A stretch of DNA of 64,000 nucleotides from Pedobacter sandarakinus (GTDB lineage: Bacteria; Bacteroidota; Bacteroidia; Sphingobacteriales; Sphingobacteriaceae): assembly GCF_026240095.1 (NCBI RefSeq), contig NZ_JAPIVG010000001.1, positions 1-64,000 on the forward strand, read 5' to 3'. Positions 1 to 64,000 of this stretch are shown here, one piece after another. The notes under the pieces are model-generated. The model was not told the DNA's origin, searched no databases, and worked only from the letters and a program-made list of their open reading frames with translations. The first letter of the stretch is position 1, and the number at the start of each line of letters is the position of its first letter. The position numbers and the translations under genes are program-made.

Positions 1-62
1 AAAAGCATTGCGGGTGTAACTAATTTAAACCCGAATGGTGCGGAAATACTTTTTGTGGCACT

Positions 63-92
63 AAAAAAGCCCAGGCATTTTCGTGCCTGGGC
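63..92 (-). terminator. Rho-independent terminator of the APC permease
   Basis: A perfect 9-bp stem (GCCCAGGCA at 69-77 with TGCCTGGGC at 84-92, loop TTTTCG). Read on the minus strand it is followed by six U residues (63-68). It lies about 90 bases past the stop of the minus-strand permease. Bases 1-62 contain no gene I can support. Confidence 0.85.
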
Positions 93-183
93 GGTTAGTT
101 TTTTACTGCCTTTAACAAAAAGATTGCAGCGAATGCGGGACTTCTGCAACAAAAGCACCACCGCAACTGATTTTCTGATGTTA

Positions 184-1605
184 TTAATCTTCTACTTCTT
201 TTGGTTTGGAAAGATAATATATAGGTATGCCAATGAGCATGATGCCTACCCCCCAACCGCAGGTGCTGGTTTTGAATACTAACAACCCGACACAAATTGC
301 CAATGCTACCAGGATGTAAAAGGCTGGCAAAATGGGGTATCCGAATGCTTTGTAGGGTCTCTCTGCATTAGGCATTTTTTTACGCAAAATGAAAATGCCG
401 TAGATGGTGAGGATGTAAAAAATCATTACGATAATGATTACAAAATCTAACAAATCGCCATATTTTCCGGTTAAGCAAAGTGCAGAAGCCCAAAAGCATT
501 GCACCCAAAGTGCCCAACTAGGTACGCTTGCTTTGTTTAGAACAGCGGCTTTCCTAAAGAATAAACCGTCTTTTGCCATGGTATAATATACTCTTGCCCC
601 TGCCATAATTAGACCATTATTACAGGCAAAAGTCGAAACCATGATCATAACGGCTATAATATATGTGCCAATACTACCAAAAATTGGTTGTGCAGCAGCA
701 ACGGCTACTCTATCGTCTGCCGCAGTGGCAATTTCCTGAATTGGCAATACCGCCAAATACATTAGGTTAGCCAAGATATAGATTACACTAACGATGAAAG
801 TTCCCAAGAAGAGGCTTAGGCCTACATTACGTTCGGGATTTCTAATTTCACCGGCAATGAACGTTACGCCATTCCATGCGTCGCTACTAAAAAGAGAACC
901 AACCATGGCTGCAGCAATACCCGATAAGAGTGCTTTGCCTGCAACGGCAGTCCACTCGCCTGTAGCGGTATCGAAATTTCTGGTAGACCAGGCATCTGCC
1001 CAATTGGCATTCCAGATTTCTGCATTCGCAGCAAGGGAGAAACCGAAGATAATTAACCCAAAAAGGGAAAGAATTTTAATGATGGTTAAAATGGTTTGTA
1101 GAATTTTACTGTCTTTTACGCCTTTGCTATTAATATAGGTTAATAGTATAATGGTTGCAATAGAAACCAGTTGTGCTGCGTTTAACTTAAAGCTGCCGCC
1201 ATCGTACAAAATATTTTTATCGCTGAGTGGTGCATATAAATAAGCGGCGAATTTGGAGAACGCTACACCTACCGCAGCAATTGTACCAGTTTGAATTACA
1301 GCAAAGAAACTCCATCCATACAAGAATGCAATTAGTTTATTATAAGCTTCTTTAAGGTATACATATTGCCCACCAGCTTTAGGAAACATAGCGCTTAATT
1401 CCCCGTAACTTACTGCAGCAATTATAGTTACCACAGCGGTGAGTGCCCAGATTAAAATAAGCCAGCCAGCGGAACCTACCTGCCTGGTAATGTCTGCGCT
1501 AACAATAAATATGCCTGAGCCAATCATTGAGCCCACAACAAGCATTGTACCATCAAAAAGGCCAAGCGCTCTTTTGAACGTTTGGTCCTGAGGTTCCTTC
1601 TCCAT
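184..1605 (-). CDS. APC-superfamily amino acid permease (LAT/SteT-like)
   Basis: A 473-residue inner-membrane protein with about 12 hydrophobic segments. The first segment carries GSMIGSGIF (about residues 26-34), the glycine-rich unwound substrate-binding motif of APC transporters. The following loop region with YGELSAMFPKAGGQYVYL resembles the LAT/SteT exchanger branch. By family it exchanges or takes up amino acids by a secondary mechanism; the substrate cannot be read from sequence. It is monocistronic with its own terminator downstream and is divergent from the pyrophosphatase gene. The start is the ATG at 1605, directly before the cytoplasmic MEKEPQDQTF segment. Family is secure, substrate unknown. 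Confidence 0.88.
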   Translation of the reverse strand: MEKEPQDQTFKRALGLFDGTMLVVGSMIGSGIFIVSADITRQVGSAGWLILIWALTAVVTIIAAVSYGELSAMFPKAGGQYVYLKEAYNKLIAFLYGWSFFAVIQTGTIAAVGVAFSKFAAYLYAPLSDKNILYDGGSFKLNAAQLVSIATIILLTYINSKGVKDSKILQTILTIIKILSLFGLIIFGFSLAANAEIWNANWADAWSTRNFDTATGEWTAVAGKALLSGIAAAMVGSLFSSDAWNGVTFIAGEIRNPERNVGLSLFLGTFIVSVIYILANLMYLAVLPIQEIATAADDRVAVAAAQPIFGSIGTYIIAVMIMVSTFACNNGLIMAGARVYYTMAKDGLFFRKAAVLNKASVPSWALWVQCFWASALCLTGKYGDLLDFVIIIVMIFYILTIYGIFILRKKMPNAERPYKAFGYPILPAFYILVALAICVGLLVFKTSTCGWGVGIMLIGIPIYYLSKPKEVED

Positions 1606-1843
1606 AAATTAAGTTTAGTTTGTGGCTAATTTATTTAAAAAAAATAAAAAGCCACTTGTAATGTTGTATTATTTTGGTGTTATAGAAATTAAATTATGTG
1701 AGCAAGCTAAATATTTAACCACAAGGCAATAAAATTATTATATTGCTAGACTATAAAGCAATTTTTTTAGAAACCTATGTTCTAATGTGAATGAGCGTAA
1801 CAAAAGAGCATATTAAACAAAAACCAATAACCAAATATTAACT

Positions 1844-4090
1844 ATGGATTTTTTACAAAACAATTTAATTTACTGTATCCCGGCATTAGGCCTAGTTGGG
1901 ATAATTGTTATGCTGATTAAAAGTGCCTGGGTAAATAAGCAAGATGCGGGAGACAAGAACATGCAGGAACTTGCTGGATACATTGCAGATGGCGCAATGG
2001 CTTTTCTTAAAGCAGAATGGAGAGTGCTTAGCATTTTTGCAGTTTTTACAGCAGGGTTGCTGGCGTATTCTGGCTCTATCACTGAAATTAAAGGTGTGGC
2101 GATGCACTCAAGCTGGATTATTTCGATATCGTTTATAATTGGTGCTGTGTTTTCTGCAACTGCAGGGTACATCGGAATGAAATCGGCTACTAAAGCCAAT
2201 GTTAGAACTACACAAGCGGCAAGAACCAGTTTAAAGCAAGCCTTAAAAGTATCGTTTACGGGGGGCACTGTGATGGGTCTCGGTGTTGCAGGACTTGCGG
2301 TGCTTGGCCTAGGAAGCTTGTTCATTGTTTTTCTACAAATATTTAATGTAACCAATGCTAATAGCGTAGAGATGCGCACCGCTATTGAAGTACTAACCGG
2401 CTTTTCATTAGGTGCTGAGTCGATTGCTTTATTTGCAAGAGTAGGTGGCGGAATCTACACTAAAGCTGCAGATGTTGGTGCCGACTTAGTGGGTAAGGTT
2501 GAAGCGGGAATACCTGAAGATGACGTTCGCAATCCTGCAACTATTGCTGATAATGTAGGTGATAACGTTGGTGATGTAGCTGGAATGGGTGCCGATTTAT
2601 TTGGGTCTTATGTAGCAACGATTTTAGCAACGATGGTATTGGGACAGGAAATTACGGTTACCGATAAATTTGGCGGCATGTCGCCAATTTTGTTACCCAT
2701 GGTAATATGCGGTTTAGGGATCATCTTTTCGATTATAGGAACTTGGTTTGTAACAATAAAAGATGAGAAGTCTAATGTGCAAAATGCATTAAATTTCGGC
2801 AATTGGTCTTCTATTGTAATAACAGCTGTTGCATCTTTCTTTATAGTGAGATGGATGCTACCTGAAACATTAAACCTTCGCGGCTATGAATTCTCGAGCA
2901 TCAATGTGTTCTATGCTATTATTGTAGGGTTAGTGGTAGGAACGATTATGAGTGTTGTGACAGAATATTTTACTGCTATGGGCAAAGGACCTGTTAATTC
3001 GATTATTCAGCAATCATCAACCGGGCATGCCACAAATATAATTGCAGGCTTGTCTGTGGGAATGAAGTCTACAGTGATCCCTATTTTAGTTTTGGCTGGA
3101 GGAATTATGCTTTCTTATCATTTAGCAGGACTATACGGAGTGGCCATTGCAGCTGCAGGAATGATGGCTACTACTGCAATGCAGTTAGCAATTGATGCAT
3201 TTGGACCAATTGCCGATAATGCTGGAGGGATTGCAGAAATGAGTCAATTGCCACCTGAAGTACGTGAACGTACAGATAATTTAGATGCTGTAGGGAACAC
3301 TACCGCTGCTACAGGAAAGGGCTTTGCGATTGCATCTGCTGCATTAACATCTTTAGCTTTATTTGCTGCCTTTGTTGGTATAGCGGGCATTACAGCCATC
3401 GACATTTATAAGGCACCAGTATTGGCTGGTTTATTTGTTGGCGGAATGATTCCTTTTATATTCTCGGCCTTATGTATACAGGCGGTGGGGAAAGCAGCCA
3501 TGGATATGGTGCAGGAAGTTCGCAGGCAGTTTAGAGAAATACCAGGAATTATGGAATACAAGGCTAAGCCAGAATACGAAAAATGTGTGGCTATTTCTAC
3601 TAAAGCATCTATTCGTGAGATGATGATGCCGGGGGCGATTGCTTTGATCACACCGATTATTGTCGGTTTTACTTTTGGTCCTGAAGTTTTAGGCGGGTTG
3701 CTAGCTGGGGTAACTGTGACAGGCGTTTTGATGGGCATTTTTCAGAGTAATGCAGGTGGAGCCTGGGATAATGCTAAAAAATCTTTTGAACAGGGGGTGA
3801 TGATTAATGGCGAGATGTTCTACAAAAAATCCGAACCACATAAGGCATCTGTTACAGGGGACACCGTTGGAGATCCCTTTAAAGATACCTCTGGACCATC
3901 AATGAACATTTTAATCAAGTTAATGTCTATCGTTTCTTTAGTTATTGCTCCATATATCGCTGTAAAGGCAGAGGCTACAATTGACAGGCAAGAAATTCGC
4001 AAAGAAATAAGGGTAGAACAAAAAACTGATGCTTCTGGGCGTATGTTTACAGATACTTTGGTGAATGAAACAGACACATTGAATAGATAA
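1844..4090 (+). CDS. hppA: Membrane-bound K+-dependent pyrophosphatase, ion pumping
   Basis: A 748-residue polytopic enzyme that couples pyrophosphate hydrolysis to ion transport across the inner membrane. The diagnostic block [18 protein letters not shown] and the acidic [17 protein letters not shown] motif for Mg-PPi binding are intact, as is a second acidic cluster ([16 protein letters not shown]). [10 protein letters not shown] has Ala488 and Gly491, where K+-independent enzymes have Lys and Thr, so it should need K+. The sequence after [10 protein letters not shown] has no glutamate at the usual gate positions of helix 6, while GAES in helix 5 carries Glu192. From memory, that arrangement is typical of Flavobacterium-type proton pumps. 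There is a charged C-terminal tail of about 45 residues. Monocistronic, with a terminator directly downstream. Confidence 0.95.
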
Positions 4091-4118
4091 CTGTAAAAAC
4101 ATAGATATAATAGTATTG

Positions 4119-4153
4119 AAAAAGGGATTTTGTAAACATCCCTTTTTCTTTTT
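4119..4153 (+). terminator. Terminator of hppA
   Basis: A 10-bp stem AAAAAGGGAT (4119-4128) with ATCCCTTTTT (4138-4147), loop of 9, followed by a T-rich tail to 4153. It lies 28 bases after the pyrophosphatase stop codon. Confidence 0.85.
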
Positions 4154-4220
4154 GGTAATTTTTAATTAGGTTTACCGCTTATTATCATAAAAATCAACAA
4201 ACAAAAAGACTAAACGAATT

Positions 4221-5678
4221 ATGAATCTAAAAAAGCCTATTGATGTGCTTATAGCAGAATCTGCTGAAAGTGGAGAAGGAACGCTCAAACGTACATTAAG
4301 TAGCACGAGTCTTGTGGCTCTGGGTATCGGAGCTATTATTGGTGCCGGTTTATTCTCATTGACAGGTATTGCAGCTGCCGACCATGCAGGCCCGGCGGTA
4401 ACGTTATCATTTGTGTTAGCGGCCGTAGGTTGTGCGTTTGCGGGATTGTGTTACGCTGAGTTTGCTTCGATGATACCTGTTGCAGGAAGTGCTTATACAT
4501 ATTCTTATGCAACCATGGGTGAATTTATGGCTTGGGTAATAGGATGGGATTTAGTATTAGAGTACGCACTTGGTGCTGCCACCGTTGGGGTTTCCTGGTC
4601 GGGATATTTCAATAAATTACTTCATGAATTTGGCATGGAAATGCCGCTCTTTTTATCGAAATCTTTCGCTGAAGTGGATGGCGGTGGTATAAACCTGCCA
4701 GCAGTTGTGATTGTTTCACTATTGTCGTTAATGTTAATACGCGGAACAAAAGAATCTGCAAGTCTTAATAATATTTTAGTAATTGTAAAGGTTGCCGTAG
4801 TAATTCTTTTTATTGCATTGGGATGGAAATTTATAAACCCAGCCAACCATACACCTTATATACCTGCAAACACCGGTGTTAAAGGTGAGTTTGGTATTTC
4901 AGGTATTGCAGCGGGAGCTGCCTTAGTTTTCTTCGCATTTATCGGCTTCGATGCCGTTTCTACCGCTGCACAGGAAGCTAAAAACCCACAAAAGGGAATG
5001 CCAATTGGTATTTTAGGATCACTTGTTGTGTGTACAATATTATATGTTTTGTTTGCCCATGTGATGACTGGCTTAGTGCCCTTTTCAGTATTTAAAGGTG
5101 ATGCATCTCCGGCCGCTACCGCGTTCAAAGTAACTGGCTATACCTGGTTGCAGATGGGATTAATCATTGCTATTTTGGCGGGATATACTTCGGTAATTCT
5201 TGTAATGCTTATGGGTCAATCGAGGGTTTTTTATACGATGTCTAAAGACGGCTTATTACCAAAATTCTTCAGTGATATTCACTCTTCTTTCAGAACTCCT
5301 TTCAAAACCAACTTATTTTTCATGGTTTTCGTAAGTATTTTTGCGGGATTTGTACCTGTTACGGATTTAGGCCACATGGTGTCAATTGGTACGTTATTCG
5401 CCTTCTCTTTAGTATGTATTGGCGTTATGTTACTTCGCAAAACTGATCCGGATAGACCAAGACCATTCAAAACACCATTGGTTCCATTTGTTCCAATTAT
5501 GGGCGTAGTTGTTTGCGTGTATTTAATGTCTTCATTACCGATAGAAGCATGGATAAGGTTGGCGATATGGATGGGATTAGGCGTTGCTATCTATTACTTT
5601 TATGGCAAAAAGCATTCTGTTTTAAGAAACAAGGGGAAGGTTGTAGAACCAGTAGATCCGCCAAGACCTAAATTATAA
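4221..5678 (+). CDS. APC-superfamily amino acid permease (CAT/YfnA-like)
   Basis: A 485-residue inner-membrane transporter with about 12 membrane segments. LGIGAIIGAGLFSLTG in the first helix is the APC substrate-binding glycine motif, and YAEFASMIPVAGSAYTYSY follows in helices 2-3, the pattern of cationic amino acid transporter (CAT/YfnA) relatives. The late segment AFIGFDAVSTAAQEAKNPQKGMP is also characteristic of this branch. By family it imports amino acids; the substrate cannot be assigned. It is closely related in sequence to the larger permease at 34501-36447. A terminator follows within 20 bases, so it is probably transcribed alone. Confidence 0.88.
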   Translation: MNLKKPIDVLIAESAESGEGTLKRTLSSTSLVALGIGAIIGAGLFSLTGIAAADHAGPAVTLSFVLAAVGCAFAGLCYAEFASMIPVAGSAYTYSYATMGEFMAWVIGWDLVLEYALGAATVGVSWSGYFNKLLHEFGMEMPLFLSKSFAEVDGGGINLPAVVIVSLLSLMLIRGTKESASLNNILVIVKVAVVILFIALGWKFINPANHTPYIPANTGVKGEFGISGIAAGAALVFFAFIGFDAVSTAAQEAKNPQKGMPIGILGSLVVCTILYVLFAHVMTGLVPFSVFKGDASPAATAFKVTGYTWLQMGLIIAILAGYTSVILVMLMGQSRVFYTMSKDGLLPKFFSDIHSSFRTPFKTNLFFMVFVSIFAGFVPVTDLGHMVSIGTLFAFSLVCIGVMLLRKTDPDRPRPFKTPLVPFVPIMGVVVCVYLMSSLPIEAWIRLAIWMGLGVAIYYFYGKKHSVLRNKGKVVEPVDPPRPKL

Positions 5679-5697
5679 AGTTTCGAAAACTATTTCA

Positions 5698-5724
5698 AGC
5701 CCCGACTAAATCGGGGCTTTTTTT
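5698..5724 (+). terminator. Terminator of the CAT-like permease
   Basis: A perfect 8-bp stem AGCCCCGA (5698-5705) with TCGGGGCT (5711-5718), a 5-base loop and a run of seven T. Confidence 0.93.
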
Positions 5725-5747
5725 ATGTTAAATAATTGTTAATAAAT

Positions 5748-5755
5748 TATCTTTG
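5748..5755 (+). promoter_or_regulatory. -7 promoter element of the porin gene
   Basis: TATCTTTG matches the Bacteroidota -7 consensus TAnnTTTG. No good TTG lies at the expected distance upstream. Transcription would start near 5762, leaving a leader of about 10 bases. The promoter overlaps a TTG that would otherwise extend the ORF, which argues for the ATG at 5771. TTTGCGG-AAAA-CCGCAAA (5752-5769) forms a perfect inverted repeat over the start region. Confidence 0.55.
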
Positions 5756-5770
5756 CGGAAAACCGCAAAT

Positions 5771-7105
5771 ATGAATCTGCAATTAATATCTATTAAATTA
5801 AAACTCCTGCTTCCGGCAATTGCTATTATAATGATATCTAGCCAGGCATTTGCACAGCGAACAATTAATGATGTAATGGATTCGACTACGGTGAACCATT
5901 TGCTAATTATCTCAAAAAAGTATGGGTCTTTGTCGTTTAGTGGTTATATGCAACCTCAATTTCAGGCTGCGCAAAGTAATGGTACATTAGCAGAATATCA
6001 AGGAGGAAATTTCGGGGAGTTTACCAATAACCGGTTTCGATTAAGAAGAGGAAGATTACGTGCAGACTATATGATGCTTACTGAAGACGGAGCACCGTCT
6101 ACCTACTTTGTATTGCAGTTTGATGGCACAGAACAAGGCGTTAATATCAGGGATTTTTGGGGGAGATATTATGAAAACAAATGGAAGATTTTAGCCGTTA
6201 CGCTGGGCCTATCTGGGCGTCCATTTGGAAACGAGCTACAGCTATCATCATCTGTGAGGGAAGCTCCAGAGCGGGGGCGCATGTCGCAAATCTTAATGAA
6301 AACCGAACGCGATTTAGGTGTTACTTTTACCTTCAATCCTAGATGGAAAGATGCCAAACTGAAAAACATTGTTTTTGATTTGGGCATATACAATGGCCAA
6401 GGCTTGGCAGGCCCGGCTGAATTTGACAACAGTAAAGACGTAATCTTGCGGTTGAGTCATAAACCCTATGTAGTTAAAGGCTTACCGTTTTCTGTTGCCG
6501 GAGGAATTAGCACCTTGCAAGGTGGTCTTAATCACCGGCTGCCGGTTAGTTACAAAATGGAGCAAGTAGACCAGCTCTGGAAGATGGTTAAGGATTCATC
6601 GTCGAGTACCATAAATAAAGTTGCGCCCAGGAGATATTACGGAGCGGATATTCAATTCGCTACCACAACCGAAAGTTGGAAATCTGAACTGAGAGCAGAG
6701 TTAATAAGCGGTTTACAAACGGGAACATCAACAACATCTACCACACCAGGTTCTTACCCGGTAGACAATAAAGCAATTGCACTACCCTATTATACCCGGA
6801 ATTTTAGTGGTGCATATATTACTTTTGTACAAACCTTAAATAGCACAGATAATCAAATTATCTTAAAATATGATTATTACGATCCAAATACGAAGGTTAA
6901 AGGCTTTGCTGTGAATAGTCAAGGATTATCTGCCGCAGATGTTCGGTTCGATACGTTTGGTTTTGGATTTCTTCATCATTTTAATCCGCATTTTAAAGCG
7001 GTCTTGTATTATGACGTGATTAGAAATGAGGCTACTCAAATTCCTGACTATACATCAGATCGTAAAGACAATATTTTCACCCTAAGAACACAATTCTATT
7101 TCTAA
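5771..7105 (+). CDS. Outer-membrane porin, phosphate-selective porin O/P-like
   Basis: A 444-residue protein with a signal peptide ending in SSQAFAQ (about residue 29), followed by a beta-strand-rich domain. Features of the OprP/OprO-like family include an arginine-rich early strand (NNRFRLRRGRLRADY), alternating aromatic and polar strands, and a C-terminal strand ending in aromatic residues (TLRTQFYF). It should form a trimeric or monomeric channel in the outer membrane. Solute selectivity cannot be inferred and no phosphate gene lies beside it. The ATG at 5771 is chosen over an in-frame TTG at 5753 because that TTG is part of the promoter element and MNLQL leads straight into the signal peptide. 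Confidence 0.75.
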   Translation: MNLQLISIKLKLLLPAIAIIMISSQAFAQRTINDVMDSTTVNHLLIISKKYGSLSFSGYMQPQFQAAQSNGTLAEYQGGNFGEFTNNRFRLRRGRLRADYMMLTEDGAPSTYFVLQFDGTEQGVNIRDFWGRYYENKWKILAVTLGLSGRPFGNELQLSSSVREAPERGRMSQILMKTERDLGVTFTFNPRWKDAKLKNIVFDLGIYNGQGLAGPAEFDNSKDVILRLSHKPYVVKGLPFSVAGGISTLQGGLNHRLPVSYKMEQVDQLWKMVKDSSSSTINKVAPRRYYGADIQFATTTESWKSELRAELISGLQTGTSTTSTTPGSYPVDNKAIALPYYTRNFSGAYITFVQTLNSTDNQIILKYDYYDPNTKVKGFAVNSQGLSAADVRFDTFGFGFLHHFNPHFKAVLYYDVIRNEATQIPDYTSDRKDNIFTLRTQFYF

Positions 7106-7142
7106 TATTAATTTCTAACCAAAGGTTTTAAACAATTTGCGC

Positions 7143-7150
7143 TACCTTTG
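7143..7150 (+). promoter_or_regulatory. -7 promoter element of the MarC gene
   Basis: TACCTTTG matches TAnnTTTG exactly and lies 16 bases before the ATG at 7167. No clear TTG box is seen upstream. Confidence 0.5.
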
Positions 7151-7166
7151 CCACAAATTGTTCCGT

Positions 7167-7748
7167 ATGAAACTTGATTTTATGAAATTCGATTTTAACC
7201 AAATCTTAACCACAACGATGGTTATTTTTGCTATAATCGATATCCTGGGCTCCATACCCGTTGTGATTCAACTGCGGAAAAAAGCTGGCCATATCGAATC
7301 TGAAAAAGCCTCAATAGTAGCCACCGGACTTATGATCTTGTTTCTATTTCTAGGTGAATCGCTATTGAAAGTAATCGGCTTAGATGTAGAATCTTTTGCC
7401 ATCGCCGGATCTTTTGTAATATTTTTTATTGCGATGGAGATGGTTTTAGGCCTAACCATTTTTAAAGAAGAAGCACCGGAAACCGTTTCAATTGTTCCGC
7501 TGGCCTTTCCTTTAATAGCCGGAGCGGGTACCATGACAACGCTACTATCATTAAAAACGGAATATCAAACCCAAAATATTTTAGTAGGCATAGTACTTAA
7601 TATGCTTTTCGTTTATTTTGTACTAAAAAATACGGAACGACTGGAAAGATTGTTTGGCAAAACCGGATTAAACATTCTACGCAAAGCATTTGGTGTAATC
7701 TTACTGGCAATTGCGATAAAATTATTTAGAAACAATACCGGATTGTGA
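7167..7748 (+). CDS. MarC-family integral membrane protein
   Basis: A 193-residue protein with six hydrophobic segments. It opens with FNQILTTTMVIFAIIDILGSIPVVIQL, close to the consensus first helix of the MarC/YhgN/YchE family, and has the internal segment FPLIAGAGTMTTLL, the conserved proline/glycine stretch of that family. Function is not established; some members have been called NAAT amino acid transporters, and an antibiotic-resistance role for MarC itself was withdrawn. Starts possible at 7167 or 7182; 7167 is given because both lie downstream of the promoter and the first is slightly better spaced. The in-frame TTG at 7137 lies upstream of the predicted transcription start. Confidence 0.85.
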   Translation: MKLDFMKFDFNQILTTTMVIFAIIDILGSIPVVIQLRKKAGHIESEKASIVATGLMILFLFLGESLLKVIGLDVESFAIAGSFVIFFIAMEMVLGLTIFKEEAPETVSIVPLAFPLIAGAGTMTTLLSLKTEYQTQNILVGIVLNMLFVYFVLKNTERLERLFGKTGLNILRKAFGVILLAIAIKLFRNNTGL

Positions 7749-7794
7749 TGTAACATTGCCAGATTGCCAGCATCTAAACAGCAAAGCAACTGAA

Positions 7795-7902
7795 ATGAAA
7801 AGCTTTGAAGACTATACATTAGTTATCGGTGGGCTTGCAGTTTTGATTGAGGCCGCTAAATACCTCAAAAAGAAAATAAGGGCTTGGTATGGCCATGCTT
7901 AA
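7795..7902 (+). CDS. Candidate 35-residue single-pass membrane protein
   Basis: An ATG at 7795 opens a 35-codon frame reading MKSFEDYTLVIGGLAVLIEA then a basic tail with KYLKKKIRAW. One hydrophobic helix (about residues 8-21) followed by lysines suggests a small inner-membrane protein. The stop overlaps the 3' end of the opposing methyltransferase gene by 4 bases. No promoter or homologue is recognised; it could be cotranscribed with the MarC gene 46 bases upstream. It may be chance. Confidence 0.3.
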   Translation: MKSFEDYTLVIGGLAVLIEAAKYLKKKIRAWYGHA

Positions 7903-9059
7903 TTCATTATCAGTCTGGCAACAAACATGGTATCAGCCCGGTGTTCATAACCTTTTACAACTTCCATTTTTTCCAGGGTCAAGGGCAAATGTTGTAAAAG
8001 GTGCACCACAACCTGTTCATTTTCCTGGGCAAATGCCGAGCATGTGATATAGATTAACGGCTTTCCGGGTTTCAGGTATTTGCAAACATTTGTGGCTATA
8101 GCCTTCTGAATACTTGCAAAATATTCGATCTTAGTTTCATCAAAGAATGTGAGCATTTCTGGAGTCCTACCCCAGGTTCCCGAACCCGTACAGGGTGCAT
8201 CTAAAATAATCCCATCGAACTGGTAATGATGCAATATTTGATCGTTGTTTTTTAAAAGATCTAATTCTTTTTTATGGTACTTCCTAATGCCCGCCAAGCG
8301 AAACCGTTCATCTAAGTTTTGTAACACACTTTCACGTAAATCGGTGACCAAGAGCTCAATATTGGATTCTAGGCTATTTAAAAGCAAGGACTTGCCACCA
8401 GAGGCAGCACAGGCATCCCACCATTTATCCCATTTTTGTGGTTTGAAATATGTTCCGGTAAATTGAGAAGAGAGATCCTGAACTTGGTAAGTACCATCTT
8501 TTAAGATCGATTCTAACTTTGTACCATTGGGAAGGGCTAGCGCGGTATCCGTAAGTGCCCGAGCATCAATTTCTGCATGGCTTAATTGTTGCAAAGCTTC
8601 GTCTTTGATGCCTGGCATTACCCGTATAAATAAATCAGGCTGAGCAAAAAAAGAAGCATTAAATGTTTCCTTATGGATACTTTCGGAAAGATAAGATTGG
8701 AATGGATAAATATCTTCAAACCGAAAATCGGGATAACGTTCAGTGATCAACTCGATTTTACGATGTAGTGGTAATAAGATTTTATCAGACCAATCGGGAT
8801 AGAACGCTGCTACAATCGGGCTTAAGGTATCGTGGCAGAGGAAATCTGCAATACATAGTCGTTCGTTACTATCCAAATTTTTTAGTGCCGTTCCGAGCCG
8901 AAAGAAACTATAAAGATGACGGGTTGCCCATCTCCTATCTGCCGACCCCATTTGCTTATTTTGCTTGAAGTAAGTAGGAAGGAAGCGATGCAAAGGCAAT
9001 TTACCATCGTAAGCGTCTGCAATTAGTTCGAATGCCCTGAGTTGGTGAGTTGCTTTCAT
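7899..9059 (-). CDS. RsmB/NOP-family RNA 5-methylcytosine methyltransferase
   Basis: A 386-residue enzyme, somewhat shorter than E. coli RsmB. It has an N-terminal helical region, then a Rossmann methyltransferase fold. The SAM-binding motif is WDACAASGGKSLLL, in the DxCAAPGGK position with Ser replacing Pro. LDAPCTGSGTWGRTPE carries the PC cysteine, and ITCSAFAQENEQVV carries the TC cysteine that acts as nucleophile in the NOL1/NOP2/Sun family. It therefore most likely methylates C5 of a cytosine in rRNA. The target base is not predictable. It ends a minus-strand cluster, 14 bases after the lipoprotein gene. Confidence 0.88.
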   Translation of the reverse strand: MKATHQLRAFELIADAYDGKLPLHRFLPTYFKQNKQMGSADRRWATRHLYSFFRLGTALKNLDSNERLCIADFLCHDTLSPIVAAFYPDWSDKILLPLHRKIELITERYPDFRFEDIYPFQSYLSESIHKETFNASFFAQPDLFIRVMPGIKDEALQQLSHAEIDARALTDTALALPNGTKLESILKDGTYQVQDLSSQFTGTYFKPQKWDKWWDACAASGGKSLLLNSLESNIELLVTDLRESVLQNLDERFRLAGIRKYHKKELDLLKNNDQILHHYQFDGIILDAPCTGSGTWGRTPEMLTFFDETKIEYFASIQKAIATNVCKYLKPGKPLIYITCSAFAQENEQVVVHLLQHLPLTLEKMEVVKGYEHRADTMFVARLIMN

Positions 9060-9073
9060 ATTATAAACGGCAA

Positions 9074-10288
9074 TTAATTAACTGGTTCCAGCGCAAAATT
9101 CCTAAACCTTAAAAGCGTTAAACTGCTGTTTACGTAACCATATTTATCATCGAAAACGAAAGAAAAATTATTATGCAACCCTTTGTATTTCATTTTAGTA
9201 AGATAATTACGATAATCTTCGCCGTGCTCGCTAATCAATTTTCCAAAATAGAAGCCTACATCAAATCCCTTAAAAGCATATTCTCCGGGTTCGAAACCAA
9301 AATTAAATCGGTATTTTTTAATGAAAGCGACAACCCCGGCATTTTTGTAATCAATTTTATAAGAAGAACTGATGATGGTATTGAGTGCTTGCATCTTATC
9401 AGTGGGATAATTTTGCTTCATCCAGTTAGGGTGACCAAATAAGTTGATATCATAGGCACCGTTTGGATTATTCTTTAGTCTGAACAGCTTATCAATTGTG
9501 GGTTGCACAAATGCCCGATCTGCAGACGTTACTACAACCGCATAACGTTTACCTTTTTGCATTTTGGTTTCGAATGCAAAAGCAGAGGCATACTCTTGAA
9601 CTAAAAACTTACCATTTTGCTTGATCGTTTCGCGAAGTGGTGCTGCAAAAGCCTCGTCATCTGTTTTTTTAGGATTGATGAGTACCACGATGCTATTTCC
9701 CGGATTAAAATTCCTCGTTATATAACTTGCGACGGTTTTTGCATGCAACGAAATATTGTTTACTATTGATATTAGATTAGGATTATTAAAATCTGCTGGA
9801 TTGGATGCTGCCAATGGCGACACTACCAATACATTATTTTCTTTCGCATAGTTTGCAATGAATTTCAATCCATCAGGAAAGACTGGTCCAACAATCAGAT
9901 TGCTGGTTTTAAACCTTTCGTTCTTAAACAAAGAGGCGATATGTGCATTGTCATCCTCGGTATCAAAAACGTTTAATTTGAAATTTAGTCCGCTTGCTGC
10001 TGCCGAATCTATCCCCAATTTAAACCCCTGGTAAAAATCTATAGGCATAGCAAATTTCTCAATATCAGATTTAGTTGCTGTTTTAAGGTTTATTTCATCT
10101 AACTGAAATGGAACTAATAGCGAGATGTTAGCCTGAGAGAACTTCTTAACAGGCTTTTTTTCAGCTGGTTGTTCTTTCTCTATTGGTTTCGGCACTGTTG
10201 GTTTTTTTGGCGTAAGTGTTTTTGGAGAACATGCACTCAGCATAATTATCATCGAAACCAAAAGCCAGTAACCTTTTTTAAAATTCAT
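9074..10288 (-). CDS. Lipoprotein with type I periplasmic-binding-protein fold
   Basis: A 404-residue protein with a lipoprotein signal (IIMLSACS, acylated Cys20) followed by a Pro/Lys-rich linker (residues 21-50). The rest has the alternating pattern of a type I periplasmic binding protein (Peripla_BP_6-like): NISLLVPFQLDE, then FYQGFKLGIDSAA, a block with NLIVGPVFPDG and VLVVSPLAASNP, and a late VGFYFGKLISEHG. No ABC transporter genes are adjacent. Such orphan domains occur in ABC binding proteins and in LpoA-type activators of peptidoglycan synthases, so either role is possible. It lies downstream of guaA but is separated by a strong stem-loop, so its transcription may be partly independent. 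Confidence 0.7.
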   Translation of the reverse strand: MNFKKGYWLLVSMIIMLSACSPKTLTPKKPTVPKPIEKEQPAEKKPVKKFSQANISLLVPFQLDEINLKTATKSDIEKFAMPIDFYQGFKLGIDSAAASGLNFKLNVFDTEDDNAHIASLFKNERFKTSNLIVGPVFPDGLKFIANYAKENNVLVVSPLAASNPADFNNPNLISIVNNISLHAKTVASYITRNFNPGNSIVVLINPKKTDDEAFAAPLRETIKQNGKFLVQEYASAFAFETKMQKGKRYAVVVTSADRAFVQPTIDKLFRLKNNPNGAYDINLFGHPNWMKQNYPTDKMQALNTIISSSYKIDYKNAGVVAFIKKYRFNFGFEPGEYAFKGFDVGFYFGKLISEHGEDYRNYLTKMKYKGLHNNFSFVFDDKYGYVNSSLTLLRFRNFALEPVN

Positions 10289-10308
10289 TCCTAGGTGTTT
10301 TAACGAAA

Positions 10309-10343
10309 TATGCTAGCAAAGTTTATTCCACCTTGCTAGCATA
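10309..10343 (-). terminator. Perfect 11-bp stem-loop after guaA, possible terminator or attenuator
   Basis: TATGCTAGCAA (10309-10319) pairs perfectly with TTGCTAGCATA (10333-10343) around a 13-base loop. On the minus strand it follows the guaA stop by about 50 bases and precedes the lipoprotein gene by 21 bases. The U tail is short (UUU), so termination may be partial. Both arms contain the palindrome GCTAGC, so a protein-binding operator is an alternative. Confidence 0.5.
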
Positions 10344-10391
10344 CTAAATTTAACGGCAATAAGTTTGGCTTTTAAACCAACATCATCTTAT

Positions 10392-11921
10392 TTATTCCCA
10401 CTCTATTGTAGCTGGTGGTTTTGAGCTAATATCATAAACCACCCTATTTATACCTTTTACTTTATTGATGATTTCGTTAGAAATTTTGGCCAATACCTCA
10501 TAAGGCAGGTGACACCAATCGGCTGTCATTCCGTCTACAGATTCTACAGCACGTAGGGCAATTACATTTTCATAAGTTCGCTCATCTCCCATTACTCCAA
10601 CAGACTGTACCGGTAAGAAAATTGAGCCTGCTTGCCATACCTTGTCGTACAAACCAGCGGCCTTGAGTTCATTGATATAGATGGCATCTGCATCTTGCAG
10701 AATAGCTACCGTTTCGGCAGTTACCTCTCCCAAGACTCGGATGGCCAAGCCTGGTCCTGGAAATGGGTGTCGACCCAAAATAACATCATCAATACCCAAT
10801 GCTTTACCTACGCGGCGAACCTCATCTTTAAATAAAGTTTTTAGCGGTTCTACTACTTTCAATTTCATGAAATCTGGCAGTCCCCCAACATTATGATGAG
10901 ATTTGATTGTTGCAGACGGGCCATTAACAGAAATCGATTCGATTACATCAGGATAAATGGTCCCCTGACCGAGCCAATTCACTCCCGTAACCTCGTGAGC
11001 AGCGTCATCAAAAACCTCTATGAAAACTCGCCCAATAGCTTTACGCTTAAGTTCCGGGTCTTTCAAACCTGCCAGTTGACTTAGGAAACGATCTTTGGCA
11101 TCTATACCTTTAATGTTTAAGCCCATATGCTTGTATTGCTCAAGCACTTGTTCGTATTCGTTCTTACGTAATAACCCGTTATCAACAAAAATACAATGAA
11201 GGTTTGCACCGATGGCTTTATGAAGCAAAACAGCAGCAACACTACTATCTACACCACCAGATAACCCAAGTACCACCTTATCGTCGCCGATTTTCTCTTT
11301 CAGCTCTGCAACAGTAGTTTCAATAAATGATGCAGAAGTCCAGTCTTGATTGCAGCCACAAATATCAACTAAAAAGTTTTCTAACAGGACTTTACCATCT
11401 ATGCTATGTGTAACCTCTGGATGGAATTGAATGGCGTATGTATTCGAATCCTTAATATGATAAGCTGCGACCCTTACGCTATCGGTGCTGGCTATCAGCT
11501 CGAAGTGATCTGGAATATTGGTGATCGTGTCGCCATGGCTCATCCATACCTGAGAATCGATATTGATGCCTTTAAAAAGCTTATTTTCCTGGTCTACAAA
11601 ACTCAAGTTTGCACGGCCATATTCGCGGGTTGATGATGGCTGAACATCGCCACCAGATTTCTGGGCTATGTATTGTGCGCCATAACATACCGCCAATAAC
11701 GGATATTTGGTATGGTACTTTGATAAATCGATTTGTGGTGCATCGTCTTGACGAACAGAATAGGGACTACCTGAAAAGATAACACCTTTTACATCTTCTG
11801 TAATTTCTGGGAGATTATTAAATGGGTAAATTTCACAGTAAATATTTAGTTCGCGAACCCTACGGGCGATGAGTTGTGTAAACTGCGAACCAAAATCGAC
11901 GATAATGATTTTTTCTTGCAT
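10392..11921 (-). CDS. guaA: GMP synthase (glutamine-hydrolysing)
   Basis: A 509-residue enzyme that aminates XMP to GMP with glutamine and ATP in the cytoplasm. The N-terminal class I amidotransferase domain starts [20 protein letters not shown] and carries the nucleophile in [10 protein letters not shown] and the His/Glu pair in QFHPEVTHS. The central ATP-pyrophosphatase domain has the PP-loop [13 protein letters not shown]. The C-terminal dimerisation domain ends with the family signature KPPATIEWE. Full family length. The ATG at 11921 is preferred to an in-frame TTG two codons upstream, because that TTG is the end of a TAACTTTG promoter element. Confidence 0.98.
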
Positions 11922-11924
11922 CCG

Positions 11925-11932
11925 CAAAGTTA
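11925..11932 (-). promoter_or_regulatory. -7 element abutting the guaA start codon
   Basis: On the minus strand TAACTTTG ends three bases before the guaA ATG. If transcription starts a few bases after the element, as usual, the mRNA would begin at or within a base or two of the start codon (leaderless). No TTG is seen at the expected upstream distance. Confidence 0.5.
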
Positions 11933-11995
11933 GCGATTTGATTTGAGATTTATGAGGTGAGATTTAGAACAAATTTAATATCCATCCTTCTCTAG

Positions 11996-12454
11996 TTAAC
12001 CTGCTAATAACTTCACCTCTACGCCAAACTTTCTTAAAAAATCTACGCCTTCATCGTTTGTTAAACCTTTATAGGCTGCGTAAGATTTAGCATAGTAAAC
12101 CAGCTTAATTCCTGAAGAAAGAATTAACCGGGCGCAGGCGATACATGGCGACAAAGTGGTATATAATGTACAACCCTCTATTTTTGATCCATTCTTTGAT
12201 GCATATAGAATTGCATTTTCTTCTGCATGTAAGGCCAGGGAGCAGCTCCCTTTGCTATCTCTAGCGCAACCTTGTCCTGGCCATTCCTCATCGCAGTTAT
12301 GTGTACCTGCTGGAGGGCCGTTGTAGCCAATAGAAATTATCCTTGTGTCTTTCGTTAAAACGGCTCCCACGTGTGCCCGCACACAATGCGATCGTGCAGC
12401 CAAATCGGTTGCCAAATTCATGAAAATGGTATCGAAACTCAGTTTTTCGCTCAT
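11996..12454 (-). CDS. dCMP deaminase / ComEB-like deaminase
   Basis: A 152-residue zinc deaminase. The first zinc and catalytic motif is LHAEENAIL (His ligand, catalytic Glu) and the second is SPCIACARLI (two Cys ligands). The N-terminal block with SHCVRAHVGAVLTKDTRIISIGYNG and an internal Cys/His cluster (HNCDEEWPGQGC) fits the dCMP deaminase branch, which makes dUMP for thymidylate synthesis, rather than cytidine deaminase. It is separated from the upstream transporter gene by a terminator and from guaA by 74 bases without a feature. Confidence 0.88.
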   Translation of the reverse strand: MSEKLSFDTIFMNLATDLAARSHCVRAHVGAVLTKDTRIISIGYNGPPAGTHNCDEEWPGQGCARDSKGSCSLALHAEENAILYASKNGSKIEGCTLYTTLSPCIACARLILSSGIKLVYYAKSYAAYKGLTNDEGVDFLRKFGVEVKLLAG

Positions 12455-12463
12455 AAGAGAAAT

Positions 12464-12494
12464 AAAAAAGCCACAAAGATGTTTCTTCGTGGCT
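12464..12494 (-). terminator. Terminator of the sugar transporter gene
   Basis: Stem AGCCAC (12469-12474) with GTGGCT (12489-12494), extended inward by AAGA/TCTT across a mismatch. On the minus strand it is followed by a U run (12464-12469). It lies between the transporter stop and the deaminase start. Confidence 0.75.
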
Positions 12495-12515
12495 GTAAAA
12501 TTAGTTTATAATAAA

Positions 12516-13949
12516 TTAATGTCCGCCAGCAATTTTCTGATCGAAATTTATACCCTGAGATTTTAAAATTCCACTTACTTTCCATGCGTAAAACGCCAAG
12601 TAAGCAAAGCAGATGATTCCTACCACATAACTATATTGAATGCCTGTAAATTCCGATACTGCGCCTTGTAACCAGCTAATAATACCTCCGCCCATAATCA
12701 TCATAATTAAAAAGCTACTACCCTGACTTGTATGTTTACCTAAACCACTTACTGCCAAAGTAAATATACAAGGCCATAATGTGCTACAAAACAAACCAAC
12801 ACTTGTAATGGCATAAACGCTGACCATACCTGTTGTAAACATACCTATTAATAATGCCGTGATTCCTATTGATGAAAAGATCAAAAGCATCCTGGCAGGA
12901 TTACCTTTGCTGGCCATATCTGCAGCAATCAATACTAAAATGATGAGGCCATATACATAGAACGGTGCTAAATCATGCTTAGCAATTGCGTTTACTGCTA
13001 GAAAAATAGCGAAAGCTAAATAGGGTGCAATAAATCTTAATATTTTTTGTGTTGATACATTATCGGTGAAAGCCTCAACTGCACCTGTCCATCTACCAAT
13101 CATCATACTTGCCCAATAAAGTGAAATATATGGAGCTATGTCTTTAATTTCAAAGCCTAGATCCTTCTCCATGTAAGCTGGCAAATTACTTGCTGTAGAA
13201 ACTTCTACTCCTACGTAAACAAAGATGGCAATCATACCAAGAACTAGCTGTGGGTATTTCAACGCAGAGCCTTTTTGTCCAAGATCTTCAACTTTAGCTT
13301 CAACTAACGTCGGCCGATCTGGCAATGAAGAAAGTTTTAGGAAGACGGCAACCGCAAGAAATGCAGCACCAAGAATGAGATACGGAATTTTCACACTCTC
13401 CACGCTGATATCTGAGGTAGCATTTGCCGCAGAGCCAAAAATAGCGAAACTAACAACCAATGGGCCAATTGTAGTACCAAAATTATTGATACCACCCGCC
13501 AATGTTAAGCGCTGAGATCCGGTTCTTATCGGACCCAATGCAATAGCCAGCGGATTTGCAACCGTCTGTTGAAGTGAAAATCCTAATGCCACAATAAAGA
13601 GGCCAGATAACATTAGTGGAAACGAAGCTAAATTAGCCGCAGGGTAAAACAATAATGTTCCAACAGCAGAAATAAATAAGCCTAGTGCCAGAGAGTTCTT
13701 GTAACCTAGTTTGTTTACTAAATCCTGTTTCATTAAAACAGATATACCATTATAAATAAGGGCACCTACAGTATAAGCAATATAGAATGCTAGAGATACA
13801 AGCTGACTCTCTGCCTGCGAAAGATCGAAAGCTTTTTTAAATACAGGTATTAGAATGTCGTTACTTGCGGCCACAAAGCCCCAAAAAAAGAAAACGGTAA
13901 CTAAGGGTATAAATTGGCCCCATTTGGTTTGTGCTTGTTCTGAACTCAT
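12516..13949 (-). CDS. FHS-family sugar:H+ symporter (FucP/GluP-like MFS)
   Basis: A 477-residue major facilitator protein with 12 membrane segments. The opening FIPLVTVFFFWGFVAASNDILIPVFKKAF is the hallmark of the fucose/glucose-galactose (FHS) family, with the conserved WGF and ND residues. Another family block, NFGTTIGPLV, lies in the middle of the N-terminal half. By family it imports a hexose with protons. Sugar identity is not determinable. Monocistronic: its own terminator lies downstream and the divergent LysE gene upstream. The 142-base divergent gap contains the palindrome TGCATGCA near 14028, an unassigned possible operator. Confidence 0.88.
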   Translation of the reverse strand: MSSEQAQTKWGQFIPLVTVFFFWGFVAASNDILIPVFKKAFDLSQAESQLVSLAFYIAYTVGALIYNGISVLMKQDLVNKLGYKNSLALGLFISAVGTLLFYPAANLASFPLMLSGLFIVALGFSLQQTVANPLAIALGPIRTGSQRLTLAGGINNFGTTIGPLVVSFAIFGSAANATSDISVESVKIPYLILGAAFLAVAVFLKLSSLPDRPTLVEAKVEDLGQKGSALKYPQLVLGMIAIFVYVGVEVSTASNLPAYMEKDLGFEIKDIAPYISLYWASMMIGRWTGAVEAFTDNVSTQKILRFIAPYLAFAIFLAVNAIAKHDLAPFYVYGLIILVLIAADMASKGNPARMLLIFSSIGITALLIGMFTTGMVSVYAITSVGLFCSTLWPCIFTLAVSGLGKHTSQGSSFLIMMIMGGGIISWLQGAVSEFTGIQYSYVVGIICFAYLAFYAWKVSGILKSQGINFDQKIAGGH

Positions 13950-14091
13950 TTTTTAATTTAGTTTAATGGGGCTAAACATAATTAAAAAAAAATTAAAAAC
14001 CGGTAACTTTTATGCAATGCATGCAACAAAAATAAATGCTAGTTGTTTAGGTATAAAATTGCATATTCGCATATTATAAACAATACAATAC

Positions 14092-14718
14092 ATGTTTGAA
14101 GCCATTTTATTAGGTATTGGGGCAGGGATTATTTCGTCGTTTTTAACAGGTCCGGTATTTTTTGCAATGATAAAAACCAGTATAGAAAGAGGCTTTAAAG
14201 CCGGTTTCTCTTTAGCTATTGGTGTTATAATAAGTGATGTTATTTTAATCGCTTTAGTGCTTTTCGGGAGTCAGTTTTTCGACTACAAGGCAGATTTTGA
14301 TAAATATGTTGGGGCAATTGGTGGCATCTTCCTCCTAGCGGTTGGCATTTATTACCTGGTCTCAAGAATGAAGGTCGAATACGATTCTACAACACTTCAG
14401 AAAGTTAGCAAAAGAGGTTTTGTACTTAAAGGTTTTCTCATGTGTATCCTTACACCCTCAACCTTAATGTTTTGGATTATAGTAAGTGGGATTATCTCTG
14501 TGAAGTTAAATAACATGCTAAATGAAAAGCTGGTATGTTTTTTTATTGCAATGGCTACGCAACTAAGTATAGACGGTGCCAAGAGCTTCTACTCAAGCAA
14601 GCTTCGTTACAGAATTAAAGAAGATGCCTTGAGAGCGCTTAACAAAATAGCCGGCATCATTATCATCATATTTGCCTTTTGGTTAATTTACAAAACTTAC
14701 ATTCAATTTTACGCATAA
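14092..14718 (+). CDS. LysE-family exporter
   Basis: A 208-residue inner-membrane protein with six hydrophobic segments. The first helix and loop, LGIGAGIISSFLTGPVFFAMIKTSIERGFKAGF, is the conserved start of the LysE/RhtB family (small-residue rich, GPVFF in place of GPG). A central MCILTPSTLMFWIIV corresponds to the family's NP-containing helix. By family it exports amino acids or small related metabolites; the substrate is unknown. It is convergent with a lipoprotein gene 21 bases away. Confidence 0.8.
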   Translation: MFEAILLGIGAGIISSFLTGPVFFAMIKTSIERGFKAGFSLAIGVIISDVILIALVLFGSQFFDYKADFDKYVGAIGGIFLLAVGIYYLVSRMKVEYDSTTLQKVSKRGFVLKGFLMCILTPSTLMFWIIVSGIISVKLNNMLNEKLVCFFIAMATQLSIDGAKSFYSSKLRYRIKEDALRALNKIAGIIIIIFAFWLIYKTYIQFYA

Positions 14719-14739
14719 CAAGCTGGTGCAGATTCGCTG

Positions 14740-15291
14740 TTATTCAAGTCCATCGAGATCATATAAGTCTACATAGTCTACCACGTTTCCACCTTCGCAG
14801 TTTTCCATATCCTGCAACCTGTAATAGTTACGACTTCCTTTCTTCAGAAAAACCTGCTTTCCTTTTTTTTCGCATGGAACCCCGCTATTATTGGCTTTAA
14901 CGTAAGTAATAATCGTTCCTTCGAAAGCGAAATGTGTAGCGTCTGTTCTTTTTAAAGTCCCATTAATTTTTAAATATTCATTGTTAGCATTGGTTTGCTC
15001 ACCTTTTATACTATACACACCCTCTTTGGTTTTTGTTACTTCTGCCGTTCCTTGTTTCTCAAAACTGATCCACTGTAAAGAAATTGGAATATTCTTGGTA
15101 ACCGTAATGGCAACTTTAGGGATCTTATTTTTTATATCGTCTTTTACGCTATTGATCGTATCTACAAATTCATCAACCTTATTCGAAACACTGTCGCTTG
15201 TATCATCGATAACGTCGGTCACTTTCTTTTGACTTGCATCTGAGCATGCCAAACCCAAACACACCATAAATGCTAAAATTAATCTTTTCAT
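14740..15291 (-). CDS. Uncharacterised lipoprotein
   Basis: A 183-residue protein starting MKRLILAFMVCLGLACSDAS, a lipoprotein signal with lipobox LGLAC and acylated Cys16. A short segment rich in Asp, Val and Lys (residues 22-50) looks amphipathic and helical. The rest is predicted beta-rich with two cysteines (VPCEKKGK and MENCEGG) that could form a disulfide. I do not recognise the family. The frame is open upstream to 15381, but that extension has no promoter or signal logic, and the two adjacent ATG codons at 15294 and 15291 fit the lipoprotein signal. Confidence 0.7.
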   Translation of the reverse strand: MKRLILAFMVCLGLACSDASQKKVTDVIDDTSDSVSNKVDEFVDTINSVKDDIKNKIPKVAITVTKNIPISLQWISFEKQGTAEVTKTKEGVYSIKGEQTNANNEYLKINGTLKRTDATHFAFEGTIITYVKANNSGVPCEKKGKQVFLKKGSRNYYRLQDMENCEGGNVVDYVDLYDLDGLE

Positions 15292-15365
15292 CATACAGAA
15301 ATTTGAAAGTTTTAACACAGAATCACAGGAAATGTTTTTTGTAGGCCAAATTACATAAGAACCAT

Positions 15366-15398
15366 AAAAAAAATGGCCCATATTAAATATGAGCCATT
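15366..15398 (-). terminator. Terminator of the PurF-like gene
   Basis: Stem AATGGC (15372-15377)/GCCATT (15393-15398) continuing inward as CATAT/ATATG. On the minus strand it is followed by seven or eight U residues. It lies just past the PurF-like stop codon and upstream of the lipoprotein gene. Confidence 0.85.
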
Positions 15399-15419
15399 AA
15401 AATATTGTTTGAAAAGGCA

Positions 15420-17321
15420 TTAGTATGCCCTTTGGTTATTTCCTTCCTTCCAATTTACAAAGGCTTTGTTAACCACTTTATTACCTCCAGGAGTTGGATA
15501 ATTACCCGAAAAATACCAGTCGCCCTTATTTTTAGGGCACGCTTCGTGCAGATTTTCTAAACTCTGATAAATAACTTCAACCTCTGCAACTGTTCCCTTG
15601 GGCGTTATAATTTGGGCAATTTTAGCTGAAATTTCTTCTGGGCTAAAAGGTTTGTAGATATCCTTGACATGATTAACGATTTCTTCCTTTGGTAATAGCA
15701 ACGATGCTTTACATTTTGCATAAACATCCTCTATCACCTGCCACATACCTCTTTCGGTAAGTAACTGAATAGCGGCATCGAATGCTACAAATTGTCCCAT
15801 TCGGCTCATGTCGATACCATAGCAATCTGGGTAACGAATTTGCGGAGCAGAAGAAACAATAATGATCTTTTTGGGGTGTAAACGATCTACAATTTTGATA
15901 ATGCTTTGTTTAAGCGTTGTGCCACGTACAATCGAATCATCCAACGCCACCAATGTATCCTGGTGATTATTGATAATACCATAGGTGGTATCATAGACGT
16001 GTGCAACCATCTCACTTCGGTCGGCATCCTGTGTAATAAAGGTTCTTAACTTCACATCTTTAACAGCAAGTTTTTCAACTCTTGGCGCTAACGACAATAA
16101 GGCATCGAGATCCTGATCGGTTAACTGTTCTTTCCGATGTAGTAGTGTATCTTTCTGATGTTTACGAACATATTGGTTCACCCCGTCAACCATCCCAAAG
16201 AAAGCAACCTCTGCTGTGTTTGGGATGAATGAGAAAACTGTATTTTTCAGATCATAATTAACTGCTTTTAGAATTTTATCACTCAATAAGCGACCCAGTT
16301 GCTTTCGTTCACGGTAGATCTCTACATCACTACCTTTCGAAAAATAAATACGTTCGAACGAACACGATAGCCTTTCGGTTGGCTCCCGAAACTGCTCCAT
16401 GCTTACCTCGCCATTTTTTTTGATGATTAAAGCATGACCGGGATCTATTTCCTTAACATCTTTAAACTGAATGTTGAAGGCCGTTTGCAAAGCTGGCCTT
16501 TCGGATGCTGCTACAACAATTTCATCATCATAATAATAGTAAGCCGGACGAATGCCTGCGGGATCACGCATGATAAACGAGTCGCCATTTCCTACCATTC
16601 CGCAGATCGAATATCCACCATCCCAGGTTTTGGCAGAGCGACGAAGAATATTGGCAATATCCAAGTTGTCTGAAATCTTGTGTGTAATGGCTACATTATC
16701 ATGCCCTTCTTTTTTGTACTGATCAAACAACTCTTGATTTTCATCATCGAGAAAATGACCAATTTTTTCAAGTACTGTTACGGTATCGGCTTTCTCTTTT
16801 GGGTGCTGACCTAGTTCATAAAGTTGCTCTAAAAGCTCATCAACATTAGTCATGTTAAAATTACCCGCGATGACAAGGTTACGTGTCATCCAGTTATTCT
16901 GCCTTAAGAACGGATGGCAATTTTCTATGCTGTTTTTACCATGGGTACCATAACGCAAATGGCCCATTAACACCTCGCCTATAAAGCTTACGTTGTCTTT
17001 GAGCCACTCTGTATCCTGCATTAACTCAGGCGTATTTTCTTGTATATCAACAAATTTATTCTGAACATATTCGAAGATATCTGCCACCGCGTTGGAAGCC
17101 TTGCTTCGGTATCGGCTTATGTACCTGCTACCGGGTTTCATGTCTAGCTTAATGGTAGCAATACCTGCACCATCCTGGCCACGGTTATGCTGCTTTTCCA
17201 TCAGAAGATATAACTTATTAAGGCCGTAAAGCGCTGTACCGTACTTTTGCTGGTAGTAAGAAAGTGGTTTTAACAGGCGAATAAAAGCGATTCCGCATTC
17301 GTGTTTTATCTGATCACTCAT
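15420..17321 (-). CDS. Long amidophosphoribosyltransferase (PurF paralogue)
   Basis: A 633-residue protein. The N-terminal Ntn-type glutaminase starts KHECGIAFI, so Cys9 would become the catalytic N terminus after removal of an 8-residue propeptide, as in Bacillus PurF. HNRGQDGAG and HLRYGTHG match the glutaminase core. The C-terminal phosphoribosyltransferase domain has VALDDSIVRGTTL, the PRPP-binding loop. It is over 100 residues longer than ordinary PurF (about 470-515), with extra segments in the middle and at the C-terminal end. By family it converts PRPP and glutamine to phosphoribosylamine, the first step of purine synthesis. Whether this long form has the same role is untested. An own promoter lies upstream. 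Confidence 0.85.
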   Translation of the reverse strand: MSDQIKHECGIAFIRLLKPLSYYQQKYGTALYGLNKLYLLMEKQHNRGQDGAGIATIKLDMKPGSRYISRYRSKASNAVADIFEYVQNKFVDIQENTPELMQDTEWLKDNVSFIGEVLMGHLRYGTHGKNSIENCHPFLRQNNWMTRNLVIAGNFNMTNVDELLEQLYELGQHPKEKADTVTVLEKIGHFLDDENQELFDQYKKEGHDNVAITHKISDNLDIANILRRSAKTWDGGYSICGMVGNGDSFIMRDPAGIRPAYYYYDDEIVVAASERPALQTAFNIQFKDVKEIDPGHALIIKKNGEVSMEQFREPTERLSCSFERIYFSKGSDVEIYRERKQLGRLLSDKILKAVNYDLKNTVFSFIPNTAEVAFFGMVDGVNQYVRKHQKDTLLHRKEQLTDQDLDALLSLAPRVEKLAVKDVKLRTFITQDADRSEMVAHVYDTTYGIINNHQDTLVALDDSIVRGTTLKQSIIKIVDRLHPKKIIIVSSAPQIRYPDCYGIDMSRMGQFVAFDAAIQLLTERGMWQVIEDVYAKCKASLLLPKEEIVNHVKDIYKPFSPEEISAKIAQIITPKGTVAEVEVIYQSLENLHEACPKNKGDWYFSGNYPTPGGNKVVNKAFVNWKEGNNQRAY

Positions 17322-17340
17322 GGTATGGGTTATGAAGGCG

Positions 17341-17367
17341 CAAAGTTATCCTTTTAAACCATTACAA
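17341..17367 (-). promoter_or_regulatory. Promoter of the PurF-like gene
   Basis: On the minus strand TAACTTTG (17341-17348) with a TTG box (17365-17367) 16 bases upstream. Predicted start near 17336, about 15 bases before the ATG. Confidence 0.55.
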
Positions 17368-17464
17368 CCTAAATAAAAGAATTTTCTTTTGTCACAATGG
17401 GGTTAATTTGGGGCGTGTGAATACAGCTATTACCTACTAATAGATGCGATAACTTACCAAGCCA

Positions 17465-18283
17465 TTACATTGATTTTGATCGTAAGACAGCCCCGAAAAA
17501 AATCGACGCATGTTCATCGAACGTTTTGGGATCGCCACTGGTATAGAATTGCTTTTCACCACCTTTAGACAATCTATTCTCCAACTCAGGATGTCTTTCT
17601 AAATAATCTGATAAACTATCGGCAACAATTTCACCCTGTGATAAAATCTTAATATAATCTGGAAAGGCATGTTTAAGTTTAGGCATCAGCAATGGGTAAT
17701 GCGTACATGCCAATAAAACGCAGTCGATATCGCCAGACTGAAGTAAAAGTTGCTCGCAATAGACCTGAATAAAAAAATCTGCACCTGGCAGAAGGTGTTC
17801 GTTGTTTTCAATTAGTGGCACCCACATTGGGCAACTTTGTTGAAATACTTTAATATGAGGGAAAAACTTTTTTATTTCGAGTAGATAAGACTGCGAGTTG
17901 ATAGTTCCACGGGTACCCATAACGCCAACTTTGTTAGTACGTGTGAAATTGCCTATTACTTCTGCCGTAGGTCTTATTACACCTAACACTCTTCTATTAA
18001 GATATTTTTTCGGTAAGTCTTTTTGTTGAATAGTTCGCAAAGCTTTTGCCGAAGCAGTATTGCAAGCAAGTATCACCAATTCGCACCCTTGCGCAAAAAG
18101 CCACTCCACGCACTCCAAAGTATATTTATAAATGGTATCGAACGAATGATCACCATAAGGCGAACGTGCATTATCACCTAAATATATGTAGCTATATGCC
18201 GGCAGTCGATCTGATATTGCCTTGAAAACGGTTAAACCACCGTATCCAGAATCAAAAATACCTATTGGCGCTGCTGCATTCAT
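17465..18283 (-). CDS. murI: Glutamate racemase
   Basis: A 272-residue cytoplasmic enzyme that makes D-glutamate for peptidoglycan. It begins IGIFDSGYGGLTV with the substrate-binding Asp/Ser, has YLGDNARSPYG, and carries the two catalytic cysteines in ILACNTASA (Cys74) and LLACTHYPLL (Cys193). Normal family length. It is the last gene of the minus-strand envelope run; a strong terminator separates it from the OmpH gene upstream, so it probably has its own transcription start. Confidence 0.97.
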   Translation of the reverse strand: MNAAAPIGIFDSGYGGLTVFKAISDRLPAYSYIYLGDNARSPYGDHSFDTIYKYTLECVEWLFAQGCELVILACNTASAKALRTIQQKDLPKKYLNRRVLGVIRPTAEVIGNFTRTNKVGVMGTRGTINSQSYLLEIKKFFPHIKVFQQSCPMWVPLIENNEHLLPGADFFIQVYCEQLLLQSGDIDCVLLACTHYPLLMPKLKHAFPDYIKILSQGEIVADSLSDYLERHPELENRLSKGGEKQFYTSGDPKTFDEHASIFFGAVLRSKSM

Positions 18284-18348
18284 TAGCTAAAGATATTGAT
18301 AAATTAGGCAGGAAATGAAATAATAAGATCCTTTGGTACGGCAATTAT

Positions 18349-18384
18349 AAAAAAAGCGGAACGAAGTTTAACCTCATTCCGCTT
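18349..18384 (-). terminator. Terminator after the OmpH/Skp gene pair
   Basis: A perfect 8-bp stem AAGCGGAA (18354-18361) with TTCCGCTT (18377-18384). On the minus strand it is followed by seven U residues (18349-18355). It lies 35 bases past the OmpH stop and ends the bamA-ompH transcript. Confidence 0.92.
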
Positions 18385-18418
18385 CCTGTTAAAACTAACG
18401 CAATCGCCAGTTTTTAAA

Positions 18419-18997
18419 TTATTTTTTTGGTGCCGCTGGTTTAGCAGCTGTAGCCGTAATTCCTAATTTAGTTTTTACTGCGCCCGTAATATCATCACCA
18501 CCATCCCAGAAAACTAAGTTGTTTCCACCTTGACCATTGGCAATATCGAAAACGTAAGCCAAACCTTTTTCTTTAGCTACTGCAGAAATTGCTGTTGCAA
18601 CTTTTGCCTGAATAGGTTGGAACAATTCACCTTGTTTGGTACCTACATCCTGAGATGCTTTCGTACGTGCATCAGTAATGCGTTTTTCTAAATCCTGCAA
18701 TTCTTGACCGGCTACCTGCAATTCTTTACCTACCTGCTCTTTGTTTGCTTCACTTAAAGTTTTTTCTTTAGCCTGAGCAGCAGACAATTTAGTTTGGTAT
18801 TCTTTAATCATTCCATCAATGCTGGCTTGTAAAGATTTACCTAAAGTTTCTAAAGTTGTTTGAGCCGTTTTAGCCTCTGGTAAGTTAGCAAAAACTTCCT
18901 CAGAATTAATGTGACCCAATTTTTGTTGCGCATTCGCCATATTCGCTGTAAACACTAATCCTGCTGCTACAAAGAATACGTTAATTAACTTTCTCAT
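18419..18997 (-). CDS. OmpH/Skp-family periplasmic chaperone (second copy)
   Basis: A 192-residue secreted protein. The signal peptide ends MANAQQ (about residue 24), followed by KLGHINSEEVFANLPEAK, the typical start of OmpH/Skp proteins. Residues about 45-130 form long charged coiled-coil helices, the tentacles of the Skp trimer. The tail is an alanine/proline/lysine stretch (AAKPAAPKK). By family it holds unfolded outer-membrane proteins on their way to BamA. It follows another OmpH gene, the usual tandem arrangement in Bacteroidota. Confidence 0.9.
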   Translation of the reverse strand: MRKLINVFFVAAGLVFTANMANAQQKLGHINSEEVFANLPEAKTAQTTLETLGKSLQASIDGMIKEYQTKLSAAQAKEKTLSEANKEQVGKELQVAGQELQDLEKRITDARTKASQDVGTKQGELFQPIQAKVATAISAVAKEKGLAYVFDIANGQGGNNLVFWDGGDDITGAVKTKLGITATAAKPAAPKK

Positions 18998-19061
18998 CGT
19001 TCTATTTTACTTTGTTTTTATTATTCTATTTGTTTTTCCGAAAATTTCAGGGGCGAATATA

Positions 19062-19592
19062 CTAATTATTTACAGTCCCTGGTTTGTACCCTAATTTTAC
19101 AATTACATCATTACTAACATCGTAGCTACTGCTGGCATAAATCATCATTGTAGCTTCGCTGCTCTTATCAAAAATGAAATCCAGATACTTTGCTTTTGCA
19201 ATTTGTTTAATCACATCTGCAACTTTATCCTGTATTGGTTTAATAAGTTTGGTTCTGCTTTGAAACAGCTCGCCATCGGGTCCAAATTTTTGGCGTTGAA
19301 ATTCTTTTGCTTGTTTTTCCTTCTCGATAATTTCGTTCTCACGGCGTTTACGCATATCATCAGTTAGTAAAACCTGATCGGCCTGGTATGCTTTATACAT
19401 CCGATCTATTTCACCGAAGTTCTGATCTACTTGTTGCTGCCATTGTTTAGAGGCAACCTCTAACTGACTCAAAGCAGATTTATACTCTGGCATATGCTTC
19501 AAAATATATTCCGTGTCTACGTAAGCAAACTTTTGGGCAAAAGCACCAAAGGAACTAACGAGTAAAAATGCGATAAAAAGATACTTTTTCAT
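19062..19592 (-). CDS. OmpH/Skp-family periplasmic chaperone (first copy)
   Basis: A 176-residue protein with a signal peptide ending SFGAFAQ (about residue 19) and then KFAYVDTEYILKHMPEYKSA, the Skp start motif. A glutamine/lysine/glutamate-rich helical hairpin (about residues 40-110) should form the coiled-coil arms. It lies between bamA and the second OmpH gene in one orientation, which supports a role as chaperone delivering beta-barrel proteins to the BAM complex. The two copies differ in the tail and probably divide clients or form mixed trimers; that is inference. Confidence 0.9.
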   Translation of the reverse strand: MKKYLFIAFLLVSSFGAFAQKFAYVDTEYILKHMPEYKSALSQLEVASKQWQQQVDQNFGEIDRMYKAYQADQVLLTDDMRKRRENEIIEKEKQAKEFQRQKFGPDGELFQSRTKLIKPIQDKVADVIKQIAKAKYLDFIFDKSSEATMMIYASSSYDVSNDVIVKLGYKPGTVNN

Positions 19593-19690
19593 TTGTGTGT
19601 GTTTAATGATTTTCTAATAACCTAAGTTTTGTTTAAACTCAACTTAAGTTGTTTTATTGCATATTTAATAATTTTTTTAGAAGATATCAA

Positions 19691-22234
19691 TTAGAATCCA
19701 CCTAATTGTTGTGCGATACTAAAATGGAACTGACCTTTGTTGGCATCTGGCAAACCTGGTATCGAATCGAAACCGTAACCGTAATCGATACCTAACAAAC
19801 CAAATATTGGTAAAAATATCCTGGCACCTACCCCCACAGATCTTCTAATGTTAAATGGATTGAAATCGTTGAATCTATTCCACGTATTACCACCCTCTGC
19901 AAAGGCAAGAACGAAGGCGGTTGCCTGTTGACTAGCAATAACCGGGTAACGTGCCTCTAATACATACTTGGTATAAATCGGGCTACCAGATTGTTGTGCA
20001 ATCTGTGCGTTAGATCCGAAAGGAATAACAGTATTGTTAGCATAACCACGCATAGCGATCAACTCAGATCCTTGTAAGAAATCAAATCCTTGCATACCAT
20101 CGCCACCCAATTTAAAACGTTCGAATGCTGATTGGCCAACTACGCTATTATACTGACCTAAAAAACCGAACTGTGCTTGTGCTTTAACAACCAAGTTGCC
20201 AACAACTCTTTGGTACCATTGAGAATCGAATTTCCATTTGTGGTATTCCGTGAAGCGATATTTATCTTTATCAGAAGCTGTAGCATAGTTTACCTTATTA
20301 AACAACGAATAAGGAGGCGTTGCCTGGATGGTGAAACGGATGAACGACCCTGATTTAGGGAAAATTGGCGAATCACGAGAGTCGCGGCTAATTTCTTGCG
20401 ATAAGTTTAAGTTATAGGATGTACCAGTAGAAAATAAATAGCCCGCGTAATTGTTTAAGATGTATTGTTGCAAATTAACTGCATGGCTTAGCTGGAAATA
20501 GTTATCTGGCCAGTTTAATCTTCTACCTAAACTTACCGTTACGCCATTTAAACGAATTTTTTGGAATGATGAATTATCAGAACTTAAACCATTCGATTGC
20601 AATGATGTAAAGGCGCTTACACCAAAGCTCACTGGCTTCTCTCCACCAAACCATGGTTGCGAGAATGAGAAACTATAAGACTGATAGTACTTACCATTTG
20701 TTTGACCACGTAAACTTAATTTTTGACCATCTCCTTTCGGCAATGGTTTGTAAGCTTTAAGATTAAAAAGATTTCTTAACGAGAAGTTGTTGAAGGTTAA
20801 ACCTAAAGTACCGATGATACGGCCACCGCCAAAACCGCCTGATAATTCAATTTGGTCTGAAGGTTTTTCCTCCACGGCATACTCGATATCTACCGTACCA
20901 TCTGCCGGATTGGGGCGAGGTGTAGGCACGGTTTTAGACTCATCGAAGTTACCTAACTGTCCAATCTCACGAATGGTACGAATTAAATCGCTTTTGTTGA
21001 ACTTCTGACCAGGTTTAGTACGAATCTCACGCAAAACAACTTTATCATTTGTAATGGTATTACCTTTTAATGTGATGCGGTTATTGGTGTATTGTGGGCC
21101 TTCGTACATGCGCATCTCCACATCTACAGTATCGCCATAAATTCTGGTTTGAACCGGATCAATGTTAAATGTAAGGTAACCGTTATCGGTATACATGCTA
21201 TTAATATCGCCACCGTTTTCGCCACCACCGTTAAGTTTTTTATTTAAACGATCTTCGCTGAATACATCACCTTTTTCTATCGTAAGTACTTTATTCAAAA
21301 TACTATCAGGATAAATGGCATTACCAGCCCAGGTAATGTTCCCGAAATAATATTTTTTTCCCTCGTAAATATCCATCTGAATATTTACTTTCTTTTTGTT
21401 GTATTGATAAATGCTGTCTTTTAAAAGCTCAGCATCGCGATAGCCTTTCTCATGCAACTTCGCAATCATTTTAATTTTATTCTCCTCGTACTTTTCTTTA
21501 GAGAATTTTCCGGAGCCCCAAAACCGCCACCAGGCAAACTGTTTTGGATTTTTTAAGTACTTGCGTAATTTAGAAGATTTAAAGTCTTTGTTACCTGTAA
21601 AATCGATATGTTGAACCTTAACTCGGCTGCCCTTATTGATATTGGCTTCTAATACAACACTATTCTCGGCGTTTGGATCTTTACGGGTTTTATAATCAAT
21701 TGTAGTAAAATAGAAGCCTTTATCTAGCATATACTTTTTTACAATTGCCGAGGTGGTGTTATATAAGTTATCGTTTACGATCTTACCTGTTTTATCGTTT
21801 AGTTTTTCCTGAATTGCCGTTTTCTGCGACTTGCTTATTCCTTTTAAATCGATTGAGCTTAAACGCGGACGTTCTACTACTTCAATCTCGAAATAAACAG
21901 AATCCTGAACAAATTTTTGGATGTTTATTTTCACATCATCAAACAAACCCTGTGCCCAAAGCGTTTTTATAGCATCAGAAGTAGCTTCACCAGGGAGCAC
22001 TACTTTATCGCCCTTGGTAAGTTTAGATAGGGTAATTAAAACGTCCTTATCTAAATATTCTGTACCGGTAACTGTTGTTCCGCCAATGATGTATTCACGT
22101 GGATTAAAATAATCTAAATCTAAGCCTCCAACCTTTAACGAGGGTGTTGCCGGAGCCTGACCTTGTGGACGTATTTGAGCAAAGGCCGGTGCGGCTAAAA
22201 CTATCAGGATTAAAACTTGAAATATTCTTTTCAT
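19691..22234 (-). CDS. bamA: Outer-membrane protein assembly factor BamA
   Basis: An 847-residue outer-membrane protein. A signal peptide (MKRIFQ to APAFAQ, about residue 20) is followed by five POTRA domains up to about residue 430 (for example SSIDLKGISKSQKTAIQEKL and IKLHEKGYRDAELLKDSIY-type repeats) and a 16-strand Omp85 barrel. Barrel signatures include the YGYGFDSIPG region near the end. It inserts outer-membrane proteins, including SusC-type receptors and T9SS components in this phylum. The frame is open further upstream, but the ATG at 22234 begins the signal peptide directly. Genes for two OmpH chaperones follow on the same strand, and uppS precedes it. Confidence 0.95.
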   Translation of the reverse strand: MKRIFQVLILIVLAAPAFAQIRPQGQAPATPSLKVGGLDLDYFNPREYIIGGTTVTGTEYLDKDVLITLSKLTKGDKVVLPGEATSDAIKTLWAQGLFDDVKINIQKFVQDSVYFEIEVVERPRLSSIDLKGISKSQKTAIQEKLNDKTGKIVNDNLYNTTSAIVKKYMLDKGFYFTTIDYKTRKDPNAENSVVLEANINKGSRVKVQHIDFTGNKDFKSSKLRKYLKNPKQFAWWRFWGSGKFSKEKYEENKIKMIAKLHEKGYRDAELLKDSIYQYNKKKVNIQMDIYEGKKYYFGNITWAGNAIYPDSILNKVLTIEKGDVFSEDRLNKKLNGGGENGGDINSMYTDNGYLTFNIDPVQTRIYGDTVDVEMRMYEGPQYTNNRITLKGNTITNDKVVLREIRTKPGQKFNKSDLIRTIREIGQLGNFDESKTVPTPRPNPADGTVDIEYAVEEKPSDQIELSGGFGGGRIIGTLGLTFNNFSLRNLFNLKAYKPLPKGDGQKLSLRGQTNGKYYQSYSFSFSQPWFGGEKPVSFGVSAFTSLQSNGLSSDNSSFQKIRLNGVTVSLGRRLNWPDNYFQLSHAVNLQQYILNNYAGYLFSTGTSYNLNLSQEISRDSRDSPIFPKSGSFIRFTIQATPPYSLFNKVNYATASDKDKYRFTEYHKWKFDSQWYQRVVGNLVVKAQAQFGFLGQYNSVVGQSAFERFKLGGDGMQGFDFLQGSELIAMRGYANNTVIPFGSNAQIAQQSGSPIYTKYVLEARYPVIASQQATAFVLAFAEGGNTWNRFNDFNPFNIRRSVGVGARIFLPIFGLLGIDYGYGFDSIPGLPDANKGQFHFSIAQQLGGF

Positions 22235-22383
22235 TAAAATAATTTGTTCAGTAATGGCCACGAAGGTAACGTTTTATAAAGCAAAAATTTCTTTATCCAA
22301 CCAACCTTTTTATGGATTCATTTATCGTATTAAAGTGGTGCTAAGTTAGTTTAAACGCTTGTTAAAAAGTGTTAAAAGAAAAA

Positions 22384-23124
22384 TTAGTTTAATTGTTCGC
22401 TAATTTTTCCAAATCGGCGTTCGCGTTTTTGGTAATCAACAATAGCTTCAAAAAGATCTTCCCGCCTAAAATCTGGCCATAGTACATCAGTAAAATAAAA
22501 CTCGGTATAAGCCATTTGCCATAGCAAATAATTACTTATGCGGTGTTCTCCACTGGTTCTAATCATCAGCTCAGGGTCTGGAATGTTAACGGTGGTTAAC
22601 TTTGAAGAGAAAAGGTTTTCATCAATATCATCAATGGCAATTTGGTTATCTTTTACAGCAGCAGCTATTTGTTTTGCTGCTTCTAAAATTTCCCATTTTG
22701 CACTGTAACTTAATGCGAGGGTAAGCGTACATTTTTCATTATGTGCTGTCTTCGCCATTGCTTCATGTAAATCATCAATACACTCTTGCGGTAATGAAGC
22801 AATATTACCAATCGCATTAAGTTTGATGTTATTCTTATTAAGTGTTTCGGTCTCCTTATTAATCGTAGAAATCAAAATCTGCATCAATGCATCAACTTCT
22901 TCTTTTGGCCGATTCCAATTTTCAGTAGAAAAAGCATAAAGTGTTAAATACTCAATACCCACTTCTACACAACCTTCTACAATATCTTTTACGGAAAGTA
23001 CGCCTTGTTCGTGGCCAAAAACCCGCACTTTGCCCTGGCCTTTTGCCCATCGTCCGTTACCATCCATAATAACGGCAATGTGCCTTGGCAGGCGAGTATC
23101 GTCTATTTGTTCTTTAAATCCCAT
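22384..23124 (-). CDS. uppS: Undecaprenyl diphosphate synthase (cis-prenyltransferase)
   Basis: A 246-residue cytoplasmic, membrane-associated enzyme that extends farnesyl diphosphate with isopentenyl diphosphate to make the C55 lipid carrier for peptidoglycan and glycans. AVIMDGNGRWAKGQG contains the catalytic Asp21, FSTENWNRPKEEV is the second conserved block and LMIRTSGEHRISNYLLWQ the third. Full family length. It lies 19 bases after the upstream beta-barrel gene, inside the 3' end of which I find a near-consensus promoter that could drive uppS-bamA-ompH separately. Confidence 0.97.
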   Translation of the reverse strand: MGFKEQIDDTRLPRHIAVIMDGNGRWAKGQGKVRVFGHEQGVLSVKDIVEGCVEVGIEYLTLYAFSTENWNRPKEEVDALMQILISTINKETETLNKNNIKLNAIGNIASLPQECIDDLHEAMAKTAHNEKCTLTLALSYSAKWEILEAAKQIAAAVKDNQIAIDDIDENLFSSKLTTVNIPDPELMIRTSGEHRISNYLLWQMAYTEFYFTDVLWPDFRREDLFEAIVDYQKRERRFGKISEQLN

Positions 23125-23143
23125 TTATTCTGTCAAAATCAGC

Positions 23144-23944
23144 TTAAAACGTATAGCATTTTGAGGATACAAAGGTAAAAGATATGCCAACACTAACAAA
23201 TAGATAAGTGTCCCTTTTTCGAAAATCTCCTCTTTGGGTACCTACGTAACCTGTTTGGCTTAGAGATGGATCTGATAAATTGAGCGTATTTTCACCGTTT
23301 CTTAAGATTACAGGTGCAGCTGGATAACGTCCGCTTACGTCATCGATATAGTCGGTTAAGGGTGTTCTGTATCCAATTTCAGAAAAAACGCTCCAAGTAT
23401 CTTTGTAATTATAGCGCAAGCCAACGCCATATGGGATGGTCAAAACCAGGTTTTGATACCCACTTGGTTGACCTTCAGTAGCCAGGCGGTCCAACCGATA
23501 CGTTTCACCTTCAAAATCTACTGTTGGCTTGAATAAAACTCCGCCAATACCTGTGAAAAGATAAGGGGTGAATTGCCTGCTTCCGCCACCCAACTTATAA
23601 TTGAAAAAATTGAAATCGACAACAGCATTTAATTCGCTCAATGAAGTTTTAAAACTAAGATTTCTTTCGATAAATTGTAAGTTGCTCGATGCTGCATCTT
23701 GTGCCTCTATTTGACCGTACTGGTAATTTATCCGTACTCCAATATACTGGTTAAAATTGCGTTTTGCATAAACACCAGCAGATAAACCACTTATTTGCAG
23801 TGGGTTATTCTGATTTAGGTCTCCTAGGTAACCGGCACCACCAGCCATGAGTCCTAACTCCCAATTGCCAACCTGGGCCTGGGTAATAGTGTAATTGGAG
23901 ATGAAGAGGAGGATGATGAATAAAAGGCGTTTATTTAGCGTCAT
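23144..23944 (-). CDS. Outer-membrane beta-barrel protein, DUF6089-like
   Basis: A 266-residue protein with a signal peptide ending ITQAQ (about residue 23), followed by VGNWELGLMAGGAGYLGDLNQ and alternating beta strands, consistent with an 8-10 strand outer-membrane barrel. It resembles the DUF6089 family, whose genes are commonly found between nadK and uppS in Bacteroidota. The C-terminal strand pattern (YLFVSVGISFTF) is barrel-like. Function is unknown; linkage to bamA and uppS suggests an envelope role. It is separated from nadK by only 2 bases, so the two are translationally linked. Confidence 0.75.
   Translation of the reverse strand: MTLNKRLLFIILLFISNYTITQAQVGNWELGLMAGGAGYLGDLNQNNPLQISGLSAGVYAKRNFNQYIGVRINYQYGQIEAQDAASSNLQFIERNLSFKTSLSELNAVVDFNFFNYKLGGGSRQFTPYLFTGIGGVLFKPTVDFEGETYRLDRLATEGQPSGYQNLVLTIPYGVGLRYNYKDTWSVFSEIGYRTPLTDYIDDVSGRYPAAPVILRNGENTLNLSDPSLSQTGYVGTQRGDFRKRDTYLFVSVGISFTFVSSKCYTF
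23170..23199 (-). promoter_or_regulatory. Internal promoter for uppS-bamA inside the upstream gene
   Basis: Read on the minus strand: TTTG with its TTG at 23197-23199, 19 bases, then TACCTTTG (23170-23177). This is an excellent match in both boxes and spacing to the Bacteroidota consensus. It lies within the 3' coding end of the DUF6089-like gene, about 45 bases before the uppS ATG. Confidence 0.6.
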
Positions 23945-23946
23945 AC

Positions 23947-24828
23947 CTAGTAGTTACGGGTATCTATGCCCCATAATAATTTATTCCTTAACGTGTTTAA
24001 ATACGTTTCATTGTTCAGGCGAATAAGATTTATGCAAAAATCTGCTTTTTTTATCGCAATTTTCACCGAGCGTTCTACCGTTACTGTCCTGCTATCGCAA
24101 GAAACCAAAAACTTTGATTCTCTAGCCTCGACTTCAAAAGACAGCACATTATCATCCGGGAGTACAACCGGCCTTACATTAAGGTTGTGTGGAGCGATTG
24201 GTGTTACCACAAAGTTCTCGGAATCTGGATAAATGATAGGACCGCCACAACTCAGTGAATATGCGGTAGAACCTGTTGGTGTAGCAATAATTAGCCCGTC
24301 TGCCCAATACGAGTTGATAAACTCGTTGTTCATAGAAGCATGGATAATCATCATAGCCGAATTGTCTCTTCGGTGAATAGTGATATCATTAAGTGCAAAA
24401 TTTTCTTCTCCAAACAAACCATTATCAGATTCTAGGATCAAAAGAGACCGGGCATCTAGGGTGTATTCACCACTTATCAATGCATTTAATGCCGATTCGA
24501 TTTCATTTTTATTGATGCTGGCTAAAAAGCCCAAGCGACCAAAATTGATACCGATAACCGGAATTCCTGAGTTTCGGATTAATGATAAGGTATCAAGCAG
24601 GGTACCATCGCCACCTAAGCTGAGTAACACATCCGCATGATCTTTTAATTCTGCATGGTTATGAAAAACGATTGTATTTTTTGGCAACGATATTTTGCCA
24701 TGAAGCGACGTTTTAAACTTAGAATATACAACAGGCTGTATTTGATGATCGGCTAAATGATTAAAAACCGTTTGAACATAGGGTAAAACCGTATCATTAA
24801 AGTCTCTCCCGTAAATTGCTATCCTCAT
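23947..24828 (-). CDS. nadK: NAD kinase
   Basis: A 293-residue cytoplasmic enzyme that phosphorylates NAD to NADP. LLSLGGDGTLLDTL holds the GGDGT motif for nucleotide binding and catalysis. GINFGRLGFLA follows, and TPTGSTAYSLSCGGPI is the conserved NAD-binding loop. FALNDITIHR supplies the NE/D motif in the DDIT-like form. Normal length. It lies 8 bases downstream of the CBS gene and 2 bases upstream of the barrel gene, so it belongs to a tight operon. Confidence 0.96.
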   Translation of the reverse strand: MRIAIYGRDFNDTVLPYVQTVFNHLADHQIQPVVYSKFKTSLHGKISLPKNTIVFHNHAELKDHADVLLSLGGDGTLLDTLSLIRNSGIPVIGINFGRLGFLASINKNEIESALNALISGEYTLDARSLLILESDNGLFGEENFALNDITIHRRDNSAMMIIHASMNNEFINSYWADGLIIATPTGSTAYSLSCGGPIIYPDSENFVVTPIAPHNLNVRPVVLPDDNVLSFEVEARESKFLVSCDSRTVTVERSVKIAIKKADFCINLIRLNNETYLNTLRNKLLWGIDTRNY

Positions 24829-24836
24829 ATATGGCT

Positions 24837-25499
24837 TTAAACATTTAAATAGTTCATGAAAGAATCGTAACGTTCCTGCGATCCATCATCAACCTGAGTA
24901 TTATTGTAAACCTCCTTAACCTGATAATCGTAACGTTCAAAAGAGGCTACTAAAGATGTTATTTCCGTTTTATTTACTTTTAAAGTAACTTCTAGCCGGG
25001 TGGAATCTTCAAAAGCATTCACAGAGGAAGATAAGATTTGTGCATTATCTGCTTCCACTATTTGCGAGATATGTGCTAGTGAATTATCCCGGTTTCCTAT
25101 CTCTAACACAATAATACCACCTGGTTCATTTACTGCGTATTGTATTGCAACAGCATCCAAAACACAAGCAATAGGAATTAAGCCTAGATAGTTTTTACTC
25201 TGATCTAATACCGGAACAGCTGTAAGTTTAAGTTGACTCATGATCCGAATCACATCGTAGGTATGTGCATCTGCCTGCACAAAGAGCTGAAGATAGCTCA
25301 CCGAATGGTCATTTAGTCGGGTGTCATGATCATGGATATTTTGCAAATCGTCTTCTGAAACCAAACCAACAAAAGCTTCACCATTAAGAATAGCAAGGTG
25401 CTTAACCTTAAACTCGTTCATCCGGTCTAAAGCCTGTTGCACCGTATCATTAATTCTCAATGATGGCATTACATGTGATATGATTTCTGCTGCAAACAT
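24837..25499 (-). CDS. CBS-domain-pair protein with ACT-like C terminus
   Basis: A 220-residue cytoplasmic protein. Two CBS motifs occupy roughly residues 7-130 (DTVQQALDRMNEFKVKHLAIL, then VIRIMSQLKLTAVPVLDQ). The C-terminal third (GGIIVLEIGNRDNSLAHISQ onward) has the beta-alpha-beta look of an ACT domain. CBS pairs bind adenine nucleotides, so this may sense energy or NAD-related nucleotides. Its start codon overlaps the stop of the alpha/beta hydrolase by one base (TAATG) and nadK follows 8 bases later, suggesting coordinated synthesis. A direct effect on NadK is only a guess. Confidence 0.78.
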   Translation of the reverse strand: MFAAEIISHVMPSLRINDTVQQALDRMNEFKVKHLAILNGEAFVGLVSEDDLQNIHDHDTRLNDHSVSYLQLFVQADAHTYDVIRIMSQLKLTAVPVLDQSKNYLGLIPIACVLDAVAIQYAVNEPGGIIVLEIGNRDNSLAHISQIVEADNAQILSSSVNAFEDSTRLEVTLKVNKTEITSLVASFERYDYQVKEVYNNTQVDDGSQERYDSFMNYLNV

Positions 25500-26263
25500 T
25501 ATTTGAGTAATATCCTATCTAAAAATTTCTCTAAGTAACCATTAAAAACTTGCGGATGTTCCATCATGGGTGCATGTCCGCATTTATCTACCCAGTTCAG
25601 CTCGGAATTTGGCAACAACTGGTGAAACTCTTCCGCCACTTCGGGTGGTGTCACCTTATCATTTTTTCCCCAAATTAAGGAAACGGGAATGGTTATTTTA
25701 GATAATTCCTTTGCCATATTGTGGCGAATGGCAGATTTAGCCATTGTTAAAATTCTAATTACACGAGATCTGTCATTGACCGTTTTAAATACATCATCAA
25801 CCAATTCTTTTGTGGCCGTCGCCGGATCATAAAAAGTAAATTCTACTTTCTCTTTAATGTAATCGTAGCTTTCTCGTCTGGGAAAAGACCCGCCAAATGC
25901 ATTTTCATACAAGCCAGAACTACCTGTAAGAACCAGAGCCTTAACAAACTCTTGATGCGCAACCGTGAAAACTAACCCGACATGACCGCCTAGTGAATTT
26001 CCAACCAATACCACCTGGTTCAATTTTTTAAATTTCAAAAACCGATGGAGGTATCTTGACAAAGCCTTAACCCCCAAGGTTAAAATAGGTAAATCGTAAA
26101 TGGGTAAAATTGGGATAACAACATGATAACGATCTTTAAACCGCTCGATTACAAGCTCCCAATTACTTAATTCGCCCATTAGGCCATGCAGCAACACCAG
26201 CGTTTCGCCTTTTCCAGCTTCAATGTATTTAAATCCGTCTTCGTCAATTACCTGGTATGTCAT
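25499..26263 (-). CDS. Alpha/beta hydrolase
   Basis: A 254-residue cytoplasmic hydrolase fold protein. LVLLHGLMG gives the oxyanion HG motif, VGNSLGGHVGL the nucleophile elbow (Ser of GNSLGG), WGKNDKVTP the acid loop with Asp, and CGHAPMMEHP the catalytic His. The substrate cannot be inferred; its length and cap region resemble MhpC/BioH-like esterases. It heads the operon that continues through the CBS protein and nadK to uppS and bamA. Confidence 0.85.
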   Translation of the reverse strand: MTYQVIDEDGFKYIEAGKGETLVLLHGLMGELSNWELVIERFKDRYHVVIPILPIYDLPILTLGVKALSRYLHRFLKFKKLNQVVLVGNSLGGHVGLVFTVAHQEFVKALVLTGSSGLYENAFGGSFPRRESYDYIKEKVEFTFYDPATATKELVDDVFKTVNDRSRVIRILTMAKSAIRHNMAKELSKITIPVSLIWGKNDKVTPPEVAEEFHQLLPNSELNWVDKCGHAPMMEHPQVFNGYLEKFLDRILLK

Positions 26264-26425
26264 ATATATATTAGATGGTGGTGTGTACTAAGTTAATAGA
26301 GTAAACTTAAATTTTAGCATTTATAGTTAATTTTCTCAAATAATATCAAACAGGGAGAGCGGAATTGATTGAATTACTGTGCAAATTTGTTAAGTATTAT
26401 TTGATATACAATGCAGGCTACTGAA

Positions 26426-26872
26426 TTAGGCCAACTTCTCTTTTACAATTTCAGCAATCAATTTGCCATCGGCTTTTCCGGCAAGTGCTTTGTTTGCCAA
26501 ACCCATAACTTTACCCATATCTTTAACCGATGTTGCACCAGATTGTTTGATAACGTCATCAATGATGCCGGCAACAGCTGAACGATCTAGCTGCTTTGGC
26601 AGGAACTGATTAATAACTTCAATCTCCTCTTCTTCTACCTGATAAAGATCTGAACGATTCTGTGATCTATAAATATCTGCAGACTCTCTTCGTTGCTTAA
26701 TCAACTTCTGCAAAATTTTGAGTTCAGTTTCTTCGGTAATTTCTTCTGTAGATCCCTTTTCAGTTTTGGCTAAAAGGAGAGCTGCTTTAATTGCTCTTAA
26801 ACCTCTTAATTGTGCATTATTTTTAGCCAACATGGCTTTTTTTATTTCTTGATCTATTGTATTTGATATCAT
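26426..26872 (-). CDS. GatB/YqeY-domain protein
   Basis: A 148-residue all-helical cytoplasmic protein of the YqeY family: IKKAMLAKN near the start, LQKLIKQRRESADIYRSQNR in the middle and the end segment MGKVMGLANKALAGKADGKLIAEIVKEKL, the same fold as the tail domain of GatB that contacts tRNA. YqeY proteins stand alone in many bacteria and their role is not defined. It is flanked by about 70-160 base gaps and appears to be a single-gene unit. Confidence 0.9.
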   Translation of the reverse strand: MISNTIDQEIKKAMLAKNNAQLRGLRAIKAALLLAKTEKGSTEEITEETELKILQKLIKQRRESADIYRSQNRSDLYQVEEEEIEVINQFLPKQLDRSAVAGIIDDVIKQSGATSVKDMGKVMGLANKALAGKADGKLIAEIVKEKLA

Positions 26873-26946
26873 CTAGTTTAAACCTCAAAGAAAGGCCTCC
26901 TGTTTAAGTTTACTGTGTGCTTAATTTATTGCCAAAGTTAATAGGT

Positions 26947-27717
26947 TTACAAACTTTGCATCGTTCTATCAATAATTGTTGCTGTAGCTTGTACCGATGG
27001 CATGATTAACATATCGTTGATGTTAACATGTTTAGGGCGGCTGACCACATACCAAATTGCATCAGCAATATCATTTGCAAGGAGTGGCTCTAAATTCTCG
27101 TAAACTTTCTTCGCTCTATCTTCATCGCCTTTAAAACGCACTACCGAAAATTCTGTTTCTACCATGCCCGGATTAATCTCTGTAACTTTGATACCGTGTG
27201 GAAGGAGATCAATGCGCATGCCCTTACTCAATGCATCAACCGCATGTTTGCTGGCACAGTACACATTGCCATTCGGATAAACCTCTTTGCCTGCGATAGA
27301 ACCAATATTGACAATATGACCAGATTTATTAGGAACCATCCAATTAGAAACAATTTTTGTAACATATAATAAGCCCTTTACATTGGTATCAATCATGGTA
27401 TCCCAGTCTTGCGTATCACCCTTATCAATCGGATCTAAGCCCTGGCTTAAACCGGCATTGTTAATAAGCACATCAACATTCTTCCATTCCACAGGTAAAG
27501 CTTCCAGCGCAGCTGATAAACCCACTTTATCCCTAACATCGGCCAATACTTGTTTGATTTCAATTCCGTATTTATCGTTAAGGTGACGTACCAATTTCGA
27601 CAAGCGATCTTCGCGGCGGGCAAGCAGGATAAGTTGATACCCCTGCTGTGCAAATGTGTATGCACAGGCCTCACCAATACCTGAGGTTGCACCTGTAATT
27701 AATGCAATTTTAGACAT
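26947..27717 (-). CDS. Short-chain dehydrogenase/reductase (YdfG-like)
   Basis: A 256-residue classical SDR. ALITGATSGIGEACAY is the TGxxxGxG cofactor site, LARREDRL suggests NADP preference through the arginines, LINNAGLSQG is the NNAG motif, and NIGSIAGKEVYPNGNVYCASKHAV contains the catalytic Ser, Tyr and Lys. It resembles YdfG-type NADP-dependent 3-hydroxy acid dehydrogenases; the exact substrate is open. The frame runs on to 27783, but the ATG at 27717 starts the Rossmann fold directly and the promoter lies inside the extension. Confidence 0.88.
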   Translation of the reverse strand: MSKIALITGATSGIGEACAYTFAQQGYQLILLARREDRLSKLVRHLNDKYGIEIKQVLADVRDKVGLSAALEALPVEWKNVDVLINNAGLSQGLDPIDKGDTQDWDTMIDTNVKGLLYVTKIVSNWMVPNKSGHIVNIGSIAGKEVYPNGNVYCASKHAVDALSKGMRIDLLPHGIKVTEINPGMVETEFSVVRFKGDEDRAKKVYENLEPLLANDIADAIWYVVSRPKHVNINDMLIMPSVQATATIIDRTMQSL

Positions 27718-27780
27718 ATTTATGAATTTTAAGTCATGATAAACCTTATGCTTCGCCTGGCAAAGATTTATCTTTGATTG

Positions 27781-27788
27781 CAAAGGTA
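27781..27788 (-). promoter_or_regulatory. -7 promoter element of the SDR gene
   Basis: TACCTTTG on the minus strand, in the gap between porT and the SDR gene, predicting a leader of about 55-60 bases. Confidence 0.5.
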
Positions 27789-27808
27789 AGTTTTTTTGGG
27801 CTGTACGG

Positions 27809-28606
27809 CTATTGAAAAATCAAACTGAACGTTAATTGACGTAATTTCAACTTATCTATGGGGTTTGCGAATGCGGTATCATCATGCTGTAAAATATCGC
27901 TGGTAGAATAAGCTAACTTAATTTCTGGCGACATCTTAAAATATTCGAAATATAAATCGAAACCAATTCCGGTTTCATAAGAAAGGTAATTTCTGCTGTT
28001 CTTTAAAAATTTATTAACTGGTGTTTCACCTTCATCAAAAAACTTCTTTTTCGATGCAATATCTATGCTATACTTTGCCCCACCCAACCAATACGCACGA
28101 AAGTTGTTCATCCTGTTAGATTTCACTTTGATACCAAGAGGAAACTCGAACATCGTGGCCTGCACTTTTTTATCAATTAAGGTCTCAAATTTCTTGGTTT
28201 GTCCGTTTTCTAGCTGCAACGGTTCCATTGGTACGTATTCATACCGAACAACCCTATCGCTAAAGATAAGAGAAGGTGTAGAACGGAAATCGAAGTTTTC
28301 GCTAATCCTTCTATTCATTACAAAGCCTAAGCCAAAGCCAACTGAAGGGGGGCTGGAGATGGCATTGAGCTCTGGAGTTACGGGCAAACCAGAACTTGGA
28401 TCGTAGGAAACACCCAACGAATTCGGCACCTCGTAAAACGGCGAACGCCAATTCGTATTTTTTAGAATTTTATATTCCGCAGAAATGTATTGAAAATTAA
28501 AACCAAAACTCCAGTCTTCATCGTCGATACCCCCGCCCCAATTTTGAGCAAATGCCGAAGTAATAAAAAATATGAAGGGAGATAGGAGAATTAATTTTCT
28601 GATCAT
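27809..28606 (-). CDS. porT: Type IX secretion system protein PorT
   Basis: A 265-residue outer-membrane beta-barrel protein with a signal peptide ending TSAFAQ (about residue 20). Early WGGGIDDEDWSFGFNFQYISAEYKI and the late LRQLTFSLIFQ strand match the PorT family, and its position overlapping the menaquinone methyltransferase gene by 4 bases is the common Bacteroidota arrangement. PorT is required for T9SS-dependent secretion and gliding in other members. A cargo protein with a T9SS sorting domain is encoded at 39035-39568, consistent with an active system. No other core T9SS genes are in the window. Confidence 0.85.
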   Translation of the reverse strand: MIRKLILLSPFIFFITSAFAQNWGGGIDDEDWSFGFNFQYISAEYKILKNTNWRSPFYEVPNSLGVSYDPSSGLPVTPELNAISSPPSVGFGLGFVMNRRISENFDFRSTPSLIFSDRVVRYEYVPMEPLQLENGQTKKFETLIDKKVQATMFEFPLGIKVKSNRMNNFRAYWLGGAKYSIDIASKKKFFDEGETPVNKFLKNSRNYLSYETGIGFDLYFEYFKMSPEIKLAYSTSDILQHDDTAFANPIDKLKLRQLTFSLIFQ

Positions 28607-29334
28607 TTAGAACCAACGTAAATTGAACTAATTCCAAACGTTAATGTTGTTTGTTTAGTATTTTTGAAACCGATTTTATCCATCAATTGCGTAAAGTCTT
28701 TCCCATCGGGGAATGCAGCAACAGATTCTGGCAGATAGGAATATGCACGTGCATCTTTTGAAAATAGTTTTCCGAAAAAAGGTGTGACGTGCAGAAAGTA
28801 GAAATTATAAAGCTGTTTTACAGGAAAAACGCGGGGCTTAGAAAACTCCAGGATTACCATTTTACCGTTTGGTTTAAGCACCCGATACATATCTGCGAGC
28901 CCTTGTTCCAGATTTTCGAAATTCCGAACACCATAGGCACAAGTAATCGCGTCGAAGGTATTATCATCGAAATTTAACCCTTCAGAGTCTCCAACCTGCA
29001 CGCTGAATAAAGTGGTTAAATTACGTTCGTTTATCTTTTTTTTGGCAACATCCAGCATTCCCTCAGAAATATCTACGCCGATAACCTTCTCGGGTTGAAC
29101 TTTTTTGATGGCTTCAAAAGCAAAATCACCTGTTCCTGTTGCAACATCTAAGAGATTTCTAGGCTGGATAGCTACCAATTCTTTTATTGCCTTTTTACGC
29201 CATAATACATCAATACCAAGAGAAAGAAAATGGTTTAAAAAATCGTAGGTGCCCGAAATATTGTTAAACATGGTTGCAACCTGTTCCTTTTTGGTTGCGT
29301 TCTGAGCCTGGTATGGAGTAATGTTCTGATTCAT
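28603..29334 (-). CDS. menG (ubiE): Demethylmenaquinone methyltransferase
   Basis: A 243-residue SAM-dependent methyltransferase catalysing the C-methylation of demethylmenaquinone. LLDVATGTGDFAFEAIK is motif I, VIGVDISEGMLDVAKKKI motif post I, and DAITCAYGVRNFENLEQGL plus MVILEFSKPRVFPVKQLYNFYF are the UbiE/MenG signatures. Bacteroidota use menaquinone, so the Men role is preferred. Its stop overlaps the porT start (ATGA). A -7 element lies just upstream. Confidence 0.95.
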   Translation of the reverse strand: MNQNITPYQAQNATKKEQVATMFNNISGTYDFLNHFLSLGIDVLWRKKAIKELVAIQPRNLLDVATGTGDFAFEAIKKVQPEKVIGVDISEGMLDVAKKKINERNLTTLFSVQVGDSEGLNFDDNTFDAITCAYGVRNFENLEQGLADMYRVLKPNGKMVILEFSKPRVFPVKQLYNFYFLHVTPFFGKLFSKDARAYSYLPESVAAFPDGKDFTQLMDKIGFKNTKQTTLTFGISSIYVGSK

Positions 29335-29344
29335 GATGTATGCG

Positions 29345-29352
29345 CAAAGATA
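29345..29352 (-). promoter_or_regulatory. -7 promoter element of menG-porT
   Basis: TATCTTTG on the minus strand, 10 bases before the menG start codon. No TTG box at the usual spacing. Confidence 0.5.
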
Positions 29353-29448
29353 ACTTTATTGTTGAAATGTTATCATCCGCTAATTGTCAACTTACGTTCA
29401 GCGAAAGCGTTAAATGGATCAAAAGATTAACCATGCCTACAAAAATGC

Positions 29449-29456
29449 TACCTTTG
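29449..29456 (+). promoter_or_regulatory. -7 element abutting the engB start
   Basis: TACCTTTG ends only four bases before the engB ATG at 29461, predicting a leaderless or nearly leaderless mRNA. Confidence 0.5.
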
Positions 29457-29460
29457 TAGA

Positions 29461-30084
29461 ATGGTTATCAAAACGGCAACATTTGTTTGCAGCAACACCC
29501 AAATATCGGCACTTCCACCACCGGTTATGCCAGAGTATGCTTTTATCGGGCGATCAAATGTTGGAAAATCTTCATTGATAAATATGTTGGTTAATCAGCA
29601 TGGTTTAGCCAAAACTTCTCAACGCCCTGGTAAAACTCAACTTATAAACCACTTTCTAATAAATGAGGCTTGGTACATTGTAGATTTACCAGGTTATGGT
29701 TATGCAAAGGTTTCTAAAACAAGTAGAGAGAAATGGGAAAAATTTATCCGTGCTTACATTACTAAAAGAGAAAGCTTACAATGCGTTTTCGTATTGATAG
29801 ATAGCAGGCTTGAACCCCAGCAAATTGATATTGAATTTTGTTACTGGCTGGGTGAAAAACAGATTCCATTTTCGCTTATTTTTACAAAGGCCGATAAACA
29901 AGGAATGACCACGACACAAAAAAATGTAGCTGCTTTTAAGAAAAAACTAGGTGAATTTTTCGAGGAAATTCCTGCTACGTTTATTACTTCGGCAGAGAAA
30001 GGAAACGGCAAAGACGAAACCCTGCACTTTATAACCGAGGTAAACAAAGACTTTGTAATTCCTAAAGACTATAAAAAATTCTAA
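29461..30084 (+). CDS. engB (ysxC): Ribosome biogenesis GTPase YsxC/EngB
   Basis: A 207-residue GTPase needed for large-subunit ribosome assembly in the bacteria studied. G1 is GRSNVGKSSLI, G2 lies around QRPGKTQLINHF, G3 is VDLPGYGYAKV, G4 is FTKADKQG and G5 is ITSAEKGNG. Full family length. Divergent from menG; the predicted -7 element sits against the start codon. A UbiA-type prenyltransferase gene follows 52 bases downstream on the same strand. Confidence 0.96.
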   Translation: MVIKTATFVCSNTQISALPPPVMPEYAFIGRSNVGKSSLINMLVNQHGLAKTSQRPGKTQLINHFLINEAWYIVDLPGYGYAKVSKTSREKWEKFIRAYITKRESLQCVFVLIDSRLEPQQIDIEFCYWLGEKQIPFSLIFTKADKQGMTTTQKNVAAFKKKLGEFFEEIPATFITSAEKGNGKDETLHFITEVNKDFVIPKDYKKF

Positions 30085-30136
30085 ATCAACCGGGGTTAAT
30101 TAAAAACTACGATCTCGCATTTTCGTATATAAATAA

Positions 30137-30997
30137 ATGAAAAAATACTTTTCACTCGTCTTGTTTGCGCATTCGGTATTTGCATTACCTTTCGCTATGA
30201 TTGGTTTTTTCCTGGGTGTTACTACTACCGAGAACCCTTTCTCCTGGTATAAGCTAATATTAGTTTTGCTCTGTATGGTTTTTGCACGTAACGCTGCAAT
30301 GGCCTTTAACCGATACCTAGACCGAAATATAGATGCGAAAAACCCACGTACCCAACAGCGGGATATTCCTGCGGGAAAAGTTTCTGCAAGAGAGGCACTA
30401 ACTTTCGTGATAGCCAATTGTATTTTTTTCGCTGTTACCACTTATTTCATTAATTCTTTGTGTTTATACCTCTCCCCTGTTGCATTATTTGTTGTTCTGT
30501 TTTACAGCTACACTAAAAGATTTACTGCATTGTGCCACTTGGTTTTAGGATTAGGTCTTGCTTTAGCTCCTATTGGCGCCTATATTGCTGTTACAGGTAA
30601 GTTTGCATTAGTTCCGGTATTATACTCATTAACTGTTTTATTTTGGGTGAGTGGTTTTGATATTATCTATGCTTTACAGGATGAAGATTTTGACCGACAA
30701 GAAAAATTACATTCTATACCCGCTGCAATTGGCATTAAGAATGCACTCCGTGTTTCTGTTGTATTGCATATCTTATCTGCTGCTTGCGTAATTGCGCCTG
30801 TGTTTTTTAACTCATTTGGCTGGGTGTATTACGTTGGAATTGTTTTTTTCTGCTCGATGTTGATTTATCAGCACCTGTTAGTAAAGCCGAACGATATTAG
30901 CAAAGTAAACAGGGCTTTTCAAACACTAAATGGGTATGCATCGGTGGTGTTCGCCATTTGCTTTCTTATCGACGCATACCTTAAAACCAAATACTAA
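30137..30997 (+). CDS. UbiA-family prenyltransferase
   Basis: A 286-residue inner-membrane protein with about eight helices. FNRYLDRNIDAKNPRT is the first Asp-rich NxxxDxxxD motif and YALQDEDFDRQEKLHSIP the second (DxxxD), binding the prenyl diphosphate through magnesium. The sequence is of the 4-hydroxybenzoate polyprenyltransferase type. Since the neighbouring methyltransferase and the phylum point to menaquinone, it may instead be MqnP of the futalosine route; I see no other mqn or men genes in the window to decide. Confidence 0.83.
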   Translation: MKKYFSLVLFAHSVFALPFAMIGFFLGVTTTENPFSWYKLILVLLCMVFARNAAMAFNRYLDRNIDAKNPRTQQRDIPAGKVSAREALTFVIANCIFFAVTTYFINSLCLYLSPVALFVVLFYSYTKRFTALCHLVLGLGLALAPIGAYIAVTGKFALVPVLYSLTVLFWVSGFDIIYALQDEDFDRQEKLHSIPAAIGIKNALRVSVVLHILSAACVIAPVFFNSFGWVYYVGIVFFCSMLIYQHLLVKPNDISKVNRAFQTLNGYASVVFAICFLIDAYLKTKY

Positions 30998-31073
30998 AAT
31001 TTATGCTAGACTCAATCAATGCTTTTAGCGTTATTCTGCACTAGCCATCAACACAACTCAAATTACACCGTTT

Positions 31074-32780
31074 ATGATTTTAGATAAAAAGACAAGAACA
31101 TACATTCCACAACATTTAAGCATCACATGGGAAACATTGGAACCTATTTTTGCTGAATTGCAGCATCGTGAAATTAACACTGAACATGAGCTGGAACAAT
31201 GGTTAAAAGATCGCTCGGAATTGGAAGCTGCTTTAGAAGAAGATTTTGCCTGGCGATACATTAAAATGAGTTGTGATACCGCAAATGAGGAGTTGGTGAA
31301 AAACTTCCAGTATTTCGCTGAAGAAATTGAGCCAAAAATCTCGCCCCTATCTAACGAGCTAAATAAAAAGTTTGTAGATAGTCCTTTTATGGACGATCTG
31401 GATAAGGATAAGTTCTTCGTTTACAGTAGAGCTATCAAAAAAGCTTTGGAAATCTATCGGGAAGAAAACATCGAGTTATTTACCCAATTACAGGTTAAAC
31501 AACAGAAATACCAAGGCATTACAGGTGCAATGAGCGTAGAATTGAATGGCCAGGAATATACGCTCGAACAAGCATCAATTTTTATAAAAGATTTAAATCG
31601 CGAAGTGCGTGAAAATGCGTGGAAAACCATACAACAACGTCGCTTAATTGATAAGGATGATTTAAATATCCTATTCGACGAGTTAATAAAACTGCGCAAT
31701 CAGGTAGCCTTAAATGCGGGTTTCGAAAACTACCGGGATTACATGTTCCAGGCGCTAGGACGTTTTGATTATACGCCACAGGATTGTTATGATTTTGCCA
31801 ATGCCATAGAGAAGGAAATTGTACCCATCTTAAGGGCCCAGGCCGAAAAACGCCGGGAGGCACTAAACTTGGAGACGTTAAAACCCTGGGATCTGGAAGT
31901 GAGTGTTAGCGGCAAACCTGCTTTAAAACCTTTTAATAATGGAGCTGAGCTTATTGATAAAACCATTGCATGTTTCAACGCAATAGATGAAACATTAGGG
32001 GAACGATTAGCCACTATGAAAGCAAACCAGCTTTTCGATGTAGAAAGTAGAAAAGGCAAGGCTCCGGGTGGCTATAATTATCCATTGGCAGAAACTGGTG
32101 CACCGTTTATATTTATGAACTCAGCCAACTCGCTTAGAGACCTTACCACAATGGTTCACGAAGGTGGTCACGCGATCCATACTTTTTTAACGGCTAATTT
32201 AACCCTGAACGACTTCAAGCATTGTCCATCGGAAGTTGCTGAATTGGCGTCGATGAGTATGGAGTTAATTTCTATGGACAACTGGGATGTATACTTCGAC
32301 AATGAAGAAGATTTAATCCGGGCGAAAAAAGAGCAATTGGCAGATGTGCTTAAAACGCTACCGTGGGTAGCTGTTATAGATCAGTTTCAACATTGGATTT
32401 ATACCAATCCTAACCACACAGCTGCCGATAGAGAAGAAACATTTAAACAGATTTATAATCGCTTTGGAGCTGGTTTTGCAGATTGGGAAGGACTAGACCA
32501 ACAATTTGGAAATGTTTGGCAGAAACAACTGCACCTATTCGAAGTTCCATTTTACTATATTGAATATGCCATTGCTCAACTCGGCGCCATAGCCGTTTGG
32601 AAAAATTATAAAGAGCATCCCCAGGAAGCGCTTCAACAATATTTGGCAGCCTTATCTTTAGGCTACACCAAACCCATCAACGAAGTTTACGAAACAGCAG
32701 GCATTAAATTCGATTTTAGTGCAGACTATGTAAAGGAGTTAGCTGCCTTTGTAAAGGTTGAATTAGAAAAATTAGGATAG
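31074..32780 (+). CDS. M3-family oligoendopeptidase
   Basis: A 568-residue zinc metallopeptidase of the PepF/M3 group. The zinc and catalytic motif HEGGHAIH lies at residues 362-369, and the third ligand lies in the following helix, where SEVAELASMSMELIS provides Glu. The N-terminal half is helical with a coiled look, as in oligopeptidases whose active site lies in a deep channel. No signal peptide, so a cytoplasmic role in degrading short peptides is likely. A strong stem-loop follows the stop. Confidence 0.92.
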   Translation: MILDKKTRTYIPQHLSITWETLEPIFAELQHREINTEHELEQWLKDRSELEAALEEDFAWRYIKMSCDTANEELVKNFQYFAEEIEPKISPLSNELNKKFVDSPFMDDLDKDKFFVYSRAIKKALEIYREENIELFTQLQVKQQKYQGITGAMSVELNGQEYTLEQASIFIKDLNREVRENAWKTIQQRRLIDKDDLNILFDELIKLRNQVALNAGFENYRDYMFQALGRFDYTPQDCYDFANAIEKEIVPILRAQAEKRREALNLETLKPWDLEVSVSGKPALKPFNNGAELIDKTIACFNAIDETLGERLATMKANQLFDVESRKGKAPGGYNYPLAETGAPFIFMNSANSLRDLTTMVHEGGHAIHTFLTANLTLNDFKHCPSEVAELASMSMELISMDNWDVYFDNEEDLIRAKKEQLADVLKTLPWVAVIDQFQHWIYTNPNHTAADREETFKQIYNRFGAGFADWEGLDQQFGNVWQKQLHLFEVPFYYIEYAIAQLGAIAVWKNYKEHPQEALQQYLAALSLGYTKPINEVYETAGIKFDFSADYVKELAAFVKVELEKLG

Positions 32781-32810
32781 GTTCCGCATTTAAAGTAAAA
32801 CTCATTTCAT

Positions 32811-32845
32811 CTAAAAAGTTGCAGCATAACACTGCAACTTTTTAG
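32811..32845 (+). terminator. Bidirectional terminator between the M3 peptidase and MFS genes
   Basis: A perfect 14-bp stem CTAAAAAGTTGCAG (32811-32824) with CTGCAACTTTTTAG (32832-32845), loop CATAACA. The A/T ends give a U-rich stem exit in both directions. It lies 30 bases past the peptidase stop; the opposing MFS gene ends at 33014. The rest of the gap (32846-33013) shows no feature. Confidence 0.85.
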
Positions 32846-33013
32846 TTTATAAGCTGAATAGAACCTGATCAAATCTCCAGGCAATGAATGGGGCTTACAA
32901 CACCGATTTTGTACCTCAGTTGTTAAATAGGTTTCTATTGCTAAAATACGCTCTTTGATGCAGCATTATGATTTCAAAAAATCTGCACATTAGGCTATCA
33001 AATTAGCATGCAG

Positions 33014-34237
33014 TTAAACATCTAACTCGTTCTTCTTCCTGGTTTTCATAATCAAGAACATGACCAACAAAGAAAGCATAATCATAACCAAATAACTAAA
33101 GCTTAAATTTCTTTCATCTTTTGCTGGGATGAAATTCACAATACCGTAGCTTAAAAATGAAACGATTACGTAGGTAATTCCACCAGTTAAACCGCCCGCA
33201 ATTCCTGCATTTTTAGGAAATTTACTTAAACAAAAAGTAAAGTAATTGTTGAATGTGAAACCAGCGCCAATGTGAATAACAAAAGCAAAAAAAATCAGCG
33301 AATACAAATTCGATATAAAATTCAAGCTTATAATCATTAACGTAACAAAAAGAAGTTGTAGCAATGCGTTAATCATCAACCTGCTAAAAAAGGGCTTATT
33401 AATAGTTGCTTTACCAATGAAACCACCAACCATCCAGGCAAAGCCTAAAACCAACGAGCTGTAGCCAGCAACCACAGGTGAATATTTCAATCCATGTTCA
33501 ATAATAAACGGTCCGGTCATGTTGTAAACCATTACCATGCAGTATGCTAAACCCAACATCACAATACCTAAAGTAAAACTCGTGGTTTTAATCATGTGGA
33601 TATAAATATTTGTTATTTTCTTCAGTTCAAAATCGGTGAAGTACCTTAGGGTTTCACCACTAAAAACAAATTCCAGGATGGCAAAAACAATTGCGAAGCC
33701 AGCAAGAAAATAAAAGTTAGATTCCCAGCCAAAAGCAGCCTGCAAATATCCTCCAACAAATGGCGCTATTATAGGCCCGGTTGACCAAATGATGGAAAAC
33801 AAACTCAGATAGTGTTTTAGTTTATCGCCCGAAAACAAATCTACAAAATAGGCTCGTTTTGCCACAACAATTGCTCCTACTGATAATCCATGAATAATCC
33901 TCATGAAATAAATCAGATATATGTTGTGCGTAACAGCTATTATTATACTGGCAAAAGCAAATACCAATAAACTATATAAACCGATCTTATAGCGACCAAA
34001 ACTATCTAATATGCTACCAACGAAAAGTTGCGCCACACCATAGCTTATCAGAAAGATACTTAAAGTTAGCTGAACCTGAACATTGCTTACATCCATTGCA
34101 CCAGCCATGGTGGGTAAAGAAGGAATATAAATATCTGTTGCAAAACCAGATAGCGGAATCAATGCAAATGCCAGGATAGTTGCAATGCCTTGATACCTTT
34201 CTTTAATATATGTTTGTTGCGTTGGGGAAGATATCAT
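33014..34237 (-). CDS. Bcr/CflA-type MFS drug exporter
   Basis: A 407-residue major facilitator protein with 12 membrane segments. ATDIYIPSLPTMAGAM is the conserved first loop of the Bcr/CflA subfamily, followed by VQLTLSIFLISYGVAQLFVG and GSILDSFGRYKIGLYSL, the MFS motif A region. By family it exports drugs or small metabolites using the proton gradient. The substrate is not known. Divergent from the large APC permease, each with its own -7 element. Confidence 0.85.
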   Translation of the reverse strand: MISSPTQQTYIKERYQGIATILAFALIPLSGFATDIYIPSLPTMAGAMDVSNVQVQLTLSIFLISYGVAQLFVGSILDSFGRYKIGLYSLLVFAFASIIIAVTHNIYLIYFMRIIHGLSVGAIVVAKRAYFVDLFSGDKLKHYLSLFSIIWSTGPIIAPFVGGYLQAAFGWESNFYFLAGFAIVFAILEFVFSGETLRYFTDFELKKITNIYIHMIKTTSFTLGIVMLGLAYCMVMVYNMTGPFIIEHGLKYSPVVAGYSSLVLGFAWMVGGFIGKATINKPFFSRLMINALLQLLFVTLMIISLNFISNLYSLIFFAFVIHIGAGFTFNNYFTFCLSKFPKNAGIAGGLTGGITYVIVSFLSYGIVNFIPAKDERNLSFSYLVMIMLSLLVMFLIMKTRKKNELDV

Positions 34238-34278
34238 TTCGATTTTGGGTTGGCATATTCGCCACTTTATGAAAGCTG

Positions 34279-34286
34279 CAAAAATA
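34279..34286 (-). promoter_or_regulatory. -7 promoter element of the MFS exporter
   Basis: TATTTTTG on the minus strand, predicting a leader of about 35 bases. No TTG at the expected distance. Confidence 0.4.
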
Positions 34287-34472
34287 GCATTTTGCCTCTC
34301 TCCGAATAGTTTGCATTCTAAATAAACACAAACAGATTACAATCGTTAAGCTATTTTACTTTCACTTTAGATTTTAATGCTAAAAGCGATGCATCAGTTC
34401 AGGTTTGTTTTGCGAATTGAGTTGACTACGAAATTAATATCAGGCTTTAAACGTTTTTAACCGATATTTTTT

Positions 34473-34480
34473 TAAGTTTG
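34473..34480 (+). promoter_or_regulatory. -7 promoter element of the large APC permease
   Basis: TAAGTTTG, 20 bases before the start codon at 34501. No clear TTG upstream. Confidence 0.45.
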
Positions 34481-34500
34481 AGGAATACAACCAGCAAAAG

Positions 34501-36447
34501 ATGTTCGAGAAACTATTTAGAAAGAAATCGATTTCAAAAATATTAAAAGATGCAGCAAGTGGCTACGGAGATCATGAAAACACACTCCATAAAACGCTAG
34601 GCGTACGAGACTTAACCGCTTTTGGAATTGCGGCGATTATCGGTGCCGGCATCTTTAGTACCATTGGCAAAGCCAGTGCAGATGGTGGGCCAGCGGTAAT
34701 TTTTTTATTCATCTTTACAGCTGTGGCTTGTAGTTTTGCTGCTTTTGCTTACGCTGAATTTGCGTCGATGGTGCCAGTTTCGGGAAGCGCTTATACTTAC
34801 TCTTATGTCGCGTTCGGAGAACTTGTAGCTTGGATCATTGGTTGGTCGTTAATTATGGAATATTCCATTGGCAATATAACCGTTGCTATTTCGTGGTCTG
34901 ATTATTTTACAGGGCTTCTATCTACCATAAAAATACCTTTCCTTGGCATTAATGGCATCCACGTACCTGATTGGGCTACGATGGATTATTTAAGCGCCTA
35001 TAATGGCCACAAGATTGCAGAGGCATTGCTGGCAGCTGGCAAAAACCTTTCTAACTTAGATGCTGCCACAGCACTTGCAAACAACGCTTGGCTTACCGCA
35101 CCTCAAATCGGTGGTTTCCACTTAGTAGCAGATCTTCCGGCTTTAGGTATTATCATCCTTATTACCTGGCTAATCTACCGCGGGATGAAAGAAAGTAGGA
35201 ATGCAAGCAACGCAATGGTAGTGGTAAAATTAGCCGTAATTATGCTGGTATTGGCAGTAGGGATTTTCTATGTAGATACAAAAAACTGGCATCCATTTGC
35301 ACCAAATGGTGTTTCTGGTGTACTCAAGGGTGTTTCGGCTGTATTTTTCGCGTACATAGGTTTCGATGCGATTTCCACTACAGCCGAGGAGTGTAAAAAT
35401 CCGCAAAGAGACTTACCTCGCGGGATGATGTGGGCGATTATAATTTGTACCATCCTATATGTTGCGATTGCATTGGTTTTAACCGGAATTGTAAAGTCGG
35501 ATACCTTAGCCGTTGGCGATCCATTAGCGTTTGTATTTGATCAGATCGACTTAAAATTAATGAGCGGGATTATCGCAGTAAGTGCTGTTTTTGCAATGGC
35601 AAGCGTACTTTTGGTATTTCAGATGGGGCAACCACGGATTTGGATGAGTATGAGTCGCGATGGCTTGCTCCCTAAATCTTTCTCTAAAATTCACCCAAAA
35701 TATAAAACACCTTCGTTTGCAACAATTGTGGTTGGTTTCGTAGTAGCGGTTCCATCCCTTTTCATGAACTTAACTATCGTAACCGATCTTTGTTCCATTG
35801 GCACCCTGTTTGCATTTGTGTTGGTTTGCGCCGGCGTACTTGTGCTACAAAACCGCCCAGATGTGCAACGTGGTAAATTCAAAATACCTTACGTAAACAG
35901 CAAGTTTATTGTTCCATTGGCGCTAATTACCGCTATTACCTTTGCTTTCTTACAATATGAAAAAGAAACAAAAGCTTTCTTTCTTAATTCACCGAAAACA
36001 ATAACCACAGTTAACTTTGTTACCTCCTTAAATGGCGAAGAACTTCAGATTGTAAAAGAAGAAATTGTTAAAAATGCTGCCCCACAGATTATGCTGGCAG
36101 ATAAAGTTGATGCCGAATCTTACTTAAGCGCTCTACCTGCCGACCGTTACGAGCAGTTTATGGCTACCTCGAAGGTATCTGTAGAAAAGAAATATGAAAG
36201 TGGTTGGAGCCTTTTTAAACACAAGATTCCCATGTGGATTTTTCTGGTGATCTGCTTAGTGATCTCCTATTATTGCATCACAAAAAATTTATCGCTTATT
36301 CCGGTTTTAGGTTTAATTAGTTGCCTTTATATGATGTGTGAGCTAGGCATATCTAACTGGATTGGTTTTGGGATATGGTTGATGATTGGCCTGGTTGTTT
36401 ACTTCGCCTATGGGTACAAAAATAGTAAGTTGGCAATAGAAGGCTAG
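34501..36447 (+). CDS. Enlarged APC-superfamily amino acid permease
   Basis: A 648-residue CAT-like transporter, about 160 residues longer than the related permease at 4221-5678. The core motifs are present: GIAAIIGAGIFSTIG in helix 1, YAEFASMVPVSGSAYTYSY in helices 2-3, and FAYIGFDAISTTAEECKNPQ. The extra length lies in an external-type loop after helix 4 (about residues 143-207) and in an inserted soluble segment (about 487-567, rich in Lys, Glu and Ala) before the last two helices. Substrate unknown. The insertions may be a ligand or partner domain; I do not recognise a fold. It begins MFEKLFRKKS, a basic cytoplasmic end. Confidence 0.85.
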   Translation: MFEKLFRKKSISKILKDAASGYGDHENTLHKTLGVRDLTAFGIAAIIGAGIFSTIGKASADGGPAVIFLFIFTAVACSFAAFAYAEFASMVPVSGSAYTYSYVAFGELVAWIIGWSLIMEYSIGNITVAISWSDYFTGLLSTIKIPFLGINGIHVPDWATMDYLSAYNGHKIAEALLAAGKNLSNLDAATALANNAWLTAPQIGGFHLVADLPALGIIILITWLIYRGMKESRNASNAMVVVKLAVIMLVLAVGIFYVDTKNWHPFAPNGVSGVLKGVSAVFFAYIGFDAISTTAEECKNPQRDLPRGMMWAIIICTILYVAIALVLTGIVKSDTLAVGDPLAFVFDQIDLKLMSGIIAVSAVFAMASVLLVFQMGQPRIWMSMSRDGLLPKSFSKIHPKYKTPSFATIVVGFVVAVPSLFMNLTIVTDLCSIGTLFAFVLVCAGVLVLQNRPDVQRGKFKIPYVNSKFIVPLALITAITFAFLQYEKETKAFFLNSPKTITTVNFVTSLNGEELQIVKEEIVKNAAPQIMLADKVDAESYLSALPADRYEQFMATSKVSVEKKYESGWSLFKHKIPMWIFLVICLVISYYCITKNLSLIPVLGLISCLYMMCELGISNWIGFGIWLMIGLVVYFAYGYKNSKLAIEG

Positions 36448-36737
36448 CGCTTATACAGGATTCCTTATTGCTAAATTAGAAAAAAGGTAACAGATGCCGC
36501 ATCAGCGATAGAATTAGCGTGCTAAACAAAAAATTAATTTTGTCAATTCTTCAGCTATCGTTCACATTACATTCTTCCCTCGCCCGTTGAAGTTACTTGA
36601 AGCCCTTCGACCAGTTGAGGTCGATCATCGCCAAAATTTGATTCGATTTAGTTGTAAAAAGATTACCGCTACCAACGCCTCGATTTGCTTGCTCGAAACC
36701 TATTCAATTCGGTAATTTAACTAATTGCTAAACCAGT
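36448..36737. other. Gene-free gap with short inverted repeats
   Basis: No ORF with coding character. It holds a perfect 6-bp inverted repeat TCGACC (36607-36612)/GGTCGA (36619-36624) and looser A/T-rich palindromes around 36500-36560, which could act as terminator for the permease. No clear U-tailed hairpin is seen. Confidence 0.4.
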
Positions 36738-36890
36738 CTACTTCTTCTTGATAAAGGCTAAAGCAGTAATCATTACCAAACCCAAAGCAGAGGCAATCAT
36801 ATAACTATTGGCATGGTCTAGGCCATAAATTTTAGCTGCAGGCCCGGCAATAAACAAACAAATGCCTAATATTAAAATTGCAAATCTCAT
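36738..36890 (-). CDS. 50-residue two-helix membrane protein linked to kup
   Basis: A 50-codon ORF starting ATG at 36890, five bases after the kup stop and on the same strand. The product starts MRFAILILGICLFIAG, then has a short loop (AKIYGLDHANSY), a second hydrophobic helix (MIASALGLVMITALAF) and ends in IKKK. Two membrane helices with a compact KxxGxxHAN loop resemble the repeated helical hairpins at the start of GldL-type proteins, but this likeness is from memory. Tight coupling to kup suggests a role with that transporter, for example as a small regulatory subunit. No homologue is asserted. Confidence 0.68.
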   Translation of the reverse strand: MRFAILILGICLFIAGPAAKIYGLDHANSYMIASALGLVMITALAFIKKK

Positions 36891-36895
36891 ATTCC

Positions 36896-38854
36896 TTAAA
36901 CTGGTAATCGGTGTAACTCAATATCATCTGGAGTTACAAAAATAAGCGGCACTTTTTCCACGTCGACATAGCTGCTATCTAAACCAAAACTGCGCTCTTC
37001 TGACAAACTCAGCTTTTTAAGGATAAAATAGTAATCCATAATTGTTCGCTCATAAAGGCTTAGCTTGGTAAATTTAGAGAGGTGTTTTTCTAGCAACACA
37101 AAGCGGAAATCACCAGCAATTTTATGCTTATTTAAGGATGTATACTGACTTGTAATATCAATTTCACCATTCTTCACTAACTCCTCTACTACCTTCCGGT
37201 ATAGCAAATTAACACGTTGCTCTACCCTGAATCCTAATCTGAAATCGATCCTTATTAGCTTTCCTGGAATTAAAAACTCTACTTTATAGTCCAATGTATA
37301 TGGCTCGTCCATTACGTCAACATGCACTAACCAATATACATCAGCACGTTTTGGTTCTTTCTGTATAATGGAATAGATAATTTTCGATTCTATCTCTGTT
37401 TTAAAATTTGCACTTGTTAAATAAACCAATTGCGACGAGTACTTTGGTACGCTTTCATCGCTGCTTAACTCACTTAGAATTTGGTAGTAATCTTCAATTT
37501 CTACGTATTTAACAAAACGATTCTTAATTTTTCTGGCTACAAACCAGCTCCACATAATGGTAAACAATAACGAGCCGATTAAAACCGTTACCCAGCCACC
37601 GTGCAAAAATTTAGTTAAATTACTGATGAGGAAAGTACCCTCTATAATTACATAAGTGATGAAAAAAGTAGCGATAAGGTATCTTGGAAATCGCCTGCTC
37701 CGTAAGTAAAAACTCACTAGAATGGTAGTCATCAGCATGGCTATAGTTATAGATAACCCATAGGCCGCATCCATACTTTCAGATTTTCTGAAGAGCAAAA
37801 CAATACCACAACAGCCTATCCACAGCATCCAATTGATAGACGGAACATATAACTGCCCCTTTGTTACAGATGGATAAATAATTTTGATTTTCGGCCATAA
37901 GTTTAACCGAACAGCCTCAGATATGAGCGTAAATGAACCACTTATTAAAGCCTGACTCGCTATTACAGCAGCCATTGTTGCCAGAATAACCATTGGTACC
38001 TGAAAATGATCTGGCACAATCATAAAGAATGGATTCATCTTTGCGCCTGGCACATAGCTATTGCTATTATGTAAAATCCAAACACCTTGACCAAGATAAT
38101 TTAAAATCAAGGTTAACTTCACAAAAATCCAGCTAATCCTAATGTTATTTCTGCCACAATGCCCTAAGTCAGAGTAAAGGGCCTCGGCTCCAGTAGTACA
38201 TAAAAATACCCCGCCCAAAATAAGAAATGCAAGCTTATTCGTGATCAACAAATGGATGGCCCAATATGGATTGAATGCGCTTAAGATGCTCAAATCTTTC
38301 ACAACAAAAGACATCCCCAGGATACCTAATACTGCAAACCAAACAAACATTACCGGCCCAAACAACTTTCCTACCAGATTGGTTCCAAATTGTTGAATGA
38401 TGAATAAGATCGTTAGTATAATAAGTACAATCGGAATCACCTGGATATCGAACTTTCTTGTTAATCCTTCAATCGCTGAAGTTACGGTGATACTAGGCGT
38501 GATAATGCCATCGGCAAGTAATGCACAACCCCCAACTACTGCAGGTAGAACCAGCCACTTAGCCTTCTTCCTTACTAACGAAAACAACGAAAAAATTCCA
38601 CCTTCACCCTTGTTATCGGCTCGAAGCGTGATAATAACATATTTAATGGTGGTCTGAAGTGTTAAGGTCCAGATGATGCAAGAAAGAACACCTAAAACAT
38701 TGGTTGGATTAATATCTTGTTTACCGCCAAGAATTGTGGTGAAAATAGCATTAAGCGTATACAGAGGAGATGTTCCAATATCACCAAACACAATACCCAA
38801 ACTAATAAGAACTCCGCCGGCTGTTAACGCATTGACATTTTTATGATTTGACAT
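36896..38854 (-). CDS. kup: Kup potassium uptake transporter
   Basis: A 652-residue K+ transporter of the HAK/KUP/KT family. It begins with GVLISLGIVFGDIGTSPLYTLNAIF, the family signature, and has about 12 helices to residue 440, including LLADGIITPSITVTSAIEGL and GAEALYSDLGHCGRNNIR. The remaining 210 residues form the cytoplasmic C-terminal domain. By family it imports K+ with protons. A near-consensus promoter lies directly upstream, and a 50-residue membrane protein gene follows after 5 bases. K+ uptake could support the K+-dependent pyrophosphatase, but they are unlinked. Confidence 0.95.
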   Translation of the reverse strand: MSNHKNVNALTAGGVLISLGIVFGDIGTSPLYTLNAIFTTILGGKQDINPTNVLGVLSCIIWTLTLQTTIKYVIITLRADNKGEGGIFSLFSLVRKKAKWLVLPAVVGGCALLADGIITPSITVTSAIEGLTRKFDIQVIPIVLIILTILFIIQQFGTNLVGKLFGPVMFVWFAVLGILGMSFVVKDLSILSAFNPYWAIHLLITNKLAFLILGGVFLCTTGAEALYSDLGHCGRNNIRISWIFVKLTLILNYLGQGVWILHNSNSYVPGAKMNPFFMIVPDHFQVPMVILATMAAVIASQALISGSFTLISEAVRLNLWPKIKIIYPSVTKGQLYVPSINWMLWIGCCGIVLLFRKSESMDAAYGLSITIAMLMTTILVSFYLRSRRFPRYLIATFFITYVIIEGTFLISNLTKFLHGGWVTVLIGSLLFTIMWSWFVARKIKNRFVKYVEIEDYYQILSELSSDESVPKYSSQLVYLTSANFKTEIESKIIYSIIQKEPKRADVYWLVHVDVMDEPYTLDYKVEFLIPGKLIRIDFRLGFRVEQRVNLLYRKVVEELVKNGEIDITSQYTSLNKHKIAGDFRFVLLEKHLSKFTKLSLYERTIMDYYFILKKLSLSEERSFGLDSSYVDVEKVPLIFVTPDDIELHRLPV

Positions 38855-38876
38855 GTCATTTATTTTTTTAGTGCGG

Positions 38877-38907
38877 CAAAAGTAAACTAACTATAACAAA
38901 TTAACAA
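38877..38907 (-). promoter_or_regulatory. Promoter of kup
   Basis: On the minus strand: TTG (38905-38907), 20 bases, TACTTTTG (38877-38884), matching the Bacteroidota consensus. Predicted leader about 15-20 bases. Confidence 0.6.
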
Positions 38908-39013
38908 CCAAATTATTGTGTATTTTTAACACTATGAAAAACAAAATTTATTGTTAAATTGTGTTAAATTATAACAGATGAACAAAATGTTTAATTTCTT
39001 TGTTTTTAATTAA

Positions 39014-39021
39014 TACATTTG
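39014..39021 (+). promoter_or_regulatory. -7 promoter element of the T9SS cargo gene
   Basis: TACATTTG lies 13 bases before the ATG at 39035. No well-placed TTG is apparent. Confidence 0.45.
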
Positions 39022-39034
39022 TTGTACCAATTTG

Positions 39035-39568
39035 ATGAAACTCTACACTAGGATAACGTTGCTCACAAAAATCATTTGCACAGTGTGCATGGTTTTATTG
39101 TGCAGTTTAAATTCCTGGTCGCAGCAAACTGATAGTATCCATATCAGTTTAAAAAACAGAACCAAAAAGAACATTAAAACACCAGAAATCAAGGCCAATA
39201 TTACGCCTTACCGTCCACTATTCGGCACGCTAGCTTATTCTGGAATGTTCAATACCTATTCTGGTACTGCGAAAAGCCCTTCTGTTTCGGCAAATAAAGA
39301 TCGTTTGCTAACCATTGTCAAAATTTATCCCAACCCGGTTGAAGACCAACTGAACATCATTTTATCGATTGGCAAAGATGGTACACTAACTACTATCAAA
39401 ATCATCGACCTGTTGGGTAATGAGGTAGTAACTTTGGCTAACGAACGCTTAAACGCTGGCGAACAAACTAAAACGTTTAATATTCCCAGCCGCCTAAATG
39501 CAGGCATATACTTTTTACGTGTAATGGCTGGTTCAGAAAGTCAGGTAAAAAGAATCTCAGTTTTATAA
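39035..39568 (+). CDS. Small secreted protein with T9SS type A sorting domain
   Basis: A 177-residue protein with a signal peptide ending NSWSQ (about residue 30). The mature part before the sorting domain has only about 60 residues (31-92), basic and Thr/Ser-rich. Residues 93-177 form a T9SS C-terminal domain: KIYPNPVEDQLNI at 96-108, then IKIIDLLGNEVVTL and the closing NAGIYFLRVMAGSESQVKRI. Such domains direct cargo through the type IX system, where they are cut off or used for attachment. The cargo itself has no recognisable domain. The ATG at 39035 is chosen over the TTG immediately before it. Confidence 0.82.
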   Translation: MKLYTRITLLTKIICTVCMVLLCSLNSWSQQTDSIHISLKNRTKKNIKTPEIKANITPYRPLFGTLAYSGMFNTYSGTAKSPSVSANKDRLLTIVKIYPNPVEDQLNIILSIGKDGTLTTIKIIDLLGNEVVTLANERLNAGEQTKTFNIPSRLNAGIYFLRVMAGSESQVKRISVL

Positions 39569-39597
39569 CATCAATTTCTTTTCTATTTTTGGAAAGC

Positions 39598-39620
39598 TGT
39601 GGGTGTAGCCCACATTTCTT
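39598..39620 (+). terminator. Terminator of the T9SS cargo gene
   Basis: Stem TGTGGG (39598-39603) with CCCACA (39609-39614), loop TGTAG, followed by a T-rich tail (TTTCTT). Confidence 0.6.
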
Positions 39621-39641
39621 ATTGTACCATAAATATCACTC

Positions 39642-40253
39642 ATGAAAATCATAGCCATTGGCCGTAATTATGCCGAACATGCAAAGGAACTGAATAATCC
39701 AGTTCCAACCACCCCTGTAATATTCATGAAGCCCGATACGGCAATACTAAAAGATAACAAAGCATTTTATTTGCCCGAATTTTCTAACGACATACACTAC
39801 GAGCTGGAAGTGGTATTGAAAATTTGTAAAGAAGGCAAACATATTGCCGAGAAATTCGCCGCTAATTATTACGATGAAATCGGCCTTGGCATTGATTTCA
39901 CGGCACGAGATATTCAAAGCAAACACAAAGAGAAAGGATTACCTTGGGAGCTTGCCAAAGGATTCGATCACTCTGCTCCGATCAGTATTTTTTACCCTAA
40001 AAGTGATTTCGACAATTTGTACGATTTAAATTTCGAACTTCAGGTAAATGGAAAAACACGGCAAAATGGCTATACTAAAGACCTCCTGTTCTCGTTCGAG
40101 AAGATAATAAGCTTTGTTTCGCAATACATCACCCTTAAAAAAGGAGATTTAATATTTACCGGAACACCAGAAGGTGTAGGAAAAACCAATCGAGGCGATA
40201 AATTAGAAGCCTGGCTTAACGGCAAACAACTTTTAAATTTTGAAGTAAAATAA
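39642..40253 (+). CDS. Fumarylacetoacetate hydrolase-family enzyme
   Basis: A 203-residue protein of the FAH superfamily. It opens KIIAIGRNYAEHAKEL, and has PVIFMKPDTAIL, HYELEVVLKI with the metal-binding Glu pair, GIDFTARDIQSKHKEKGLPWELAKGFD and TGTPEGVG near the end. Members hydrolyse or decarboxylate C-C bonds in oxaloacetate, acylpyruvate or catechol-derived acids; oxaloacetate decarboxylase/acylpyruvase activity is common in this compact branch. The precise substrate is uncertain. The M23 peptidase gene follows after 3 bases, so they form an operon. Confidence 0.88.
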   Translation: MKIIAIGRNYAEHAKELNNPVPTTPVIFMKPDTAILKDNKAFYLPEFSNDIHYELEVVLKICKEGKHIAEKFAANYYDEIGLGIDFTARDIQSKHKEKGLPWELAKGFDHSAPISIFYPKSDFDNLYDLNFELQVNGKTRQNGYTKDLLFSFEKIISFVSQYITLKKGDLIFTGTPEGVGKTNRGDKLEAWLNGKQLLNFEVK

Positions 40254-40256
40254 CGA

Positions 40257-41990
40257 ATGATTAACAAGCAGATTACCATTAAGATTAAATATTTCACGCT
40301 CTTTTTTTTAATTGTTTCAACTCAAGTTTCACAGGCTCAACAAATTTTTAGCACAAATAAATATCCCCTTACCGATTTCAGGCAGCCATTAGATATTATG
40401 CCTCCTGCCTTGGCGGGCTCCTTTGGCGAGATTCGCGGCAATCATTTCCATTCGGGCATCGACTTTAGGACCAACCAGCGAGAAGGCTACCCTGTTTACG
40501 CTGTTGCCGATGGCTACATTTCCAGGCTTAGGGTGCAGAACAGTGGATTTGGTCAGGCCCTTTACATCAATCATCCAAATGGCTTCACTACCGTATATGG
40601 CCACCTGCAACGCTTTTCTCCAAAGATTGCAACCATCGTCAAAAACCTTGAATACGAAAAGAAATCGTTTGAAATTGATGAATTTCCCGATGCAGCACTA
40701 ATCCCGGTACGTAAAGGCGAAATAATTGCATGGTCTGGGAATCGAGGTAGTTCTGGTGGACCACATCTACATTTCGAAATCAGAGACACCAAAACCGAGG
40801 AAACCATAAACCCTCAATTTTTCGGCATAAATATTCCTGATAATATTCCCCCGATCATCCACGGGTTATATGTTTACAAACTTAATGGTAAAACTTTTAA
40901 TGAAAGTACTACCAAGCAAGCCATTGCAATTTCAGGTGGCAATGGCAAATATAAAGTTGCACAGCCAGTTAGCCTAACAGGCGAAGTTGGCTTTGGAATT
41001 GTAACAACAGATAGACACAACGGCTTATCTGGAACAAATGGTGTGTACTCCATCCAATTAGAAGTTGATGGAAAAATGGTCTACACCTCTGCCCTCGAGC
41101 GTTTTGCATTCGAAAATAGCAAAGCCATTAATGCTCATATCGATTATCCAACTTATCTTAATACCAAAAGAAGTATCCAAAAAAGCTTTGTTGAGCCTGG
41201 TAACCCGCTGAATATTTATTCTGGCTTAATTAACCGTGGAAGGCTTACTTTTAACGATGGGGCAACTCATCAACTGCGGTATTTGGTAACAGATGCCAAA
41301 GGAAACACTTCTAGCTTATCATTTGAAGTAAAAGCAGGATTAGCACAACCAACGCCAATTGTTGTGCCAAGTGGAACCGTCTATGCATACGGAAAACCGA
41401 ACGAATTTAACGCAGACGGTGTTAGGGTATTATTTCCGCAGGGAACATTATACAGCGACTTAAATTTTACCTATAAGAAGTTGCCAAAACCAGCTGGCAA
41501 TGCCTATTCTGCTGTTCATCAAATTCATAACAGGTTTACGCCGCTCCACGTGGGTTTCGATTTGTGGATCAAAGCCGATGAACTACCCGAGCAATTACAG
41601 AATAAAGCAATAATTGTTAGTACTACAGGTTCTGCTCAAGGTGGCTATTATGAAAATGGTTTTGTTAAAGCAAATCCAAGAAGTTTCGGTAGCTTCTACA
41701 TCAGTACTGATACATTAGCCCCACGCATTTCACCAATAAACATCATTGATGGGAAAAATATGGCGGGCCTACCAAGAATGAATTTTAAGATAAGCGATAA
41801 CCTATCAGGAATAAAAAGTTTCAACGGTTATATAGATGGTGAGTGGATACTAATGGAGTTTGATACAAAAACTGCCACACTTTGGCATAGTTTTGATGAA
41901 CGCACTAAAGCTGGAAAACATAGTTTCGAGTTGGTAGTGGCAGACATGAAAGACAATATTAGGCGCTATACAATTTCATTCTACAGGTAA
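40257..41990 (+). CDS. Secreted M23-family metallopeptidase
   Basis: A 577-residue envelope protein with a signal peptide ending QVSQAQ (about residue 28). The LytM/M23 domain has HFHSGIDFR (His65, Asp69 as zinc ligands) and PHLHFEIRD (His170, His172). Residues after about 200 form beta-rich Ig-like regions, including LAPRISPINIIDGKNMAGLPRMNF and the final KAGKHSFELVVADMKDN. By family it cleaves peptidoglycan cross-bridges or is a catalytic relative; all four metal residues are present, so it may be active. Cotranscribed with the FAH-family gene. Confidence 0.88.
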   Translation: MINKQITIKIKYFTLFFLIVSTQVSQAQQIFSTNKYPLTDFRQPLDIMPPALAGSFGEIRGNHFHSGIDFRTNQREGYPVYAVADGYISRLRVQNSGFGQALYINHPNGFTTVYGHLQRFSPKIATIVKNLEYEKKSFEIDEFPDAALIPVRKGEIIAWSGNRGSSGGPHLHFEIRDTKTEETINPQFFGINIPDNIPPIIHGLYVYKLNGKTFNESTTKQAIAISGGNGKYKVAQPVSLTGEVGFGIVTTDRHNGLSGTNGVYSIQLEVDGKMVYTSALERFAFENSKAINAHIDYPTYLNTKRSIQKSFVEPGNPLNIYSGLINRGRLTFNDGATHQLRYLVTDAKGNTSSLSFEVKAGLAQPTPIVVPSGTVYAYGKPNEFNADGVRVLFPQGTLYSDLNFTYKKLPKPAGNAYSAVHQIHNRFTPLHVGFDLWIKADELPEQLQNKAIIVSTTGSAQGGYYENGFVKANPRSFGSFYISTDTLAPRISPINIIDGKNMAGLPRMNFKISDNLSGIKSFNGYIDGEWILMEFDTKTATLWHSFDERTKAGKHSFELVVADMKDNIRRYTISFYR

Positions 41991-42109
41991 CAATCTTTTA
42001 TTTCATCCCGCAGTAGTATTTTAGTAATGTAATCTTTTCAGGTTTATAGAACCTGTTAATGATTCATGTGTTTAAATTGGTCTACGCATAAACATAATTT
42101 AATAAGAAC

Positions 42110-42574
42110 ATGGCAACTTTAAAAGAAGGTGATTTAGCACCGGAAATTGTTTCTAAAGACCAGGACGGCAAACACATATCATTGGCCGACTTTAAAGGGA
42201 AAACAGTAGTCTTGTATTTTTATCCAAAAGACGATACCCCAGGATGTACAGCTGAGGCTTGCGATTTTAGAGATAATTATCAAGGCTTGATTGCAAAGGG
42301 CATTGAGGTTTTAGGTGTGAGTACTGATGATGAGAAATCGCATCAAAAGTTCATCACAAAACATAGCCTCCCTTTTATTTTGCTGGCAGATACCGACCAA
42401 AAAATAGTAAATGACTATGGTGTTTGGGCAGAGAAAAACATGTATGGGAAAAAATACATGGGAACCGTTCGCAGCACTTTTATTATCGATGGCGAGGGCA
42501 AGATAGCACACATTATTAAAAAAGTAGATACAAAAAATGCCACGCAGCAGGTGCTCGATTTAATCAATAACTAA
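42110..42574 (+). CDS. bcp: Thioredoxin-dependent thiol peroxidase (Bcp/PrxQ)
   Basis: A 154-residue peroxiredoxin that reduces hydroperoxides using thioredoxin. DDTPGCTAEACDFRD carries the peroxidatic Cys46 and the resolving Cys51, five residues apart, as in atypical two-cysteine PrxQ enzymes. LYFYPKDDTPG and RSTFIIDGEGKI are conserved family segments. Cytoplasmic. It stands alone, 120 bases after the M23 gene; a 6-bp hairpin CAGGTT/AACCTG (42039-42055) in that gap may end the upstream transcript. Confidence 0.95.
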   Translation: MATLKEGDLAPEIVSKDQDGKHISLADFKGKTVVLYFYPKDDTPGCTAEACDFRDNYQGLIAKGIEVLGVSTDDEKSHQKFITKHSLPFILLADTDQKIVNDYGVWAEKNMYGKKYMGTVRSTFIIDGEGKIAHIIKKVDTKNATQQVLDLINN

Positions 42575-42597
42575 TTATGATATAGCAGTTAAAATAT

Positions 42598-42605
42598 TAA
42601 CTTTG
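42598..42605 (+). promoter_or_regulatory. -7 promoter element of the transketolase genes
   Basis: TAACTTTG, 26 bases before the start codon at 42632. No clear TTG box. Confidence 0.45.
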
Positions 42606-42631
42606 CTATGTAACAACAACCTCATATTTTA

Positions 42632-43477
42632 ATGAAACATACTATTAAAGAGCTAGAAGACATTGCTTCACAAATCAGACGAGATATCGTAAGAATGGTT
42701 CATGGATGCCAATCTGGCCACCCTGGTGCATCGCTAGGTTGTACCGATTTTTTTACGGCGCTTTATTTTGAAGTGATGAACCATAAAACTGATTTCACGA
42801 TGGAAGGTGCAGGTGAAGATTTGTTTTTCTTGTCTAACGGCCATATATCACCCGTTTGGTATAGCACATTAGCCCATGCGGGTTATTTCGATAAAAGCGA
42901 GTTAGCTACCTTTCGTAAATTAGATTCTAGGTTGCAGGGTCACCCAACCACACACGAACATTTACCAGGAATCAGAATTGCTTCCGGGTCTTTAGGTCAA
43001 GGCTTATCGGTTGCTATCGGCGCAGCTTTAGCAAAAAAATTAAATGGCGATCATTCTTATATCTTCGCACTCCTAGGCGACGGTGAATTACAAGAAGGCC
43101 AAAACTGGGAAGCAGCGATGTTTGCGCCTTTTAATAAGGTTGATCATCTAATTGCGTCTGTAGATTACAATGGACAGCAAATAGACGGGCCTACTAGCAA
43201 AGTTTTAGCTTTAGACGACTTACAGGCAAAATTTGAGGCTTTCGGCTGGCATGTAATCAACACCGATGGTAATGATATGCAGGCTATTGTAGAAGGACTA
43301 CATTATGCTAAAACACTGACTGGCAAAGGAAAACCAATCTTAAATTTAATGAGCACGCAAATGGGTGCGGGTGTAGATTACATGATGGGTAGCCATAAGT
43401 GGCATGGTACCGCCCCTAACGACGATCAGTTGGCTAAAGCATTAGCGCAATTACCAGAAACTTTAGGAGATTACTAA
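42632..43477 (+). CDS. Transketolase, N-terminal subunit
   Basis: A 281-residue protein that corresponds to the thiamine-diphosphate-binding N-terminal half of transketolase. GHPGASLGCTDFFTALYF is the opening conserved block, SLGQGLSVAIGAALAKK follows, and LLGDGELQEGQNWEAAMFAP is the ThDP motif (GDG then about 28 residues to N/D; DYNGQQIDGP). GSHKWHGTAP ends the domain. With the next gene it makes a split transketolase exchanging two-carbon units in the pentose phosphate pathway. The two halves are separated by 112 bases. Confidence 0.95.
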   Translation: MKHTIKELEDIASQIRRDIVRMVHGCQSGHPGASLGCTDFFTALYFEVMNHKTDFTMEGAGEDLFFLSNGHISPVWYSTLAHAGYFDKSELATFRKLDSRLQGHPTTHEHLPGIRIASGSLGQGLSVAIGAALAKKLNGDHSYIFALLGDGELQEGQNWEAAMFAPFNKVDHLIASVDYNGQQIDGPTSKVLALDDLQAKFEAFGWHVINTDGNDMQAIVEGLHYAKTLTGKGKPILNLMSTQMGAGVDYMMGSHKWHGTAPNDDQLAKALAQLPETLGDY

Positions 43478-43589
43478 ATCACTTGGTAGATGAGATTTTA
43501 TCTCATTGTTAGTTAGCTAAAGGCTCAGTTCTAATTAAATATAAAGCCTGCGGAACAAGTTTACCGCAGCTCATTAAAAATATAAAAAC

Positions 43590-44549
43590 GTGAAAAAATA
43601 CACATATACAGAAAAAAAAGATACACGTTCGGGTTTTGGTGCTGGCTTACATGAGGCAGGTAAGAAAAACGAAAACGTGGTTGCATTGTGTGCCGATTTA
43701 GTAGGATCGCTTAAAATGGATGCTTTCATAAAAGATTTTCCGGAACGATTTACCCAGGTGGGTATTGCCGAAGCGAACATGATCGGAATTGCAGCTGGTA
43801 TGACTATCGGAGGGAAAATTCCATTTACAGGTACATTTGCTAACTTTTCTACCGGACGGGTTTACGACCAAATCCGCCAATCAGTAGCGTATTCTAACAA
43901 AAATGTTAAGATTTGTGCATCACATGCTGGTTTAACACTTGGCGAAGATGGTGCAACACACCAAATTCTCGAAGATATCGGCTTAATGAAGATGCTGCCG
44001 GGAATGGTGGTAATTAATCCTTGCGATTATAACCAAACCAAAGCGGCAACTATGGCCATTGCAGAATATGAAGGGCCGGTATATTTACGTTTCGGTCGCC
44101 CGGTAATTCCAGTATTCACAGATCCTGATCAAAAGTTCGAAATTGGTAAAGCCTGGATGGTCAACGAAGGAACTGATGTAACCATAATTGCAACCGGACA
44201 CATGGTTTGGAAAGCGATTGAGGCTGGCGAGAAATTAGCGGAGCTGGGTATCGATGCGGAAATTATAAATATTCACACCATTAAACCTTTGGATGATGAA
44301 GCAATCTTAACTTCTGTAAAGAAAACAGGTTGCGTGGTAACTTGCGAGGAGCACAACAAATTTGGAGGTTTAGGTGAGAGCGTTGCTAGATTATTAACTA
44401 CAACACACCCAACGCCACAAGAATTTGTTGCTACTAACGATACTTTTGGAGAAAGTGGTACGCCAGATCAACTAATGGCTAAATATGGCTTAGATGCTGT
44501 AAACATTGTTGAGGCGGTTCAAAAGGTTATCAACAGAAAAAAAGCCTAG
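43590..44549 (+). CDS. Transketolase, C-terminal subunit
   Basis: A 319-residue protein forming the pyrimidine-binding and C-terminal domains of transketolase. FTQVGIAEANMIGIAAGM provides the glutamate that activates ThDP (IAE), THQILEDIGLMKMLPGM follows, and the tail domain (TGHMVWKAIEAGEKL, CEEHNKFGGLGE) completes the fold. Its start is a GTG at 43590, the only plausible start at this end. A 6-bp hairpin CTGCGG (43548-43553)/CCGCAG (43564-43569) lies just upstream, in the gap from the N-terminal subunit, and could adjust the ratio of the halves. Confidence 0.95.
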   Translation: MKKYTYTEKKDTRSGFGAGLHEAGKKNENVVALCADLVGSLKMDAFIKDFPERFTQVGIAEANMIGIAAGMTIGGKIPFTGTFANFSTGRVYDQIRQSVAYSNKNVKICASHAGLTLGEDGATHQILEDIGLMKMLPGMVVINPCDYNQTKAATMAIAEYEGPVYLRFGRPVIPVFTDPDQKFEIGKAWMVNEGTDVTIIATGHMVWKAIEAGEKLAELGIDAEIINIHTIKPLDDEAILTSVKKTGCVVTCEEHNKFGGLGESVARLLTTTHPTPQEFVATNDTFGESGTPDQLMAKYGLDAVNIVEAVQKVINRKKA

Positions 44550-44564
44550 TGTAAATAAAAGATG

Positions 44565-44610
44565 AAGGCGCCAGACACAGCAAGAGAAATGTTGTACTGG
44601 TGCCTTTGTT
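44565..44610 (+). terminator. Probable terminator after the transketolase genes
   Basis: A 10-bp stem AAGGCGCCAG (44565-44574) with CTGGTGCCTT (44597-44606), one G-U pair, loop 22 bases, followed by TGTTATT, a modest U tail. Confidence 0.65.
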
Positions 44611-44630
44611 ATTAAAAACTAAATTACTCG

Positions 44631-45191
44631 ATGAAACAAGTTGAAGATTCAGAAATTCTTGAAATGTTTGCCGTCGAGAGAACGCGTAATGAGGCCTTTA
44701 ATTTGTTGTTAAAAAAATATCAGCAAAAAATTTATTGGCACATTAGGCGCTTGGTTCTTAACCATGATGACTGTGATGATCTATTACAGGAAGTTTTTGT
44801 AAAGGTTTGGAAAAACCTGGATAAATTTCGGAGCGACTCTCAACTCTATACCTGGATTTATCGCATCGCGACAAATGAATCGATTACCTTTTTAAATAAG
44901 CAAAAACTTAAAAACAATACGCCATTAGATGAGGTTTCATCTGAACTGGCAGAAAACCTAGTAGCCTCATCTTATTTTAATGGAGATAAACTTGAGCTTA
45001 AATTGCAAAAAGCAATACTTACGCTGCCCGAAAAACAGCGAATTATCTTCAACATGAAATATTTTGATGATATGAAATATGAAGAAATTTCTGAGGTGCT
45101 GGGAACATCTGTAGGTGCACTAAAAGCGTCATTTCATATTGCCGCGAAAAAAATCGAAGCAATTATTACAAATGATGAAATTGATTATTAA
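44631..45191 (+). CDS. ECF-type RNA polymerase sigma factor
   Basis: A 186-residue sigma-70 family protein. Region 2 is seen in DDCDDLLQEVFVKVWKNLDKF followed by TWIYRIATNESITFLNK, and region 4 in LPEKQRIIFNMKYFDDMKYEEISEVLG with the helix-turn-helix (GTSVGALKASFHIAAKKIE). There is no zinc-type anti-sigma gene next to it. The following gene encodes a single-pass membrane protein with repeats, which is the candidate partner, and a Spy-like periplasmic protein comes third. This gene order suggests envelope-stress control. Target promoters are unknown. Confidence 0.93.
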   Translation: MKQVEDSEILEMFAVERTRNEAFNLLLKKYQQKIYWHIRRLVLNHDDCDDLLQEVFVKVWKNLDKFRSDSQLYTWIYRIATNESITFLNKQKLKNNTPLDEVSSELAENLVASSYFNGDKLELKLQKAILTLPEKQRIIFNMKYFDDMKYEEISEVLGTSVGALKASFHIAAKKIEAIITNDEIDY

Positions 45192-45224
45192 ACCTTTTGC
45201 GTTTTATTTAATCATATAACTGTG

Positions 45225-45875
45225 ATGAATGAGAATATAGAAAATAACGACTGGAAACTGGATGCACCAAGCCTTGCGGCACTAGATAGGCGCAATCCAT
45301 ATTTAGTTCCAGATCAATATTTCGAAGATGCGGAAGCGGCTATTAAAAGTGAAATTTATTTAAGTGACTTAAAATCGAAAACTAGCGAAACTACTTTTAG
45401 TGTACCACATGGGTATTTTGAGGACTTAGCAGAACGCATTGAGACGAACGTTAAGTTATCTCAAGTACAGCTAACTGATAATTCCTTTGCAGTTCCGGAT
45501 GGTTATTTCGAAAGCTTACAGCAACGCATCGCTGATAAAGTTTCGTTAACGGTTCCTGTAAGACATGCTAAAATTATTCCGCTTTGGAAACGTAGTTTTG
45601 TTAAATATGCGAGTGCAGCATGTTTCGCAATCATTGCATCTTTTGGCGCTTACTATTACCAAAACAGCACGCCCATGCCTGCAATGCAAACGCAATCTGC
45701 TGATTTGGCCAACGACCAAATGCTTTATGACATCGACGAAAGTACTATTATTGAACATTTAGAAACGCAATCATCACAATCAACAAATGCCAACTCTGCT
45801 TCAGATACAGAAATGGAAAACTACATCTTGAGTAATTTCTCTTCGAGCGATTTATCTCAGGAACTAAATAATTAA
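45225..45875 (+). CDS. Single-pass membrane protein with three tandem cytoplasmic repeats, candidate anti-sigma
   Basis: A 216-residue protein with no recognised family. The N-terminal part contains three copies of a unit built around VP then YFE about two residues later: VPDQYFED (28-35), VPHGYFED (60-67) and VPDGYFES (90-97), each followed by an amphipathic stretch (AIKSEIYL, RIETNVKL, RIADKVSL). A membrane helix (about residues 123-143) leads to an acidic, Ser/Asn-rich exterior tail. Cytoplasmic repeats plus one helix next to an ECF sigma gene fit an anti-sigma factor without a zinc site. The ATG at 45225 is preferred to the GTG before it. Confidence 0.7.
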   Translation: MNENIENNDWKLDAPSLAALDRRNPYLVPDQYFEDAEAAIKSEIYLSDLKSKTSETTFSVPHGYFEDLAERIETNVKLSQVQLTDNSFAVPDGYFESLQQRIADKVSLTVPVRHAKIIPLWKRSFVKYASAACFAIIASFGAYYYQNSTPMPAMQTQSADLANDQMLYDIDESTIIEHLETQSSQSTNANSASDTEMENYILSNFSSSDLSQELNN

Positions 45876-45941
45876 TTAATCATCATGATGAGTGAAGTGA
45901 AAAACTTCATCAGCATTGAAGAAATAAAATAACCGATAAAA

Positions 45942-46379
45942 ATGAGGCACCTAATATTCGTTGCTCTTATGCTTTTATTGCCCGCTACACTATTGGCGCA
46001 GAGACCAAAAGGCGAGGAAATAGAATCGTTAAAAATTGCATACTTCACCCAAAAATTAGATTTATCTGCTGAAGAGGCTAAAATTTTCTGGCCAATTTAT
46101 AATGATATGGAAAACGAGCAAAATGCGCTGCGTAAAGAACGCATTCAGAAAATGATTTCGTTTAGAAAAGTTACTGAGATTGATAATTTAAGTGATGCCC
46201 AGGTACAAAGCCTAATCACCAGCGAATTTGATTTTAGGCAGCGAGATTTGAACTTAGAAAAAAAATATTACAATCGTTTAAAATCTAGCTTACCCATTAA
46301 AGTGGTTGGCAAGTTTTACAGGGCCCAGGAGGGTTTTAAACGGGAGCTGCTCAATCGATTTAAAGATAGACGAAATTAA
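45942..46379 (+). CDS. Spy/CpxP-like periplasmic protein
   Basis: A 145-residue protein with a signal peptide ending TLLAQ (about residue 19), followed by an all-helical, charged mature part. LKIAYFTQKLDLSAEEAKIFWPIYNDMENEQ resembles the first helices of Spy/CpxP-type proteins, and the second half is rich in Arg, Lys and Glu. By analogy it may be a periplasmic chaperone or stress sensor feeding back on the sigma operon. It lies 66 bases after the membrane partner gene and is followed by a terminator, so it ends the operon. Confidence 0.75.
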   Translation: MRHLIFVALMLLLPATLLAQRPKGEEIESLKIAYFTQKLDLSAEEAKIFWPIYNDMENEQNALRKERIQKMISFRKVTEIDNLSDAQVQSLITSEFDFRQRDLNLEKKYYNRLKSSLPIKVVGKFYRAQEGFKRELLNRFKDRRN

Positions 46380-46386
46380 TGCCGAA

Positions 46387-46412
46387 GGCTTACAGTTATG
46401 TAAGTCTTTTTT
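46387..46412 (+). terminator. Terminator of the sigma factor operon
   Basis: Stem GGCTTAC (46387-46393) with GTAAGTC (46400-46406), one G-U pair, loop AGTTAT, then six T residues (46407-46412). Confidence 0.8.
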
Positions 46413-46504
46413 ATTTTACATAATCTCTATATCACAATTGGCAGAAAGTATTCAAATTTCTATACGGGGAACATCCATAAAGTGCAACTGTAACTCGAAA
46501 TGAG

Positions 46505-46512
46505 TATTTTTG
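46505..46512 (+). promoter_or_regulatory. -7 element abutting the aminotransferase start
   Basis: TATTTTTG, ending three bases before the ATG at 46516. It predicts a leaderless mRNA. No TTG box at the usual distance. Confidence 0.45.
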
Positions 46513-46515
46513 TAA

Positions 46516-47706
46516 ATGCTTACTCAACGTCAGTTATTTTTACAACACAATGCACAAACCTCTCCAGAGCCTTTAATGTTAGAATTTGTAAGGGCAAAAG
46601 GCATTTATATTTACGATGCCGCTGGCAGAAAACATTTAGATCTGATTGCCGGCATTGGCGTAAGTAATGTTGGTCATTGCCATCCTGCGGTGGTAGAAGC
46701 AATACAAAAGCAAGCTGAAACCTATATGCATTTGATGGTGTATGGAGAGTATATCCAAACGCCACAGGTTAATTTTGCCAAAGCGCTAGCCGATGTTTTA
46801 CCACCTAGCTTAAGCTGTACCTATTTTTTAAACTCTGGCACCGAGGCTGTAGAAGGGGCCATGAAACTTGCTAAGCGCTACACTGGTAGAAAAGGTTTTA
46901 TTGCTTGCAAAAATGCCTACCACGGGAGCACTCATGGGGCTGAAAGTTTAATGGAAAGCGATTTCTATTCGACTGGTTATGGTCCGTTTTTGCCTCATGT
47001 AGATTTTATAGAACATAATAACCTAAATGATCTTGGGAAAATAACAGAAGAAATTGCGGCTGTTTTCATAGAACCTATACAAGGTGAGGCTGGTATTAGA
47101 GTTGCAAATTTACCATACATGCAGGCTTTAAGAGCTAGATGCAATGAGACAAAAACGCTATTAATTTTTGATGAAATCCAGTCTGGCTTTGGCCGAAGCG
47201 GTAAAATGTTTGCTTTTGAGCATTTTGATGTGGTACCAGATGTGTTGCTTTTAGCTAAGGGGATTGGTGGCGGAATGCCCATCGGTGCCTTTATCAGTTC
47301 GCTTGAAATCATGTCGGTACTTTCCCACTCCCCTATTTTGGGCCACATGACTACTTTTGGCGGGCACCCGGTTTGTTGTGCAGCTGGTTTGGCCACTCTC
47401 AGAACGTTGGTCGATGAAAAAATTGTCGATGGTGTAGAAGAAAAAGGCAATCTTTTCAAAAAGTTACTTCAACACCCAGCTATAAAGGAGATAAGAGGTA
47501 AAGGACTTATGTTGGCCGTAGAATTTGAAGATTTCGAATTGAATAAAAAGATTATCGATTCCTGTATTTTAGATGGTGTGCTCTCAGATTGGTTTCTACA
47601 TTGCAGCAACTCCATGCGCATTGCGCCTCCACTAATCATTACCAAGCAAGAAATTGAGGAAGCCTGCGCAATCATCCTCAAAAATATTAATTTAGTAGTG
47701 GGATAG
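46516..47706 (+). CDS. Class III PLP-dependent aminotransferase
   Basis: A 396-residue enzyme of the acetylornithine/ornithine/GABA aminotransferase group. GIGVSNVGHCHPAVVEAI is the N-terminal signature, NSGTEAVEGAMKLAKRYTGR the phosphate-binding block, FDEIQSGFGRSGKMFAFE the family motif with the PLP-binding Asp, and LAKGIGGGMPIGAF contains the Schiff-base Lys248. The substrate cannot be assigned; the genes of arginine synthesis are not adjacent. It is flanked by a terminator before and the two-component system after. Confidence 0.9.
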   Translation: MLTQRQLFLQHNAQTSPEPLMLEFVRAKGIYIYDAAGRKHLDLIAGIGVSNVGHCHPAVVEAIQKQAETYMHLMVYGEYIQTPQVNFAKALADVLPPSLSCTYFLNSGTEAVEGAMKLAKRYTGRKGFIACKNAYHGSTHGAESLMESDFYSTGYGPFLPHVDFIEHNNLNDLGKITEEIAAVFIEPIQGEAGIRVANLPYMQALRARCNETKTLLIFDEIQSGFGRSGKMFAFEHFDVVPDVLLLAKGIGGGMPIGAFISSLEIMSVLSHSPILGHMTTFGGHPVCCAAGLATLRTLVDEKIVDGVEEKGNLFKKLLQHPAIKEIRGKGLMLAVEFEDFELNKKIIDSCILDGVLSDWFLHCSNSMRIAPPLIITKQEIEEACAIILKNINLVVG

Positions 47707-47766
47707 CGCTGAAAGGTGAAAGGCTAGAGCGAAAAGCTAAAACACGCTTTGCCGGATCTTGATCCC

Positions 47767-47790
47767 TGATACTAAATACTTGATACTAAA
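47767..47790 (+). repeat. Tandem TGATACTAAA repeat before the response regulator
   Basis: TGATACTAAA occurs at 47767-47776 and at 47781-47790, 14 bases apart, the second copy ending right at the ATG. Direct repeats are the usual binding pattern of OmpR-type regulators, but the position overlapping the start and the low complexity make this weak. Confidence 0.4.
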
Positions 47791-48468
47791 ATGAACGTAC
47801 TAATTGTTGAAGATGAAAAAAGCCTTGCGCTGGAAATGGATGAATTCTTAAGCAAAGAAGGTTTTATTGTAGAACATGCCTGGAAAAAAGCATCTGCTGA
47901 AGAGAAGATCTTTGTAAACAATTACGATTTTATATTATTGGATTTAGGTTTGCCAGATGGCGATGGTTTTGAAGTGCTGGCCCAACTAAAAAGCTTTAAG
48001 GACCGCGATGATGCCGTAATAATTCTTACTGCCCGCAGCGCTGTCGACGACAGAATTAAAGGTTTGGATGATGGAGCAGATGACTACCTTCCTAAGCCAT
48101 TTTCACTTAACGAGCTTCTTGCACGGATGCACGCCATTACAAGGCGAAAACATAAATTGGATCGAAACGAAATAAATATCCACAACTTTCTCTTAAATAT
48201 TCAGAACAGAACGGTTTCTTTTGGCGATGAAAGACTAAACCTAACCAAAAAAGAGTATGAGATCTTCAACTATTTGGTACTCAACAAAAACCGTGTGGTA
48301 TCTAGAATGAGCTTAACAGAGCATGTTTGGGGCGATATTCTGGAAGTGAATTCAGATTCGAACTTTGTTGATGTTCATGTAAAAAACCTGCGTAAGAAAT
48401 TAGCTGCTGCAAACCCTATTGATTGGTTCGAAACGGTTAGAAGCATTGGCTATCGCATCAATTGTTAA
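47791..48468 (+). CDS. OmpR-family response regulator
   Basis: A 225-residue regulator. The receiver domain (residues 1-120) has the phosphoacceptor Asp51 in DFILLDLGLPDGDGF, the acidic pair in IVEDEKS and the conserved Lys in YLPKPFSLNELLAR. The C-terminal winged-helix domain (about 125-225) includes LTKKEYEIFNYLVLNKNRVVSR and DVHVKNLRKKL. The histidine kinase gene follows 10 bases downstream. Targets are unknown; it lies two genes from the SusC/SusD locus. Confidence 0.93.
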   Translation: MNVLIVEDEKSLALEMDEFLSKEGFIVEHAWKKASAEEKIFVNNYDFILLDLGLPDGDGFEVLAQLKSFKDRDDAVIILTARSAVDDRIKGLDDGADDYLPKPFSLNELLARMHAITRRKHKLDRNEINIHNFLLNIQNRTVSFGDERLNLTKKEYEIFNYLVLNKNRVVSRMSLTEHVWGDILEVNSDSNFVDVHVKNLRKKLAAANPIDWFETVRSIGYRINC

Positions 48469-48478
48469 TCAAACTTAA

Positions 48479-49789
48479 ATGAAGTTACAAGTTAAGTTTT
48501 CCCTTTACAATGCCGTCACCAAAATTTCCATCATATTACTCTTGGGGTTGATCATCTTATTTTCATTGGATAAACTCGCTTATAACCAACTGGATAACAG
48601 GCTTATCAAAAAGAAAAACAAAATTATTAAAAACCTCAGTGATAGCGAAATTGATACTCTGCTAAATAAGCAATCATCATTTACCGATTACAATATATTA
48701 AAAGAAGAATTTATCATCTTAACAGACATACCTGATAACCAGAAAGATTCTGTAGCCAACGTATATACCGAAAGAAGAGAAATTGAAGGGGATATTGAGG
48801 TCTATCGAATACTAAACTATAAATTTTCTTATCGAACAAATTGGTACAATTTAGAAATTGGAGAAACTATGACAACCCTTCAATCCATCAAAAATTCAAT
48901 CCGCTTTTATATGTTGATTGTGTTGGTAGGTACCTTATTGGTTACTTTAATTACTGACTATGCATTTTCTAACTTTTTACTGCGACCATTTTATCTCATT
49001 ATTGATAAAAAAATTAATCGCGTAGATGACCCTTCACATTACAACTATGAAAATATTCCCACCACAACCGATGATTTTAAAATATTAGACAACAGCGTGA
49101 ATTCATTAATGCGAAAGATCAATACGCTGTTCGCATTAGAGAAACAGTTTATCGCCAATGTTTCGCATGAGTTACTTACTCCCATTTCGATCCTAAGTAC
49201 CCGTTTTGAAAACATGCTTAACACCCCTTCTATCCCCGAAGAACACGAAAACAAAATTTATGCCTCTTTAAAAACTTTAAACCGGCTGAAAGTTGTAATC
49301 AACAGCCTGCTCCTGATATCTAAAGTAGAAAATAACCAATACCTTAAAACGGAACAGATTAATTTAAGAAGCGAACTTGCAGACGTTTACGACGAGTTAG
49401 AAGATCGAATTGCCGATAAGCAAATTAAGTATGCTGCTAAGTTTCCAGATGATTTTACTTTAACCGGAAATCAGCCTTTAATACATACGTTGTTGATGAA
49501 TCTACTAAGCAATGCAGTGAAATACAATCGGGTTGGTGGAGAAATCTCAATTATCGGAAAGTTTAATTCACAAGGCTACACGTTAACCATTTCAGATACT
49601 GGCATAGGAATGAGTGAGCAGTTCCTGGAAAATGCATTCGACCGTTTTAAACGTGGCAATTCGGAAGAAAATGGTTTTGGTTTAGGTTTGGCAATCGTAG
49701 AAAGTATTGCAAGTTTTCACAAAATTGGGATCACCGTAACCTCAGTAGAAATGCAGGGCACTACTGTTTCTCTAAGTTTCGACACCTAA
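48479..49789 (+). CDS. Membrane sensor histidine kinase
   Basis: A 436-residue kinase with two membrane helices (about residues 13-32 and 142-162) enclosing an extracytoplasmic domain of about 110 residues with no known fold. A linker follows, then the phosphoacceptor helix NVSHELLTPISIL (His230). The ATPase domain has LMNLLSNAVKYN (N box), ISDTGIGMSEQ (G1) and GFGLGLAIVESIA (G2). It pairs with the adjacent response regulator. The signal is not known. Confidence 0.92.
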   Translation: MKLQVKFSLYNAVTKISIILLLGLIILFSLDKLAYNQLDNRLIKKKNKIIKNLSDSEIDTLLNKQSSFTDYNILKEEFIILTDIPDNQKDSVANVYTERREIEGDIEVYRILNYKFSYRTNWYNLEIGETMTTLQSIKNSIRFYMLIVLVGTLLVTLITDYAFSNFLLRPFYLIIDKKINRVDDPSHYNYENIPTTTDDFKILDNSVNSLMRKINTLFALEKQFIANVSHELLTPISILSTRFENMLNTPSIPEEHENKIYASLKTLNRLKVVINSLLLISKVENNQYLKTEQINLRSELADVYDELEDRIADKQIKYAAKFPDDFTLTGNQPLIHTLLMNLLSNAVKYNRVGGEISIIGKFNSQGYTLTISDTGIGMSEQFLENAFDRFKRGNSEENGFGLGLAIVESIASFHKIGITVTSVEMQGTTVSLSFDT

Positions 49790-49798
49790 TATTGGCAA

Positions 49799-49830
49799 TT
49801 GTAAGCCCAAAATACAATTTTGTACCTTTG
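49799..49830 (+). promoter_or_regulatory. Promoter of the 7TM-zinc ribbon gene
   Basis: TTG (49799-49801), 21 bases, TACCTTTG (49823-49830), a near-consensus Bacteroidota promoter. It ends five bases before the ATG at 49836, so the mRNA should have almost no leader. The gene is therefore transcribed apart from the kinase gene. Confidence 0.65.
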
Positions 49831-49835
49831 CTTTA

Positions 49836-51740
49836 ATGCAAGTGCAAATCAGTTTTATAAAAATACTGGCGGTAATATTTGGCCTCGTAGTGTTGTGTAC
49901 GTTAGAGACATTAGCGCAAAAACCTGTAGCAATACAAGATAGTGTAGACCAACATATTTTTACTTTTAGAGAAATTGAAGTGTTGGAAGATCCCAACGAG
50001 CAATTTACGTTTGAACAGGTTAAAAGCAGTGAATTTAGCAGTAGGTTTAAACCAAGCGCCAGCAGCACACCACAAACAAAAAACCTAAATAAGAGCTACT
50101 GGTTTAGAATTAAAGTTAAAGGCAACCCAAACGCCGACAAAACCTTCCTGCTTGAGTTCTTTGATCAAACAATCGATCAAATAAGTGCTTACATCCCACA
50201 GAAAAATCATATTTATCATGTAGCGGAACTGGGAGATGCAAACCCATTTTACAAGCGGATAATTAGCCACAAAAATTTCGAAATACCCATCCAAAATACT
50301 GGCAATGATGTAGATACCTACTATTTCAAAATCAAATCATCTCAAATTTCCGATATCATTATCGTGCTTAGGTCGGCAGAGTGGTTTATTGCCTATGCAC
50401 TAAACGAGTATTTTTATTTCGGCATCTTCTACGGGATGATTTTAGTGTTTAGTTTCTACAACCTCATTATGTACTTAGCCATCAGGCAAAAGCAGTACCT
50501 CTATTATGTATTGTATAACTTAAGCGTGGGTCTTTTCGAGATAGCTACTGACGGCATAGCTTACCAGTATTTATGGCCAAATTCACCAAATTGGAATCAG
50601 GTGGCTTACGCATTTGCTCTTTGTGCAACAAGCATTTTTGCCTTGCTATTTACCAGGGAATTACTTTTAGTTAGGGCTAAGGCACCTAAATTGAACCGAC
50701 TTATTGTTGGCGTAATCATACTGAGATTAGTCTTTTTTATCTATTGCTACTTTCTAAACCAAAATGCATTTAGCTACAAATTTATAGACGCTGTTCCTTT
50801 ATCTGTAGCATTTTTTACAGGAATTTACATCTACAAAAAGGGCTACAAGCCTGCACGTTTCTTTGTATTGGGCTACAGCTTTCTTTTTGCAGGGTTTACG
50901 CTCAAATTCTTAATTATGCTGGGTATTGCCTGGCTTAATTTTGGGGCGCTTAGTTACTATAGCCTAAGCTTCTGCTTCGTATTAGAAATGGTGTTTCTAT
51001 CTTTTGCTATAGGCGATAAAGTACGGATTTTAAAGATAAACAGAGATAAGGCACAGCAGAAGATAATCCGCCAAATGGATGTTAATGCCAAGCTAAAAGA
51101 CACGATTAACCAAGAATTAGAAACTAAGGTAGAAGAACGAACAAGAGAAGTATATCACAAATCCTTAATCATTGAAAGTAAAAATCAGGCCTTAGAGGAA
51201 GCAAATTTACTTTTGCAACAACAGGCCGAAGAGATTTCCCGTATGAATGTTCTGTTGGAGCAAGATAATGAAGAGTTGCAAACCAACGTAGAAAAGGTTA
51301 CCAGAGATCGGGTAATGAACACCGAGGTCGATTTTGAAGAATTTAGTAAGATATATCCAGATAAAGAATCTTGTTTTGAGTTTCTTGCCAACTTAAAATG
51401 GAGCAAAGGCTATCATTGTCGTAAATGCAACAATGACCACTATTTTGCTGGCCACATCATGTACAGTCGCCGTTGCAGCAAATGCGGTTATGAAGAATCT
51501 GTTACCACGTATACCGTTTTTCACAATACTCGTATTCCGCTAAATAAGGCATTCTATATGATATTTTTGATCTACTCAACCAATGGAAAAATTTCGTCAC
51601 ACAAACTTTCTGAGCTACTTACCATAAGGCAGAGTACCTGCTGGACGTTTGGCTCGAGGATTAAAAAAGTAATGGAAGAGCGCAAAAGATTACTTAAAAA
51701 AACCGGTAAAGATGGGTGGAGTCAGCTGGTTATTGAATAA
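49836..51740 (+). CDS. 7TMR-DISM receptor fused to an IS1595-type zinc-ribbon DNA-binding domain
   Basis: A 634-residue membrane protein. A signal peptide ends TLAQ (about residue 28). A beta-rich sensor (about 40-180; SYWFRIKVKGN, TYYFKIKSSQISDIIIVLR) matches the 7TMR-DISMED2 type. Residues 185-395 hold seven membrane helices (FYFGIFYGMILVFSFYNLIMY onward), 395-500 a charged coiled coil, and 505-634 a region similar to the N-terminal part of IS1595 transposases: KESCFEFLANLKW, zinc pairs Cys528/531 and Cys547/550, TVFHNTRIPLNKAF and SSHKLSELLTI. The DDE catalytic domain is absent. It could be a membrane-tethered regulator of the SusC/SusD genes next to it. The domain calls are from motifs; the function is inferred. 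Confidence 0.85.
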   Translation: MQVQISFIKILAVIFGLVVLCTLETLAQKPVAIQDSVDQHIFTFREIEVLEDPNEQFTFEQVKSSEFSSRFKPSASSTPQTKNLNKSYWFRIKVKGNPNADKTFLLEFFDQTIDQISAYIPQKNHIYHVAELGDANPFYKRIISHKNFEIPIQNTGNDVDTYYFKIKSSQISDIIIVLRSAEWFIAYALNEYFYFGIFYGMILVFSFYNLIMYLAIRQKQYLYYVLYNLSVGLFEIATDGIAYQYLWPNSPNWNQVAYAFALCATSIFALLFTRELLLVRAKAPKLNRLIVGVIILRLVFFIYCYFLNQNAFSYKFIDAVPLSVAFFTGIYIYKKGYKPARFFVLGYSFLFAGFTLKFLIMLGIAWLNFGALSYYSLSFCFVLEMVFLSFAIGDKVRILKINRDKAQQKIIRQMDVNAKLKDTINQELETKVEERTREVYHKSLIIESKNQALEEANLLLQQQAEEISRMNVLLEQDNEELQTNVEKVTRDRVMNTEVDFEEFSKIYPDKESCFEFLANLKWSKGYHCRKCNNDHYFAGHIMYSRRCSKCGYEESVTTYTVFHNTRIPLNKAFYMIFLIYSTNGKISSHKLSELLTIRQSTCWTFGSRIKKVMEERKRLLKKTGKDGWSQLVIE

Positions 51741-51754
51741 TTTATAGACTACAT

Positions 51755-51807
51755 TACCTTGGAATTGCATTTTTTTCAATGGAAAAAATACAAAATTCGC
51801 CAAGGTA
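51755..51807. other. Long imperfect hairpin between the 7TM gene and susC
   Basis: Outer arms TACCTTGG (51755-51762) and CCAAGGTA (51800-51807) are perfect. Inside them AATT pairs with AATT, and a T-rich arm (51770-51777) pairs with an A-rich arm (51782-51788). It starts 15 bases after the stop of the 7TM gene and may terminate its transcript, although the T tail is poor. The right arm overlaps the first direct repeat. Confidence 0.5.
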
Positions 51808-51822
51808 TTTAAGCGTATCAAA
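51804..51822 (+). repeat. Imperfect 19-bp direct repeat, copy 1
   Basis: GGTATTTAAGCGTATCAAA. It matches copy 2 (51896-51914) at 17 of 19 positions, with the final 12 bases (AAGCGTATCAAA) identical. It lies about 190 bases before the predicted susC promoter and could be a regulator-binding site. Confidence 0.6.
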
Positions 51823-51895
51823 CTACCACAATAATTCTAATGTATATTGCTGTTCAAGCCCTGGTTATCAGGCAATAAACCGTGGAAGCAACAGC

Positions 51896-51914
51896 GGTAC
51901 TAAAGCGTATCAAA
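51896..51914 (+). repeat. Imperfect 19-bp direct repeat, copy 2
   Basis: GGTACTAAAGCGTATCAAA. The two copies start 92 bases apart and read in the same direction. This copy lies about 57 bases upstream of the predicted TTG box of susC, a normal distance for an activator site. Confidence 0.6.
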
Positions 51915-51970
51915 AAACTCTCAAAAGTCTAATTATCAAATACTTACGATAAATTTAATACTGAAAAAAC

Positions 51971-52002
51971 TTGTTTTTAACATGAATTGAGCGTTAACTT
52001 TA
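51971..52002 (+). promoter_or_regulatory. Candidate promoter of susC
   Basis: TTG (51971-51973), 21 bases, TAACTTTA (51995-52002), which differs from the -7 consensus only in its last base. A weak -7 element fits a promoter that needs an activator. Predicted leader about 25 bases. Confidence 0.45.
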
Positions 52003-52032
52003 CCTCATAATAATATAACAAAGCAAAAAAAT

Positions 52033-54945
52033 ATGAGAACAAAGTTTACATTGCTTATGGTATTTTTTCTTTGCGCCGTCTCCTTTAGTATGGCTCAAGA
52101 CATTATCATTAAAGGGCAGGTGAAAGATCAAAAAGGACTGCCGCTTCCAGGGGTATCCGTAAAAGTCAAAGGTACTAGTCAAGGGGCTTCTACCTCAGAC
52201 AATGGCGGCTATACCATATCGGCACCACAAAATGCCATATTGGAATTTTCATTTATCGGATTTAAATCCATAGAAGAACCCATAGGCAACCGCACGAACA
52301 TTAACATTACTTTATCTGATGACAATCAACAGCTGAATGAGGTAGTAGTTATTGGTTATGGTACTACAACCAAAAAAGATCTAACCACTTCGGTAGTTTC
52401 TGTCTCTTCAAAAGATTTAGAAAATCAACCCATAACTAATCCACTCCAGGCCATTCAGGGGCGAGCGGCAGGTGTACAAGTAAGCTCGCAATCTGGTAAA
52501 CCCGGGGCAGGTATTTCAATAAGTATTAGGGGTAATACATCTATTACGGCTTCTAATAGCCCGTTATATGTAATAGATGGGGTTACTTCCAGAGATGCTA
52601 GCTTTCTAAATGCCAATGACATTGAAACGATGACCATTTTGAAAGATGCTTCTGCAGCTGCGATTTATGGATCCAGTGGTGCCAACGGTGTGGTATTAAT
52701 CACAACAAAAAAAGGCAGTTCAGGCAAGTTAAAAGTGGCTTTCAATGCTTTTACAGGCTTCTCCAACTTCTGGCAAACGCAAGATGTTTTGAACAACGAT
52801 CAATATATATCTTTAATGCGAGAACTGGGCTACACATCTTTCGGGGGCACAAACAATACAGATTGGCAGAAAGAAACCTTTGGTACAGGAATGCAAAACC
52901 AATATCAAACATCTATTTCCGGTGGTGTAAAAGGTGGGCAGTACTATTTTTCCACAGGTTACCAGCAAGATAAAGGGGTTGTTGCACCAGCAAAGTTAGA
53001 TCGAATAACCGCTAACTTCAATGGTTCGCAAAACATTACACCTTGGTTGAAACTTACCGGAAACGCTGTTTTAACTTCAAGCAACTCTATTGATGTAGGC
53101 GATAACAGTAGCGTATCTCGTGGTGGTGTAATTCTAGGTGCGCTTACTACGCCACCAACCATCGGCATCTTTGAACCTAACGGGCAATATACAACCATCC
53201 CTAATGCAGGTGGATGGGACAATCCACTTGCCCTGGCTTTCGGCTCAGACAATAAAAACCGGAATTTCAGGTTTATTGGCGCTTTTGGCGCACAGCTTAA
53301 CTTCACCAAAGATTTGTATCTGAAATCAACTATCAGTACCAATTCAAACAGAAACTTTTATCGCTATTTTACAGATAATTTCTTAACCACTTATGGCCGC
53401 CAGGAAAGAGGTGTTTACAGAGATAATACAACTAAGGATCATGTTTGGCTAAACGAAAATATTTTAAACTACACAAAAAATGTAGGTAAGAATGCATTTA
53501 CGGCTACAGGTGGTTACACTTTACAGTCGTCAGATTATCAATACAAAAACAATGAGGTAACCCGTTTTTACGATGTAAGCGGGAAACCAATTATTCCATC
53601 CGTTGCTTTAACAGTACCTCAGCGGGCGCAATGGAGCAAGCAATCTTACCTGGCCAGAATTACTTACGCTTACGATAGTAAATATTTGTTTAGCTCTAAC
53701 TTCAGGGCCGATGGTTCTTCCCGCTTTGCGAAAGAAAACCGTTTTGGTTACTTCCCATCATTTTCTGCCGGATGGAGAATTTCTGGAGAAAACTTTATGA
53801 AAGACAGCAAAACCATTAACGACTTAAAAGTTCGTGGTAGCTGGGGTAAGGTAGGTAACGACGAAGGTATTGGAGACTATGCATATTTAAAACTTTATAG
53901 TGTTAACGCACAAGGTGAATATAATTTGCAAAACCCAGCCAACGACAACCTATCCTGGGAAAAAACTACTCAAACCAATATTGGGCTAGATTTATCTATG
54001 TTTAAAAGCAGAATTACATTTACTGCTGATGCTTATCTAAAGAAAACGAACGATTTGTTGATTAACGTTCAGCTGCCACCATCATCGGGTTTTGGTAGCC
54101 AGGCGTACAACGTAGGTTCTATGGAAAACAAAGGCTTGGAATTTGTGCTATCAACCAAAAACTTCGACCGTGAAAAGTTCCAGTGGACTACTGATTTAAA
54201 CTTCTCGTTAAACAGGAACAAGGTAACAGACTTGGGTGCAACAACACAGTCACTAGATTTTGCAGGCATCTACGAGCGTGATGCCGCAGTTCGGGTGGTT
54301 AAAGACCGGCCATTGGGCAGTTTTTACGGGTATGTATTTACTGGTGTAAACCCAACAACAGGTGCTGCACATTATGCCGATACCAACGGCAATGGCGTTA
54401 CAGGTTCTGCAGATCCTGGAGATAGAACATTTATAGGTTCCGCACAACCTAAATTTATCTATGGAATCACAAACAACTTTGTATTGGGAAACTGGGGATT
54501 TAATTTCTTCTTCCAGGGTGTTCAAGGTAGCCAGTTGTTCAATGCATCCAGAATTGATTTGGAAGGCATGTTTGATTCCAAAAATCAATCAGCAGCAGTG
54601 TTAAACAGGTGGACTACGCCAGGACAAATTACCAACGTACCAAAAGCATTAAGGAGTAGTTCTGAAAACTCGCTAACATCTAGTCGTTTTGTTGAAGATG
54701 CCTCTTATTTAAGATTGAAAACGGCCACACTATCTTATAACTTCGGCTCCACTATATTAGAAAAGCTGAAGATGAGCAAGGTGACTATTTTTGCGACTGG
54801 TTATAATGTGCTCACATTTACAAAATACTCTGGTTTAGATCCAGAGGTAAATGTGAATGCGGCAAATGGGCCGTCTATGGGTGTAGATTATGGTACCTAC
54901 CCGCAGTCGAGAAGTATATTATTCGGTATTAATGTTGGATTTTAA
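52033..54945 (+). CDS. SusC/RagA-type TonB-dependent outer-membrane transporter
   Basis: A 970-residue outer-membrane receptor. The signal peptide ends FSMAQ (about residue 22). A carboxypeptidase-D-like domain follows (IIKGQVKDQKGLPLPGVSVK, residues 25-100), then the plug with LNEVVVIGYGTTTKKDLTTS (TonB-box and SusC signature), LQAIQGRAAGVQV and IRGNTSITASNSPLYVIDGV, and a 22-strand barrel ending in FGINVGF. It imports oligosaccharides with TonB energy, acting with the SusD lipoprotein encoded next. No ECF/FecR pair is adjacent and it lacks an N-terminal signalling STN domain, so induction is not by that route. Confidence 0.96.
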   Translation: MRTKFTLLMVFFLCAVSFSMAQDIIIKGQVKDQKGLPLPGVSVKVKGTSQGASTSDNGGYTISAPQNAILEFSFIGFKSIEEPIGNRTNINITLSDDNQQLNEVVVIGYGTTTKKDLTTSVVSVSSKDLENQPITNPLQAIQGRAAGVQVSSQSGKPGAGISISIRGNTSITASNSPLYVIDGVTSRDASFLNANDIETMTILKDASAAAIYGSSGANGVVLITTKKGSSGKLKVAFNAFTGFSNFWQTQDVLNNDQYISLMRELGYTSFGGTNNTDWQKETFGTGMQNQYQTSISGGVKGGQYYFSTGYQQDKGVVAPAKLDRITANFNGSQNITPWLKLTGNAVLTSSNSIDVGDNSSVSRGGVILGALTTPPTIGIFEPNGQYTTIPNAGGWDNPLALAFGSDNKNRNFRFIGAFGAQLNFTKDLYLKSTISTNSNRNFYRYFTDNFLTTYGRQERGVYRDNTTKDHVWLNENILNYTKNVGKNAFTATGGYTLQSSDYQYKNNEVTRFYDVSGKPIIPSVALTVPQRAQWSKQSYLARITYAYDSKYLFSSNFRADGSSRFAKENRFGYFPSFSAGWRISGENFMKDSKTINDLKVRGSWGKVGNDEGIGDYAYLKLYSVNAQGEYNLQNPANDNLSWEKTTQTNIGLDLSMFKSRITFTADAYLKKTNDLLINVQLPPSSGFGSQAYNVGSMENKGLEFVLSTKNFDREKFQWTTDLNFSLNRNKVTDLGATTQSLDFAGIYERDAAVRVVKDRPLGSFYGYVFTGVNPTTGAAHYADTNGNGVTGSADPGDRTFIGSAQPKFIYGITNNFVLGNWGFNFFFQGVQGSQLFNASRIDLEGMFDSKNQSAAVLNRWTTPGQITNVPKALRSSSENSLTSSRFVEDASYLRLKTATLSYNFGSTILEKLKMSKVTIFATGYNVLTFTKYSGLDPEVNVNAANGPSMGVDYGTYPQSRSILFGINVGF

Positions 54946-54956
54946 GAATTAAGAAA

Positions 54957-56381
54957 ATGAAACTAAAAATATATTCGTTAGTAACTGCCGCAGCGTTAAC
55001 AATAACCCTGCAAAGCGGATGCAAAAAAGATTTCCTTGAGAAACAACCATTTAACCAGGTAACTGGCGATGTCGCATTTACAACTGCTGCCGGAGCAGAA
55101 AAGTTAATGGCAGGTGCTTACGGCGGTATGTATAACGACTACCACATCTGGGACTATATGATTAACGGCGATGTAACTGCCGATAATGCTTATGCTGGTG
55201 GTGATAATCCGGCGAACATCCAGATCGATTTATTTACCACAAATGCTACGAACGGCAATGTAGGGAGAGACTGGAGTGGGCTTTATTCGAACATTAAAAA
55301 TGCAAATGAGGTGCTAGAAAACGTACCCAACATTCAAGATCCAGCGCTGGATGCTAACGGCAGAAGAAACCAAATTATCGGCGAGGCATCGACGTTGAGG
55401 GCATATTTTTATTTTCACCTGGTTAGGCTTTGGGGTGGCGTACCACTCATCCTAAAATCGCCAACCTCGCTGGAAGAAATGCAAAAACCTCGTGCAAGTG
55501 TTGATGAGGTTTACGCACAGATTATCAAAGATTTGGAAACAGCATTACCCAATGTACGAACAACGGCATCAAACAAAGGTATAATAACAAAAGGGATCGT
55601 AAACGCTTTATTAGCAAAGGTTTATGCTTCAAAACCTAGCCCTGATTGGACTAAAGTGCAACAATATGCAGATGCTACCATAAATGGAGGATATAGTTTA
55701 TTGCCGTCTTTCGACCAGTTATTTGATGGCGTACATAAAAACAACAGCGAATCTATCTGGGAGATGCAGTACGATGGTTGGGGTGGTCCAAGTGGTCGTG
55801 GTAACTGGATGCCTAGCGTTTTGGTAGGCACTGGCTGGAAGCGTTTCTGCACGCCAACTAACGATTTGGTGGCGGCTTACGATTCGGAAGGTGACATGAT
55901 CCGTAAGAACTCCAGCATCAGTTTTAAAAACGTGAATACTGAGGGTTGGTCTGATGACTATTGGTCTAAATCTAACTACCCTTACATTAATAAATATCGC
56001 GTAGATGATTTATCTAATTCGTACATTATTCGCCTTGCAGATATTAAGCTTTTAAAGGCAGAAGCCTTAAATGAATTGAGTGCATCAGGATGGTCTTCAG
56101 CAGCAAGCATTGTAAACGAGATCCGTAACAGAGTAAATTTACCTGCAACCTCTGCAACCGATCAGGCAAGCATGCGCTTGGCTATCGAGAAAGAGCGCAG
56201 ATTAGAATTGGCATTTGAAGGCCATCGTTGGTTCGATTTATTAAGAACAAACCGTGCTATACCCGTTATGAATGCACAGAAAAATGGAAGTGGCGCTAGC
56301 TTAAACTATAATGTTACTGCTGCAAAATTGTTATTCCCAATTCCGCAGGCAGAACGTGATAGAAATCCGAATATTCGTTAA
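54957..56381 (+). CDS. SusD/RagB-type glycan-binding lipoprotein
   Basis: A 474-residue surface lipoprotein, Cys22 following LTITLQSG in the signal. KKDFLEKQPFNQVTGDVAFTT is the SusD N-terminal motif, and YSNIKNANEVLENVPNI, IGEASTLRAYFYFHLVRLWGGVPLI and LAFEGHRWFDLLRT are family signatures of the TPR-like fold and C-terminal domain. It forms a lid on the adjacent SusC transporter and captures sugars. The gene follows susC by 11 bases. Confidence 0.96.
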   Translation: MKLKIYSLVTAAALTITLQSGCKKDFLEKQPFNQVTGDVAFTTAAGAEKLMAGAYGGMYNDYHIWDYMINGDVTADNAYAGGDNPANIQIDLFTTNATNGNVGRDWSGLYSNIKNANEVLENVPNIQDPALDANGRRNQIIGEASTLRAYFYFHLVRLWGGVPLILKSPTSLEEMQKPRASVDEVYAQIIKDLETALPNVRTTASNKGIITKGIVNALLAKVYASKPSPDWTKVQQYADATINGGYSLLPSFDQLFDGVHKNNSESIWEMQYDGWGGPSGRGNWMPSVLVGTGWKRFCTPTNDLVAAYDSEGDMIRKNSSISFKNVNTEGWSDDYWSKSNYPYINKYRVDDLSNSYIIRLADIKLLKAEALNELSASGWSSAASIVNEIRNRVNLPATSATDQASMRLAIEKERRLELAFEGHRWFDLLRTNRAIPVMNAQKNGSGASLNYNVTAAKLLFPIPQAERDRNPNIR

Positions 56382-56385
56382 TTTT

Positions 56386-56417
56386 ATGCCAATGGCGGCC
56401 TGTGCCGCTATTGGTAT
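56386..56417 (+). other. Strong intercistronic stem-loop between susD and the GH30 gene
   Basis: A 14-bp stem (56386-56399 with 56404-56417) with two G-U pairs and a CTGT loop, directly after the susD stop. No U run follows. It probably stabilises the susCD mRNA or limits readthrough to the GH30 gene. Confidence 0.65.
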
Positions 56418-56520
56418 TAACGATCATTATTTGAATCGACATGCGAATTAACAGCCCGAAATACTGCTTTCACGCAGCTAACTTATTCCAAAATCTCATC
56501 AACATCAACCCTAAAACCAA

Positions 56521-57975
56521 ATGAAATTAACCTTTAATATTTGTATCGTTTTCAGTATACTTTTATCGGCCTGCGCCTGTAGAAAAACTACCAGCTCGAG
56601 TACTGAAACCAACAACAGCAGCAATCCGACCGCTAACGAACCAGTGAAAACGGAAGTTGCCTTCTGGTTAACAAAAGGTGATCAGTCTGAATTATTGAAA
56701 AAACAAAATGTAGCTTTAAATTTTGCAGAGGCAACCAATGCTAATCCTACCATCGAGGTAGATCCGGGTACAACATTCCAAACAATTGATGGTTTCGGTT
56801 ATACCCTAACGGGAGGAAGCGCCACATTAATTAATACTTTGCCAGCGACTGACAAGGATAAATTGTTAAATGAACTTTTTGGATCAGAAGAAACCGGCAT
56901 CCGTGTAAACTACATCCGTGTAAGCATTGGGGCATCAGATTTAAGCGCTAATCCTTTTACGTATAATGAATTACAGAACGGAGAAACAGACGAATCTTTA
57001 AGTAAATTTTCTATTGAGAAAGAACAGGCAGACTTAATTCCTGTGTTGCAAAAGATTGTAGCCATTAACCCTGCAATTAAAATATTAGGATCGCCATGGA
57101 CGGCGCCAACCTGGATGAAAACGAATAAAAGTTTTATTGGCGGCAGCTTAAAGCCAGAATACTACCAAACGTATGCGAAATATCTGGTTAAATATATCCA
57201 GGCAATGAAGGCGGAAGGCATTACAATAGATGCCATCACGCCACAAAATGAACCACTACATCCTGGTAATAACCCAAGCATGTATATGGAAGCCATAGAC
57301 CAGGCCAATTTCATAAAAACTGCACTCGGACCAATTTTCAAAAGCAGTGGTATCACAACAAAAATAATCGTTTACGACCATAACGCCGATAAACCTGAAT
57401 ACCCCATTACCATTTTAAACGATGCGGAAGCTAAAAAATATGTTGACGGATCGGCATTTCACCTATATGCAGGACCAATATCTGCCCTTACCCAGGTACA
57501 CAATGCCCACCCTGATAAAAATGTGTACTTTACAGAACAATGGGTTGGCGGCCCGAGTAATTTTGGAGAAGATTTAAAATGGCATGTTTCTACGCTGATA
57601 GTGGGTGCCACCAGAAACTGGAGTAAAAATGTACTGGAATGGAATCTTGCTGCCGACCAGAATTACAACCCGCACACTGATAAAGGCGGCTGTACCTCTT
57701 GCCTTGGTGCGTTAACCATAACACCGGGCATAAGTAGAAATGTGGCATACTATGTAATTGCTCATGCTTCTAAATTTGTACCAACGGGTTCTGTAAGGAT
57801 TGCTTCAAACATCACCAGCAATTTGCAAAACGTGGCATTTAAAACCCCCGAAGGCAAGATTGTACTTGTGGTTTGCAATAATAACAATAGCGAAACGGCA
57901 TTTAACATTAAGTACAATGGTAAAATAGTTTCTAGCAACTTAGCGCAGGGTGCTGTTGCCACTTATGTTTGGTAA
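56521..57975 (+). CDS. GH30-family glycoside hydrolase lipoprotein
   Basis: A 484-residue secreted enzyme. A lipoprotein-type signal (FSILLSACAC) is followed by a Ser/Thr/Asn-rich linker, then a (beta/alpha)8 barrel: PGTTFQTIDGFGYTLTGG, LGSPWTAPTWMKTN, TPQNEPLHPG with the acid/base Glu244, and YFTEQWVGG with the nucleophile Glu339. A beta-sandwich of GH30 type surrounds it (start near residue 80 and from 415 on). GH30 includes glucosylceramidases and endo-beta-1,6-glucanases; with a SusC/SusD pair the second, acting on fungal-type beta-glucan, is attractive but unproven. A terminator follows, so the locus is three genes. Confidence 0.92.
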   Translation: MKLTFNICIVFSILLSACACRKTTSSSTETNNSSNPTANEPVKTEVAFWLTKGDQSELLKKQNVALNFAEATNANPTIEVDPGTTFQTIDGFGYTLTGGSATLINTLPATDKDKLLNELFGSEETGIRVNYIRVSIGASDLSANPFTYNELQNGETDESLSKFSIEKEQADLIPVLQKIVAINPAIKILGSPWTAPTWMKTNKSFIGGSLKPEYYQTYAKYLVKYIQAMKAEGITIDAITPQNEPLHPGNNPSMYMEAIDQANFIKTALGPIFKSSGITTKIIVYDHNADKPEYPITILNDAEAKKYVDGSAFHLYAGPISALTQVHNAHPDKNVYFTEQWVGGPSNFGEDLKWHVSTLIVGATRNWSKNVLEWNLAADQNYNPHTDKGGCTSCLGALTITPGISRNVAYYVIAHASKFVPTGSVRIASNITSNLQNVAFKTPEGKIVLVVCNNNNSETAFNIKYNGKIVSSNLAQGAVATYVW

Positions 57976-58000
57976 AGAATTTATCTTAATTATTAAAATG

Positions 58001-58030
58001 AGCCCTGCAATTTGCGGGGCTTTTCTTTTT
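58001..58030 (+). terminator. Terminator of the SusC/SusD/GH30 locus
   Basis: Stem GCCCTGC (58002-58008) with GCGGGGC (58014-58020), one G-U pair, loop AATTT, followed by TTTTCTTTTT. Confidence 0.92.
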
Positions 58031-58092
58031 AAGCAGAAATTTAAGCAATATTGGCAAGGCCTTTGTAGCCGGTAAACAAATCAACCCGTATT

Positions 58093-58548
58093 ATGAAAAG
58101 AACAATACCGATAGTGGCTATGGCACTAATGAGCTTGGCTGCTTGCCAAAACAACACCAATAGCAATGGCGAAGAGACTAAAAATAGTCAGGCAGAAAAT
58201 AATGGAGCGGAATGCTTTGAATACGTTAACAACAAAGATACCGCAAATTTGAAATTAAATTTCGACGATGATAAAATTACCGGCACGCTGGCCTATAATC
58301 TATTTGAAAAGGATAAAAACGATGGGGTTATCGCTGGTATTGTGAAGGGCGATACCTTGATTGCAGACTATACATTCAATTCAGAAGGAACGACCTCTAC
58401 AAGACAGGTAGTTTGGTTAAAACAAGATGGAAAATTAGTTGAGGGTTTTGGAGATATTGAAGAGGTAGATGGGAAAACCATGTTTAAAAATGTTTCTTCA
58501 CTCACTTTCGGAAAATCGATGGTATTTACCAAAACCGAATGCAATTAA
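58093..58548 (+). CDS. Uncharacterised lipoprotein
   Basis: A 151-residue protein with a lipoprotein signal (MALMSLAACQ, acylated Cys19) and an Asn/Glu-rich linker. The mature part is predicted beta-rich: ECFEYVNNKDTANLKLNF, GTLAYNLFEKDKNDGVIAG and a final FTKTECN. Two cysteines bracket the domain (ECFEY and TECN), suggesting a disulfide. It has the look of a small lipocalin-like or NlpE-type barrel, but I do not recognise a family. It is separate from the GH30 locus by a terminator and is followed by its own. Confidence 0.75.
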   Translation: MKRTIPIVAMALMSLAACQNNTNSNGEETKNSQAENNGAECFEYVNNKDTANLKLNFDDDKITGTLAYNLFEKDKNDGVIAGIVKGDTLIADYTFNSEGTTSTRQVVWLKQDGKLVEGFGDIEEVDGKTMFKNVSSLTFGKSMVFTKTECN

Positions 58549-58566
58549 AACAATATAGAATGAGAT

Positions 58567-58603
58567 GCGGCAATCGCTTGCAGGTTGCCGCTAGATTTTT
58601 TTT
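58567..58603 (+). terminator. Terminator of the lipoprotein gene
   Basis: A perfect 7-bp stem GCGGCAA (58567-58573) with TTGCCGC (58585-58591), loop 11 bases, then TAGA and eight T residues. Confidence 0.88.
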
Positions 58604-58661
58604 GATGTTTTAGAGCCACCAAACATGATGCTGAAATGTTATTAATAAACAGGTTTACACC

Positions 58662-59348
58662 TTAGGCATTTTCGAATCTTTCCCAAAAACCATCTACGGG
58701 TAGTTTAGCGAAGATATTAACCGGTTCTTTTTTTACGGGATGAATAAATTGTAAACGCCGAGCATGCAAGCAAATACTTCCCTTTCTGCTTCCTCGGGGA
58801 TAGCCATATTTATTGTCGCCAACTATGGGACAGCCCATTGATGAAAGCTGAACTCTAATTTGATGCGAGCGCCCCGTTAGTGGGTCGACCTCGATGAGGT
58901 AATAATCGCCAAGCTTGATTAACAGGCGGTAAGAAAGTTCCGCCCTTTGGGATCCCTGAACCTCACTATTGTAATAGGTTACAACATTCTTCTGGGGATT
59001 TTTAACTAACCAATGTACCAGCGTACCCGACTCGTTTTCGGGCTTGTTTCTGGCCACTGCCCAATAAGTTTTCTTTACCTCACGATTTTTGAAGGCGGCG
59101 TTCATCCTTTCTAGCGCCTTACTGGTTTTTGCAAATAAAATTACCCCACTTACAGGCCGATCTAGCCGGTGCACAACACCTAAAAATGCCCCGTTGGGTT
59201 TATTGTATTTCTTGGCAATGTATTTTTTTACCTGCTCATCCAAAGGTTCATCGCCGGTTTCATCTACCTGTACAATATCGCCCGCCCTTTTGTTAATTGC
59301 GATTAAATGGTTGTCTTCAAAAAGAATGTCTTTATCGGTAATTGGCAT
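58662..59348 (-). CDS. RluA-family RNA pseudouridine synthase
   Basis: A 228-residue enzyme lacking an N-terminal S4 domain. LFEDNHLIAINKRAGDIV is the family start, VVHRLDRPVSGVILFAKTSKAL contains the catalytic Asp (HRLD), and VDPLTGRSHQIRVQLSSMGCPIVGDNKYG is the conserved third block. It isomerises uridine in rRNA or tRNA; the target position cannot be predicted. Divergently placed from panB only by orientation of neighbours; the gap between it and panB holds a structured element. Confidence 0.92.
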   Translation of the reverse strand: MPITDKDILFEDNHLIAINKRAGDIVQVDETGDEPLDEQVKKYIAKKYNKPNGAFLGVVHRLDRPVSGVILFAKTSKALERMNAAFKNREVKKTYWAVARNKPENESGTLVHWLVKNPQKNVVTYYNSEVQGSQRAELSYRLLIKLGDYYLIEVDPLTGRSHQIRVQLSSMGCPIVGDNKYGYPRGSRKGSICLHARRLQFIHPVKKEPVNIFAKLPVDGFWERFENA

Positions 59349-59414
59349 ATAAATAAAAAACGCTGTTATTGTACGCTATGGTTAAAGTGTTGTGTACCAC
59401 ATGATGTTCTTAAA

Positions 59415-59505
59415 CCCGATTGCAGTGGCAGCCTCCGATTTTTTTCAATCGGAGCTATAACGGAAAGCGGGACTAACATCAATTGAAATGCTGCCAGTGC
59501 TTTCC
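59415..59505. repeat. Nested inverted-repeat element, candidate dispersed repeat
   Basis: A central perfect stem CTCCGATT (59433-59440)/AATCGGAG (59447-59454) is nested in CCCG (59415-59418)/CGGG (59468-59471). A further pair GGAAAGC (59462-59468)/GCTTTCC (59499-59505) and a 9-of-10 match between CAGTGGCAGC and the complement of GCTGCCAGTG connect both ends. Several alternative folds are possible. Its build resembles the palindromic elements I remember from intergenic regions of Pedobacter-type genomes. It sits just past the panB stop. Confidence 0.5.
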
Positions 59506-59516
59506 AAAAAAAATAT

Positions 59517-60332
59517 CTAGTACTGCTCTTTCTCGTTTGGAAAATCGTTACCCTTCACATCGTGAATGTAAGACTGCGCTGCGCCAAGAATCTCTTCGTA
59601 CAAATTAATATATTGGCGCAGAAAACGTGGTTTAAAGCCTTTAGTGAGGCCAATCATATCGTTTACTACCAAAACTTGTCCATCGCAATGTGGCCCGGCG
59701 CCAATGCCAATGGTTGGAATATGCAGGCTTTCTGACACCTCTTTTCCAAGCGCCGCCGGAATTTTCTCTAACACCACAGCAAAACAACCTGCGGCCTGTA
59801 AGGCCAAAATGTCGGTTTTAAGCTTATTGGCCTCAGCGTCTTCTTTAGCTCTAACGGTATAAGTGCCAAATTTATAAATAGATTGCGGCGTTAAGCCCAG
59901 ATGACCCATTACCGGGATACCGGCAGTAATTATACGCTGTACAGATTCGATGATTTCTTCGCCGCCTTCTAGCTTAACACCATGTGCACCAGACTCTTTC
60001 ATGATCCTGATAGCCGAATTTAAGGCTTCTTTAGAATTACCTTGATAAGAACCAAAAGGTAAATCGACCACTACAAAAGCACGCTTTACAGCCCTAATTA
60101 CCGAGGCCGCATGGTAAATCATTTGATCGAGGGTAATTGGCAAGGTAGTTTCATGGCCAGCCATTACGTTTGATGCCGAATCGCCAACAAGCAATACATC
60201 TAAACCAGCATCGTCTAAAATGGTGGCCATCGAATAATCGTAAGCTGTAAGCATTGATATTTTTTCACCTCGCTGCTTCATTTCCTGCAAAATGTGCGTG
60301 GTTATTCTTTTTATTTCCTTGTGTACCGACAT
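59517..60332 (-). CDS. panB: 3-methyl-2-oxobutanoate hydroxymethyltransferase
   Basis: A 271-residue enzyme that makes ketopantoate from alpha-ketoisovalerate and methylene-tetrahydrofolate in pantothenate synthesis. [19 protein letters not shown] is the family start; [22 protein letters not shown] has the metal-binding Asp, [11 protein letters not shown] follows, and GVKLEGG and GHLGLTPQS are conserved. The open frame runs to 60401, but a TACTTTTG element lies at 60351-60358 inside it, and [13 protein letters not shown] at 60332 is a normal N terminus. Monocistronic. Confidence 0.96.
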
Positions 60333-60350
60333 GGCTTGGGTTTTAATGCC

Positions 60351-60358
60351 CAAAAGTA
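60351..60358 (-). promoter_or_regulatory. -7 promoter element of panB
   Basis: TACTTTTG on the minus strand, 18 bases before the panB ATG at 60332. It supports that start rather than the upstream one. Confidence 0.45.
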
Positions 60359-60525
60359 TTGTTTTTTCTTCAATTAAGCTGATAAGCAAAACGTAAAACA
60401 TAGACGCAATCTCAAACTAAAATAATTTTTAAAATTACAGGGCTTAGATAGCCAGGAGTTGATGAACTTGTGATTTTCATGCGGGCTTATTTTATTTTTC
60501 TCTTTACATTGCCAATCTTAAAACC

Positions 60526-60533
60526 TATCTTTG
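60526..60533 (+). promoter_or_regulatory. -7 promoter element of the carA leader
   Basis: TATCTTTG, with a TTG at 60509-60511 (spacing 14, shorter than ideal). Transcription would start near 60538, about 5 bases before the leader ORF. Confidence 0.5.
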
Positions 60534-60542
60534 TACCCCGAA

Positions 60543-60659
60543 ATGGAAGGGATTTATTCATCTTTTTTTGCATCCGGCAAAAACAGCTTTACTGCTGAAA
60601 GCAACCCTTTTTTCAACTCTTTTTTAACCCAAAATCCACATTGTAATTACCATGACTAA
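60543..60659 (+). CDS. Candidate 38-residue leader peptide overlapping carA
   Basis: A 38-codon frame starts ATG at 60543, just after the predicted transcription start, and its stop codon (60657-60659) overlaps the first codons of carA by 8 bases (ATGACTAA). The product starts MEGIYSSFFASGK and is rich in Phe and Ser/Asn, with no Arg. Three T runs of six or seven lie in it (60562-60568, around 60608-60613 and 60620-60626), as U-rich pause sites do in pyrBI-type leaders. A weak hairpin GCTTT/AAAGC precedes the second run. It may couple translation to carA or sense UTP; that is inference. Confidence 0.5.
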   Translation: MEGIYSSFFASGKNSFTAESNPFFNSFLTQNPHCNYHD

Positions 60660-61764
60660 CTACACCAAGTTACCTGCGATTTTATTACTGGCCGATGGTA
60701 CGGTTTTTTACGGCAAAGCTGCCGGAAAAATTGGCACCACAACGGGCGAAATTTGTTTTAATACCGGGATGACAGGTTACCAGGAAATTTTTACTGATCC
60801 CAGTTATTTCGGACAAATAATGGTTACCACCAATTCGCATATCGGCAATTACGGTATCCAAAGAGAGGAAATTGAATCTGATTCGATTAAAATTGCTGGT
60901 TTGGTTTGCAAGAATTACAACATTGTTTATAGCCGTAAGCAAGCAACAGAATCTATTCAGGATTATTTCCAGAATGATAACTTAGTGGCCATTTCTGATA
61001 TCGACACGAGGGCGCTTGTACGTCATATTAGAGATAAAGGTGCCATGAATGCGATTATTTCTTCTGAGATAACTGATTTAGATGAATTGAAACAGAAACT
61101 GGCAGAGGTGCCATCAATGGAGGGGTTAGAGCTTTCTTCTAAGGTGAGTACAAACGAACCATATTTTTTTGGTAACCCAGATGCGAGCCTAAAAGTTGCT
61201 GCATTGGATCTTGGCATTAAGAAAAACATCCTTCGTAGTTTCGAAAACAGAGATATTTATGTTCAGGTATTTCCGGCTAAAACCACTTTCTCCGAAATGG
61301 AAAAATTTAGTCCCGATGGATATTTTATTTCTAATGGTCCTGGCGATCCATCAGTGATGCCATATGCTGTAAATACCATTAAAGAAATTTTAGAGGAAAA
61401 CAAACCTTTATTCGGAATTTGCTTAGGGCACCAACTATTGGCGGAAGCCAACGACATTGGCACCATGAAAATGTTTAATGGTCACCGTGGGTTAAATCAT
61501 CCCGTAAAAAATGTTATAAAAAACCACTGCGAAGTTACTTCGCAAAACCATGGTTTCGGTGTTGTACCAGACGAGGTTTTAAAATCTGATAAAGTAGAGG
61601 TTACCCACATCAATTTGAATGACAAATCTATCGAGGGCATCCGAGTTAAGGGTAAAAAAGCATTTTCTGTACAGTACCACCCAGAATCATCTCCTGGCCC
61701 GCACGATTCTCGTTACCTGTTCGATGATTTTGTAAACGTAATGAAGGGCGAATTGGTCTGGTAG
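60652..61764 (+). CDS. carA: Carbamoyl-phosphate synthase, small (glutaminase) subunit
   Basis: A 370-residue subunit that hydrolyses glutamine to supply ammonia for carbamoyl phosphate, used in pyrimidine and arginine synthesis. The N-terminal domain begins LLADGTVFYGKAAGKIG and includes GMTGYQEIFTDPSYFGQI. The class I amidotransferase domain has FGICLGHQLLA with the nucleophile Cys and VQYHPESSPGPHD with His and Glu. Normal length. The large subunit carB is not beside it; an ABC exporter follows after a terminator. Confidence 0.97.
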   Translation: MTNYTKLPAILLLADGTVFYGKAAGKIGTTTGEICFNTGMTGYQEIFTDPSYFGQIMVTTNSHIGNYGIQREEIESDSIKIAGLVCKNYNIVYSRKQATESIQDYFQNDNLVAISDIDTRALVRHIRDKGAMNAIISSEITDLDELKQKLAEVPSMEGLELSSKVSTNEPYFFGNPDASLKVAALDLGIKKNILRSFENRDIYVQVFPAKTTFSEMEKFSPDGYFISNGPGDPSVMPYAVNTIKEILEENKPLFGICLGHQLLAEANDIGTMKMFNGHRGLNHPVKNVIKNHCEVTSQNHGFGVVPDEVLKSDKVEVTHINLNDKSIEGIRVKGKKAFSVQYHPESSPGPHDSRYLFDDFVNVMKGELVW

Positions 61765-61813
61765 CCAATTAATATGATAAAGCAACTGATGTAGGCATCA
61801 TTACTACAATGAT

Positions 61814-61865
61814 AAATCTGCGAACCTTTAGCTTATTGGCTTAAGCTTCGCAGATTTTGTTGTTT
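61814..61865 (+). terminator. Terminator of carA
   Basis: A perfect 11-bp stem AAATCTGCGAA (61814-61824) with TTCGCAGATTT (61847-61857), a structured 22-base loop, then TTTTGTTGTTT. Confidence 0.85.
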
Positions 61866-61959
61866 ATTCCTTTGGCCTTCAAAAAACTATCTGGCGTTTT
61901 TTTGGGTACGTAAAATAAAACTCATCATCTATTCACTTAAAGGTTGTTACATTAGCACC

Positions 61960-62724
61960 ATGGAAACAAAAAAAGCCATTATCAGCGTAAAAAATCTGTT
62001 TAAAAAATATGATGATTTTACCGCTGTAGAGGATTTAAGTTTTGAAGTTTATGAAAATGAAATTTTTGGCTTACTTGGGCCAAACGGTGCGGGTAAAACG
62101 ACTACGCTGGAAATCATTGAAACTTTAAGAGCTAAAACTGCTGGCGAAATTATAGTTGATGGATTTTCCGTAGACAAGCATCCGCAGGATATTAAAAAAA
62201 TAATTGGTGTACAACTCCAGGCAGCGGGCTACTACCCTAACCTAAACCTCCTAGAGCTTATTGAGCTTTTTGCCGGTTTATATGGTGCTAACATTATACC
62301 AATGGAGATGCTTGAGAAGGTAAACCTACAAGACAAAGCAAAAGCAAAATACAAAGCTTTATCTGGCGGGCAAAAGCAGCGTTTCTCTATCGCAACCACA
62401 TTAATTAATCAACCAAAAATAATTTTTCTTGATGAGCCAACAACCGGTTTAGACCCACAGGCACGCAGAAATTTATGGGATTTAATTATTGAAATTAGAG
62501 ACGCCGGCACCACAGTTGTAATTACGACGCATTACATGGATGAAGCGGAACAATTGTGCGATCGCGTAGCCTTTGTAGAGCGAGGACAGATTATTGCACT
62601 AGATACGCCAGATAATCTTATTGACCAATTGGTAAACAGTGGTTTTGAGCGTAAAAAGGAGGTGAAGAAGGCTAACCTGGAAGATGTTTTTATTAATTTA
62701 ACAGGTAAAGAGTGGAGAGAATAA
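61960..62724 (+). CDS. ABC-2 transporter ATP-binding protein
   Basis: A 254-residue ATPase subunit. Walker A is GPNGAGKTTT, the Q loop lies around GVQLQAAGYYP, the signature is LSGGQKQRFS, Walker B is IIFLDEPTTGLDPQ and the H loop is ITTHYMDEAEQLCDRVAF. It belongs to the drug/polysaccharide/Nod export branch (DrrA-like). Its membrane partner follows 65 bases downstream. The substrate is not inferable. Confidence 0.95.
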   Translation: METKKAIISVKNLFKKYDDFTAVEDLSFEVYENEIFGLLGPNGAGKTTTLEIIETLRAKTAGEIIVDGFSVDKHPQDIKKIIGVQLQAAGYYPNLNLLELIELFAGLYGANIIPMEMLEKVNLQDKAKAKYKALSGGQKQRFSIATTLINQPKIIFLDEPTTGLDPQARRNLWDLIIEIRDAGTTVVITTHYMDEAEQLCDRVAFVERGQIIALDTPDNLIDQLVNSGFERKKEVKKANLEDVFINLTGKEWRE

Positions 62725-62789
62725 TCGCTCAGCTAAACTGGTAAAAAGCAACCTTAACACAAAACGATATAACAGATTTACGATAAATC

Positions 62790-63899
62790 ATGGGCGAAAA
62801 AAATGCAAAAGCTGCTTCGGGCAGTAATAAGTACAGCAATGTTAAGGCAACTTTGGCCTTGGCGAAGGCTAGTTTCCGATCCATTATGCGCAGCCCGTCT
62901 GCCGTGGTTTTTACGTTAGCCTTTCCATTGATCTTCATTCTGGTATTTGGTTTTCTGGGCGGTGGCGGCACACGGATAGACGTGGGTGTTACGCCAGGGT
63001 CTGACCTTAATAGCCCCGTTATTACGATGCTTGATAAAACGGGAATGATTCGGCTGGTGCTAGATAAAAGCAAAGCTGATTATGATAAACTCTTGGAAAA
63101 GGGAAATATCGATGCCATGATTGATGTGCATAGGAAGGTAAATACTGCTGCTTATTCTGTAAATGTAGTTTATACCTCTGCATCTAGAGATAAAGGTGGA
63201 ATTTTAAAATCTGTATTGAATAGTGTTTTCTATGATAAGACCTTAAAGCCAACAGTTGCCGAGATCAAGGAGAGTACTGTTACCGGAAGAGCGTATAAAA
63301 CCATCGATTTTATTTTACCTGGTCAGCTGGGTTTCTCGCTTTTAAGTACCGGGGTGTTTGGAACCGCATTCGTTTTTTTAAGCTTGCGCCAAACACTCGT
63401 AATTAAACGTTTTTTTGCCACACCGGTTAGTAGAGCTAGCATTGTTATTGGTGAGGGCATTGCAAGAATCGGCTTTGCCCTAATTGGGGCCTTATTCATC
63501 ATCTTAATAGGTCATTTCTTTTTTGGTTTTACATTAGTGCATGGAGCAATTACGGTGCTTAATATGTTGCTGCTTGCTACCTTGGGTGTCATCGTTTTTA
63601 TGGGATTTGGCTTTATCATCTCTGGGATCGCAAAAAACGAAAGCATGGTTCCACCAATTTCAAATATTGTAACCCTTCCTCAGTTTTTATTATCGGGCAC
63701 ATTCTTTTCTATCGAGGCTTTTCCGAAATGGTTGCAACCCATCAGCAGGGCTTTGCCATTAACCTATTTGAACGATGCCATGAGAAAAGTGGCTTTTGAA
63801 GGGGCCGGTTTGTGGGATGTGAATTTCCAGATTATGATTTTACTAATCTGGGGAATTGTAATTTACGCCGTAGCAGTTAAAGTATTCAAGTGGGAATAA
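62790..63899 (+). CDS. ABC-2 type transporter permease
   Basis: A 369-residue inner-membrane protein of the ABC2_membrane_3 type: one N-terminal membrane segment (AVVFTLAFPLIFILVFGFLGGGG, about residues 37-59), a large periplasmic domain of about 120 residues, then five or six helices including FLLSGTFFSIEAFPKWLQPISRALPLTYLNDAMR, the typical C-terminal signature. It pairs with the preceding ATPase to export an unknown substrate. Confidence 0.92.
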   Translation: MGEKNAKAASGSNKYSNVKATLALAKASFRSIMRSPSAVVFTLAFPLIFILVFGFLGGGGTRIDVGVTPGSDLNSPVITMLDKTGMIRLVLDKSKADYDKLLEKGNIDAMIDVHRKVNTAAYSVNVVYTSASRDKGGILKSVLNSVFYDKTLKPTVAEIKESTVTGRAYKTIDFILPGQLGFSLLSTGVFGTAFVFLSLRQTLVIKRFFATPVSRASIVIGEGIARIGFALIGALFIILIGHFFFGFTLVHGAITVLNMLLLATLGVIVFMGFGFIISGIAKNESMVPPISNIVTLPQFLLSGTFFSIEAFPKWLQPISRALPLTYLNDAMRKVAFEGAGLWDVNFQIMILLIWGIVIYAVAVKVFKWE

Positions 63900-63968
63900 T
63901 ACAATATGGGATTTAAAACCCTATTCTAAACTTAACTTTTTTTAACTTTTATGGTTATTTTATTGAAG

Positions 63969-64000
63969 TACTTTTGAAGAAAAAGGCTTGATGAAATTTT
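63969..64000 (+). promoter_or_regulatory. -7 promoter element and start of a gene leaving the window
   Basis: TACTTTTG (63969-63976) followed 14 bases later by an ATG at 63991 (MKF then the window ends). The pattern equals the short-leader promoters elsewhere in this window, so a new gene probably begins here; nothing more can be said. Confidence 0.4.

Follow-up and report, generated by a model that had tools for sequence, protein, structure and literature searches.

A 7TM receptor with an IS1595 transposase-type C-terminal end as a probable regulator of an adjacent PUL in Pedobacter sandarakinus

The receptor encoded at positions 49836-51740 of a 64,000-nucleotide stretch of the Pedobacter sandarakinus genome (assembly GCF_026240095.1, contig NZ_JAPIVG010000001.1, positions 1 to 64,000; hereafter the window) is probably a membrane-tethered, one-component transcription regulator of the polysaccharide utilization locus (PUL) that lies next to it. 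In the best-supported reading of the sequence, its C-terminal end is a domesticated transposase DNA-binding region that would act directly on DNA, because the zinc ribbon and helix-turn-helix (HTH) are kept, the catalytic part is lost and the family is conserved, and because PUL or glycosidase genes are recurrent neighbours and a dedicated tandem repeat precedes susC. Its likely job would be control of the neighbouring glycan-utilization genes. The initial annotation of this region had proposed a ligand-sensing receptor made from a domesticated transposase domain, a proposal that is supported here but that had overlooked the PUL context. The features concerned are listed below.

49836..51740, forward strand: 7TM receptor with IS1595-type zinc ribbon and HTH, 634 aa (open reading frame, Pfam, NCBIfam)
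49836..49919, forward strand: hydrophobic N-terminus, probable signal peptide, residues 1-28 (by eye; helix 2-26 in the model)
49971..50369, forward strand: periplasmic sensor domain 7TMR-DISMED2, residues 46-178 (PF07696, E 4e-30)
50406..51020, forward strand: seven-helix membrane domain 7TMR-DISM_7TM, residues 191-395 (PF07695, E 2e-44)
51021..51275, forward strand: long helix or coiled coil leading off the last membrane helix (AlphaFold2 model, helix 371-478)
51360..51491, forward strand: IS1595 transposase zinc ribbon, CxxC pairs 528/531 and 547/550 (PF12760, invariant cysteines, model)
51525..51689, forward strand: HTH region, positions 1-56 of the IS1595 transposase profile, without the DDE part (NF033547)
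51804..51820, forward strand: candidate operator copy 1, GGTATTTAAGCGTATCA (repeat in the receptor-susC gap)
51896..51912, forward strand: candidate operator copy 2, GGTACTAAAGCGTATCA (92 bp after copy 1)
52033..54945, forward strand: SusC-like TonB-dependent transporter (Pfam Plug, TonB_dep_Rec_b-barrel)
54957..56381, forward strand: SusD-like protein (Pfam SusD_RagB)
56521..57975, forward strand: GH30 glycoside hydrolase (Pfam GH30; nearest solved relative 5ngk)

The single uninterrupted frame, the 7TMR-DISM receptor part and the coiled coil that the initial annotation had described are all recovered. The frame is open throughout, and both 7TMR-DISM models match well over their Pfam cut-offs, PF07696 with 105 bits (cut-off 22) and PF07695 with 152.4 bits (cut-off 29); they also match 38 of 38 aligned receptor rows. 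In the full-length AlphaFold2 model (mean pLDDT 81.2, pTM 0.58), residues 371-478 form one continuous helix that joins the last membrane helix to the coiled coil without a break; the stretch 474-498 has a pLDDT below 50. Domain order and the models predict an inner-membrane protein with a periplasmic sensor and a cytoplasmic C-terminal HTH. No histidine kinase, receiver or AraC HTH was found in the chain among Pfam matches at E<=1. A promoter of the receptor's own, which had also been claimed, is not established; the candidate TACCTTTG at 49823-49830 fits the consensus of a Bacteroidota -7 box, but lies only 5 nt 5' of the ATG.

The segment resembling the N-terminal part of IS1595 transposases, with intact CxxC pairs and without the catalytic DDE part, is likewise borne out. 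Zn_ribbon_IS1595 (PF12760) matches residues 509-552 with E 1.1e-4 and 22.5 bits when the whole protein is searched, 25.1 bits with the C-terminal part alone and 26.1 bits in a genome-wide six-frame search, against a curated cut-off of 25.4, and it matches 37 of 38 receptor rows at E<=0.01. The IS1595 transposase model NF033547 matches residues 564-618 with 28.3 bits (cut-off 75). A C-terminal part without any transposase profile match, one of the refuting outcomes set at first annotation, was thus not what was found. Since this match covers positions 1-56 of a profile of 215, the DDE part is absent, and since it falls behind the ribbon, the retained piece also takes in the helical region there; the description of the end as a transposase-derived zinc ribbon therefore stands for the ribbon, but not as a ribbon alone, the HTH having been retained too. 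The CxxC pairs 528/531 and 547/550 are invariant in two sets of aligned rows (10 of 10 and 38 of 38, window included). The nearest IS1595 frames, of 306-339 aa and all from one genome (G162), share 38-43% identity with the receptor C-terminal domain, and a PDB sequence search with the C-terminal part gave only chance-level matches (best E 0.29).

An AlphaFold2 model of the last 140 residues, built on an alignment of 36 sequences including that of the window, has a mean pLDDT of 89.7 and shows ribbon strands and a three-helix, HTH-like arrangement. Foldseek returned no match at E<=1e-3 and a weak, mixed list. With VIA-align 2, HTH proteins lead (homeodomain, Lrp/AsnC, Trp repressor and the IstA transposase), aligned to residues 64-137 of the C-terminal model at Z 4-5.6, and a single zinc-ribbon row, an NADH pyrophosphatase, reaches Z 3.5. 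These matches, all at Z below 6, are consistent with the ribbon-HTH reading of the predicted structure and are not proof of it.

The SusC-like, SusD-like and GH30 genes downstream of the receptor form a PUL like a known fungal beta-1,6-glucan PUL. By phmmer the window GH30 scores 306 bits against 5ngk and 152 against the next entry, and 5ngk is BT3312, the endo-1,6-beta-glucanase of the 1,6-beta-glucan PUL of B. thetaiotaomicron (available part of PMC5481569). Gene order was compared over ORFs chosen mechanically by length. Among the named loci, which are the best 80 of 542, receptor, SusC, SusD and GH30 follow one another on one strand in 64 of 80, a GH30 relative lies on the receptor strand in 77 of the 79 scored (L091 is unscored for gene order, its receptor having been missed by the ORF picker), and a downstream frame of 760-776 aa is present in 17 of 80, the three that were scanned being GH3. 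In 69 further loci with 73 receptors, the next gene is SusC in 33 cases, GH30 in 5, another gene on the same strand in 26 and a second receptor in 2, and in the other 7 it is on the opposite strand or beyond the stretch. Those 26 same-strand genes include at least 10 GH2, 2 GH3, 1 GH20, 1 GH18, 1 alginate lyase and 3 MFS proteins (25 of 39 families covered). SusC/D or GH30 lies within the fetched stretch at 50 of these 69 loci and neither at 19, which stayed in the counts; the further loci may share organisms with the named ones, their receptors being distinct by protein identity only. The neighbourhood count proposed with the initial annotation thus places the receptor recurrently beside susC, susD and glycosidase genes. 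Two receptors stand directly in tandem at L185 and L186, and one locus among the best 80 of 542 (L111), on a contig labelled Beijerinckiaceae, carries a Bacteroidota-type receptor-SusCD-GH30 arrangement and is probably a misbinned contig.

Between receptor and susC the window holds a direct repeat, GGTAnnnAAGCGTATCA, in two copies about 92 bp apart and less than 230 bp from susC. Within the organism's own genome of 4.09 Mb, exact copies of the full motif GGTANNNAAGCGTATCA are confined to 51804 and 51896; two more sites differ by one mismatch, and the reversed control gives none. Its ten-base core, AAGCGTATCA, is present at up to one mismatch in 62 of 65 receptor-susC gaps (64 named loci from the best 80 of 542, plus the window), as against 3 of 64 control stretches of 300 bp 5' of the receptor and 1 of 64 after GH30. 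Two or more copies, at any spacing, are found in 51 of the 65 gaps at up to one mismatch and in 61 at up to two. Taken alone the core is unspecific (11 sites in the own genome vs 6 for the control). A strict pair of cores on the same strand within 900 bp downstream is found for 67 of 158 distinct receptors, at a spacing of 86-94 bp in 66 and 79 bp in one, and strict pairs elsewhere in 2.6 Mb, counted per receptor, number 9 on the same strand and 3 on the other. By a looser score, 107 of 158 receptors beat all 40 Markov shuffles, about 4 of these being the chance expectation at a rate of one in 41, and the remaining 51 have no such pair within 900 bp downstream.

The exact core pair also tends to accompany the receptor across genomes. 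In a hand-read table of 69 genomes of the genus, where a best E<=1e-140 counted as receptor-positive and the pair could lie anywhere in the genome, it is present in 34 of 45 receptor genomes vs 2 of 24 others (Fisher 9e-8). In the family it was counted by hand in 111 of 301 genomes and the reversed pattern in 24 of 301, so that part of the family matches is background. The operator and family counts are not independent, because the receptors are related. A conserved tandem pair of candidate sites of about 17 bp can be recognized in the receptor-susC gap. Other words recur nearby: CTAATTATCA is conserved about 26 bp after the second core, towards susC, and CTGATAATCA-like words are found in many of these gaps (window 51741-52032 and relatives). 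No tandem pair was found for the divergent receptors L152-L157, three of which (L153, L154, L157), with a different HTH, have CGATTTCGGA in common in their receptor-susC gaps; it is a possible operator of that clade, with too few sequences to claim it.

All 107 sites share the right half, AAGCGTATCA, as the score itself ensures. In copy 2, 79 of them have a left half of the GGT type, 16 of the TG[CT]G type, 4 of the TG[CT]T type and 8 of some other, and these types fall by clade when ordered along the receptor tree. The HTH string RQSTCW is carried by 100 of the 107 receptors with a pair and by 42 of the 51 without one, and is thus not sufficient to predict the site. At ribbon position 557, Thr is found in 70 of the 79 GGT-type receptors and in 1 of 16 of the TG[CT]G type; Ile, Leu or Met occupies this position in the other nine of the GGT type, and 12 of the 107 sites belong to neither type. 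A code linking residue 557 to the left half was set aside because of these exceptions and because the pattern follows phylogeny, which makes it a lead that does not count as evidence for the ribbon reading that half. That ribbon and HTH would read separate halves of the site is hypothesis only.

The receptor might also work otherwise. Its ribbon-HTH end might act by contact with a protein, such as RNA polymerase or another regulator, and leave the repeat to be read by, for example, a neighbouring response regulator. Zinc ribbons often serve protein contacts, a two-component pair (response regulator and histidine kinase) lies directly upstream of the window receptor at 47791-49789, the repeat is missing beside many receptors with an identical HTH string, and the Foldseek list, weak and mixed as it is, would also fit. 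However, such a pair precedes the receptor, as judged by eye, in only 18 of 80 named loci (best 80 of 542), which makes it less likely as the operator reader, and the repeat persists where the pair is missing. The repeat is furthermore specific to the receptor-susC gap and tracks the receptor in the genus, and the N-terminal ribbon-HTH region is what binds DNA in transposases. Action by protein contact is thus considered unlikely.

The repeat could also be an ordinary promoter or leader element of susC, unrelated to a receptor that controls something else. The closeness of the copies to susC in the window would fit this, as would the further conserved stretches, such as CTAATTATCA, that run on towards that gene. 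Against it stand the genus table, in which genomes without the receptor so seldom carry the core pair, and the related pairs found between receptor and GH30 where no susC comes next (L193, L199, L208, L218). An element of susC alone would therefore be a very improbable explanation, and direct binding of the repeat by the receptor is again the preferred reading.

The distribution of the protein was followed through draws of genomes at several ranks. In the phylum, the C-terminal part is matched in 46 of 296 genomes at E<=0.001, many of the matches being transposase-sized, and the receptor architecture is found in 9 of 296, as ten proteins with open frames of 632-718 aa whose translations align along the whole length. 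It was counted by hand in about 112 of 301 genomes of the family at E<=1e-140 and was found in 10 of 295 of the class at 1e-120, and is therefore frequent in the window's family and patchy elsewhere; at 1e-20 the full-length profile reaches 232 of 301 family genomes, many of them far more weakly, and the weaker matches are taken as plain 7TMR-DISM proteins. The best 80 of 542 named relatives, which for that reason lean towards close relatives, all match to residue 633 or 634 and come from Pedobacter, Chitinophaga, Mucilaginibacter, Dyadobacter, Siphonobacter, Nubsella and other genera. Counted across genomes, as had been suggested at first annotation, the architecture is not a lone case, and its recurrence in many genera indicates a fusion beyond chance. 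The own genome encodes a second receptor, on contig C12 (L149), for which no tandem pair was found and whose SusC and SusD genes lie about 4 kb downstream behind other genes. The two PF12760 matches over the cut-off in this genome are both receptors, and no IS1595 transposase was therefore found in it by PF12760. That the fusion is a chance or recent one, or a decaying transposase insertion with no selected function, is hardly credible, since the C-terminal part is plainly transposase-derived but the protein is conserved with invariant cysteines in Pedobacter, Mucilaginibacter, Chitinophaga, Dyadobacter, Siphonobacter and others, gene order is kept among the named loci (best 80 of 542) and the own genome yields PF12760 matches in its two receptors only.

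When the ribbon-HTH domain is placed in a tree of 63 rows, some few of which are duplicates, the receptors and one orphan frame of 151 aa group together, apart from the transposase-sized proteins, with a support of 0.62. A single fusion event at the origin of the receptors is accordingly likely on this comparison of sequences, and at that support not proven. Several other proteins with this domain were seen along the way. The orphan 137-aa zinc ribbon-HTH protein at L168:1194-1607 falls beside divergent receptors in the tree with low support, and is a possible soluble relative of them. Frames of 154-203 aa at L022, L023 and L029, closely similar across three genomes from a single genus, correspond to the N-terminal part of the IS1595 transposase only and are perhaps another domesticated DNA-binding protein. 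Genome G162 (L158-L167) has fourteen IS1595-like frames of 306-339 aa, perhaps a domesticated and diversified set; ten of the fourteen stretches align mutually at about 71-84% over up to roughly 980 bp. As this alignment spans roughly the ORF only, no element ends could be defined, and a comparison of terminal inverted repeats with the operator was dropped. A catalytic region that seems degenerate on inspection by eye was noted at L011.

A working scheme for the receptor can be put together from these parts. DISMED2, which resembles carbohydrate-binding domains, would take up a glycan fragment in the periplasm, in the window perhaps a beta-1,6-gluco-oligosaccharide. The signal would travel via the 7TM domain and then the coiled coil to dimeric zinc ribbon-HTH heads, which, anchored at the membrane, would hold both GGTAnnnAAGCGTATCA sites at their spacing of about 92 bp, and transcription of susCD-GH30 would be turned on, activation and not repression being assumed by analogy. 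A more elaborate version can be offered tentatively, and is unlikely as a whole: the two anchored heads might bridge both repeats and bend or loop the promoter in the way that a transposase pairs its ends, with glycan sensing through the 7TM part setting the bridge, and operator choice might then have diverged in one half (GGTA vs TG[CT]G) while AAGCGTATCA was kept, perhaps with ribbon and HTH reading separate halves.

If the proposal is true, these bacteria would have a new way to sense food, in which a 7TM receptor touches its own operator and switches PUL genes directly. It would be a further build of PUL regulator, apparently undescribed and common in the family to which the window belongs (about 112 of 301 genomes), and a bacterial case of a transposase domesticated into a signalling receptor. 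The predicted operator is open to immediate testing, and the receptor may be a handle on bacterial sensing of fungal beta-glucan.

Comparison with known systems places the protein among several families. As in other 7TMR-DISM receptors, DISMED2 and 7TM domains are present over their Pfam cut-offs, but the usual outputs of such receptors are kinase, cyclase, GGDEF or phosphatase domains, whereas here the output is a transposase zinc ribbon-HTH. As in IS1595-family transposases the zinc ribbon and the following HTH region are kept, but the DDE domain is missing and the remainder is fused to a receptor. Searches of open-access literature, some of them limited to the first papers listed, turned up no description of a 7TM receptor that ends in an IS1595-type segment, and no precedent for a transposase-derived output with a PUL operator. 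A DNA-binding 7TM receptor does have one as an architecture, because 7TMR-DISM is recorded in proteobacteria as joined to the ChiS-family DNA-binding domain, an HTH variant of the helix-sheet-helix kind (available part of PMC8092284). A 2024 review of hemicellulase regulation deals with HTCS, ECF and catabolite repression, and the words "7TM" and "transposase" do not occur in its available text (PMC10766802).

Among PUL regulators, the receptor resembles HTCS in being membrane-anchored with direct-repeat sites, but it is without their kinase, receiver and AraC domains, and HTCS operators are predicted as direct repeats about 21 bp apart (available part of PMC3878776). The closer likeness is to SusR (BT3705) and SusR3 (BT3309), which are membrane-anchored single-protein PUL regulators with a periplasmic sensor and a C-terminal DNA-binding part, and SusR-like operators have been predicted as direct repeats with 67 or 77 bp between centres (available part of PMC3878776). 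A long-spaced direct repeat, at 86-94 bp in 66 of 67 strict pairs, is likewise the candidate operator at the PUL that the window receptor would regulate. Unlike in the SusR type, however, its sensor, membrane and DNA-binding parts appear to come from other families. In the B. thetaiotaomicron 1,6-beta-glucan PUL, bt3309-3314 (SusCD, GH30_3 and GH3), the regulator is the SusR-type BT3309 (available part of PMC5481569). In the phylum draw, 58 of 296 genomes contain GH30 relatives at E<=1e-60, and 20 GH30 loci fetched from these have a receptor match in none and SusC in 13. By eye, a large propeller-like protein adjoins SusC at five of the 13 (L299, L304, L310, L311, L314), and the two of these regulators that were scanned (L311, L314), used as stand-ins for the SusR type, are Reg_prop, Y_Y_Y and GerE proteins, with none of these domains in the window receptor. 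Another of the 13 (L300) has a hybrid sensor that on scanning is an HTCS with an AraC HTH, and at several of the other receptor-less SusC loci the fetched stretch ends at SusC, with the regulator out of view. Because some receptor-less GH30/SusCD loci and the B. thetaiotaomicron PUL have regulators of other builds, the window receptor seems to take the place of SusR with other parts and the same unusual long-spaced site.
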